From NCBI RefSeq assembly GCF_001306035.1, contig NZ_LGCM01000017.1:1-36069 (forward strand): DNA of 36,069 bases. The letters run 5' to 3'. Positions 1 through 36,069 of the stretch are shown in pieces. The DNA comes from Levilinea saccharolytica. Lineage in GTDB: Bacteria; Chloroflexota; Anaerolineae; Anaerolineales; Anaerolineaceae. Each line of letters opens with the position of its first letter. Within the stretch, counting starts at the first letter, position 1. A program made the position numbers and the translations under genes. The notes under the pieces were generated by a model that had not been told where the DNA came from, did not search any database, and saw only the letters and a list, made by a program, of their open reading frames with translations.

Positions 1-1175
1 CCCTGACCCCCACCGTCACGCGCACCCCCACCCGCACCCCCACCCGCACGGTCACGCGCACCCCCACCAACACCCCGCAGCCCTCCTGCGACATGCTGGA
101 TTTCGGCGATCCCGACGACCCCAACATGGATCTGGATGTGGCCCTGAACGCTGTGTGGATTTTCGCCAACAACACGGGCAACTTCCCCGTCATTCTCACC
201 GGTTCCAAAACCGAATGGCTGGAAAACTGGCATACCATCCCGGCGGATTCGCGCACCATCAACAAAAACACCCGCTACGGCTGGTATTCCGGCTCCACCA
301 ATTACTTCTGGACCCTGCCCACCGGCAGCCAGGTCAGCCTGAACAATGCCCCCATGAACTGGACGCACACCTACGCCAATACCAAAACCATCAACCCCGG
401 CGAAAGCGGTCAGCTCATGGTCGGCTTCAACAGCAACTTTGAGCAGTCCTCTTTTTCTAAACCCAAAAAGCCTACCGATAAATTTAACTACTATCACGGC
501 GATGACTGGCGCGTCACCGTCTATTACCGGGTGGGCGGCCTGGACTGTCAGGAGACCGTCACCGGTTATCCCGGTCCCACCTTTGACCCCGAATTGATCG
601 GTTCCGCGGGCCGGTTTGCGGTCAATGCCCACACCCGCGGCTACAACCCCGCCAACGGGCAAATGGAGGAAAGCCGCATCACTTATACCTATTACACCGT
701 CCTGGACGCAGCTGGCACCTTCCTGCACTACACGCGCGAAGGCGCTGCCCCCTGGTGTATCTTTGGCGACAGCGGCGGCAACTGCACCACCAAACGCATC
801 TACGTGGACAAGTGGAGTCAGGGCGCGGTGATCCAACCCGGCACCTATTACCTGCACCTCATCGGCCGCGACAAAAGCTCCGCCGCCTACGCCACCCATA
901 TCATCTACACCCTGATCGTGCAGGAGGCCAACACCCCCACCGTCACGCGCACCTCAGCGCCCACCCGCACGCGCACCATCACCCCGCTGCCCTCCATCAC
1001 GCGCACCATCACGCGCACGGGCACGGCCACCACCATCCCCACCCGCACGCGCACGCGCACCATCACCCCCATCCCCTCCATCACGCGCACGCCCACGCGC
1101 ACGCGCACCCTGCCGCCCTCGGCTACCCCCACCCTGTGCCAGACCCCCATCGAAATGGGCGGCTGCCAAAACTAA
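1..1175 (+). CDS. Secreted/surface beta-rich protein with Thr-Arg-Pro linkers (5' partial)
   Basis: The frame is open from the first bases of the window (first codon at position 3), so the true start lies upstream; the first internal ATG is at 93. About 390 residues are visible. A TRTPTRT-type low-complexity stretch (nt 3-83) is followed by a compact domain of about 280 residues rich in Tyr, Trp, Thr and Asn with alternating hydrophobic pattern, consistent with an extracellular beta-sandwich. A second Thr/Arg/Pro linker (about nt 928-1137) and a short tail with two cysteines (CQTPIEMGGCQN) end the protein. Such linkers are common in exported multidomain proteins of Chloroflexota; this is recalled, not searched. 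No catalytic motif is recognised, so function is unknown. The stop TAA at 1173 is followed by a strong terminator at 1189-1222. Confidence 0.7.
   Translation, partial: LTPTVTRTPTRTPTRTVTRTPTNTPQPSCDMLDFGDPDDPNMDLDVALNAVWIFANNTGNFPVILTGSKTEWLENWHTIPADSRTINKNTRYGWYSGSTNYFWTLPTGSQVSLNNAPMNWTHTYANTKTINPGESGQLMVGFNSNFEQSSFSKPKKPTDKFNYYHGDDWRVTVYYRVGGLDCQETVTGYPGPTFDPELIGSAGRFAVNAHTRGYNPANGQMEESRITYTYYTVLDAAGTFLHYTREGAAPWCIFGDSGGNCTTKRIYVDKWSQGAVIQPGTYYLHLIGRDKSSAAYATHIIYTLIVQEANTPTVTRTSAPTRTRTITPLPSITRTITRTGTATTIPTRTRTRTITPIPSITRTPTRTRTLPPSATPTLCQTPIEMGGCQN
928..1137 (+). repeat. Thr-Arg-Pro low-complexity coding repeat
   Basis: Degenerate tandem units built from acg/acc, cgc and ccc codons encode TRT, TPT, TRTRT and SITRT strings. 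The same kind of repeat occupies nt 3-83 of the same reading frame. It is an in-frame protein linker, probably extended and possibly O-glycosylated in the exported protein, and not a CRISPR or intergenic repeat. Confidence 0.75.
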
Positions 1176-1188
1176 GCTCATCCGAACC

Positions 1189-1222
1189 GCCGCCGTCCAT
1201 TCGAATGGACGGCGGCTTTTTT
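1189..1222 (+). terminator. Rho-independent terminator of the surface-protein gene
   Basis: A perfect 28-base palindrome (1189-1216; arms GCCGCCGTCCATT and AATGGACGGCGGC around CG) is followed directly by six T residues (1217-1222). It lies 13 nt after the stop at 1175 and abuts the ATG at 1224 of the next gene. Confidence 0.92.
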
Positions 1223-1223
1223 A

Positions 1224-2150
1224 ATGACGACCTCACCCCACCCCCCATCCCCCTTTGCCCTGCCCCCCAGGCTGCGCGGCCCAGCTGCCCTGCTGCTGGC
1301 TTTGGGCGGGCTGGGCTTGGGCTGGTGGGCGCTGCGCCTGTGGGTCAATGACCCCGTCCGGCCGGTTGAATCCAAAATCGGCGTCATCGCCGCCGCGGCC
1401 CTGCTCTCGCTGCTTTTGGGATTGGCCGGCCTGCGCCGCGCCCTGCCCGCCCTGCAAAGGCGCACCGCCTCACCGCGCTGGAGCATTTTGTGGTGGCTGA
1501 CCTGCGCCTATCTGCCCGCCTGGCTGGCCTTCACCCTGCCGGAAATGCTCGTCCTTCTGCGTCAGCGCCCCGCCAGCCTGGGGCTGCTGCGCGTGGTGGG
1601 GCCGCCCGGCCTGGCCGCGGGTCAGCCGGAGGCCTTCCTGTGGCAAAGCCTGGTGCTGGGGCTGGGCTTGCTCCTGCCGCGCCTGCCCCACCTCAGGCGG
1701 CTGTCCTGGCCGGCCCGCCCTCGCCTGGAAAACCTGGCTGTGGGGCTTCTGGGCGGCATGGCCCTGTGGCTGGGCTGCACCTTCCTGCTTGGTTTGCTGT
1801 TGGCCCCCTTTCAGGGTCTGTTTACCCCCCTCTCCACGCCCCTGGCCCCCGCCCTGCGCCTGCTGCTGGCCGTCGTCGGCTGCCTGGCGGCCCCCTGGGC
1901 GCTGGAAAGCACCTTCCGCATGCCCCACTCCCCCGTGCAGGCGGCCTTCCCCCTGCGCCGCCCAACATTGAGCATCGCCCTGGTCTACGCCCTGCTGCAA
2001 GGTCGGCCGCTGCTGTTTCTGCCCGCCTTCGGCTTCAGCCTGGGCCTCTCCCTGCTGGCCCAACGCACCCAGGGCCGCGCGCCGGTCATCCTGGCACACG
2101 CCGTGTTTAACCTGCTCATGCTGGTAGTCCACCCGGAACTGCTGCTTTAA
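1224..2150 (+). CDS. CPBP-type (CAAX protease-like) membrane protein with degenerate active site
   Basis: A 308-residue polytopic membrane protein with roughly seven to eight hydrophobic segments. The last 100 residues follow the CPBP/ABI glutamic intramembrane protease pattern. Motif 1 (normally EExxxR) reads LESTFR at 227-232, so only the second Glu and the Arg remain. The motif 2 His is Gln259 (ALLQGR). Motif 3 is kept as AHAVFN with His292 and Asn296. Loss of the first Glu and the motif 2 His argues against normal peptidase activity, so a non-catalytic membrane role is likely. Start: ATG 1224 sits immediately after the T-run of the upstream terminator with no Shine-Dalgarno, so the real start could be further in, though the first membrane segment begins near residue 20. 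It converges on the next gene with only 10 nt between stops. Substrate unknown. Confidence 0.6.
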   Translation: MTTSPHPPSPFALPPRLRGPAALLLALGGLGLGWWALRLWVNDPVRPVESKIGVIAAAALLSLLLGLAGLRRALPALQRRTASPRWSILWWLTCAYLPAWLAFTLPEMLVLLRQRPASLGLLRVVGPPGLAAGQPEAFLWQSLVLGLGLLLPRLPHLRRLSWPARPRLENLAVGLLGGMALWLGCTFLLGLLLAPFQGLFTPLSTPLAPALRLLLAVVGCLAAPWALESTFRMPHSPVQAAFPLRRPTLSIALVYALLQGRPLLFLPAFGFSLGLSLLAQRTQGRAPVILAHAVFNLLMLVVHPELLL

Positions 2151-2160
2151 TCCCCCGCGC

Positions 2161-4179
2161 TCAGCGCAGCCGCCGCACCGTCACCGCCCCCACCCGCAGC
2201 CAGCCCTGGCCGCTGTAGATCAGCCGCCAGCGCAGATGCTCGCCCGTCCCCACCGCCACGCGCACCGCGGGGATCTGGCCTTCCCCCAGCGCCAACCCGC
2301 CCCCCTGGCTGCCCGCCGCGGCTGCGGCCTCCCAGCGCGCCTGCGGATCCCCGCTGGCGTAGTCCGCCCCCACCTCATACAGCCCCGCGGGCACGCTCAC
2401 GTCCAAAATCACCAGGGCTCCGGCCGGGCCGCGCCCCTCGCGCACCTGCCGCCCCACCCCCAGGCGGTCGCCCGTCTCTGATTCCAACTGCGCCGCAGAA
2501 AACGTAAAGGACTCGCCTGCTGCCTCAAAACGCGCAAAGGCCGGGTGGCCCCAAAACTGCTCCTGAAAATCGGCGTTCTCCGGGCGGTCGTAAAACAGCA
2601 CCCGCGACTCCGCCCCTCCGTCTTCCCCCGCGCAGGTGAACACCGCCTGAGGCGGGCCAAAGCGCGCCCGCAGCAGGCCCTCATCCAGGCGCGCGGGCCA
2701 GTTGGGGTCGGTATCCACCACGGCATAGGTGAAGCGCTGGCGGTAATCGTTAAAATTGTGGATCCACGCCTGGGCCGAAAAATCCGACTGCACCGGCGCC
2801 AGCCGCGCCCCACCCTGCGAAAACAAGCGCAGCGGGCGCGCCTGCCAGTAATCCGCCAGCCCCCAGCCTTGCAGTCCGCCTTCTGCCGCGCGCGCCGCCA
2901 GGGCTGCGTCCAAACAGGCCGCTTCTGCCGGGCGCCAGCGCAAAAAGGCCCCCATCTGCCCCCAGCCGCCCAAATACGTCAACCCCGCCAGGCAGGTCAC
3001 ACCCGCCAAAAGGGTCATCGCGCTGCGCAGGCGCTGTTCCGGGCTGCGCTGGCGCGCGCAGGTCCCCCCCGAAAGGGGAATATGCACCGGCCAGCCCACA
3101 AAACCCCACACAAAGAACACCGGCAGCATCACCCCCGCCAGGATCTGCCGTTCCACCACGCTGCCGCTCAGCACCGGAATCAGCGCACAGGCCGCCGTAA
3201 CCCCCAACAGGAAGAGGCGCGTCACCAGCTCCACCACCAGGGCTTCCGGGTGGCGTTCCAGGCGCGCCCCGCGGTTCAGCTCCTGCGCCAGCCCCGGCAG
3301 CCGCCACACCACCGCCCACATCCCCGCCAGCCACAGCGCCGCCAGCAGAATCTGTTGGCTGCCCGTGCGCAGCGCCCAACTGCCCAAACGCGCCAACCCC
3401 TGCGCATCCCAGCCCCAATAGGGGCTCAGCTCCGCCGCGCCTGCCCCCCACAGCAGCGTCTGCGCCCCCACCCCCAGCGCCGCCGCCAGGGCCGTCACCC
3501 CCGCCGCGGGCAGCCAGCGCCGCCAGCCCAACCGCCCCACCGCCGCCGTCAACCCCAGGCTCCCCACCGCCGGGGCCGCAAACACCAGCGCAAAGAGCGG
3601 GTCAGAGGCCGTCAGCGCCCCCACCAACAAGCCCAGCCCAGCCAAAGCCCAGCCTGCCCGCCGCGGACGGGCGCGCACCAGCCCCAACACCAGCGCCAGC
3701 CCCGCCCCCAGGCCCACCAGCAGGCTGAAGTGATGCCCGCTCACCAGCATGGGCGACCACAGCAAATAGCGTCCGCTGGCCAGCAGCACCAGCGCCAGCC
3801 CCACCGCCAGCGGGAACCAGTTGGGCGCGCCGTCCCCGGCCCGCGCCGCCGCCCGCCAGGCCAAAGCCAAAGCCAGGGCCTGCAGGCCGCCGTACAGCAA
3901 AGTCGCCAGGCGAAGATCGCCCAGCGACTGATTCAACAACCCCATGATGACCGCATCCGGGAACACAGACGGCGCCGGAGGGAAGCGCCACCCGCTCAAA
4001 TCCGCTCCCGCCGCCCAATCCTGCACCAGGGCGGGCAGGTAGAGCGCGTCCGAATTGAACAGCAGGAACTTGGGGATGGCCCCGCTGGCCGCGCGCGCCC
4101 ACACCGCCAGCACGCCCAGGCCCAGCGCCCCCCACACCAGCCCCACCAGCCAGTTCCGGCCCCCGCCGTCCGCTTTCAC
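2161..4179 (-). CDS. Large polytopic membrane protein with C-terminal exported domain (GT-C-like topology)
   Basis: I choose GTG 4179 as start. AAGGGAG lies 5 nt upstream, and the farther ATG at 4263 would overlap ccmD by 74 nt. This gives 672 residues. About ten to twelve membrane segments fill residues 10-440; near the N-terminus is a loop with FNSDALYLPALVQDW, and at about 500 a loop with DYWQARPLRLF. A soluble tail of about 200 residues rich in Arg, Glu and Gly (beta-sandwich-like) follows. Multi-span plus acidic first loop plus exported tail resembles GT-C glycosyltransferases that use polyprenyl-phosphate sugars, but I see no decisive motif and the family is not recognised. It is the last gene of the minus-strand run, 10 nt after ccmD, which hints at co-transcription rather than a cytochrome role. 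No terminator is visible in the 10 nt before the convergent gene. Confidence 0.6.
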   Translation of the reverse strand: MKADGGGRNWLVGLVWGALGLGVLAVWARAASGAIPKFLLFNSDALYLPALVQDWAAGADLSGWRFPPAPSVFPDAVIMGLLNQSLGDLRLATLLYGGLQALALALAWRAAARAGDGAPNWFPLAVGLALVLLASGRYLLWSPMLVSGHHFSLLVGLGAGLALVLGLVRARPRRAGWALAGLGLLVGALTASDPLFALVFAAPAVGSLGLTAAVGRLGWRRWLPAAGVTALAAALGVGAQTLLWGAGAAELSPYWGWDAQGLARLGSWALRTGSQQILLAALWLAGMWAVVWRLPGLAQELNRGARLERHPEALVVELVTRLFLLGVTAACALIPVLSGSVVERQILAGVMLPVFFVWGFVGWPVHIPLSGGTCARQRSPEQRLRSAMTLLAGVTCLAGLTYLGGWGQMGAFLRWRPAEAACLDAALAARAAEGGLQGWGLADYWQARPLRLFSQGGARLAPVQSDFSAQAWIHNFNDYRQRFTYAVVDTDPNWPARLDEGLLRARFGPPQAVFTCAGEDGGAESRVLFYDRPENADFQEQFWGHPAFARFEAAGESFTFSAAQLESETGDRLGVGRQVREGRGPAGALVILDVSVPAGLYEVGADYASGDPQARWEAAAAAGSQGGGLALGEGQIPAVRVAVGTGEHLRWRLIYSGQGWLRVGAVTVRRLR

Positions 4180-4189
4180 CGCCGCTCCC

Positions 4190-4351
4190 TTAGCCCTCGT
4201 CCTCTCCCTGATCCAGGGAAAGCAGCAAGCCCTCATCCTGACGCAGGTTGTGCGTGCGCACAATCAGGCTGACGATGTACCCCAGAGTCACCCCAAAAAT
4301 CACCGCATAACCGGCGATCAAATACGACATGGTATTCAGCGTTTCTTCCAT
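4190..4351 (-). CDS. ccmD: CcmD-like small membrane protein of heme export
   Basis: This 53-residue ORF starts with ATG 4351 one base after the ccmC stop and ends with TAA at 4190-4192. It reads METTL-like charged start (MEETLNTMSY), one transmembrane helix (about residues 9-31, with SYLIAGYAVIFGVTLGYIV), then a basic VRTHNLRQ stretch and an acidic tail (DQGEDEG). Size, single N-terminal helix, basic post-helix segment and position right after ccmC are the hallmarks of CcmD, which in known systems stabilises the CcmABC-heme-CcmE complex in the cytoplasmic membrane. Easily missed because of its length. The alternative is an unrelated one-helix protein, but the context makes CcmD the best call. 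Confidence 0.82.
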   Translation of the reverse strand: MEETLNTMSYLIAGYAVIFGVTLGYIVSLIVRTHNLRQDEGLLLSLDQGEDEG

Positions 4352-4352
4352 C

Positions 4353-5066
4353 TCAGGCTGTCCTTCCGCCTAACTTGAGTTTGAGCTGCTCCACCCGGTT
4401 GGCCAGCTTGCCCAGCCGGATGCGGTGCCAAAAGATATCCACAAACAGCACCGACCAGGTGATCAGGCTGAACATGAACACCTGGGTCATCTTGGGCGTC
4501 ATCGAAAAGCCGCCTTCCGCCCCGGGCACATCCCCGCCGTTGCCAATCACCACCGGGTGAATGGTGCGGAAAATGCGGATGGACAGAAAGGTCATCGGCA
4601 CGCTGATGAAGGCCACAATGGCGTACACCGCCCCAAAGCGCGCCCGCCGGTCAGGCTCTTCAATCCCCTGGCGCAGCATCAGGTAGGCCGCGTAGGCCAG
4701 TTCCATGATGGTAGCAGTGGTCAGGCGCGGATCCCAGGTCCACCAGGCTCCCCAAATGGGGCGCGCCCAGATGGAGCCGGTGACGATGTTGATCAGCATG
4801 AAGGCCATGCCGATCTCCACCCCGGCCAGGCCGATGATGTCCCATTTGGCGTCATGCGTGCGCAGGTAGGCCACCCCGGCCGCCAGCGCCGCCAAAAAGC
4901 CCAGCATGCCCACCCAACCCGCAGCCACGTGGAAATAAAACACCTTCTGCACGGCCCCCATCACGCGCTCTGTGGGAGCATAAAAGAACACCGCCAGGGT
5001 TGCCGCGGCCATCAACACCCCGGTCACCACATCCAAAACGCTCAACAATTTTGGCTTTGCATCCAT
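4353..5066 (-). CDS. ccmC: Heme exporter / cytochrome c maturation protein CcmC
   Basis: CcmC delivers heme to the chaperone CcmE on the outer face of the membrane during cytochrome c maturation. ATG 5066 is chosen because GGAGGT lies 4 nt upstream; a longer ATG at 5093 has no such site. The product is 237 residues with six membrane helices. The tryptophan-rich WWD motif of heme-handling proteins is clear (WGAWWTWDPR, residues 105-114). The two external histidines expected to ligate heme are His46 (VFYFH) and His170 (FRTIHPVV). It is preceded by ccmB and followed after 1 nt by ccmD. No CcmE, CcmF, CcmG or CcmH is in the window. Confidence 0.95.
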   Translation of the reverse strand: MDAKPKLLSVLDVVTGVLMAAATLAVFFYAPTERVMGAVQKVFYFHVAAGWVGMLGFLAALAAGVAYLRTHDAKWDIIGLAGVEIGMAFMLINIVTGSIWARPIWGAWWTWDPRLTTATIMELAYAAYLMLRQGIEEPDRRARFGAVYAIVAFISVPMTFLSIRIFRTIHPVVIGNGGDVPGAEGGFSMTPKMTQVFMFSLITWSVLFVDIFWHRIRLGKLANRVEQLKLKLGGRTA

Positions 5067-5128
5067 GCGCACCTCCAAGAAGGGTGATACCATCCTGGGC
5101 CGCTCACCGCCCGTGGGAATGGCTGCTG

Positions 5129-5803
5129 CTATTCCTCCACCACCGCTTCAAACACCATGAAAGCGGTGGAGATAAACACCACATCGTACACAATCATCAA
5201 ATTCAGCCAGGGCCAGATCTCTTCCATGGGAATGGCCTGCAAAAAGCCGCTGCTGGCCTTCACCGCCGCCACCAGCAGCGGAATCAGCACCGGAAAGAGC
5301 AGAATGGGCAGCAGAATGTCGCGCGTGCGCGCCTGCACCGCCATCGAAGCCAGCAGCGTGCCCACGCTCACATACCCCAGCGAGCCCAGCGCCACCACCG
5401 CCCACAGCCCCGGCTGCATCAGGTTCACCGTGTAGAGCACGCTGTACACCGGCATCACGATTACCGCCACGGCCAGCATGAACACCAGGTTGGAGAGCAT
5501 CTTGCCAAAGTACAGCGCGGTGCGGTCCACCGGAGCCAACAGCAGCCCATCCAAACAGCCGCGGTCTTTTTCCGCCGCCATCGAACGGTTCAGCCCCAGC
5601 GTGCCCGCAAATGCGAACGTCACCCACAGCACCCCCGCCGTCACCGAACTGCGCGTGGCCGGGCTCAGTTCCAGCGCGAAGTTAAAGATGAAGACCACCA
5701 GCAGGGCAAACACCAACATGCCGGAGATCATCTCGCGGCTGCGCCATTCGGCGGCCAGGTCTTTCCACACAATGGCGCCCATCGTGCGCAGGAAAGGCTT
5801 CAT
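5129..5803 (-). CDS. ccmB: Heme exporter permease CcmB
   Basis: CcmB is the membrane partner of the CcmA ATPase; together with CcmC and CcmD it forms the ABC-type complex that frees holo-CcmE. The 224-residue product matches the family length (about 220) and has six predicted helices, with the family-typical N-terminal amphipathic MKPFLRTMGAIVWKDLAAEWRS-like segment (WKDLxxEWRSRE) and the conserved cytoplasmic loop AAEKDRGCLDGLLLAPVDR. It overlaps ccmA by 4 nt (ATGA at 5800-5803), indicating translational coupling. A 62-nt gap separates it from ccmC, with no promoter visible to me. Confidence 0.94.
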   Translation of the reverse strand: MKPFLRTMGAIVWKDLAAEWRSREMISGMLVFALLVVFIFNFALELSPATRSSVTAGVLWVTFAFAGTLGLNRSMAAEKDRGCLDGLLLAPVDRTALYFGKMLSNLVFMLAVAVIVMPVYSVLYTVNLMQPGLWAVVALGSLGYVSVGTLLASMAVQARTRDILLPILLFPVLIPLLVAAVKASSGFLQAIPMEEIWPWLNLMIVYDVVFISTAFMVFEAVVEE

Positions 5804-6519
5804 GCCGCCCCCTTCTGCGCCGGGGCGCGCAGCGCCTGCCGGTAAAAGCTCAAAAGTCCCTCCGGCGGCAGCGCCTGGGCCGCGGCCGAAGCCACAATCA
5901 CCCCGCGCGAAAGCACATCAAAGCGCGTGGCCAGGTCCTCGGCCCGCGCCAGATCGTGCGAAGTCATCACCACCGTCTGGCCCTGTGCAGCCACATCCCG
6001 TAAAATCGTATCCAGCATCTCGCAGGCGTCCTGATCCAACCCCGTGTGCGGCTCATCCAGCAGCAGCACATCCGGCTGGTGAATCAGCGCGCGCCCAATC
6101 GCCAGGCGCTGCTGCATCCCGCGCGAAAAGGTGCGCACCAGGTCGCGGCGGCGCTCAGCCAGTCCCACCCGCGCCAGCAGTTCGCTCACGCGGCCGTCCA
6201 GCCCATCCAGGCCGTACAGCCGTCCGTAAAAGCGCAGATTTTCCTCGGCGGTCAAATCCCCATACAGCAAGGGCAGGTGCGAAACCACCCCCAACCGCTG
6301 ACGCACAGCGGCGGCCTGCTGCGGCAGTAAATAGCCGTTAATGCGCACCTCGCCCAGGGTCGGGCGTGCCAAAGAAGCCAGAATACGCAGAAAGGTAGTC
6401 TTTCCGGCCCCGTTGGGCCCCAGCAGGGCCACAAATTCACCCTGCTCCACGTGGAAATCCACCCCGCGCAGCACGGTTTTCAGCCCAAATCGTTTGACCA
6501 ACCGCCGAACTTCAATCAC
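5800..6519 (-). CDS. ccmA: Heme exporter ATP-binding protein CcmA
   Basis: The ATPase of the CcmABCD complex; its ATP hydrolysis drives release of heme-loaded CcmE. The product is 239 residues. Walker A GPNGAGKTT is at 34-42, an ABC signature variant FSRGMQQR at 131-138, Walker B VLLLDEP at 151-157 and the switch His in MTSHD. The start codon is GTG (6519). Twenty-four nt separate it from the lipoprotein gene upstream. By sequence alone it could be a generic ABC-2 ATPase; the ccmB-ccmC-ccmD neighbours decide the name. Confidence 0.92.
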   Translation of the reverse strand: MIEVRRLVKRFGLKTVLRGVDFHVEQGEFVALLGPNGAGKTTFLRILASLARPTLGEVRINGYLLPQQAAAVRQRLGVVSHLPLLYGDLTAEENLRFYGRLYGLDGLDGRVSELLARVGLAERRRDLVRTFSRGMQQRLAIGRALIHQPDVLLLDEPHTGLDQDACEMLDTILRDVAAQGQTVVMTSHDLARAEDLATRFDVLSRGVIVASAAAQALPPEGLLSFYRQALRAPAQKGAA

Positions 6520-6543
6520 ATGCGCCCCACGATGATGTCCATG

Positions 6544-7470
6544 TTATTCGGCAGCCTGCAGCTTCGCCAGGCGCGCCTTCAATTCTGCCCGGCGGGTCTG
6601 ATAGGCCTCTTCCGGCAATTTGCCCTCGCGGTGCAGGTCGTCCAGGGCGATGATGGCGTCCATCAGACTTTCCGCGCTGTCCACCTCCTGGCTCTCTTCC
6701 GCTGCCTCTGCCGCGGGTTGGCCGGACTTGCGCTGACGGCTCACCCACAGGACGGCCCCCGCCACGGTCAGCAAAAAGACGCCCGCGCCGATGAGGATTT
6801 GCCCCAGGCTGCTGCGGCTGATGCCCGCGCCGCTGCCCGGCCGCCCAGAAAGGTTCAATTCCAGCGCGCTGCCCGCTTCCAGCCCGCGCATATTGTAGAA
6901 GTGGAACATCTGCCCCTGCACCTGGCGCTCTCCGGCGTCTTCCAGACCCTCGCCCGAAAGACGCACCCCATCCGTGGGCAGCGCCAGAATCACCGCGCCC
7001 ACCTGCACCGGCTGGGGCAGGATCAGCTTCATCTTTTTGTTGTAGGGCAGATCATAAGCAAACAACAGTTGGTGCTGCATGGGCTGCGGGAAGATGCTGG
7101 TGCGGTCGCCGAAGCCTTTTTCGGTCTTCACAAAGCGCTCACCCAGGGTGCCCTCTTCAAATTGCAGGTTCTCCGCCCCCTCGGGCAGCTCAAATTCCAC
7201 CACCGGCTGCCCCTCTTCGGCCGCGGTGATCACCCGGTCGGTCAAATTGCTGATGATATACAGGGACACCACCTGCATTTTGGTGGGGTCGCTGAAATCG
7301 AAGAAAATGTGCAGCCGGTCGGCCGACAGCCCGCTGAGATCGGGCGGCGGCAGGGTGGGCTGAGGGGCAGCCAAAACCGCCTGACAACCCGAAAGAACCG
7401 CCGTCACCAAGAGAGCGGGAAGGAACAACCGGAGACGTCGGATGGAGGGCAAAAAAGGCGGCTTGATCAT
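6544..7470 (-). CDS. Membrane-anchored lipoprotein with C-terminal SHOCT/CcmI-like tail, upstream of ccmA
   Basis: From ATG 7470 the product is 308 residues; an in-frame GTG at 7482 would add four residues. The N-terminus is basic and hydrophobic and ends in a lipobox (VLSGC), so lipid attachment is expected. Residues about 30-200 form a beta-rich extracytoplasmic domain. One membrane helix follows near 230-250 (LIGAGVFLLTVAGAVLWV) with a basic RQRKSG stop. The cytoplasmic tail contains LDDLHREGKLPEEAYQTRR and ends in a helical ELKARLAKL segment. That tail resembles the short helical motif in SHOCT domains and in CcmI/CycH-type proteins. Co-directional with ccmABCD, so a part in cytochrome c maturation or heme handling is plausible but inferred. 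Codon skew matches the ccm genes rather than coaBC upstream. Confidence 0.65.
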   Translation of the reverse strand: MIKPPFLPSIRRLRLFLPALLVTAVLSGCQAVLAAPQPTLPPPDLSGLSADRLHIFFDFSDPTKMQVVSLYIISNLTDRVITAAEEGQPVVEFELPEGAENLQFEEGTLGERFVKTEKGFGDRTSIFPQPMQHQLLFAYDLPYNKKMKLILPQPVQVGAVILALPTDGVRLSGEGLEDAGERQVQGQMFHFYNMRGLEAGSALELNLSGRPGSGAGISRSSLGQILIGAGVFLLTVAGAVLWVSRQRKSGQPAAEAAEESQEVDSAESLMDAIIALDDLHREGKLPEEAYQTRRAELKARLAKLQAAE

Positions 7471-7498
7471 AGGCCAGCGCACACAGGCAGACGGATGG

Positions 7499-8713
7499 TT
7501 AGCTCCATTCTACCAGCGCATCCACAATCCGGCGAGCGACTTCGGCTTTTTGCTGAAGGGGCAGCGTTTCTGTGCGGCCGTCGGCAAACACCAGGGTCAC
7601 GCGGTTGGTTTCAACCTCGAAGCCGGCGTCCGGGGCGGTGATGTCATTGGCGACGATGAGATCCAGGCGTTTGCGGGTGAGTTTGGATTGGGCGTTTTGC
7701 AGCAGATCCTGGCTCTCGGCGGCGAAACCCACCACCCGGAGGGGGTAGCCGCTTTGGGCACGGCGCGCGGCCACATCCGCCAGGATGTCGGCGGTGCGTT
7801 CCAGGTGAATCTGGGGGACAGTTTTCTCTTTTTTGATCTTCTCGCTGCTGGCTTCAGCAAGGCGAAAATCAGCCACGGCGGCCGCCATCACCAGAGCGTC
7901 GGCCTGGGCGGTTTCGGTCAGCACGGCGGCCTGCATCTCGGCGGCGGTTTTGACTGGTACCACGCGGCAGCCGAGGGGAGGCACCAGGGAGGTGGGGGCG
8001 GTGATGAGGGTGACGGCAGCGCCCGCATCCAGGGCCGCCCGTGCAACGGCGTAGCCCTGTTTGCCGGAGGAACGGTTGGTGATGACGCGCACCGGGTCAA
8101 TGGGTTCCTGCGTGCCGCCCGCGGTGATGACGATGTGCTTCCCGGCCAAGGGGCCGGATTGGGCCAGGGCCAGGCGGGCGGTATCGAGGATTTCGGCGGG
8201 TTCAGCCATGCGGCCGACGCCCACCAGTCCAGAAGCCAGGTGACCGGCGGCAGGCCCGACGAAAACCGCGCCGCGAGCGCGCAGGGTTTCCACGTTGGCG
8301 GCGGTGGCAGGGTGGGCGTACATGCCCGCGTCCATCGCGGGGGCCAGGATCATGGGACAGTGGCTGGCCAGGGCGGTGACGGTGAGCAGATTGTCGCCGA
8401 TACCGTGGGCAAGCTTGGCCAGAGTGGTGGCGCTGGCGGGAGCAATGAGCAGCAGGTCGGAAGCGCGCCCCAGGCCGATGTGAACCACATGGCCTTCGTT
8501 GCCCCACAGGTCTTGATCCACATAGGCTTTGCGCGCGGTGACCGAGGCGAAGGTGAGCGGGGAGATGAAATGGCAGGCGGATTGGGTGAGAACGACCTCC
8601 ACCAGGGCACCCATTTGACGCAGACGGGAGGCGATTTCGGCGGCTTTGTAGGCGGCGATGGAGCCAGTGACGCCGAGGACGATGGTTTTATTCTGGAAGG
8701 GGGTTTCCATCAT
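7499..8713 (-). CDS. coaBC: CoaBC: phosphopantothenoylcysteine synthetase/decarboxylase
   Basis: A bifunctional CoA-pathway enzyme that joins cysteine to 4'-phosphopantothenate (CoaB, C-terminal) and then decarboxylates the product with FMN (CoaC, N-terminal). The product is 404 residues, the family length. CoaC features: VTGSIAAYKA at 15-24, catalytic His in EGHVVHIG (His75 or His78), SATT in the FMN region. CoaB features: ITAGGTQEPIDPVR and NRSSGKQG, then AAAVADF and the KIKKEK lysines. Two CoaC positions are unusual: the PxMN motif reads PAMD (Asp128 for Asn), and the flap normally ACGxxGxGRM reads ASGLVGVGRM (Ser161 for Cys). In E. coli the corresponding Asn125 and Cys158 are catalytic. 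Start ATG 8713 (or 8710) overlaps coaX by 26 nt. Confidence 0.93.
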   Translation of the reverse strand: MMETPFQNKTIVLGVTGSIAAYKAAEIASRLRQMGALVEVVLTQSACHFISPLTFASVTARKAYVDQDLWGNEGHVVHIGLGRASDLLLIAPASATTLAKLAHGIGDNLLTVTALASHCPMILAPAMDAGMYAHPATAANVETLRARGAVFVGPAAGHLASGLVGVGRMAEPAEILDTARLALAQSGPLAGKHIVITAGGTQEPIDPVRVITNRSSGKQGYAVARAALDAGAAVTLITAPTSLVPPLGCRVVPVKTAAEMQAAVLTETAQADALVMAAAVADFRLAEASSEKIKKEKTVPQIHLERTADILADVAARRAQSGYPLRVVGFAAESQDLLQNAQSKLTRKRLDLIVANDITAPDAGFEVETNRVTLVFADGRTETLPLQQKAEVARRIVDALVEWS

Positions 8714-9476
8714 TTTGATTGAGTTCCCAGATGATGCGTAAGCCGTCGAGGGTGAGCCAGGGGGCGATGGTTTGAATGACAGAAGTATGTTTGGCGATCC
8801 GTTCAGAGTTGCCGCCGGTGGCGATGACTTTCATGTCCGGGCCCAATTCCTGACGGAAACGGGCCACCATGCCTTCGACCATGGCAACGTAGCCGTAGAG
8901 CAGGCCGGATTGGAGGGCGTGGACGGTGTTGCGGCCGATGACGGAGGGAGGCGGCAGCAGATCCACGCGAGGCAGCTTGGCGGCGCGCTGGAAGAGGGCG
9001 TCGGTGGCGATGCCAATGCCGGGGGAGATGGCGCCGCCCAGATAGCTGCCGTCGGCGGTAATGGCGTTGAAGGTGGTGGCGGTGCCAAAATCCACCACGC
9101 AGGCTGGGCCGCCAAACAGAAAATGCACCGCGACGGCATCGGCAATGCGGTCGGCGCCCACGGATTTTGGTTCCTCATAGAGGATGGTCACGCCGGTTTT
9201 AAGCTCGCTGCTGACCACCAGGGGGGACTGGTGCAGATACTGCTCACAGGCCTGCACCACGCGGCTGGTGAGCGGCGGAACCACGGAAGAAAGGCAGATG
9301 CCGTCCAGCTGGGTGGGAGCACAGCCGCCGTGCTGGAGCAAGCCCAAAATTTGCAGGCCGTATTCGTCCGGCATGCGTTCGTGATCGGTGGCCAGGCGCC
9401 AGCGCCCGCCCAATTTGGTGCCCTCGTACAGGCCCAGGGTCAGATTGGTGTTGCCGATGTCGATGGTTAAGAGCAT
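8688..9476 (-). CDS. coaX: Type III pantothenate kinase CoaX
   Basis: Phosphorylates pantothenate, the first committed step of CoA synthesis, upstream of CoaBC in the same pathway. Start ATG 9476 gives MLLTIDIGNTN, the family N-terminus; AAAGGA lies about 9 nt upstream. A longer reading to 9536 only adds a basic, unconserved extension that overlaps the upstream gene. The product is 262 residues. ASKHA-fold motifs: DIGNTN (6-11, phosphate loop), GADRIAD (107-113), DFGTATT (129-135). Type III enzymes are not inhibited by CoA and need a monovalent cation; that is family knowledge. It overlaps coaBC, so the two are coupled. Confidence 0.95.
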   Translation of the reverse strand: MLLTIDIGNTNLTLGLYEGTKLGGRWRLATDHERMPDEYGLQILGLLQHGGCAPTQLDGICLSSVVPPLTSRVVQACEQYLHQSPLVVSSELKTGVTILYEEPKSVGADRIADAVAVHFLFGGPACVVDFGTATTFNAITADGSYLGGAISPGIGIATDALFQRAAKLPRVDLLPPPSVIGRNTVHALQSGLLYGYVAMVEGMVARFRQELGPDMKVIATGGNSERIAKHTSVIQTIAPWLTLDGLRIIWELNQNDGNPLPE

Positions 9477-9489
9477 AGAAAGGGGTCCT

Positions 9490-11388
9490 TTAGCCCTCCG
9501 CCCGCACCGCCTCGATAATCTCGGCTGCATAATCAAAGCGGTTAAAGGCCGGGATCAGATAAATGCCCTGTGAAAAGGCGCGCACTTGATGGATTAATTC
9601 TATCGCAATTTGCACCCCGACGGCAGCGCCGTTTTCACCGGATTCTTCCATGCGGCGCATGAGATCGGCAGGGATGTTGATGCCGGGGACTTCGTGGTGC
9701 AGGAAGGCGGCATGGCGGGCGTTGGCCAGCGGGAGAATACCTGCCAAAAGAGGCACCGGCAGCGGGCCGTATTGATCGGCATAAAACTGCAAGAACGCCT
9801 GGGCGACGCTGGGGTTAAAAATTGGCTGGGTGAGGAGGAAATCGGCACCGGCGCTGAGTTTACGGCGCAGGTTCTTGATCTCCTGTGCGGGGTCAGAGGG
9901 GTTGAGATTCAGGGCGCAGCCGACGAAAAAGCTGGTGGGTTGGCCGATTTCGGTTCCGGCGTGATCCACGCCCGCGTTAAAACCCTGTTTGATGAGCTTG
10001 ATCAGGCCGGAGGGCACCAGATCATAATTGTCCATGGCTTCGGGGTAGTCTCCGATGGCGGTGGGGTCGCCCATGACCACGAACACATTGCGTGCATCCA
10101 GGGCGTGGGCGGCCAGGAGGTCACCTTGAATACGAAGCAGAGAGCGCCCGCGGGTGGGGAAATGGACAACGGTTTCCACGTTGATTTTGCGCTGGAGCAG
10201 GTTGCAGACCGCCCAGGGGCTCATGCGCATGCGCGCCATGGGGCTGTCGGCGACGTTGATCACATCTGCGCCCGCGTCAGACAGCAGGCTGGCCCCAGCG
10301 AGGAGCTTATGGGTGGAGACCCCGCGGGGGGGATCCATTTCCACGGCGATGACAAAACGGCCCGCGGCCAGTTTTTGGGCCAGTTGGGTGGGTTGGAAGG
10401 CGTCGGGAACGTTATCTTCGATCTCAGCGGCCGCGGCGGGCACAGCGGCAGACCAGGTCTTGGGGTCAGCCGTCTGGACAGCCTGAGCCATAGTCTGGAT
10501 GTGTGCGGGGGTGGTTCCACAGCAGCCGCCGATGAGGTGCGCACCGGACTGCCAGAAAGCCAGGGCGTATTCATGGAAGTAATCGGCAGCAGCCGGGTAC
10601 ATGATGCGCCCGCCCATTTGTTCCGGCCAGCCGGCATTGGGCATGACAGAATAGGCCGCGTCGGGGACGGCCTGGCGCATGGCTTTGAGAATGCGCAGGA
10701 TCTGGGACGGGCCGCCGGAACAATTGACGCCGATGACATCCGCACCGGTTTGCTGCAGGCGGGCGGCCACCTTGGCGGGGGAATCGCCCAGGAGGGTGCG
10801 GTCGTCGCGGGTGAAGGTCATGGAAGCGATGATGGGCAGGTGCGGGGCTACGTGGCGGGCAGCCTCGATGGCGGCGACGACCTCATATAAATCGGTCATG
10901 GTCTCGATGATGAGTACATCCGCGCCGGCGCCGGCCAGGGCAGCGATCTGTTCGGCGAAGGCCTGACGGGCTTCTTCCAACTGTACCCGGCCAAAGGGAG
11001 CCAGACGCACCCCCAGGGGGCCGATATCGCCGGCGATGAGAACATCTTTAAAAGAGGCCAGGATTACCCGGCGGGCCAATTCCACGGCGGCGGCGTTGAT
11101 TTGGGCGGTTTGGTTTTCGAGACCGTGGCGGGCCAACTTGTAGCGGTTGGCGCTGAAGGTGTTGGTCTGGATCATCTGCGAACCCGCTTCGATATATTCT
11201 CGGTGGATTTGAGCCACCACAGCGGGTTGATCCAGGTTAAGTTTGTCAAAACAATCGTCAAAAGCCACGCCGCGCTGGTTGAGCAGGGTTCCCATGGCCC
11301 CATCACCGATGATGGGATGCGGCTGGGACCGGAGCATCTCCCAAAGCAGGGAATTGCGGCTGGGGGTGGCGGCAGGGGTTAAGTTCAT
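9490..11388 (-). CDS. Bifunctional homocysteine S-methyltransferase / methylenetetrahydrofolate reductase
   Basis: A 632-residue fusion. Residues about 22-300 are a zinc-dependent homocysteine methyltransferase barrel: GDGAMGT at 29-34, first zinc Cys in GVNCSGGP (Cys223) and the pair in GGCCGTTP (Cys289-Cys290). Residues about 345-625 are a MetF-type FAD barrel (FVIAVEMDPPRG, VFVVMGDPT, FLLTQPIFN). The reductase half makes 5-methyl-THF, the donor for MetH; the methyltransferase half may use another methyl donor such as S-methylmethionine or SAM. Start ATG 11388 has AGGAGG 6 nt upstream and overlaps the metH stop by 4 nt. The same architecture is known from YitJ-type proteins (PRK08645 family). 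Placement behind metH under a SAM riboswitch supports a methionine-cycle role. Confidence 0.93.
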   Translation of the reverse strand: MNLTPAATPSRNSLLWEMLRSQPHPIIGDGAMGTLLNQRGVAFDDCFDKLNLDQPAVVAQIHREYIEAGSQMIQTNTFSANRYKLARHGLENQTAQINAAAVELARRVILASFKDVLIAGDIGPLGVRLAPFGRVQLEEARQAFAEQIAALAGAGADVLIIETMTDLYEVVAAIEAARHVAPHLPIIASMTFTRDDRTLLGDSPAKVAARLQQTGADVIGVNCSGGPSQILRILKAMRQAVPDAAYSVMPNAGWPEQMGGRIMYPAAADYFHEYALAFWQSGAHLIGGCCGTTPAHIQTMAQAVQTADPKTWSAAVPAAAAEIEDNVPDAFQPTQLAQKLAAGRFVIAVEMDPPRGVSTHKLLAGASLLSDAGADVINVADSPMARMRMSPWAVCNLLQRKINVETVVHFPTRGRSLLRIQGDLLAAHALDARNVFVVMGDPTAIGDYPEAMDNYDLVPSGLIKLIKQGFNAGVDHAGTEIGQPTSFFVGCALNLNPSDPAQEIKNLRRKLSAGADFLLTQPIFNPSVAQAFLQFYADQYGPLPVPLLAGILPLANARHAAFLHHEVPGINIPADLMRRMEESGENGAAVGVQIAIELIHQVRAFSQGIYLIPAFNRFDYAAEIIEAVRAEG

Positions 11389-14300
11389 GACTGGCCTCCT
11401 GCGGCGCTGCGCATGAGCTGATCCACTCGCGATTCGCCGATGTTGAAATATTTGGCGGCCGGGTGGTGGACGATGACGGCAGCGGTGGATTGTTCGGGAA
11501 CCAACTGGTAGGCCGAGGTGAGGGACATGCCCAGTTCGCTTTCAGCGGGCAGCAGTTCGAACACTTTGGCATGGTCGGGCAGCTCGGGGATGGCGGGGTA
11601 GCCCCAAGAATAACGTTTGCCCTGTTCCAAGGGCAGACCCAGCTCACGCAGGATGTGGCGGTGGAGATATTCGGCGGTGGCTTCGGCGGTCTGCACGGCC
11701 AAACCGTGGGTGAAATAGGCTTCGGAATAGTCGCCCGCTTCCTGAAGGCGGTCGAAACGTTGGGAGGCCTCCAGCCCAACGGTGACCACCTGGAAGGCGA
11801 CGACATCCATCTGCGGCGAGCCGAGGGGCAGGAAATAATCCGCCAGGCAAAGGAATTCGCCGTTGAGCTGGCGCGGGAATTGGAAGCGTTGAATCTCCGC
11901 CGGTGAGCCGGAAGCCACACTGCCTGGGTCAAAGATGACCAGGTCATCGCCTTCGGCCTGGGCGGGCCAATAGCCGTACACCGCCTGGGGGCGCAGCCAG
12001 CCTTCCTGCACGGCCTGCTTGCGCATGCGGTCGAGACGCTCTTCGTATTCGGCTTGCAATTTCTCCCAGGCCTGGCCGTGGGTGTTTTTGGCGCCCCAAG
12101 ACAGGCGGAAAAGTTCATTCTTGGATAGATGCTGCATGACCATTTCCAGAGGCATATCGCGCACGACGCGCGGCCCCCAAATGGGCGGACGGGGGATGAC
12201 AACGGCGGGGGCAATTTGGGCACGGCGAGGGGCAGCCGCGGGAACGGCAGCTTCGGCGGCGGCGCGGTTGAATTCCATATCCGATTCGCGCTGCACGGCT
12301 TCCAGGGCGGCGGTGCGCTGCTGAGGATCCGAAAGGGTGTCCATGACGGCCAGACCCTCGAAGGCGTCTTTGCAGTAGAACACCCCGGCGGCGTAGGTAT
12401 CGCCGGATTCAGTGCGCAGAATGCGGCGGCCAAAGCGGCGGTTGATGGCGGCACCGCCGATGAGGACGGGGAAAGACAGGCCGCGGCGGTGCAGCTCGTT
12501 GACGATGAGGGGCATTTGCTTGCTGGTGCTGACCAGGAGAGCGCTGAGGCCGATGGCATCGGCGTTGACTTCCACCGCTTTGGAGATGATGGTATCGGCG
12601 GGAACCTGCTTACCCAGGTCAATGACGGTGTAGCCGTTGTTGGACAGGATGGTTTTGACCAGGTTTTTGCCGATGTCGTGTACATCCCCATACACGGTGG
12701 CGAGCACCAGGGTGCCTTTGCTGGTTCCGGCCTTGCGCTCCAGGTAGTTTTCCAGATGGGCGACAGCTTTTTTCATGACCTCGGCGGACTGGAGGACGAA
12801 GGGCAGAATCAGCTCGCCGGAGCCGAATTTATCGCCGACCTCTTTCATGGCAGGCAGCAGGACGGTGTTCAAAACGGTGACAGCGGTGGCGTGTTTGCTG
12901 CCCGGTTCGCGCTGGATGATGGTATCAATATCGGCTTCGATGTCCTCCTTGTGACGGTGGAGGATGCGCCAGTGCAGGCGCTGTTCGGGGGTCATGGCGC
13001 TGAGTTCGGCCTGCTGGGTGGAGGTCTGGGCGTTGGCGGGGCCGCTGCGGTTTTGGAAATGCTGCAGCAGGCGCTGGAGAGCTTCGGGATGGCGATTAAA
13101 AATGAGATCTTCAGCCAGAAGGCGTTCTTCGGCGGGAATTTCTGCGATGGGAACGATATGGGCGGGGTTGACGATAGCCATATCCAGGCCTGCCTGGACG
13201 GCGTGGTAGAGCATGACCGAATTGATGACCGCGCGAGCGGCAGGGGCCAGGCCGAAGGAAACGTTGCTGACGCCCAGAGAGGTGAGGACGCCGGGCAGCT
13301 CTTTTTTGATCTGGCGGATGCCCTCAATGGTCTCCACGGCCGAGGCGGCAAATTCGGGGTCGCCAGTCGCGAGGGTGAAGGTGAGGTCGTCGTAGACCAG
13401 ATCCTGTGGGCGCAGGCCAAACTCGTTGACGGCGATGTCGTATATGCGGCGGGCGACTTGCAGCTTGCGCTCGGCGGTCTTGGCCATGCCGCTCTCGTCA
13501 ATGGTGAGGGCGATGACAGCGGCGTTGTATTTCTTGGCCAGGGCCAAAATGCGGTCCATGCGGGCGCGCCCACCTTCTAGATGTGTGCTGTTGATCAGGC
13601 AGCGGCCGGGGGCGGTTTGCAAGGCCAGTTCCAGCACTTCGGGTTCGGTGGTATCAATCACCAAAGGGAGGCGCACCACGGGTGCCAGCGTTTTGATCAG
13701 ACGGCGCATGAGCTCGCCTTCGTCGGGACGTTCGGTCAGGGCGGTGCAGAGATCCAGCCCGTGAGCGCCGGAGTCAATTTGCTGCTGGGCAATGGTGAGG
13801 GCGGCGTCAAAATCTTCATTGAGGATAGCTTGCTTGAAGATGCGCGAGCCCTGGGTGTTGAGCCGTTCGCCGATGAGGAAGGGGCGCGGCTCCTGCTGCA
13901 TCGGCTGGGCCTGAATGGCGGAGGCCAGCCGGGGGACGGAGGGGGCGCTGACCGCGGGGGCGGGCTGGCCGCGGAGTTTCTCGACCAGCAGGCGCATGTG
14001 GTCTGGGGTGGTGCCGCAGCAGCCGCCGACCACCGAAACGCGGTATTTGCGCACGAATTCGGCCATTTCTTCGGCGAAGGGCTCCGGCAGCAGCGGATAC
14101 ACCGCCTGGCCGTCCACGTTGAGGGGCAGGCCGGCGTTGGGGATGCAGGAGATGGGCAGGGGCGAAAGCTCACCCAGGACGCGGATGGGTTCGCGCATGT
14201 AATCGGGACCGGTGGAGCAGTTGAGGCCGATCACATCCACAGGGAGCCCTTCCAGAATGGCCAGCACGGCGGTGATGTCGGTGCCGAGGAGCATGCGTCC

Positions 14301-14927
14301 GGTGGTGTCCAGCGTGACCTGAGCCTGAATGGGCAGGCGGGTTTGAGTGCGTTGGAAGGCCTGCTGCAGGCCGTCAATGGCGGCTTTGACTTCCAAAATA
14401 TCCTGCGAGGTTTCGATGAGCAGCAGATCTACGCCGCCCTCGATGAGACCTTGAGCCTGCTCGGCAAAGATATCGGACAGTTCCTGGAAGGTGATGTTGG
14501 ACAGTTCTGGATCGTTCATGGAGGGGAGCTTGCCGCTGGGGCCGATGGAACCGGCAACGAAGCGCGGCTGGCCGGTGGCGGCGGCAAATTCATCGGCGAC
14601 CTTGCGAGCCAGGGCGGCGGCAGCGCGGTTGATTTCCAGCACGCGGCTGCCCAGGCCGTACTCGCCCAGGGTGAGGCGGTTGGCGCGGAAGGTGCAGGTT
14701 TCCAGAACATCCACACCGGCTTCCATGAAGGAGCGGTGCACCTTTTCCACCGCGGAGGGTTGGGTGATAACCAGGTAATCATTGCAGCCCAGGGTGCGCT
14801 CGCCGCCAAAATCCTCAGCGGTGAGGTTCATTTTTTGCAGGCTGGTGCCCATCGCGCCGTCAAAAACCAGAACTTTTTGTGCCAGGGCATCCAGGTAGCG
14901 CCGGTTGGTGAAATTGAGTGTTGTCAT
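11385..14927 (-). CDS. metH: Cobalamin-dependent methionine synthase MetH
   Basis: Transfers the methyl of 5-methyl-THF to homocysteine through cobalamin. ATG 14927 is chosen: GAGGAG lies 6 nt upstream and the product begins at the usual point. A longer reading to 15080 would run through the riboswitch and terminator. The product is 1180 residues with all four modules. Homocysteine domain: FDGAMGTSL at 22-30, zinc ligands Cys237 and Cys303-Cys304. Pterin domain: about 345-620, starting LIGERLNTQGS. Cap plus B12 domain: about 645-870, with DVHDIGKN where His750 is the lower cobalt ligand. SAM-binding activation domain: about 900-1180, with RYSWGYPAIPELPDH. Expression should fall when SAM is high, through the SAM-I leader just upstream. 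Confidence 0.97.
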   Translation of the reverse strand: MTTLNFTNRRYLDALAQKVLVFDGAMGTSLQKMNLTAEDFGGERTLGCNDYLVITQPSAVEKVHRSFMEAGVDVLETCTFRANRLTLGEYGLGSRVLEINRAAAALARKVADEFAAATGQPRFVAGSIGPSGKLPSMNDPELSNITFQELSDIFAEQAQGLIEGGVDLLLIETSQDILEVKAAIDGLQQAFQRTQTRLPIQAQVTLDTTGRMLLGTDITAVLAILEGLPVDVIGLNCSTGPDYMREPIRVLGELSPLPISCIPNAGLPLNVDGQAVYPLLPEPFAEEMAEFVRKYRVSVVGGCCGTTPDHMRLLVEKLRGQPAPAVSAPSVPRLASAIQAQPMQQEPRPFLIGERLNTQGSRIFKQAILNEDFDAALTIAQQQIDSGAHGLDLCTALTERPDEGELMRRLIKTLAPVVRLPLVIDTTEPEVLELALQTAPGRCLINSTHLEGGRARMDRILALAKKYNAAVIALTIDESGMAKTAERKLQVARRIYDIAVNEFGLRPQDLVYDDLTFTLATGDPEFAASAVETIEGIRQIKKELPGVLTSLGVSNVSFGLAPAARAVINSVMLYHAVQAGLDMAIVNPAHIVPIAEIPAEERLLAEDLIFNRHPEALQRLLQHFQNRSGPANAQTSTQQAELSAMTPEQRLHWRILHRHKEDIEADIDTIIQREPGSKHATAVTVLNTVLLPAMKEVGDKFGSGELILPFVLQSAEVMKKAVAHLENYLERKAGTSKGTLVLATVYGDVHDIGKNLVKTILSNNGYTVIDLGKQVPADTIISKAVEVNADAIGLSALLVSTSKQMPLIVNELHRRGLSFPVLIGGAAINRRFGRRILRTESGDTYAAGVFYCKDAFEGLAVMDTLSDPQQRTAALEAVQRESDMEFNRAAAEAAVPAAAPRRAQIAPAVVIPRPPIWGPRVVRDMPLEMVMQHLSKNELFRLSWGAKNTHGQAWEKLQAEYEERLDRMRKQAVQEGWLRPQAVYGYWPAQAEGDDLVIFDPGSVASGSPAEIQRFQFPRQLNGEFLCLADYFLPLGSPQMDVVAFQVVTVGLEASQRFDRLQEAGDYSEAYFTHGLAVQTAEATAEYLHRHILRELGLPLEQGKRYSWGYPAIPELPDHAKVFELLPAESELGMSLTSAYQLVPEQSTAAVIVHHPAAKYFNIGESRVDQLMRSAAGGQS

Positions 14928-14941
14928 GTTCCGCTCCTCAT

Positions 14942-14972
14942 AAAAAAAGCCTCTACGTAGGAAACGAGAGGC
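14942..14972 (-). terminator. Regulated terminator between SAM-I aptamer and metH
   Basis: On the minus strand the hairpin GCCTCTCGT...ACGTAGAGGC (14972-14949, one bulged base) is followed by seven T residues (14948-14942). The metH Shine-Dalgarno and ATG come directly after it. This is the expected expression platform of a transcription-attenuating SAM-I switch. Confidence 0.92.
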
Positions 14973-14994
14973 ATCATGACATGCATATGCTTCC

Positions 14995-15110
14995 CTCATC
15001 TCCCAGAAGTCCGCCTCGTTGGGCTGCTTCTGCCGGAATTGGCACCTACAATCGCACGATTGTGGTTGCCGAGGTTTCACAGGGCCGATCCCTCCACCTC
15101 TCTGGATGAG
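14995..15110 (-). promoter_or_regulatory. SAM-I (S-box) riboswitch controlling metH
   Basis: Read on the minus strand from 15110, the consensus elements appear in order. P1 5' strand is CTCATC, followed by AGAGAGGTGGAGGGA, GGCCC, and GAAACCTCGGCAACC forming P2 and the kink-turn/pseudoknot region. P3 is ACAATCG-TG-CGATTGT, then GGTGCCAATTCC, a P4 hairpin and P1 3' strand GATGAG (15000-14995). All core SAM-contact segments of the S-box are present. A terminator follows 22 nt later and then metH, so the expected logic is high SAM, terminator formed, operon off. Confidence 0.97.
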
Positions 15111-15143
15111 TGGGCGTTGAACGCCCAGGATTAATTTCTACCC

Positions 15144-15170
15144 ATTCTATCACATTATCGGATTTGTCAA
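15144..15170 (-). promoter_or_regulatory. Putative sigma-70-type promoter of the metH operon
   Basis: Minus-strand TTGACA (15170-15165) and TAGAAT (15149-15144) are 15 nt apart, a short spacer; a second TTGACA copy sits 8 nt farther upstream (15178-15173). The predicted start of transcription near 15137 gives a leader that begins about 27 nt before the SAM-I aptamer. Position fits well; the spacer is the weak point. Confidence 0.55.
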
Positions 15171-15217
15171 GGTGTCAATCTAAAATTGCGAGAAAGACGG
15201 GCGGCAAGCCTGAGGGG

Positions 15218-15248
15218 TTGAGTGCAAAGCGGCAAAGGCGGGTATAAT
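15218..15248 (+). promoter_or_regulatory. Putative promoter of the 15288 gene / selA operon
   Basis: A consensus TATAAT (15243-15248, preceded by GGG) lies about 40 nt before ATG 15288. A possible -35 TTGAGT (15218-15223) is 19 nt upstream. It is divergent from the metH promoter. AGGAG precedes the start codon by 10 nt, so this leader is a normal one. Confidence 0.5.
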
Positions 15249-15287
15249 CAAGGTACACATCCTGGTGCGCCGTAGGAGCCAAGAAGC

Positions 15288-15683
15288 ATGCTGCCTTTAA
15301 GTCCGTTTATTCTTGCCGGTTTCTTGTTGGCAATCGTCGGTTGGGGAGGGGTGGCGGTGTTGGTTTTTTTCACCTTGCCCACCCTGGGGCCGCGCTGGCT
15401 GTTTATGCTTTTCCTACTGCAAGCCCTCAGCGGAACCGTGATGCCGTTGATTGCGCTGATTCACCGCCGCTTTGCGGGCAAGTACGGCGTCGAGGGGACG
15501 GTGATCGTGCGCCAGGCGATTTGGGTGGGGGTGTACGGCGACATTCTGGTGTGGCTGATGATGGGGCGTGTGATGACCACCCAGATGGCTGTTTTTTTAG
15601 GATTGGGGTTTGTCTTAATTGAATTTTTCCTGCGAATGCGGGAGCGCAGCCACTTCCAGCCCGGGGTTCCAGAGAATGAGTGA
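15288..15683 (+). CDS. Small four-helix membrane protein of unknown function
   Basis: A 131-residue protein with four hydrophobic segments (about residues 5-28, 38-58, 73-93 and 98-112) separated by short loops; a basic HRRFAGKYG loop follows helix 2. The tail is charged and soluble. I do not recognise a family or motif. AGGAG is 10 nt upstream of ATG 15288. Its last 8 nt overlap the selA start (ATG 15676), and selA in turn overlaps the M24 peptidase, so the three are probably one transcript. That linkage does not by itself say what the protein does. Confidence 0.75.
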   Translation: MLPLSPFILAGFLLAIVGWGGVAVLVFFTLPTLGPRWLFMLFLLQALSGTVMPLIALIHRRFAGKYGVEGTVIVRQAIWVGVYGDILVWLMMGRVMTTQMAVFLGLGFVLIEFFLRMRERSHFQPGVPENE

Positions 15684-17067
15684 TTTGCGCGAGCTGCCAT
15701 CGGTGGACCAACTGCTGCAAACCCGCACAGCAGCAGAGCTGGTGGCGGGGTACGGACGCGGGCTGACGCTGCGCGCTATCCGCGAGACGCTGGCGCAGGT
15801 GCGGATTGAATTTCAGGCAGGGGGGACTATTCCACAGGGGACTTTACTGCTGGAACGGGTGAGGATGCGGCTGGAGAGCTGGCTGGCTCCGACCCTGATG
15901 GCTGTGATCAACGCCACAGGGGTTGTGCTGCACACCAATTTGGGACGCGCGCCGCTGAGCCGCGAGGCGGTGCGGGCTGTGCAGGTGGTAGGCGGGGGCT
16001 ATTCGACCCTGGAGTTTGACCTGCCCAAAGGCAGCCGGGGATCGCGCAGCGTGCATGCGGAAGCCCTGCTGAAGTTATTAACCGGCGCCGAGGCGGCCCT
16101 GGTGGTGAACAACAACGCGGCGGCTGTGCTGCTGGCGCTGAGCGCTTTGGCCAAAGGCAAGCGGGTGGTGATTGCGCGCAATCAATTGGTGGAAATCGGC
16201 GGTGGCTTTCGCGTGCCGGATGTGATGCGCCAGTCGGGGGCCAAACTTGTAGAGGTGGGCACCACCAACCGGGTGCATTTGCGGGACTACGAGGATGCGC
16301 TGGATGGACAGCCCGCGGCGGTGGTGATGCGCGCACATTCATCCAATTTTCGCATTATCGGCTTCACCAGCGAGCCGGAGTTTAAGGATATTGTCCAGAC
16401 CGCGCATGGCCGCGGGGCCGTGGTTTTGGATGACCTGGGTTCAGGAACTTTCCTGGACACGGCGCGTTTTGGATTGGCGCATGAACCCACTATTCAAGAA
16501 GCGATGGAGGCTGGTGCGGATCTGATTTGTTTTTCGGGGGATAAGCTGTTGGGCGGTCCGCAAGCTGGCATTGTGGTGGGAAAAGCCGAACTGGTGGCAA
16601 AAATAAAGAAACACCCGTTGGCGCGGGCTGTGCGGGCCGATAAGCTGTGCCTGAGCGCGCTGAGCGCCACGCTGACGCATTACCTGCGCGATGAGGCCGA
16701 ACGGGAGATCCCTGTGTGGCAGATGATCGGTTACACGCCAGAGGCGCTGCGTGCGCGCGCCCTACGGTGGGTGGAAGAAACCGGTCATGGTGAGGTGCTG
16801 TCCGGGGAGTCCACCGTGGGTGGGGGCAGTTTGCCGGAGGAAACCCTGCCGACTTATCTGTATGCGCTTGCCGTGCGGCAGCCGGGGAAATTTTTGGCGC
16901 GCCTGCGCAAAACCAACCCGCCCATCATCGCCCGTATCCAGGAAGATCGGGTGGTTTTTGACCCTCGCACGGTGCTGCCGGATCAAGAAGGGGCTTTTTT
17001 GGTCGGACTAAAAAATGTTCTGAACGAATTTAAATCCCAACTCAACCACGATAGGAGCGCAACATGA
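15676..17067 (+). CDS. selA: L-seryl-tRNA(Sec) selenium transferase SelA
   Basis: A PLP enzyme that converts seryl-tRNA(Sec) to selenocysteyl-tRNA(Sec) with selenophosphate. ATG 15676 starts MSDLRELPSVD, the family-type N-terminus (463 residues; E. coli enzyme 463). Visible motifs: INATGVVLHTNLGRAPLS (about 78-95), VVNNNAAAVLL, the acidic VVLDDLGSG stretch, and the PLP lysine in SGDKLLGGPQAG (Lys290, E. coli Lys295). It overlaps the small membrane protein by 8 nt and the M24 gene by 4 nt. No selB, selD or tRNA(Sec) is visible in the window, so the rest of the pathway must lie elsewhere if the gene is active. Confidence 0.93.
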   Translation: MSDLRELPSVDQLLQTRTAAELVAGYGRGLTLRAIRETLAQVRIEFQAGGTIPQGTLLLERVRMRLESWLAPTLMAVINATGVVLHTNLGRAPLSREAVRAVQVVGGGYSTLEFDLPKGSRGSRSVHAEALLKLLTGAEAALVVNNNAAAVLLALSALAKGKRVVIARNQLVEIGGGFRVPDVMRQSGAKLVEVGTTNRVHLRDYEDALDGQPAAVVMRAHSSNFRIIGFTSEPEFKDIVQTAHGRGAVVLDDLGSGTFLDTARFGLAHEPTIQEAMEAGADLICFSGDKLLGGPQAGIVVGKAELVAKIKKHPLARAVRADKLCLSALSATLTHYLRDEAEREIPVWQMIGYTPEALRARALRWVEETGHGEVLSGESTVGGGSLPEETLPTYLYALAVRQPGKFLARLRKTNPPIIARIQEDRVVFDPRTVLPDQEGAFLVGLKNVLNEFKSQLNHDRSAT

Positions 17068-18314
17068 AAACTGACCTGGATCAATTGATGGCAGAGAACG
17101 GCATGGATGCCATGCTCATCACGGGTCCGCTGCAGCACAACCCTTATATGGTGTATTTAACTGGCGGCGGGCATGTGACCCAGGCCGATTTGATTCAGAA
17201 GCGGGGTGAGGCTCCGGTGCTGTTCCACGGCTCGATGGAACGGGATGAGGCTGCCAAAACCGGGCTGCAAACGCGCAGCTATTCGCTGTACCCGTTTGCG
17301 GATTTAATGAAAGAGGCCGAAGGCGATCGACTGTTGGCGATGGCGCTGCGCTACAAGCGCATGTTTGAGGATGTGGGCGTGACGCGCGGCAAGGTGGCCC
17401 TGTACGGCCAGACGGACATTGGCCGGGGGTACGCAGTTTTAGATCGGCTGAGCCAGCTGATGCCCGATGTGGAGCTGGTGGGCTACCCGAAAGAAGATTT
17501 CTTGCTGCGGGCGATGGCCACCAAAGAGGAAAACGAACTGGCGCGCATCCGGCGGATGGGCGAAGTGACCACCACGGTGGTGGGTATGGTGGCCGATCTG
17601 CTGACCAGCAGCCCGGTGCGCGGTGAGGTTCTGCTGCGCGCGGACGGTGAGCCTTTGACCATTCGCGATGTGAAGGCCAAGATCAATTTGTGGCTGGCCG
17701 AGCACGGGGCGGAAAACCCCGAAGATACCATTTTTGCAATCGGCCACGACGCGGGCGTGCCCCATTCCAGCGGCAACCCCACGGATGTGCTGCGGCTGGG
17801 ACAGACCATTGTCTTCGATATCTTCCCCAACGAGGCGGGCGGCGGCTATTTCTACGACTTCACGCGCACCTGGAGCCTGGGGTATGCCACGGATGAGGCG
17901 CTGAAGCTGTATGAACAGGTGCTGAGTGTGTACCAAACCCTGGTTTCAGAGATGGAAGTGGGAATGCACTTCCCGCATTATCAGAAGCGCACCTGCGAGC
18001 TGTTTGAGGCCATGGGTCACCCCACAGTGATGAGCCAGCCGGAGACTGAAGTGGGTTATGTACATTCGCTGGGCCACGGCGTGGGCTTGTTTATCCATGA
18101 GCTGCCCAGCGCGGGTATGCTGGCCTCACCTAAGGATATATTGATCCCCGGGTCGGTGTTCACCCTGGAGCCGGGGTTATATTATCCGGAACGCGGCCTG
18201 GGTGTGCGCATTGAAGATACCTACACCGTTACACCGGAAGGCAAATTCACTGTTTTGGGACCTGTGTTCCCTTATGAACTGGTGCTGCCGATGAAAAAGA
18301 CGGGCGGGCGCTGA
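17064..18314 (+). CDS. M24-family metallopeptidase (Xaa-Pro aminopeptidase-like)
   Basis: 416 residues with an N-terminal creatinase/prolidase-type domain (about 1-155) and a pita-bread catalytic domain (about 160-405). All five metal ligands are present: Asp252 (FDIFP), Asp265 (YDFTRTW), His338 (SLGHGVG), Glu369 (TLEPGLY) and Glu384 (RIEDT). Asp-Asp-His-Glu-Glu defines the dinuclear M24B peptidases that cut Xaa-Pro bonds from small peptides in the cytoplasm. Start ATG 17064 overlaps the selA stop (ATGA) and has AGGAG 6 nt upstream. Prolidase versus aminopeptidase P cannot be told apart by eye. Confidence 0.9.
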
Positions 18315-18352
18315 ACTTGAGACAAGGGATGGGGCGGCTCACAATGATTTAT

Positions 18353-18366
18353 GGTATAAATCGGAC
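18353..18366 (+). promoter_or_regulatory. Extended -10 promoter abutting tsaD (leaderless start)
   Basis: TGgTATAAA (18353-18360) is an extended -10 box. The ATG of tsaD begins 6 nt after it, where transcription itself would be expected to start. No Shine-Dalgarno lies between. No clear -35 is seen. Together these suggest a leaderless mRNA. Confidence 0.6.
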
Positions 18367-19413
18367 ATGAACGAGAAGATTACCAACGACACTTTTCCTG
18401 TACGGGTCTTAGGCATTGAGACTTCGTGCGACGAGACGGCAGCCGCCATCCTGGAGAATGGGCGCGCCCTGCATACCAGTGTGGTGGCGACGCAAATTGA
18501 TCTGCACGCCAAATACGGCGGCGTTTTCCCAGAGGTGGCCTCGCGCCAGCATGTTCAGACCATTTACGCGGTGGTGGAACAGGCGCTGCAGCAGGCCCAT
18601 CTGGGCATTAAAGACGTGGATGCCATCGCGGTAACCCGCGGGCCTGGGCTGGCTGGCTCGCTTTTGGTGGGAATGAACGCCGCCAAAGGGCTGGCTCTGG
18701 CTTCCGGTAAGCCGTTGGTGGGCGTGAACCACCTGGAAGGGCATATCTACTCGGCCTGGGTGCACCCGGCTGATATTCAAGATCCGCCACCCGCGCCGGA
18801 ATTCCCGCTGCTGGCTCTGCTGGTTTCAGGGGGGCACACCGAGCTGAATTTGATGACCGATCACCTGACGTATGAACGTCTGGGCGCTACGCTGGACGAC
18901 GCAGCGGGCGAAGCGTTTGACAAGGTGGCGCGGCTCTTGGGCCTGCCTTACCCTGGGGGACCTTCGATACAGAAGACTGCGGAGCAAGGGAACCCATTTG
19001 CCTTCCAGTTCCCGCGTTCTCGCCTGGAAGGCACCTGGGATTTTTCGTTCAGCGGGTTAAAAACGGCTGTGCTGCGCACGGTGAAGGAATATGAGCAGGA
19101 TACGCGGCCTTTGCCGGTGGCAGACCTGGCGGCAAGTTTTCAGGCGGCGGTGATTGATGTGCTGCTGACCAAAACCCTGGCGGCGGCGCGGAAATTTGGT
19201 GTGCGGCAGATCCTTTTGGCGGGTGGGGTTTCGGCGAACCGGCCGCTGCGCGAGGCTTTTCTGGCGCAGAAGGAATTCCCCGTGCAGATTCCGGCTTTTT
19301 CGCTGTGCACGGATAACGCCGCCATGATCGCCGCTGCGGGGCATTTTCGGTTTGTCCGCGGTAAGACCGACAGCCTGGATATAGACGTGATGCCTAACTG
19401 GCCGCTGTCATAA
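18367..19413 (+). CDS. tsaD: tRNA threonylcarbamoyladenosine transferase subunit TsaD
   Basis: The catalytic subunit that, with TsaB and TsaE, transfers the threonylcarbamoyl group to A37 of ANN-decoding tRNAs. The product is 348 residues. ASKHA-fold motifs: GIETSCDET at 16-24, GGVFPEVASRQH at 51-62, RGPGLAGSLLVG at 91-102, and the metal-binding His pair in NHLEGHIYS (His122, His126). The C-terminal LCTDNAAMIA holds the third metal ligand Asp. It stands alone after a 52-nt gap with its own promoter and no ribosome site. A 57-nt gap and T-run separate it from the sigma factor gene. Confidence 0.97.
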   Translation: MNEKITNDTFPVRVLGIETSCDETAAAILENGRALHTSVVATQIDLHAKYGGVFPEVASRQHVQTIYAVVEQALQQAHLGIKDVDAIAVTRGPGLAGSLLVGMNAAKGLALASGKPLVGVNHLEGHIYSAWVHPADIQDPPPAPEFPLLALLVSGGHTELNLMTDHLTYERLGATLDDAAGEAFDKVARLLGLPYPGGPSIQKTAEQGNPFAFQFPRSRLEGTWDFSFSGLKTAVLRTVKEYEQDTRPLPVADLAASFQAAVIDVLLTKTLAAARKFGVRQILLAGGVSANRPLREAFLAQKEFPVQIPAFSLCTDNAAMIAAAGHFRFVRGKTDSLDIDVMPNWPLS

Positions 19414-19470
19414 GCCGGGCGGTCTGTCACTTTTTTCGAACTAAGATCATCAAACAAGGTAGAACGCTGG

Positions 19471-20079
19471 ATGAATGAAGCGCCTTTATCATTGGAAGCT
19501 CTGCGCGCGGGAGACCGGGCCGAATTTGCGCGAATGGTGGCGCAGTATTCGCCGCAGGTGTACCGGCTGGGGCTGAAGATCACCGCGGACGAGCAGGATG
19601 CTGAAGATGTGCTTCAGGAAACGTTCGTGAGGGCGATGAAGGCCCTGCCGGGATTTGAAGGACGCTCCAGTCTGGCTACCTGGCTGTTCCGGATTGCCAC
19701 CAACGAGGCTTTGATGGTGCTGCGGCGTAAGAAACCGCAAGTGACTTTGGTGGAAGAGACTGGCGACGCGGACGAAGAAGAAGGCGTTCCGCACCCGCAG
19801 CAGATTGTGGACTGGTGCTGCCTGCCGGAAGCCGAGATGCTCTCCAGCGAAACCAAGGCCGAGATGGATCGGGCGGCGGCGGGGCTTTCACCAGCCCTGC
19901 GTTCGGTATTTGTGCTGCGCGATTTGCAGGGCTTGTCGGTGCGCGAGACGGCTGAGGTTCTGGGCGTGGCGGAGGCGGTGGTGAAGACGAGGTTGGTGCG
20001 GGCGCGGCTGAAGCTGCGCGAGGCGCTTTCGGCTTATTTTGGCGAGCGGATGCAGAAGGTGAGCGCGGATGAAGAATAA
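19471..20079 (+). CDS. ECF-type sigma-70 factor
   Basis: A 202-residue alternative sigma factor with only regions 2 and 4. Region 2 spans about 14-88, including DAEDVLQETFVRAMKAL and the promoter-melting SSLATWLFRIATNEAL segment. An acidic linker (EETGDADEEE) and a Cys pair (DWCCLPE) follow. Region 4 spans about 133-185 (LSPALRSVFVLRDLQGLS, then the helix-turn-helix VAEAVVKTRLVRARLKLRE). AAGG lies about 13 nt before ATG. The 3' end overlaps the zinc anti-sigma gene by 11 nt, the usual sign of a cognate pair. Target promoters unknown. Confidence 0.93.
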   Translation: MNEAPLSLEALRAGDRAEFARMVAQYSPQVYRLGLKITADEQDAEDVLQETFVRAMKALPGFEGRSSLATWLFRIATNEALMVLRRKKPQVTLVEETGDADEEEGVPHPQQIVDWCCLPEAEMLSSETKAEMDRAAAGLSPALRSVFVLRDLQGLSVRETAEVLGVAEAVVKTRLVRARLKLREALSAYFGERMQKVSADEE

Positions 20080-20320
20080 GGGTCACTGCGAAGACTTGTT
20101 GGCTTCCCTCTCCGATTACGTGGACGGAACGCTGGACGGTCAATTGTGTGAGGCGTTGGAACAGCACCTCCAGAGCTGCCACAACTGCACCGTGGTGGTG
20201 AACACCTTGCGGCGGACGGTGGAGCTGTATCAGCAGGAGGAGCCGGATGCCATGCCTGAGGCGGTTCACCAGCGGCTGCTGCACCGCCTGCAATTGGACG
20301 ATTTTCTGCACGAAGGGTGA
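20069..20320 (+). CDS. RsrA-like zinc-binding anti-sigma factor
   Basis: An 83-residue soluble protein with no membrane helix. The ZAS motif is complete: Cys7, then 25 residues, His33-x3-Cys37-x2-Cys40. The spacing equals that of Streptomyces RsrA (Cys11, His37, Cys41, Cys44), whose zinc is lost on disulfide formation, releasing SigR. An extra Cys27 could take part in redox chemistry. Overlap with the sigma gene (20069-20079) indicates translational coupling and a binding pair. By family knowledge it would hold the sigma factor inactive in reduced cells; the redox role here is inference from the cysteine pattern and the thiol genes downstream. Confidence 0.85.
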   Translation: MKNKGHCEDLLASLSDYVDGTLDGQLCEALEQHLQSCHNCTVVVNTLRRTVELYQQEEPDAMPEAVHQRLLHRLQLDDFLHEG

Positions 20321-20326
20321 GCGGCA

Positions 20327-20518
20327 ATGTTCTGTGCGTTACCGAAGCCGGATCCGAAGAGCGAGGGGAAGAGCCAAAGCCCCAAAACCGAGGGCATTTC
20401 CGACCTCCGCGCAAAAAGCATTTGCCCACGCTGCGGTCAGGGCGTTCTGGATTACGATGGAACCCTGAACCTGATCTGCCCGGTTTGCGGGGTGGTGGAG
20501 GGCGGCTGTTTTACTTGA
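20327..20518 (+). CDS. Small zinc-ribbon protein
   Basis: 63 residues. The N-terminal 30 are polar and likely disordered (Pro, Lys, Ser). The C-terminal half is a zinc ribbon with CPRC, a spacer GQGVLDYDGTLNLI, and CPVC, ending in EGGCFT. ATG 20327 is 6 nt after the anti-sigma stop, with GGGTGAG upstream, so it is likely in the same transcript. Function unknown; the ribbon could bind RNA polymerase, nucleic acid or serve as a redox-sensitive zinc site. A longer reading in another frame (20317-20568) lacks the ribbon and is rejected. Confidence 0.65.
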   Translation: MFCALPKPDPKSEGKSQSPKTEGISDLRAKSICPRCGQGVLDYDGTLNLICPVCGVVEGGCFT

Positions 20519-20532
20519 TAAACTATGGTGCA

Positions 20533-20549
20533 CAGCCCCGGTGGGGCTG
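20533..20549 (+). other. GC-rich hairpin between zinc-ribbon and oxidoreductase genes
   Basis: CAGCCCC and GGGGCTG pair across a 3-nt loop. No T-run follows directly (GGATGATTTTG begins about 6 nt later), so it is at best a weak terminator. It may instead be an RNA-processing or stability element between co-transcribed genes. Confidence 0.45.
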
Positions 20550-20580
20550 CGAACGGATGATTTTGTGAGGAGAAGACGGG

Positions 20581-21255
20581 ATGAGCCAAATGTTGGATGC
20601 CAATTTGCGCAAGCAGTTGAGCCAGATTTTTGCCGCCCTGGACCGTGAAGTGGGCGTGGCTTTCTTTGGCAGCACGGAAGAGAATTGCTCGTATTGTGAG
20701 CAAACCCTGGACCTGTTGGAAGAGGTGACCGCCCTGTCGGACAAGGTGCACTTGAAGTCCTACGACATCAACGAGGATGCGAAAATTGCCGAGGGCTATC
20801 ATGTGGATAAGGCTCCGGGAATTGTGGTTGGTGAGATGCGCGGGGGCGAAATTGTCGATTTGGGGGTGCGCTTTGCGGGAATCCCCGGCGGGCATGAATT
20901 CACCAGCCTGGTGCGGAGTATCTTGATGGTTTCAGCGGCCGATTCGGGCTTGAGCGCGGAGACGCGAGAATTTTTGCAGCAGGTCAAATCGCCGGTGACT
21001 TTCCAGGTATTTGTGACCCCCACCTGTCCTTACTGCCCACAGGCGGTGGTGCTGGCGCACCAGTTTGCGATGGAAAACCCTCTGATTGAGGCGGAGATGG
21101 TGGAGGCGATGGAATTCCCGGATTTGTCGGATCAATACGGGGTTTCCGGCGTTCCGCACACCGTGATCAACGAAGGCGCAGGCGAGATTGTGGGCGCCGT
21201 GCCAGAAGCGCAGCTGCTGGCAAAACTTCAGCAGGTCATTGAAGACGAAATTTAA
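20581..21255 (+). CDS. Two-CxxC protein disulfide oxidoreductase (PDO, glutaredoxin-like)
   Basis: 224 residues made of two thioredoxin-fold units. The N-terminal unit has ENCSYCE (Cys36, Cys39) and the C-terminal unit has TCPYCPQ (Cys149, Cys152) followed by the cis-Pro loop SGVPHT. This is the architecture of the cytoplasmic PDO family typical of thermophilic archaea and some bacteria, able to reduce, oxidise or shuffle disulfides. AGGAG precedes ATG 20581 by about 8 nt. Its position behind an RsrA-type anti-sigma makes it a plausible member of a thiol-stress regulon. Confidence 0.88.
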   Translation: MSQMLDANLRKQLSQIFAALDREVGVAFFGSTEENCSYCEQTLDLLEEVTALSDKVHLKSYDINEDAKIAEGYHVDKAPGIVVGEMRGGEIVDLGVRFAGIPGGHEFTSLVRSILMVSAADSGLSAETREFLQQVKSPVTFQVFVTPTCPYCPQAVVLAHQFAMENPLIEAEMVEAMEFPDLSDQYGVSGVPHTVINEGAGEIVGAVPEAQLLAKLQQVIEDEI

Positions 21256-21276
21256 CCCCATCAGGAGCGAAGAACC

Positions 21277-21702
21277 ATGGCGATGAAAGAAGGCAAGGTT
21301 ATTTGGAAACACGGGATGAGCTTCACCGGTTCGGGTCAGTCAGGTTTTGAGCTGCCCATTGGAACCGCGCCAGAGTTTGGGGGCGACAATGACGGCTTCA
21401 GTCCAATGGAATTGATCCTGATCGGCATGGCAGGCTGCACGGCTTTGGATGTGATGGCGATTTTGAAGAAAAAAGAACAGGATGTGACTGGTTTTGAGGT
21501 GGTGGCGCGGGGTGAACGTGCCGAAAGCCACCCGCGGGTGTACACCCATGTGCAGGTAGAATACATCGTCACGGGGCGAAATGTGCAGCGCGAAGCCGTG
21601 GAACGGGCCGTGGAGCTTTCGGAGACGAAGTACTGCTCGGTGCAAGCCATGATCAGCAAGACGGCCAAGATTGAATCGGTGATCACCCTGCGCGAAGCGT
21701 AA
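21277..21702 (+). CDS. OsmC/Ohr-family protein
   Basis: 141 residues, the usual OsmC length. Two conserved cysteines are in place: Cys54 (MAGCTALDVM) and Cys120 (TKYCSVQAM). In Ohr/OsmC enzymes this pair reduces organic hydroperoxides with thiol donors. The YhfA-like subgroup shares the fold but differs in activity, and the sequence (SPMELILIGMAGC, KYCSVQ) leans to that subgroup. AGGAG is 9 nt before ATG 21277; 21 nt separate it from the oxidoreductase gene, so they are likely co-transcribed. A terminator follows at 21723. Confidence 0.88.
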   Translation: MAMKEGKVIWKHGMSFTGSGQSGFELPIGTAPEFGGDNDGFSPMELILIGMAGCTALDVMAILKKKEQDVTGFEVVARGERAESHPRVYTHVQVEYIVTGRNVQREAVERAVELSETKYCSVQAMISKTAKIESVITLREA

Positions 21703-21722
21703 TTCACACAAGCAACCATGAC

Positions 21723-21754
21723 GAGCCGGTGAGGATATCACCGGTTCGTTGTTT
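21723..21754 (+). terminator. Terminator after the OsmC gene
   Basis: GAGCCGGTGA and TCACCGGTTC pair across GGATA (21723-21747, 10 bp with one G-T), followed by the T-rich GTTGTTT. It is 20 nt after the OsmC stop and just before the next promoter. Confidence 0.8.
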
Positions 21755-21758
21755 AATT

Positions 21759-21767
21759 TGGTAAAAT
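21759..21767 (+). promoter_or_regulatory. Extended -10 promoter of the GHL15 gene
   Basis: TGgTAAAAT at 21759-21767 with ATG 21780 only 12 nt downstream predicts a leader of about 6 nt or less. No Shine-Dalgarno is present. This is the same arrangement as at tsaD. Confidence 0.55.
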
Positions 21768-21779
21768 TACTCGACAATT

Positions 21780-22976
21780 ATGAAAAATCTACGCTTACTG
21801 TTCTTAATCGTATTGTTGGGGTTGGTCATCGCGGTGACATGGATGGGGGTGCGTGTGATGATTGGCACGCAGCCGGCCGCGGCTGCAAGCGAAGGGGAAA
21901 CCGCCGTGACACAGACGGTTGAGGTGGAAAAAGTGCCAACGATTCAAGCGAGCGTCAGCCCGCCGTATTCGCCCAGACTGGCCTGGTTCTATAAACCGCC
22001 CAAGGACGGCGATCTGGCTAAGATCGCCCAGAACTTTGATTTCTTCGTCCTGACAGGAGGGGATGAGGCGGAGCGAGAACGAATGCGGGAGGCGGGGGCG
22101 CAGGGATTCTTTTTGCAATATCTGCGCTTTGACGCGATTCTGGATATGGAAGACTGCCAGAAGCGCCCGTATCAGAATCAGGTGGCCAACCAGCCGGGAG
22201 ATTTCTGTTGGATTGCACAGGAGCACCCGGACTGGTTTTTGCTGGACGGGAATGGGCAGAAGATGAAGAACGACGGCGGCTATGTGATGATGGACCCGGG
22301 AAACACTGGTTGGCAGGATTTTTGGCTGGAACGAGCGCAGATGGGGCAAGAAACAGGCGGTTGGGACGGCATTTTCCTGGATAATGTTGAGGCTAACCTG
22401 GATAAGCGCCGGCGGGTGGGCGCACTGCCGGAGCGTTACCCGGATGAGGAAAGCTACCGGCAGGCGGTACTAGGCTTTTTGAAGCGCATTTATGAGACCT
22501 ACACTCGCCCCAATCACCGCCCGCTGTATGCGAATGTGTTGGATGTGGACAGCGCAGAAGAGCTGATGCCTTTTTTGGGGGCATTGGATGGGGTGATGGT
22601 GGAGAGCTTTGCGGTGGATTGGCAGGACGGCTATCACAGCCGGGAGACCTGGGAAAAAGAAATGCAGATGGTGGAAAGCGCGCAGCGCATGGGCAAACAA
22701 TTGATTTTGGTGGCCCAGGGCCGCCAAATGGATTTCGCCCGGCAGGAATTTTCGCTGGCGTCTGCCATCCTGGCGGATTTGGGCGGGGTCACATTCCGCT
22801 ACACGTACCACGAGGAATACACCACCGCCTGGCTGTATGATAATTACAGGGTGGAACTGGGCGGGGCTTTGGGCGAACGCTACGCTGCGGCAGGGGGCTG
22901 GCGGCGGGATTTTGAACGGGGCAGCGTGATGGTGCAGCCAGAGGCTGGAACGGCGGAGATCCGCGTTCAGCCGTAA
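21780..22976 (+). CDS. Membrane-anchored putative glycoside hydrolase (GHL15-like)
   Basis: 398 residues. An N-terminal signal anchor (about 4-24) is followed by a Ala/Glu/Thr-rich stalk, then a TIM-barrel-like domain from about 60 to 375. The pattern matches the hypothetical glycosyl hydrolase family 15 (Pfam GHL15): LAWFYKPP, FFLQYLRFD, a DWFLLDGNG strand, WDGIFLDNVE at 195-204 and DGVMVESF at 270-277. Asp201 or Glu204 and Glu275, at strand ends, are candidate catalytic acids. The protein probably acts outside the cell on a polysaccharide; substrate unknown. Its 3' neighbour (23-nt gap) is an asparagine-synthase-like protein, and both converge on the exopolysaccharide operon. Confidence 0.75.
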   Translation: MKNLRLLFLIVLLGLVIAVTWMGVRVMIGTQPAAAASEGETAVTQTVEVEKVPTIQASVSPPYSPRLAWFYKPPKDGDLAKIAQNFDFFVLTGGDEAERERMREAGAQGFFLQYLRFDAILDMEDCQKRPYQNQVANQPGDFCWIAQEHPDWFLLDGNGQKMKNDGGYVMMDPGNTGWQDFWLERAQMGQETGGWDGIFLDNVEANLDKRRRVGALPERYPDEESYRQAVLGFLKRIYETYTRPNHRPLYANVLDVDSAEELMPFLGALDGVMVESFAVDWQDGYHSRETWEKEMQMVESAQRMGKQLILVAQGRQMDFARQEFSLASAILADLGGVTFRYTYHEEYTTAWLYDNYRVELGGALGERYAAAGGWRRDFERGSVMVQPEAGTAEIRVQP

Positions 22977-22999
22977 TTTCAGGTGCAGAGGAGCTAGGC

Positions 23000-24730
23000 A
23001 TGGCCAGGGTGACGTACGTGGTGGTTCGGTCGGAAGAAGACCTGCCGATGGCGGAAAGCCGCCTGCAAAGGCTGGCGGGCAGGCTGAAGATGGATCATTT
23101 ACCGGATACCCCGGCTTTGATTGTGCGCAGCGGTAGGCGCATGGGGGCGGTGTATCAAAACAGCCCGGCGGTCAACGTGAACGGTGCCAGTATTTGCCTG
23201 GGACTGACTGAAAACGGTGAGGCGTGGTGGGAACCTGGAAAAGCCCTGGACGGTTCTTTTGCCATCTTCCGGGAAACGGAGACGGGGGTGGAGATTGTGA
23301 CCGACGCGCTGGCCAGCCGCACGGTTTGGACGGCGCAAAATGATCGTTTTTTCATCGCGTCCACTTCTCAGCGGGCGATTGTGGCCTTTTTGGAAAGCTT
23401 TGTGCTGAACCGTCAGGCGATGGCCTGGATGCTGTCTTCCGGCACGTTGGGGCCAGGGCACAGTTGGGATGAGCGCATTCAGCATTTGCCTGGGGATTCA
23501 ACCCTGCGGTTTGACATGGAACGCTGGCAGGCGGAGGTGGATACTCGGCCGGTGCGCTTTACGGCGGCCCCGATATCGGACGCGGAACAGCGCAAGCGGT
23601 TGGCGGACGCGGTGGAAGCGGTGTTGAATCAACTGCACCCCGACCCGCGCTATTGGGTGCTGCCGCTTTCGGGCGGGGTGGACAGCCGCGCGCTGCTGTT
23701 GGGGATGGGGCTGCGTGAGAACCTGCCCTGCATCACCTGGGGCACCAAGGCGGCACTGCAGCAGCCGAAAAGCGATGCGGTGGTGGCCCGAAGGCTGACG
23801 GAACATTTTGGAATCCCTTTCCGCTATTTTCCGATGGAGATGGACGGCACAGTACACCCTGATTTGGTGCTGCGGCGCTTCTTGCAAGCGGGCGAGGGGC
23901 GCGTGGATCACATCCGCGGGTATCTGGACGGCTTTGCTACGTGGAAAACGCTTGTGGATGAGGGCATCACTGGTATTGTGCGCGGAGACGAGGCTTTTGG
24001 GGCGACGGCTGTTCCGCCCACGGGATACGAGGCGCGGCGGGCGATTGCCTGTATGATGCTGATGGATTACGGCAACCTGCCGCCTTGTCCGCCGGAGGAA
24101 CATTTGCAGCAGGCACTGCCAGAATGGCTGCAGCGGCGCCACCGTGAGTCCCTGGTCACGTGGCGAGACCGCCTGTTCCAGCAATTCCGTGTGCCGTATG
24201 AATTGGCGGCGCTGACGGACTTGAAAACCGCGTATGTTGAGGTGCTGAACCCCTTGCTGGCGGGGAGCATTCAGGAAGTGGTGCGCGAGATGCCGGATCA
24301 TTTGCGCACGCGCAAGAGGGTGTTTCGGGAACTGGTGGAAGCACAAAGCCCGAAGGTTCCGTTTGCTGCCCACCCCGCTGTGGAAACCGACCGAAATTTG
24401 CTGCGCTCGGCACGGATGGTGGAACTGCTGCGGGGAATCCTCAATCATGAGGCCGCCTTCCGGGTGCTGCCTCCCACCCTGCACGAATTTATTCTGGCTC
24501 ACCTGATGATTGATCGGAAAAAGCAGAAACGCAACTGGCGGATCATGCGGCTGCGGCGCTATTTGAAGCGCTTAACGGGGCCGATCATCACCGGTCTGCT
24601 GCAAAGAGGACGCCCGAAGGTGGATATGGACCCGAACCGGCTGGCGCTGCGCGGGGCGATTGTGGTGAAGATGGTGGAAATATTGGAAGAGGATGCCGTG
24701 TTCTTTGTGGGGGGCGAGGCAGCGCAATAA
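23000..24730 (+). CDS. Asparagine synthase-related protein without the glutaminase Cys
   Basis: 576 residues. GAGGAG lies 6 nt before ATG 23000. The C-terminal half carries the ATP-pyrophosphatase loop SGGVDSR (224-230), then WGTK and GIVRGDEAFG, as in the AsnB synthetase domain. The N-terminal part keeps traces of the Ntn glutaminase fold (DGSFAIF near 84-90, PGDSTLRFD near 164-172). However, it begins Met-Ala instead of Met-Cys, so it cannot use glutamine in the normal way. Such proteins in polysaccharide loci amidate sugar carboxylates or acyl groups; that role is inferred from context. Free asparagine synthesis is unlikely. The 3' end converges with the BcsB-like gene across a shared terminator. 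Confidence 0.82.
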   Translation: MARVTYVVVRSEEDLPMAESRLQRLAGRLKMDHLPDTPALIVRSGRRMGAVYQNSPAVNVNGASICLGLTENGEAWWEPGKALDGSFAIFRETETGVEIVTDALASRTVWTAQNDRFFIASTSQRAIVAFLESFVLNRQAMAWMLSSGTLGPGHSWDERIQHLPGDSTLRFDMERWQAEVDTRPVRFTAAPISDAEQRKRLADAVEAVLNQLHPDPRYWVLPLSGGVDSRALLLGMGLRENLPCITWGTKAALQQPKSDAVVARRLTEHFGIPFRYFPMEMDGTVHPDLVLRRFLQAGEGRVDHIRGYLDGFATWKTLVDEGITGIVRGDEAFGATAVPPTGYEARRAIACMMLMDYGNLPPCPPEEHLQQALPEWLQRRHRESLVTWRDRLFQQFRVPYELAALTDLKTAYVEVLNPLLAGSIQEVVREMPDHLRTRKRVFRELVEAQSPKVPFAAHPAVETDRNLLRSARMVELLRGILNHEAAFRVLPPTLHEFILAHLMIDRKKQKRNWRIMRLRRYLKRLTGPIITGLLQRGRPKVDMDPNRLALRGAIVVKMVEILEEDAVFFVGGEAAQ

Positions 24731-24765
24731 GCGCGCAGGATCGGTATCGAATCACAGAAAAATCA

Positions 24766-24795
24766 ACAGACCCTGGCGAAACTGCCAGGGTCTGT
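24766..24795 (-). terminator. Strong terminator of the exopolysaccharide operon
   Basis: A perfect 12-bp inverted repeat (ACAGACCCTGGC / GCCAGGGTCTGT, 6-nt loop) lies between convergent genes. On the minus strand it is followed by TGATTTTT, so it best serves the BcsB-like gene; on the plus strand there is no T-run. Confidence 0.88.
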
Positions 24796-24815
24796 GTATG
24801 GAATGGAGAATATCG

Positions 24816-27050
24816 TCAGGCTTTCTTGCGCAGGGCGCTGAGAATGGCGATGATCAGTACCAGAGCGATGAGCACGCCGGTGGCGATGATGGCTGGCACG
24901 AGCCAGGGCTGATTTGCGGCAGGGGTGGCAGCGGGCAGGGCGGGGGCAGGGGTGACCAGGGTTTCGGCGGGCGGAACCAGGGTGGTGGACAGATCCGCGG
25001 TGCGCATGCTGAGGCGCGAGTCGCTGGAAATGATCTGCAGATCACGCACCACAGCGAAATCACCGCCGAGCTGACCGCGCAGGGCTGCGGTCACCAGGGC
25101 ATTGCCTGCCCAGGTAACGCCTTCTGAGGTGGAACCCAGGACGCCTAAGACGGTGCGCTGGTTGTTCCAGGGGGCGGGGGCTAACTGCAAGTAGCCCAGG
25201 CTGACGCCGTCGGGCATGCGGTAGAGCACCTGCTGGCTGCGCTCTGTGGCGATATTGGAGCCGTTTTCAAAGGGGGCGGGCAAGGCCGGGTTCAGCTCGG
25301 CGATGAGGGGCAGGTCCGCGGGAACGCCCACCAGGATCAAATCGCGATCCTTGCGGAAATCTTCGGGGAGGGCATCCGCGAAGGCCGCGCCCACTTCCAC
25401 CAGGGTGCCGTAACTGCGGCGGCCCAGATCAGCGGCCAACTGCGCGGCGGTGTTCCAGGCCGCAGCATCCTGGGCGGGCAGCACAAAGGCCACCGATTTC
25501 AGCGTGGGGCTGGCGGTGAAGTTGAGCGGGTAAGCACCCAGATTTTGCAGGCTGGTGATGATCGGCTCTGCCGGCACCAGGGGGATATGCAGCATGGAAT
25601 CGGGGCTGATGGAGAGCCACAGGCGGTTGAGGTTGATATCGGTGCAGACGTCAATGGGCAGCAGGTCGGCCAGGAAGACCATGCGGTTGATGCCTGGGCG
25701 GACGGCGTAAGCGGGGATGGTGACCCGCGCCTTGCCGGCGGTGGTGGTTTCTGCGGAGATGCGGGCGCTGCCGATGACCTGATCGTTCAACTGCACGACC
25801 AACCCCGAACGGTCAAAATCAACCAGGGCGGAATTGGTGAAGTTGATGTCCACATAGGCATCGTTGTTGGTGATCTGTCCCGGGGGGATGTAGAAGCGAA
25901 TTTCGCTGGAGCTGATGCCGGAGCCGCCGAGGGTAATGACATCGTAGCCGAGTTCACCTAAGGTGCGGTTGACGGGGATGGTGGGCACGGCGATGCTGGA
26001 CTGGATATCGGTGACGACGGCCAGGTTGGGGGCGGCGTTGGTGCGGATGACACCGGAAGAGACGGCCTGAGCGGCCTTGTTGACCGCGGCGTCGCTGTCA
26101 CCGCTGACCACCAGGACAACATTGGCGGTGCTCCAGGGAGAAGCGGCCATCTGCACTACACCTTCACCTTGGTTGACCCCAGCGAACGCACCGCCCTGCA
26201 AAGCCGCGGGAAGGCTGAGCGGGGTGAGGAGGGCGGAGAGACGCGCCGCCTGACCGACCATGAAGATATGATTGGCCTTCTGCACCTCAGGGGTAAAGGC
26301 AGCCGCGGGCAGCAGGGTCATGGGCAGGCGGTTGTTGGTGAGGCGGCCAAACCCACCGGCCAGGGTGAGGGCAGCCTGCAGTTCACCCGCGGTGGGGTTG
26401 TCGGGGACGATGACTGCCGCGGTGACGGGCTGGAAAGCGCTGTCCTGGTAGATGGGCTGCGGCAGGCGGTTGAGATCCAGGCGCGGGGCGGTGGTGTCGT
26501 GCGGCAGGTTGATGAGCGAGGACTGCCGGACGATGAGGCTGGTGGAGTGGTCGTATTCGCAGTCAATGGCGGCGTCAAGGAAGAGCAGCAGTTCGTGACG
26601 GCCGTCGCTGCGGGGCGAGACCAGGGCTTCGGGCGGCAGGGGGATGGTGAGGGTGCGCTCGCCGGTCCAATCCAGGGGGAGGGTGGTGACCAGAACGTTA
26701 TTGAAGGTCACTTCCAGAGAAGCCCCGGTACCGGTAAAGTCCAGCCCCTTCAGGGTGGTGTAGGAAGAAGAGAGATCCAGCTGCACTGTGGCGCCGGGCA
26801 GGAGCACCCAATCAATGGGGGTGCTCAAGCGCACCCGCAGGGAGTCATAGGGGCCGCGCAGCAGGTTGTCCGTCTCTCCTAAGGTGAGGAAAGTGACCTG
26901 GCTGGTGGGGTCCAGGACGGCGGCTGGGGCGGCAGCAGAAGTCGGGGTAGGGTCCGCAGTTTGGGCGTAGCCGGTTGTGCTGGAGCCTGCCCACAGGCCG
27001 ACCACCATAACTAACACAATCAGGAAATAGGTAGCTCGTTTCATATGCAC
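24816..27050 (-). CDS. BcsB-like polysaccharide synthase regulatory subunit
   Basis: 744 residues from GTG 27050 (an ATG two codons on, 27044, is an alternative). A signal peptide (about 1-29, ending AQTA) leads to a long beta-rich extracytoplasmic region. It contains two repeats each of a jelly-roll carbohydrate-binding part (PYDSLRVRL near 67-75; SSEIRFYIPPGQ near 378-389) and a flavodoxin-like part. A single C-terminal helix (LVPAIIATGVLIALVLIIAI) with KK stop anchors it. This is the layout of BcsB, which guides nascent glucan from BcsA. No BcsA with PilZ is present; the GT2 at 28237-29430 is the candidate partner. It is the last gene of the operon, 3 nt after a GT4 gene. Confidence 0.82.
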   Translation of the reverse strand: MHMKRATYFLIVLVMVVGLWAGSSTTGYAQTADPTPTSAAAPAAVLDPTSQVTFLTLGETDNLLRGPYDSLRVRLSTPIDWVLLPGATVQLDLSSSYTTLKGLDFTGTGASLEVTFNNVLVTTLPLDWTGERTLTIPLPPEALVSPRSDGRHELLLFLDAAIDCEYDHSTSLIVRQSSLINLPHDTTAPRLDLNRLPQPIYQDSAFQPVTAAVIVPDNPTAGELQAALTLAGGFGRLTNNRLPMTLLPAAAFTPEVQKANHIFMVGQAARLSALLTPLSLPAALQGGAFAGVNQGEGVVQMAASPWSTANVVLVVSGDSDAAVNKAAQAVSSGVIRTNAAPNLAVVTDIQSSIAVPTIPVNRTLGELGYDVITLGGSGISSSEIRFYIPPGQITNNDAYVDINFTNSALVDFDRSGLVVQLNDQVIGSARISAETTTAGKARVTIPAYAVRPGINRMVFLADLLPIDVCTDINLNRLWLSISPDSMLHIPLVPAEPIITSLQNLGAYPLNFTASPTLKSVAFVLPAQDAAAWNTAAQLAADLGRRSYGTLVEVGAAFADALPEDFRKDRDLILVGVPADLPLIAELNPALPAPFENGSNIATERSQQVLYRMPDGVSLGYLQLAPAPWNNQRTVLGVLGSTSEGVTWAGNALVTAALRGQLGGDFAVVRDLQIISSDSRLSMRTADLSTTLVPPAETLVTPAPALPAATPAANQPWLVPAIIATGVLIALVLIIAILSALRKKA

Positions 27051-27053
27051 AAT

Positions 27054-28226
27054 TCACGCCTTTGAGGGCGCTCCTCCTTTCGCGAAATACAGTTGGGATG
27101 GAAGTACGGATAGAATAACGGGAGACATGCGCTGTACGACATGATCCCAGGTGAAATGCGTTTCGACCCGTTGGCGGCCCGCCAGGCCCATGCTTTGGCG
27201 CTGGACGGGATTGCTGAGCAGTTCCTCCAGGGCAGCAGCGAGGGCGGTGGCGTCTTGCGGGGGGACGATCCGGCCGGTTCGGCCGTCTTGAATGATCTCC
27301 GGCATGGCCTCACCCGACACGCCCACGCAGGGCAGACCGTAAGCCATAGCCTCCAGGAGCACGTCGCCCCAGGTCTCCAGGCGGGAGGGGAGGACAAACA
27401 CATCTGCCTCGGCATACAGGCGGGCGACGGCGGCTCGGTCCCAGGTGGGGGCCACCCATTCCACCTGGGGCGAGGCGTCAACAGCCTGGGGCGGCTTTTG
27501 GGTGAGCAGGCGCAGGCGAGCGCGGGGAAAGCGGCTTTGCAGCTGAGAAAATGCCTGCACCAGCACATCCCCACCTTTGCGGTGAAATTCTTTGCCGATG
27601 AAGAGAATGGTCGGATCGCGCTGCGGGTCGCGAGCGGGCAGTTCGGGCAGAGCGGGCAGGTTCAGCCCGCCGCCGACAACACTGACCTTCTCAGCCGGAA
27701 GCTGGTAATCCTGAAGGATGGACTGGCGGACGAAATTGGCGCGGGTGAAGATATGCGCCGCGGAAGCGTAGGCCTGGCGCTCGCGGGCGATCCATGCGGC
27801 GCGCTGTTGGGGCGGCAGGGGGGAACGGCCAGCGGCAGGGCGGGCGGCAGAAAGCTGGGCGGTGTAATCCGTGTACATGACAGAGGGCAGACCGGTGGGG
27901 ATGCGCAGGGCGTCGAACAGCACGCCGATTTGCAGGATGCCGTCCACCTGACCCTTGAGGGCGGAGAGGGCGCGGTTTGCTTTACGGGAACGGGCATCAA
28001 AGGCGGGCACGTTTTTATAGAAGCGCTCCTGCCAAATGCGGCGGTTGGGGTGGATGACGCGCAGGGCATTGAGCAGGCGCGGCAGGCCGCTGAGGTTGGC
28101 GTCCACAACGTCTACGATGTGAAATTGGCGCGACAGGGCCTGCACCAGGAATCCCAACTTGACCTGAGTTCCAGGGTCGGTGTGGATATTTCCGGTGAGG
28201 GCAACCGCCAGGCGCAGCTCTTTCAC
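27054..28226 (-). CDS. GT4-family glycosyltransferase
   Basis: 390 residues with the GT-B fold. The acceptor half is about 1-195; the donor half starts near 205 with PTILFIGKEFHRKGG. The nucleotide-sugar motif E-x7-E reads ETWGDVLLE (near 285-293) within VFVLPSRLETWGDVLLEAM. A retaining enzyme on the cytoplasmic face that adds one sugar to a lipid-linked repeat unit is the family expectation; donor and acceptor cannot be read. It lies 10 nt after the GT2 gene and 3 nt before the BcsB-like gene. Confidence 0.9.
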   Translation of the reverse strand: MKELRLAVALTGNIHTDPGTQVKLGFLVQALSRQFHIVDVVDANLSGLPRLLNALRVIHPNRRIWQERFYKNVPAFDARSRKANRALSALKGQVDGILQIGVLFDALRIPTGLPSVMYTDYTAQLSAARPAAGRSPLPPQQRAAWIARERQAYASAAHIFTRANFVRQSILQDYQLPAEKVSVVGGGLNLPALPELPARDPQRDPTILFIGKEFHRKGGDVLVQAFSQLQSRFPRARLRLLTQKPPQAVDASPQVEWVAPTWDRAAVARLYAEADVFVLPSRLETWGDVLLEAMAYGLPCVGVSGEAMPEIIQDGRTGRIVPPQDATALAAALEELLSNPVQRQSMGLAGRQRVETHFTWDHVVQRMSPVILSVLPSQLYFAKGGAPSKA

Positions 28227-28236
28227 AAAGGTACCC

Positions 28237-29430
28237 TTATTTCTGAATATCCCGGCGCGGAACGCGCGCCCAGGTAGAGGTTTGACGGCCGCGGAGGAAG
28301 CGGATGAGGCCGGCTACGGCGGCAAAATTGCTGTTGACCAGGAAAGTGGGCAGGTAGAGGATGCGGGCCAGGGTGTTTTTTCGTTCCAGGCCCTGGGCAG
28401 CCCAGGCCAGCAGATAAAACAAGACTTGCAGACCGAAGATCACCCAGTTGAAAGGAGGCGCCAGCCACAACCAGCGCCAGGAATCAGCGGCGGGCGGGAA
28501 GATGAGGGCAGCCAGGTTGGTGAGCAGGGCCAGGAGCATGGCGAAGGGAACCAGGGGCCGGAAGAACTTGTGAGAGAGAATTTGCCAGACGAGCATCGGC
28601 CGGCGCAGGGGCAGCAAGTGGCCGAATTGGAAAATGGCCTGATAGCGCCCGGCGATCATGCGGGAACGGCGGGTGATTTCATCCTGGGCAGTAGGCGAGA
28701 TACGCTCGTGGGTGCGCGCCAGGGGGGCGTAGATGACCTGACTGCCGCGTTTGAGCAGGCGCATGGTGAGGATAAAGTCATCGTTGATGACCCCGGCGGG
28801 CGGGGCTTCGTATAATTCGCGGCGGATGGCGAAGATGTCGCCAAAGGCGTTGGTACTGGTGCCCAGGCGGGTTTCGTTGGTCTGGATGAAGGATTCGTAC
28901 TTCCAGTAGAGGCCCTCTGAATCGCCCAGGGCGCCGTCGCCGCGCACGATTTGCCGGGAGCCAAAAGCTCCGCCGACGCGCGGGTCGGAGAAGGGCTTGA
29001 CCAGATGACGGAGGGCATCGGGGGAGTAAAGATTGGTGGCGTCGGAGATGAGGACGATCTCGCCGCGGGCGAGGGTGACGCCGTGGTTGACGTTGATCAG
29101 CTTGCCTACGCGCTGGGGAGCGGTGTATAACCCAACGCCTTTTTGCGCATAGCCATTGACGATCTCGGCGGTGCGGTCGTCAGAGGCATCGTTCAGAACG
29201 AGGATTTGCAGCTTGTCGGCGGGATAGTCCAGCGCCAGACAGTTTTCGATCTTATGCGCGATGACTTGCTCCTCGTTGAAGGCGGCGATGAGGATGGTGA
29301 CTGTGGGGGTATGATCCGGATAGGGCGGATGAGGCTTGCGGGTGCGCGCCAGGAGAGCCAGCAGCAGCGGGTAGCCGGCATAGGTATAAACAATGAAGAG
29401 GACGCTGAGCCAGAAAAGGATGCCGATCAT
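28237..29430 (-). CDS. Membrane GT2-family glycosyltransferase (synthase-like)
   Basis: 397 residues: one N-terminal helix (about 3-26), a GT-A domain (about 40-280), then three to four C-terminal helices. GT2 motifs: VTILIAAFNEE (43-53), LNDASDD (DxD-like, near 98-104), SDATNLY (near 148-154), and the catalytic-base region INDDF (near 234-238). The processive-synthase QxxRW motif is not found; the region reads TRRSRMIAGRY. TM-GT2-TM topology is shared with cellulose and poly-GlcNAc synthases, and a BcsB-like gene is two genes downstream, so it may be the partner synthase. It could also be a non-processive transferase. The ATG overlaps the upstream GT4 stop by 4 nt (ATGA). Confidence 0.88.
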   Translation of the reverse strand: MIGILFWLSVLFIVYTYAGYPLLLALLARTRKPHPPYPDHTPTVTILIAAFNEEQVIAHKIENCLALDYPADKLQILVLNDASDDRTAEIVNGYAQKGVGLYTAPQRVGKLINVNHGVTLARGEIVLISDATNLYSPDALRHLVKPFSDPRVGGAFGSRQIVRGDGALGDSEGLYWKYESFIQTNETRLGTSTNAFGDIFAIRRELYEAPPAGVINDDFILTMRLLKRGSQVIYAPLARTHERISPTAQDEITRRSRMIAGRYQAIFQFGHLLPLRRPMLVWQILSHKFFRPLVPFAMLLALLTNLAALIFPPAADSWRWLWLAPPFNWVIFGLQVLFYLLAWAAQGLERKNTLARILYLPTFLVNSNFAAVAGLIRFLRGRQTSTWARVPRRDIQK

Positions 29431-30578
29431 GAGGGCTGACTCCGTTGAGGGGTGACTTCAAGGTATAGATGATGCAGACGCGCGACGGTGGTTTCCAAAT
29501 CGTACTCCTGGGCGATCCGTTCGCGGCTGGCAGCGCCCATGCGGGCGCAAATGTCGGGGTGGGAGACCAGATTCACCAGGGCTTCCTGTAAAGCCGCGCC
29601 GTCATTGGCGGGAACGAGGCAGCCGTTGACCCCGGGGAGGATGACATCCTCACTGCCGCCGACATGCGAAGAGACCGGCGCCAGGCCGCAGGCCATACCC
29701 TCTAACAGGGCGTTGGAGAGGCCTTCGGTGAGCGAGGGGAGGACGAAAATATCGGCGGCATGCAGATAGGGGCGCGGGTCAGTGACTTTGCCGGGCCAGA
29801 GCACACCTTCTGGCGAAGCCGCGCACAGCTCGGCAGCCTGCTCGCCGTCCCCGACCAGTAGGAGAGAGGCCTGAGGGGCGGCCAGGCGGATCTGCGGCCA
29901 GAGACTGAGGAGCAGGGCAAGGTTCTTTTCGGGGTCGATGCGCCCGGTAAAGACCAGCACGGGCTGGTTGGCAGGCAGCCCCAATTGGGCGCGGGCAGCG
30001 GCTTTCTGCTCTGGGGTGGCTGGGGCGAAGCGCTGGCAGTCGACGCCGTTGGGAATGAAAGCGCGCCGCTGGGGGGGGATTCCGGCAGCCTCCAACTCGC
30101 GGTCAATTTCACGGCTGACGACGATGAAGCGGTCCACCTGGGTTTGCAGAGGGCGCAGGCGAGAAGCTGAAAGCGAGTTGCGGCGCAGCTTGGCCAAGTC
30201 ACCGACGGCGCCGCCGCGCAGGACTTTGGCTACCACAGGGGTTTTCCATAGGCGGCGGGCCGCCAGGGCAGTGGTGGTGGGTGAAAGCAGCTCGTGGGCG
30301 TGAATGACCTGGGGACGAAGCTGGCGCAATTTGAGGAGGGCCGCGGCCAGGAACACCAACGAGCCAACCCGTTTGGGGCCGGGGATGGGCAGGCGGTGAA
30401 CCGGCACGCCGTTGACGATTTCTTCGGCGGCCAGACCCGGATAGCGGCGGGTGAGCACATGCACATCCAGCCCGCGGGCTTGCAGGCGCGGGGCAACGGC
30501 AGCCAACTGCCGTTCGGCTCCGCCTACGCGCGGGTGGTATCCCTGGATGATCATGGCCACACGGAAGGGGCTATTCAC
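29427..30578 (-). CDS. GT4-family glycosyltransferase
   Basis: I choose GTG 30578 (MNSPFRVAMIIQGYHPRVGG), with AAGGAGG 9 nt upstream. The same frame stays open to 31262, but that part is antisense-like sequence inside the upstream gene. The product is 383 residues. The GT-B N-terminal glycine loop is VGGAER; the donor half begins near 190 (PVLVFTGRIDPEKN) and has E-x7-E as EGLSNALLE. It overlaps the upstream GT4 by 8 nt and the GT2 by 4 nt, so the trio is tightly coupled. Sugar specificity unknown. Confidence 0.9.
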   Translation of the reverse strand: MNSPFRVAMIIQGYHPRVGGAERQLAAVAPRLQARGLDVHVLTRRYPGLAAEEIVNGVPVHRLPIPGPKRVGSLVFLAAALLKLRQLRPQVIHAHELLSPTTTALAARRLWKTPVVAKVLRGGAVGDLAKLRRNSLSASRLRPLQTQVDRFIVVSREIDRELEAAGIPPQRRAFIPNGVDCQRFAPATPEQKAAARAQLGLPANQPVLVFTGRIDPEKNLALLLSLWPQIRLAAPQASLLLVGDGEQAAELCAASPEGVLWPGKVTDPRPYLHAADIFVLPSLTEGLSNALLEGMACGLAPVSSHVGGSEDVILPGVNGCLVPANDGAALQEALVNLVSHPDICARMGAASRERIAQEYDLETTVARLHHLYLEVTPQRSQPS

Positions 30579-31701
30579 GGGGGAGCGCCTCCTTAAACGA
30601 GGGAGAAACCTGGGTGTAGAGCTTAAGTAGGCGGTTGGTCCAGGTATCGAGACCGAATTGCGAAGCAGCACGAGAACGGGCGGCCTGGGCTGCGGCGGCA
30701 CAGCGCGACGGGTGGGTGAGGAGGGTATGGAGCGCGTTGGCCAGGGCGGTGGGATCTTTGGGAGACACCAGGGAGCCCACATCCGCGGAGACCACGCGCG
30801 GGGCGTCGCCCACCTTGGTGGCGACAATGGGCAGACCAGCAGCGAGGGCTTCAAGCAAGGCCACGGAAAGACCTTCCCAATGGGAGGGACTGACGAAGAC
30901 ATCCGCAAGGGGGAGCAGAGCGGGCACATCGGAGCGCGCGCCGAGGAAACGCACATCGTCCGACAGACCGAGCTGCCCTGCCTGGGCTTCCACCGCGGCG
31001 CGGGTTTCGCCGTCGCCCACGAAGACCAGAGCGGCCTGAGGCAGACGTTCGCGCAGTTGAGCGAAGGCTTGCAGCAAATCCGCCTGACCCTTGGGGGGCG
31101 AAAAGCGGCCCACAGACATGAGTATAGGTCGGGTGGGATCGCTGAACCAGGAAGCACGCTGGCGCTGGCGCTCGGCGGCGGACGGCAGAGGCGGAAGAGC
31201 AACGGCGTTGGGAATGACCACGATGGGGCGGTTGCCCAGGCGCTGCTGGTGGACTTCTGCAATCGCGTGACCGTTGGCCATCACCACCGAGGCCATGCGT
31301 GTGAGGGTGTAGGTCTCCATGTGATAGCGCAGGGGGTTGTAGTGGCGCGGGTCGCGACCGGCCGAGCGCAGGGAGGCGATGACGGGCACCCCCGCAGCAC
31401 GCGCGGCGAACACACCGATGATATTGGCATAGGTCAGGTAGGTGTGCGCCAGGGTGACTGATTCTTGATTCAGGAGGGTGACCAGATGCTGGATGCGCCC
31501 CAGATTGAGCAGACGGCCGCCCAGATGGTGGGTAGTGACGCCCAGGGCGCGGATTTGCTGGGCGATGTCGGTGTCGGCGTCATCGCTGAGCGAGATGACG
31601 GTGACCGGAATACGGCGTTCGCACAGCTGCTGAACCAGGGTCAGGACCATTTTTTGGGCCCCGCCCCATTTGAGGGAATCGATGATCTGAGCGACTTTCA
31701 T
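30571..31701 (-). CDS. GT4-family glycosyltransferase
   Basis: ATG 31701 (MKVAQIIDSLKWGGAQKM) has AGAGG 6 nt upstream and overlaps the flippase stop by 4 nt; a longer reading to 31923 would lie inside the flippase gene. The product is 376 residues with GT-B fold: N-terminal loop KWGGAQ, donor half from about 190 (PILMSVGRFSPPKGQ), and E-x7-E as EGLSVALLE. Likely extends the lipid-linked repeat unit before flipping. Sugar unknown. Confidence 0.91.
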   Translation of the reverse strand: MKVAQIIDSLKWGGAQKMVLTLVQQLCERRIPVTVISLSDDADTDIAQQIRALGVTTHHLGGRLLNLGRIQHLVTLLNQESVTLAHTYLTYANIIGVFAARAAGVPVIASLRSAGRDPRHYNPLRYHMETYTLTRMASVVMANGHAIAEVHQQRLGNRPIVVIPNAVALPPLPSAAERQRQRASWFSDPTRPILMSVGRFSPPKGQADLLQAFAQLRERLPQAALVFVGDGETRAAVEAQAGQLGLSDDVRFLGARSDVPALLPLADVFVSPSHWEGLSVALLEALAAGLPIVATKVGDAPRVVSADVGSLVSPKDPTALANALHTLLTHPSRCAAAAQAARSRAASQFGLDTWTNRLLKLYTQVSPSFKEALPRE

Positions 31702-33176
31702 GCAGAACCTCTTCGAAGCCAGGCGGACTGGAGGGTGTGGATGAGCTGCAAAACGAGCTTTTGTTCTTGCCAATAGAGCAGCGCAGCGTAAACCGCACCG
31801 CCGGAAAGCGCAGCGAGAAGGATCTGGAGCAGCGGCGGCCAGGCGGCGGTGAAGGTCAGCAAGCCAAAGACGGCCAGAGCCATGACAATCCCAGAGATGG
31901 CGGCAGGTTGGAGGGCTTTCCACACCTGGAGCAGATCAGTGCCCACCATGCGGGCAGCGACGTACAAATTGAGTGTGCCGGAGAGGGTGGCAACGGCCGC
32001 CTGGGCCCAGCCGACGGAGGCGATGGTGCCAAAGGTGTGGATGACGAAGAACATGGCCGGAATGATCAGCCCCAAACGCACCAGAGCCAATTTGACCATC
32101 ACATCCACACGGCCCTGGGCTTTGTACAGGCTGCCCGTGTTGAGTGAGAGCGAGAAGAGCATGGAGAAAATGGAGATGGATTGGATCACAGGGATCGCGT
32201 CCATCCACTTGGCGGTCAGGAAAGCCAGCACGAAGGGGCGCGCCACCAAGGCCAGACCCAGCCCCATGGGAATGGTGACCAGGGCAATGTAGCGCAGGGT
32301 GTTGAGAAAGGCTTTGTTGAGCGCTTCGGCGGATTCATCGCGCACGCGCACGTACACCGGGAAGAGCACCACCGAGATGATCAGGCAAAATTCGGAGATG
32401 AGCAAATCGGGGATGCGGAAGGCCATGGTGTAGGTTCCCAGGGCGATGGTGCCGAGGAAACGACCCACGAAGAGGTAATCCACATTGGTCAGCAGGGAAG
32501 CCAGACCGTTGAGACCGACGATGCTGAGACCGTAGGTGAGCAGGCTGCGGGCCAGGACACGGTCAAAGTGGAGGGCAGGCCACCAGGGAAGTACGCGCCA
32601 ATAGACTACGGTGGAGAGCAGTGTGGAGAGCAGCTGACCGAGGATCAGGCTCCAGGGGCCTAAACCTAACAAGGCAAAGATAATGGAAAGGATGCCCTTG
32701 CTGGTGGAGCGGATAAAGTCTGGGAGGAATTTTTGTCGGAACCCCAGATTCTTTTTGAGCAGGGTGTTATGGATGTTGCTGAAGGCCGAGATGGGGAAGA
32801 CCAGGGCCAGAGTGCGGATGATGGGGATGGCACGCGGATCGTTGAAATACCAGCCTGCCAGCGGGGCAACTAACCAGCTGAGTCCGTAGAGGGCGGCAGC
32901 GATGAGCATGCCCAACCAGAAGGCCGTATCGGCGGTTTTTGGGTTTTCTTTATGGTAAATGAGGGCTGGGCCGATGCCCAGGTCGCTGAGCACATCCAGG
33001 AAGCTGATCACCACAGTAGCGTAGCCGACCACCCCATAGTCATCTTGACTGAGCAGGCGAGCCAAAACCAGCGTGCTGAGGAAATAGAAGAACTTGCCGC
33101 CGTAGCTGGCCGCATAGATCCAAAATGTGCCTTTGGCGACTTCTTTTCCGACGCTGATCGGGGCTGATGCAGTCAT
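31698..33176 (-). CDS. Wzx-type polysaccharide flippase (MOP superfamily)
   Basis: 492 residues with 12 to 14 hydrophobic segments. The N-terminal KGTFWIYAASYGGKFFYFLSTLVLARLLS-type start (GKEVAKGTFW, LARLLSQDDYG) is characteristic of the polysaccharide transport proteins of the WzxC/oligosaccharide flippase group. It moves undecaprenyl-linked repeat units across the cytoplasmic membrane. It lies 30 nt after the ligase/polymerase gene and couples to the GT4 gene by an ATGA overlap. Confidence 0.92.
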   Translation of the reverse strand: MTASAPISVGKEVAKGTFWIYAASYGGKFFYFLSTLVLARLLSQDDYGVVGYATVVISFLDVLSDLGIGPALIYHKENPKTADTAFWLGMLIAAALYGLSWLVAPLAGWYFNDPRAIPIIRTLALVFPISAFSNIHNTLLKKNLGFRQKFLPDFIRSTSKGILSIIFALLGLGPWSLILGQLLSTLLSTVVYWRVLPWWPALHFDRVLARSLLTYGLSIVGLNGLASLLTNVDYLFVGRFLGTIALGTYTMAFRIPDLLISEFCLIISVVLFPVYVRVRDESAEALNKAFLNTLRYIALVTIPMGLGLALVARPFVLAFLTAKWMDAIPVIQSISIFSMLFSLSLNTGSLYKAQGRVDVMVKLALVRLGLIIPAMFFVIHTFGTIASVGWAQAAVATLSGTLNLYVAARMVGTDLLQVWKALQPAAISGIVMALAVFGLLTFTAAWPPLLQILLAALSGGAVYAALLYWQEQKLVLQLIHTLQSAWLRRGSA

Positions 33177-33206
33177 GATTCTCCAGTGCTGAATAAGATC
33201 GAGGTC

Positions 33207-34724
33207 TTATTCCTGTTCGTAGGTTTGTGCGATCGAGATGGACAGGTCAAAGGGTGCCCGGCCAGTTTGCTGGCTGTGGAAGATACGGTATTCCTGAGCT
33301 GCGACATTGGCAACGGAGAGGAGGATGCCTACCAAAAGCCAGAAGGGGCGCGGGTAGGAACCGTGGACGAAGAAAGATGCGGTGAGATAGCCAATCATCC
33401 CAATGGACAGGGCGGAGGTCATGCTCTGCACACGGCGGAGGCCCATTTCGCCAAATTGACGGGCAGCGCGGGCTGTTCCGCGAAAGACAGCAATTAATAT
33501 CAGAGCAAAAGCCAACACGCCTAAGATACCTTGTTCTGCGGCGACTTCAATGTACAAGCTGTGCGGGGCGCGCTGTTCGCGGCGGGGATCAATGCCCACG
33601 CGCGGTGAGTATTCCAGGTAGTTGGCAGGATAATTCTTGAGGCCCACGCCGAGGAAGGGGTAGTCCGCGAACATGAGAAAGCCCACGGCATATTCGTTGA
33701 TGCGCCCGCGGAAGGAAACCTCGGACTGCGCCGAGCTGGTGGAGCCCGGCAGAAAACTGGTGAGGGTGGAAAGACGCTCGCTGTATTGAGCAGGCATGAA
33801 CAGCACCAAAGCGGCCGCCAATGCCAGCCCGATGAGCAGCGTTTCCAGCTTGGGGCGGTAGTGGAGGAGGGTCAGGAAGGCTACCACAGCCAGAGCAAGG
33901 AAACCGCTGCGAGAGAAGGTGAAGATGATGGTGAGCACCACCGTTACCAGGGCAAAACCGGCGGCAAAGCGCGCCAAGAGGCGGCGTTCGTTTAACAGGC
34001 GATCAAACGCCAGCGGAACAAGCACCACCAAAACCTGGGCATACGAGTTGGGGCTGCCAAAGGTGCCCTGGATGCGGTAGTCGTTCGACTCACCTACGAT
34101 ATTCATGATGGCGGCCTGCCCGAAACCGCCAAAGGCGTTGGTGAACTGGCCGGTGATGTATTGGTACACGCTGATGGCAGCGATGAAAGTTCCAGATACC
34201 AGCAGCGACCAGACCACCACACGGATGCTTTGGAAGCGCTGCATGAGCAGCACGATCAGCATGGCGATGATGACATCATCCAGCAGGTCAGAAAAAGCCG
34301 TTGAAGCGGTGGCCTGGTCACTGGCAAACAGCAAGGAGGCGTAACTGACCAGGGTGTAGAAGCCAATCAAGATTAGGGGCTTATCCCATCCGCGGGGAGG
34401 TTCTTTGTAGAGCAGCCAATGGATGAGGACAGTGACCACCAGCAGAGCCACCAGAGGCTTGGCGACAGAAGGGAACCCCTGATATTTGATCAGTGTGTCT
34501 GAAACGCGGGTGTAGTTAATGAGCACCAGGAGGGCTAACCCAAATTCTGCGCGCACCACCGTTAGCACGGCCAGAACGAGGCCGACCACCACCACGGTGA
34601 TGATGGTGGGGCTGGCGATGGAGATGACCGCCCAGCCCAGGGCTGCCGCTGCCGCGACAGCCATGAAGATGATGATGGGGGTCAGCCAACGCTGGCTGGG
34701 TGAATTTGGGGTGATGACACTCAT
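33207..34724 (-). CDS. O-antigen ligase/polymerase family membrane protein (Wzy-like)
   Basis: 505 residues with about 11 to 12 hydrophobic segments and one large external loop (about 325-390). The family signature elements are present: TFSRSGFLAL (about 269-278), the loop with RGRINEYAVGF, FLGVGLKNYP and PHSLYIEVAAEQGILG, including the His-Ser pair. The family joins or ligates polysaccharide repeat units outside the membrane. If the host is monoderm, as gene content suggests, there is no lipid A acceptor, so a Wzy-type polymerase is more likely than a ligase. It starts 50 nt after the Wzz-like gene. Confidence 0.9.
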   Translation of the reverse strand: MSVITPNSPSQRWLTPIIIFMAVAAAAALGWAVISIASPTIITVVVVGLVLAVLTVVRAEFGLALLVLINYTRVSDTLIKYQGFPSVAKPLVALLVVTVLIHWLLYKEPPRGWDKPLILIGFYTLVSYASLLFASDQATASTAFSDLLDDVIIAMLIVLLMQRFQSIRVVVWSLLVSGTFIAAISVYQYITGQFTNAFGGFGQAAIMNIVGESNDYRIQGTFGSPNSYAQVLVVLVPLAFDRLLNERRLLARFAAGFALVTVVLTIIFTFSRSGFLALAVVAFLTLLHYRPKLETLLIGLALAAALVLFMPAQYSERLSTLTSFLPGSTSSAQSEVSFRGRINEYAVGFLMFADYPFLGVGLKNYPANYLEYSPRVGIDPRREQRAPHSLYIEVAAEQGILGVLAFALILIAVFRGTARAARQFGEMGLRRVQSMTSALSIGMIGYLTASFFVHGSYPRPFWLLVGILLSVANVAAQEYRIFHSQQTGRAPFDLSISIAQTYEQE

Positions 34725-34774
34725 GTTAAACCTCCCGGTTGTGTCGCATGGGTGCGGCGAAGGCTCTGCGGTCT

Positions 34775-35827
34775 TTAATCCAGGGCGCGTTCTGCACGTT
34801 CGGTCAATTCAATAGCCGATTCGTTGCCCTGATAGGTAGCCACAGCGGTTTGCGGGTTGAGGGCGATCCGGTCTGTGCCCGGTTCGATTTCGATGGGGAC
34901 AAGCAGGGCCTGGCGGATGCGTTCCAGGGTTCGGCCAGCGGCGCCTTCGTTGGTGGAAGCCAGCATGAGCGCAAAACTGACATCGGTCCAGCGGCCAATG
35001 AGGTCATTACCGCGCAGTTCCTTGCGCAGCACATTGGTCACCTGGTTGAGGATGCGCTGGGTGACCGGCTGCGGCAGGCCGTCAATCAGATCGAGCAAGC
35101 CGTTGAGGCGAATGAGACCAAAAGAAACCACCCCATTAGGATCGCGGGCCAACTCGCCTTCGAGACGGCGCATTAAGTAGCGGCGGGTAAAGGCAGAGGA
35201 AGAGCGGTCCATCATTTGGCGCTGGCGGTAGGCATCCAGGGGGATGGAGATTTGTTCACGCAGGATGGCCAGGACGGCGCCGATGACAACACCCAGAACG
35301 AGAGCCAGGGCGCCGTCACGCAGGGGCTGAGGACGAATCGGTACAGATGGGACAGAAGCTGGATCCAGGAAGGTGATGTCATACACCTGGTAGAGTGAGC
35401 GAATGTAGCTGATGGCGCGCTGCCCCAGGTTGTTGGCGATGGTGGCGGCTACCTGCGGGTTGGGCCCATCTACGGATAGTTCCAGAATATTGGCGTCGGG
35501 GAGGACGACCGTGGTGTGGGTGTATTGGGCCGCGTCACTTTGCAGGATGCCCAATTCCTGTAAGGTTTCGTCGAAGATGCGGGCGCTGTTGAGAAATTCC
35601 GCATAGGTCGAAACAATGGAACGTTTATCCAGGGCTTCGAGGCTGGTTACAACATCGCGCCCGGTGACCAGAGAGGGATTGGGACTGACCACAAAGCGGG
35701 CGCTGGTGCGGTAGATGGGAACCGAGAAAAAGGAGACCACCAGGGCAACGAACAAGGCAATTAAGCCCGTGAGAGCGACAATCCACCAACCGCGCTGTAA
35801 CATCTTCAAGTAGATACGAAGTTCCAT
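34775..35827 (-). CDS. Wzz-like chain-length protein fused to a degenerate GGDEF domain
   Basis: 350 residues; AGGAGG 6 nt before ATG 35827. Residues 1-195 are Wzz: helix 1 about 14-36, an external alpha/beta domain, a proline segment (PASVPSVPIRPQP, 156-168) and helix 2 about 172-190. The cytoplasmic tail (212-350) follows the GGDEF fold: TRRYLMRRLEGELAR (214-228) for the NRRYFLERLEQELA helix, GLIRLNGLLDLI (237-248) for the LLLDIDHFK strand, RGND (272-275), GRWTDVSFALML (278-289) for ARYGGDEFALLL, and a final ERAERALD for ADRALY. The metal-binding Asp (now Arg240 region) and GGDEF (TDVSF, 281-285) are lost, so cyclase activity is unlikely. The RxxD I-site exactly five residues before the motif is kept. 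No tyrosine-kinase partner is seen in the window. First gene of the operon. Confidence 0.85.
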   Translation of the reverse strand: MELRIYLKMLQRGWWIVALTGLIALFVALVVSFFSVPIYRTSARFVVSPNPSLVTGRDVVTSLEALDKRSIVSTYAEFLNSARIFDETLQELGILQSDAAQYTHTTVVLPDANILELSVDGPNPQVAATIANNLGQRAISYIRSLYQVYDITFLDPASVPSVPIRPQPLRDGALALVLGVVIGAVLAILREQISIPLDAYRQRQMMDRSSSAFTRRYLMRRLEGELARDPNGVVSFGLIRLNGLLDLIDGLPQPVTQRILNQVTNVLRKELRGNDLIGRWTDVSFALMLASTNEGAAGRTLERIRQALLVPIEIEPGTDRIALNPQTAVATYQGNESAIELTERAERALD

Positions 35828-35974
35828 TTCAATCCTCCTCGCATGTGCGTAGATTATTCAATTGTGCAGGCGATCCGCTCCACCAGTACGAGTATGATGC
35901 GGATGACGGATGATAACTTTGATTCGAAAGGTCAATCCTACTACTAGCCACCTGACACTTTAACAAAAGAATAG

Positions 35975-36002
35975 TTGATCGGCACCAGATCTCCACTAAA
36001 AT
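35975..36002 (+). promoter_or_regulatory. Putative sigma-70-type promoter of the divergent gene
   Basis: TTGATC (35975-35980) and TAAAAT (35997-36002) are 16 nt apart on the plus strand, about 37 nt before ATG 36040. The rest of the 35828-36039 gap shows the AGGAGG of the Wzz-like gene; I see no convincing minus-strand promoter in it. Confidence 0.55.
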
Positions 36003-36039
36003 AGGTTTTCCGGAAGCATTTTAGAAACGGAGTAAACCA

Positions 36040-36069
36040 ATGCCGACCGACCTCCTTTATCATAACTGG
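36040..36069 (+). CDS. Start of a divergent gene (3' partial)
   Basis: ATG 36040 has ACGGAG about 8 nt upstream and a promoter at 35975-36002. Only ten codons (MPTDLLYHNW) are in the window, with no stop. The product cannot be identified. It is divergent from the exopolysaccharide operon. Confidence 0.45.
   Translation, partial: MPTDLLYHNW

Follow-up and report, generated by a model that had tools for sequence, protein, structure and literature searches.

A predicted thiol-stress operon of Anaerolineae with an ECF sigma factor, a zinc-binding anti-sigma factor and a zinc ribbon predicted to end in selenocysteine

A gene cluster of Levilinea saccharolytica, in which genes for an ECF sigma factor and a small zinc-binding anti-sigma factor are followed by those for a zinc ribbon, a disulfide oxidoreductase (PDO) and an OsmC protein, raises the question whether it works as a thiol-stress switch of the SigR-RsrA kind and what the three downstream genes contribute. 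The window, i.e. the whole stretch of DNA analyzed, comprises 36,069 nt, and all features described here lie on its plus strand. The sigma factor gene (19471-20079, 202 aa; Sigma70_r2 1.6e-19, Sigma70_r4_2 2.3e-14) shares 11 bases with the anti-sigma gene (20069-20320, 83 aa, zf-HC2, product predicted to be cytosolic), after which come the genes for the zinc ribbon (20327-20521), the PDO (20581-21255, 224 aa, two thioredoxin folds) and the OsmC-family protein (21277-21702, 141 aa). The original prediction had named this same set of ORFs; all are present as given there and could be assigned to families. The five genes form an operon that is conserved across Anaerolineae: sigma relatives with 42-100% identity occur in 39 out of 61 genomes (E 1e-35), a sigma-anti-sigma pair lies upstream of the PDO gene in 24 of 31 PDO loci with the window counted in, and in most relatives an OsmC gene is found close downstream of the zinc-ribbon gene. 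We consider it quite probable that this module is a self-inducing thiol-oxidative-stress circuit of Anaerolineae, equipped with a zinc ribbon carrying a terminal selenocysteine (Sec).

The anti-sigma factor matches zf-HC2 (PF13490) with 38.6 bits at a cut-off of 22.2, and the best PDB match of its profile is RsrA (5frf, E 2.4e-5). Its predicted zinc site C7-x25-H33-x3-C37-x2-C40 has the CHCC spacing of RsrA including the N-terminal Cys, just as originally predicted; a fifth residue, Cys27, had been missed, and all five are invariant in 58/58 loci. Because the Pfam match covers equal lengths of protein and profile, the spacing could be taken for a generic trait of zf-HC2 proteins, an idea weakened by a control on the 30 best-scoring zf-HC2 loci among the relatives. 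The N-terminal Cys was present in 12/12 scored module anti-sigma factors as opposed to 2/11 other zf-HC2 proteins, one of these 11 (L310) being apparently read in the wrong frame, and also in 3/3 borderline proteins encoded beside more distant sigma relatives, two of which lack Cys27; the script left 4 of the 30 loci unmatched. A comparison of hydrophobic stretches bears out the earlier claim that the anti-sigma factor has no membrane helix, as the most hydrophobic 19 residues past the zinc site contain 10-12 apolar residues in the module and 15-19 in 9/11 of the others. Behind the TGA of the window's anti-sigma gene, where read-through would lead into the in-frame zinc ribbon, no SECIS-like hairpin was seen by eye. 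In one relative (G001) the anti-sigma stop is located at a slightly different place than in the window.

An ECF-type promoter motif is located upstream of the sigma gene at 19426-19454 (G000:C25:19426-19454), with -35 GTCAC (19426-19430), a 17-nt spacer and -10 CATCAAA. It was recognized both by a strict genome pattern and by a PWM built from the regions upstream of sigma genes, scoring 18.4 against a shuffled maximum of 9.2. The motif has the consensus TGTAACyTTTT ... gCATCTAA. Of 66 loci, 64 have it ahead of the sigma gene, and in 19/25 loci a second copy lies between the anti-sigma gene and the zinc-ribbon or PDO gene; such an internal promoter was looked for in the window and is absent. 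In 12 genomes the strict pattern gave 35 matches, compared to a single one for the reversed control: 8 at the module, 3 at trxB, 2 at trxA, 4 at grx, 6 at a second OsmC gene, 3 at YgaP-TM, 2 at TlpA-like genes and one each at genes for a rhodanese, an FAD oxidoreductase and a DHO_dh-like protein, with 4 matches that have no plausible target. The original prediction had proposed a search for a shared promoter motif, and one is indeed found on sigma, thioredoxin reductase, thioredoxin, glutaredoxin, OsmC and PDO genes. Presence of the motif at trxB goes with that of the sigma gene: 16 of 20 sigma-positive genomes have it there, as opposed to 2 of the 15 that are sigma-negative (Fisher p = 1.3e-4). 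Sigma-positive genomes without it are G009, G042 and G048, and in G008 it stays below threshold (8.5). This count leaves out G055 (gene cut by the contig end), G028 and G058 (no trxB match at threshold) as well as six second trxB-like copies, none of which has the motif when checked.

The reading of the locus as a SigR-RsrA-like thiol-stress module thus gains the backing of a predicted regulon, and the presence of the motif on sigma, trxB, trxA, grx and OsmC genes argues that the module would work like SigR-RsrA. We regard this as mostly right as far as function is concerned; family models do not put the module in the SigR-RsrA group. With SigR-RsrA of Streptomyces and SigH-RshA of Mycobacterium and Corynebacterium it shares an ECF sigma gene adjoining that for a small CHCC anti-sigma factor predicted to bind zinc, and, judged from the promoter motif alone, autoregulation and control of trxB/trxA-type genes. 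The literature describes SigR/SigH as ECF sigma factors with a CHCC zinc anti-sigma factor, autoregulation and a trxB/trxA regulon (PMC4960319, PMC3489674) and links the CHCC site to disulfide sensing (PMC4960319). In contrast, the sigma factor reaches 76.2 bits with the SigH_actino model (TIGR02947, cut-off 251.55), its best model being PRK11922 with 157.7 bits at a cut-off of 204, and the anti-sigma factor reaches 34.9 bits with the RsrA model (TIGR03988, cut-off 62.5). The promoter consensus given above also differs from the GGAAT/GTT type of SigR/SigH, given as GGGAAT-16-GTT in PMC3489674. Cys27 is conserved here, while its RsrA equivalent Cys31 is called non-essential (PMC4960319/PMC3489674). 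Unlike the actinobacterial systems, the operon also holds PDO, OsmC and Sec zinc-ribbon genes.

Both downstream enzymes fit their families well. The PDO scores 266.3 bits with TIGR02187 (cut-off 185), whose solved relatives include 1j08 and 1a8l, and has the two CxxC motifs (CSYC and CPYC) that had been claimed for it. The OsmC protein scores 67.4 bits with PF02566 (cut-off 27.5), and with Cys54 and Cys120 it is a predicted peroxidase. A point of difference from TIGR02187 is that the PDO gene here shares an operon with an ECF/anti-sigma pair. The window has the Cys form; in six relatives (6/31 PDO loci) a TGA stands at a Cys position of the C-terminal motif, which becomes UPYC or UPHC. A Sec-containing PDO is already listed as a predicted selenoprotein family in a 2026 catalogue (PMC13188914). 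The suggestion that the PDO takes the place of thioredoxin did not hold, because the motif is present at trxB in the genome of the window itself, in 11 of the first 12 genomes examined and in the majority of the sigma-positive relatives tested, and at trxA in 2 of those 12 by the strict pattern. The PDO is accordingly predicted to supplement the thioredoxin system and not to replace it.

The zinc-ribbon gene was called as an ORF of 63 aa (20327-20518) that ends at a TGA. The original prediction had the gene right and its 3' end one residue short, overlooking the predicted Sec: TGA (20516-20518) almost certainly encodes Sec as the last residue of a 64-aa protein ending in ...EGGCFT-Sec, with TAA (20519-20521) as the stop. 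TGA and a second in-frame stop are present in 116/116 distinct zinc-ribbon copies counted, as compared to TGA in 44/99 control gene ends and a further in-frame stop directly after the first in 2/99; both features were also found in 17/17 and 79/79 copies that had been picked without requiring either. Outside these counts are L107, L109 and L110, in which a script requiring two stops in a row found no terminal motif. L107 is a real homologue lacking the TGA, and it looks decayed because one zinc Cys is lost as well. L109, L110 and L112, the last left out of the locus and hairpin counts, are apparently unrelated zinc ribbons. L213 was missed by another script and has TGA-TAA on reading. Named strains with the zinc ribbon include Thermanaerothrix daxensis GNS-1, Bellilinea caldifistulae GOMI-1 and Ornatilinea apprima P3M-1. 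Matches in the class number 52, with four left out (G175, G256, G260, G434; E 3e-4 to 9e-4), and a phylum sample yielded 30 matches in 400, 21 of them inside the class and nine weak ones outside (E 1.1e-4 to 8.3e-4). Reading of the class loci and of 80 named loci, a set without the four weak class matches and the nine weak phylum matches, showed no homologue with Cys in place of Sec.

Behind the TGA the window contains a hairpin, CAGCCCC-GGT-GGGGCTG (20533-20549), which fits the published bSECIS model at -12.1 kcal/mol. In the relatives the corresponding hairpins fit at ≤ -3 kcal/mol in 53/58 and 77/79 cases (78/79 at any energy), and at the stricter -7.5 kcal/mol in only 31/58, compared to 30/1160 shuffles. 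When the best hairpin was taken with the loop unconstrained and controls were handled identically, a bSECIS-type loop 16-23 nt past the TGA was found in 105 of 115 copies; shuffled sequences had one in 77 of 2300 cases and the ends of control genes in 1 of 99. The six Sec-PDO genes show the same loop at the same distance behind their Sec codon. Genes for Sec machinery are present: the window's genome has selA (15619-17067, provisional start, SelA 434 bits) in the window itself, selB (307.8 bits) and tRNA-Sec (75.7 bits), and all 17 genomes with a module zinc ribbon have tRNA-Sec above 60 bits and/or selB above cut-off, G025 being without a good tRNA-Sec match and G036 (75% complete) without a full selB. 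Such co-occurrence alone is a weak argument, because Sec machinery is common in the group (selB above cut-off in 47/61 genomes). In many relatives selA is a conserved neighbour upstream of the sigma module, in the order selA-pepM24-tsaD-sigma-anti.

The zinc ribbon appears to represent an undescribed selenoprotein family. Six zinc-ribbon proteins tested against NCBIfam gave nothing above a cut-off, and the NF041197 profile found nothing above its cut-off in 41 genomes. With no match above a cut-off, assignment of the zinc ribbon to NF041197 or to any other family of NCBIfam or Pfam was discarded. Predicted structures of the anti-sigma factor and the zinc ribbon (modest mean pLDDT of 67.9 and 76.3) gave no Foldseek match at E ≤0.001; they add little, because the weak matches were RslA and RsiW among seven for the former and zinc ribbons for the latter. 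Literature searches for the family and for this module in Chloroflexi yielded no description of the former, and the accessible part of the 2026 catalogue (PMC13188914) has no entry whose name points to a zinc ribbon that ends in [x]T-Sec. KCU-star, UXX-star, SaoC Cys-Cys-COOH and NF041197 dual CXXC are likewise small, and the names of some place Sec at the C-terminal end or close to it. They differ in that ours is a zinc ribbon ending in [x]T-Sec, a distinction drawn from the entry names in that source.

How might the parts work together? By analogy with RsrA chemistry, the zinc-loaded anti-sigma factor would bind and hold the sigma factor in the reduced cell; upon thiol oxidation a disulfide would form between C7 and C37 or C40, perhaps with participation of C27, zinc would be lost and the sigma factor set free. 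The free sigma factor would then transcribe its own operon and trxB, both of which show promoter sites of the same type, and in some genomes also trxA, grx, a second OsmC gene and TlpA/YgaP-type genes with such sites. PDO and the thioredoxin system would reduce disulfides, probably including that of the anti-sigma factor, and thereby close the loop, while OsmC would clear peroxides. For the zinc ribbon, gene linkage suggests a role as a dedicated, highly reactive electron partner of OsmC and PDO, a proposal to which we give about even chances. A more tentative idea is that its terminal Sec meets peroxide first and either oxidizes the anti-sigma factor (on) or, together with PDO, reduces it (off), in which case selenium supply and Sec decoding might set the gain of the response.

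An ordinary stop at the TGA, with the hairpin serving as a terminator, attenuator or translational element for the downstream genes, appears extremely improbable. Hairpins past stop codons are common in operons generally, 6/23 OsmC gene ends also match the bSECIS model at -7.5 kcal/mol, and the Cys form has not been seen in the family, which is not demanded of every selenoprotein family. Against this reading stand the TGA and second stop in every copy counted, the loop at a set distance that controls seldom show, its recurrence in the Sec PDOs and, for a terminator, the absence of a T-run directly after the window hairpin. Granted a Sec zinc ribbon, it could still be an oxidant sensor that relays oxidation to the anti-sigma factor, as Gpx3/Orp1 does to Yap1, in place of partnering OsmC or PDO. 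Three genomes (L054, L056, L172) with an in-frame fusion of the zinc ribbon to the anti-sigma C-terminus speak for such a relay, as does the presence of sigma and anti-sigma genes close upstream of the zinc ribbon in 56 out of 79 named loci. Many relatives, however, have the zinc ribbon beside OsmC or PDO with no sigma/anti-sigma genes in the fetched stretch, therefore sensing for the anti-sigma factor cannot be its sole role; moreover, some sigma/anti-sigma pairs (e.g. L034, L045, L052) have no adjoining zinc-ribbon match. We find this role rather unlikely.

It is also conceivable that the module senses metal, heat or an electrophile and that the redox genes are a by-product. zf-HC2 anti-sigma factors answer to many signals, and the one studied here falls outside RsrA by the family model; yet the predicted targets are mostly thiol/disulfide enzymes or OsmC, and the CHCC site with the extra Cys27 is invariant in the module, which leaves another signal improbable. 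Less probable still is that a different ECF sigma factor reads the motif and the sigma gene of the module is merely one of its targets. Two genomes with no close sigma relative do have the trxB motif; its overall co-occurrence with the sigma gene of the module argues against this, as does the fact that ECF sigma factors usually autoregulate. We retain as the most probable reading a self-inducing circuit read by its own sigma factor.

If correct, these findings extend an RsrA-type redox switch, best known in Actinobacteria, to a mostly uncultured class of Chloroflexota, complete with promoter and predicted regulon. They also point to an apparently undescribed selenoprotein family in which Sec is the last residue; gene callers that take TGA as a stop therefore drop only one amino acid, and the error goes unnoticed. 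A selenoprotein within a sigma/anti-sigma redox operon raises, as a direct question, whether selenium may tune bacterial redox signalling.

The window corresponds in full to contig C25 of a 4.23-Mb genome, taken to be that of a member of the Anaerolineae (Chloroflexota), whose nearest relative (genome G001) carries module proteins with 73-96% identity. ORF calls and family profiles placed five genes at 19471-21702, encoding an ECF sigma factor, an anti-sigma factor, a zinc-ribbon protein, a PDO and an OsmC protein, the families named in the original prediction of a SigR-RsrA-like thiol-stress module. They lie downstream of selA, an M24 peptidase gene and tsaD, and the order selA-pepM24-tsaD-sigma-anti-sigma-zinc ribbon-PDO-OsmC is the most frequent one in PDO loci. 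PDO was present in 30 of 61 relatives. By our own count, sigma and anti-sigma genes precede PDO on the same strand in 24 of 31 loci, which comprise the window and 30 fetched stretches (L062 being a second PDO copy from genome G031), and OsmC follows PDO in 24 of 31. Locus L049, situated at a contig end, contains the anti-sigma gene without sigma, and in L037 both genes are encoded on the opposite strand. The operon is followed by a GHL15 glycosyl-hydrolase-like gene (21780-22976) and an asparagine-synthase-like gene with weak likeness to macrolactam cyclases (23000-24730); a SAM riboswitch (88.6 bits) is located on the minus strand at 14993-15112.

Residues C7, C27, H33, C37 and C40 of the anti-sigma factor are invariant in all 58 alignable loci of the named collection and in the 22-row alignment A3. 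In locus L035 an in-frame TAA breaks the otherwise intact anti-sigma gene. Searched against the PDB, the anti-sigma profile matched RsrA best (5frf, E 2.4e-5), followed by RsiW (9.2e-5). According to excerpts of PMC4960319, disulfide sensing is most simply explained by the N-terminal zinc Cys, as CHCC anti-sigmas sense, in contrast to the HHCC proteins ChrR and RsiW, although RslA confounds this picture; RsrA Cys31, the equivalent of Cys27 in the module, is described there as non-essential. Among the relatives' 30 best-scoring zf-HC2 loci (4 without match to the script), the N-terminal Cys and the Cys27 equivalent were both present in 12/12 scored module members, while 11 other zf-HC2 proteins had the former in two cases and the latter in none; three borderline proteins, adjoining more distant sigma relatives, showed 3/3 and 1/3, respectively. 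Cys27 is therefore a mark of the close module, not of the wider group.

A shared promoter motif, which the original prediction had suggested searching for, was indeed found upstream of sigma, within the module and at the thioredoxin reductase gene trxB. Upstream of sigma it reads TGTAACyTTTT ... gCATCTAA, with GTAAC and CATC separated by 16 or 17 nt. A matrix was trained on those sigma upstream regions that fit a seed (33 of 66); under this matrix 64/66 regions scored ≥10.6 (18.4 in the window), compared with a shuffled maximum of 9.2 (one base-shuffle per region). A second copy lies between the anti-sigma and zinc ribbon/PDO genes in 19/25 loci; none was found in the window, L033, L054 and L056, whose anti-sigma and zinc ribbon are fused or almost touch, nor in L045 and L049, which have a short gap to PDO. 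In 49/66 regions the -10 element has its CATC 6 or 7 nt before the A of the start codon chosen for sigma, a distance so short that most relatives may have a leaderless sigma mRNA; the corresponding distance in the window is 23 nt. In L080, L081, L194, L214-L216 and L222, the region upstream of zinc ribbon-OsmC carries a promoter-like motif of diverged sequence (GTAATTNTTT-like, then CTTC-like), which ends 203-210 nt ahead of the TGA; a diverged sigma factor in the family concerned may read it.

A strict motif pattern gave 35 matches in 12 genomes versus one for the reversed control. Targets, assigned by Pfam for 20 proteins and otherwise by likeness, comprise the module (8), a second OsmC (6), glutaredoxin (4), trxB (3), a YgaP-type membrane protein (3, with a thioredoxin-domain gene next in 2), trxA (2), TlpA/redoxin-like genes (2), and one rhodanese, one FAD oxidoreductase and one DHO_dh-like gene; 4/35 sites have no plausible target. 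In the window's genome strict sites precede the module, a YgaP-type membrane protein plus thioredoxin, and a TlpA-like gene, and trxB has a site scoring 19.0. When 340 nt were scanned with a threshold of 10.3, set at the 99.9% point of reversed windows of 250 nt, trxB sites were found in 16/20 sigma-positive versus 2/15 sigma-negative genomes (no sigma match at E 1e-35; Fisher p = 1.3e-4), the latter two belonging to one genus. As read from sequence, the predicted target set is what a thiol-stress regulon would be expected to contain; actinobacterial SigH controls trxB/trxC (excerpts of PMC3489674).

The zinc-ribbon protein is a predicted selenoprotein. In the window, a TGA (20516-20518, predicted Sec) is followed by a TAA stop (20519-20521) and a bSECIS hairpin (20533-20549); likewise, the first 17 loci end in [x]T-TGA, then TAA, TAG or TGA, then a hairpin. 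Zinc-ribbon matches occurred in 52/396 genomes of the class sample, and 44 of 48 class loci examined (30 delivered, 18 fetched; 3 from genomes already seen) carry the terminal TGA-stop. L107, from an 84% complete MAG, is a degenerate homologue lacking the terminal TGA and one zinc Cys with the hairpin kept, reflecting decay or assembly error. L109, L110 and L112, also among the 48, look unrelated. The named-genome scan showed TGA plus stop in all of the best 80 of 85 loci. With duplicates removed, TGA and an in-frame stop were present in 116/116 copies, compared with TGA in 44/99 and a following stop in 2/99 control gene ends from the same loci.

The published bSECIS model (excerpts of PMC13188914) fitted 53/58 zinc ribbons at ≤ -3 kcal/mol versus 128/1160 shuffles, 13/99 control gene ends and 9/25 PDO Cys sites; under the -7.5 kcal/mol limit of the model itself, the values were 31/58, 30/1160, 7/99 (6 of them OsmC ends) and 2/25. 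The five zinc ribbons that miss the model all retain a CGTG loop, on an imperfect stem. Of the named set, 78/79 match the model irrespective of energy, and 77 do so at ≤ -3 kcal/mol. When the best simple hairpin was taken without loop constraint from 115 distinct sequences, with dinucleotide shuffles and control gene ends, a G[G/U]-type loop started 16-23 nt past the TGA in 105/115 (shuffles 77/2300, ends 1/99); in the same search all four inner pairs were kept in fixed register in 108/115 (71/2300 and 4/99), the pairs varying among several types while pairing is kept.

TGA also replaces the first Cys of the C-terminal CxxC in the PDO of six relatives (L046, L049, L050, L055, L056, L061), giving the active site TPT-U-P[Y/H]C (UPYC or UPHC); a bSECIS with a CGTG loop 17 nt past the UGA accompanies it. 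The published catalogue already lists Sec forms of this PDO family (excerpts of PMC13188914). The PDO N-terminal CxxC is lost in L054, L056 and L057. The window's genome contains selA, selB and tRNA-Sec. Genomes G046 and G048 keep sigma-anti-sigma-PDO, with no selB over cut-off and no tRNA-Sec over 60 bits (best match in G048 47.6, just above Rfam's 47), and no zinc ribbon was found at this locus.

Regarding its role, the zinc ribbon may be a redox partner of OsmC and PDO or a sensor for the anti-sigma factor. Within 3.5 kb on the same strand, OsmC accompanies it in 68/79 named loci, sigma in 56, anti-sigma in 56 and PDO in 46, counts that include loci ending at a contig edge; in other families of the class it precedes OsmC or PDO, with sigma/anti-sigma absent from the fetched stretch. 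On these grounds we rank the partner role higher, while fusions of zinc ribbon and anti-sigma in three genomes keep the sensor reading alive. The window protein ends in CFTU, a CxxU, but the residue three before Sec, Cys in many copies, is otherwise A, G, S, T or V, and an intramolecular CxxU pair is thus not universal.

The module appears to work like SigR-RsrA, with a predicted redox action, but the family models do not assign it to that system and its promoter motif is a different one. A terminal-Sec zinc-ribbon family was found neither in the catalogue table excerpted from PMC13188914 nor in the open-access literature searched, which is not proof of absence. It is the operon-borne PDO and OsmC, together with the predicted terminal-Sec zinc ribbon, that set the system apart as a variant in its own right.
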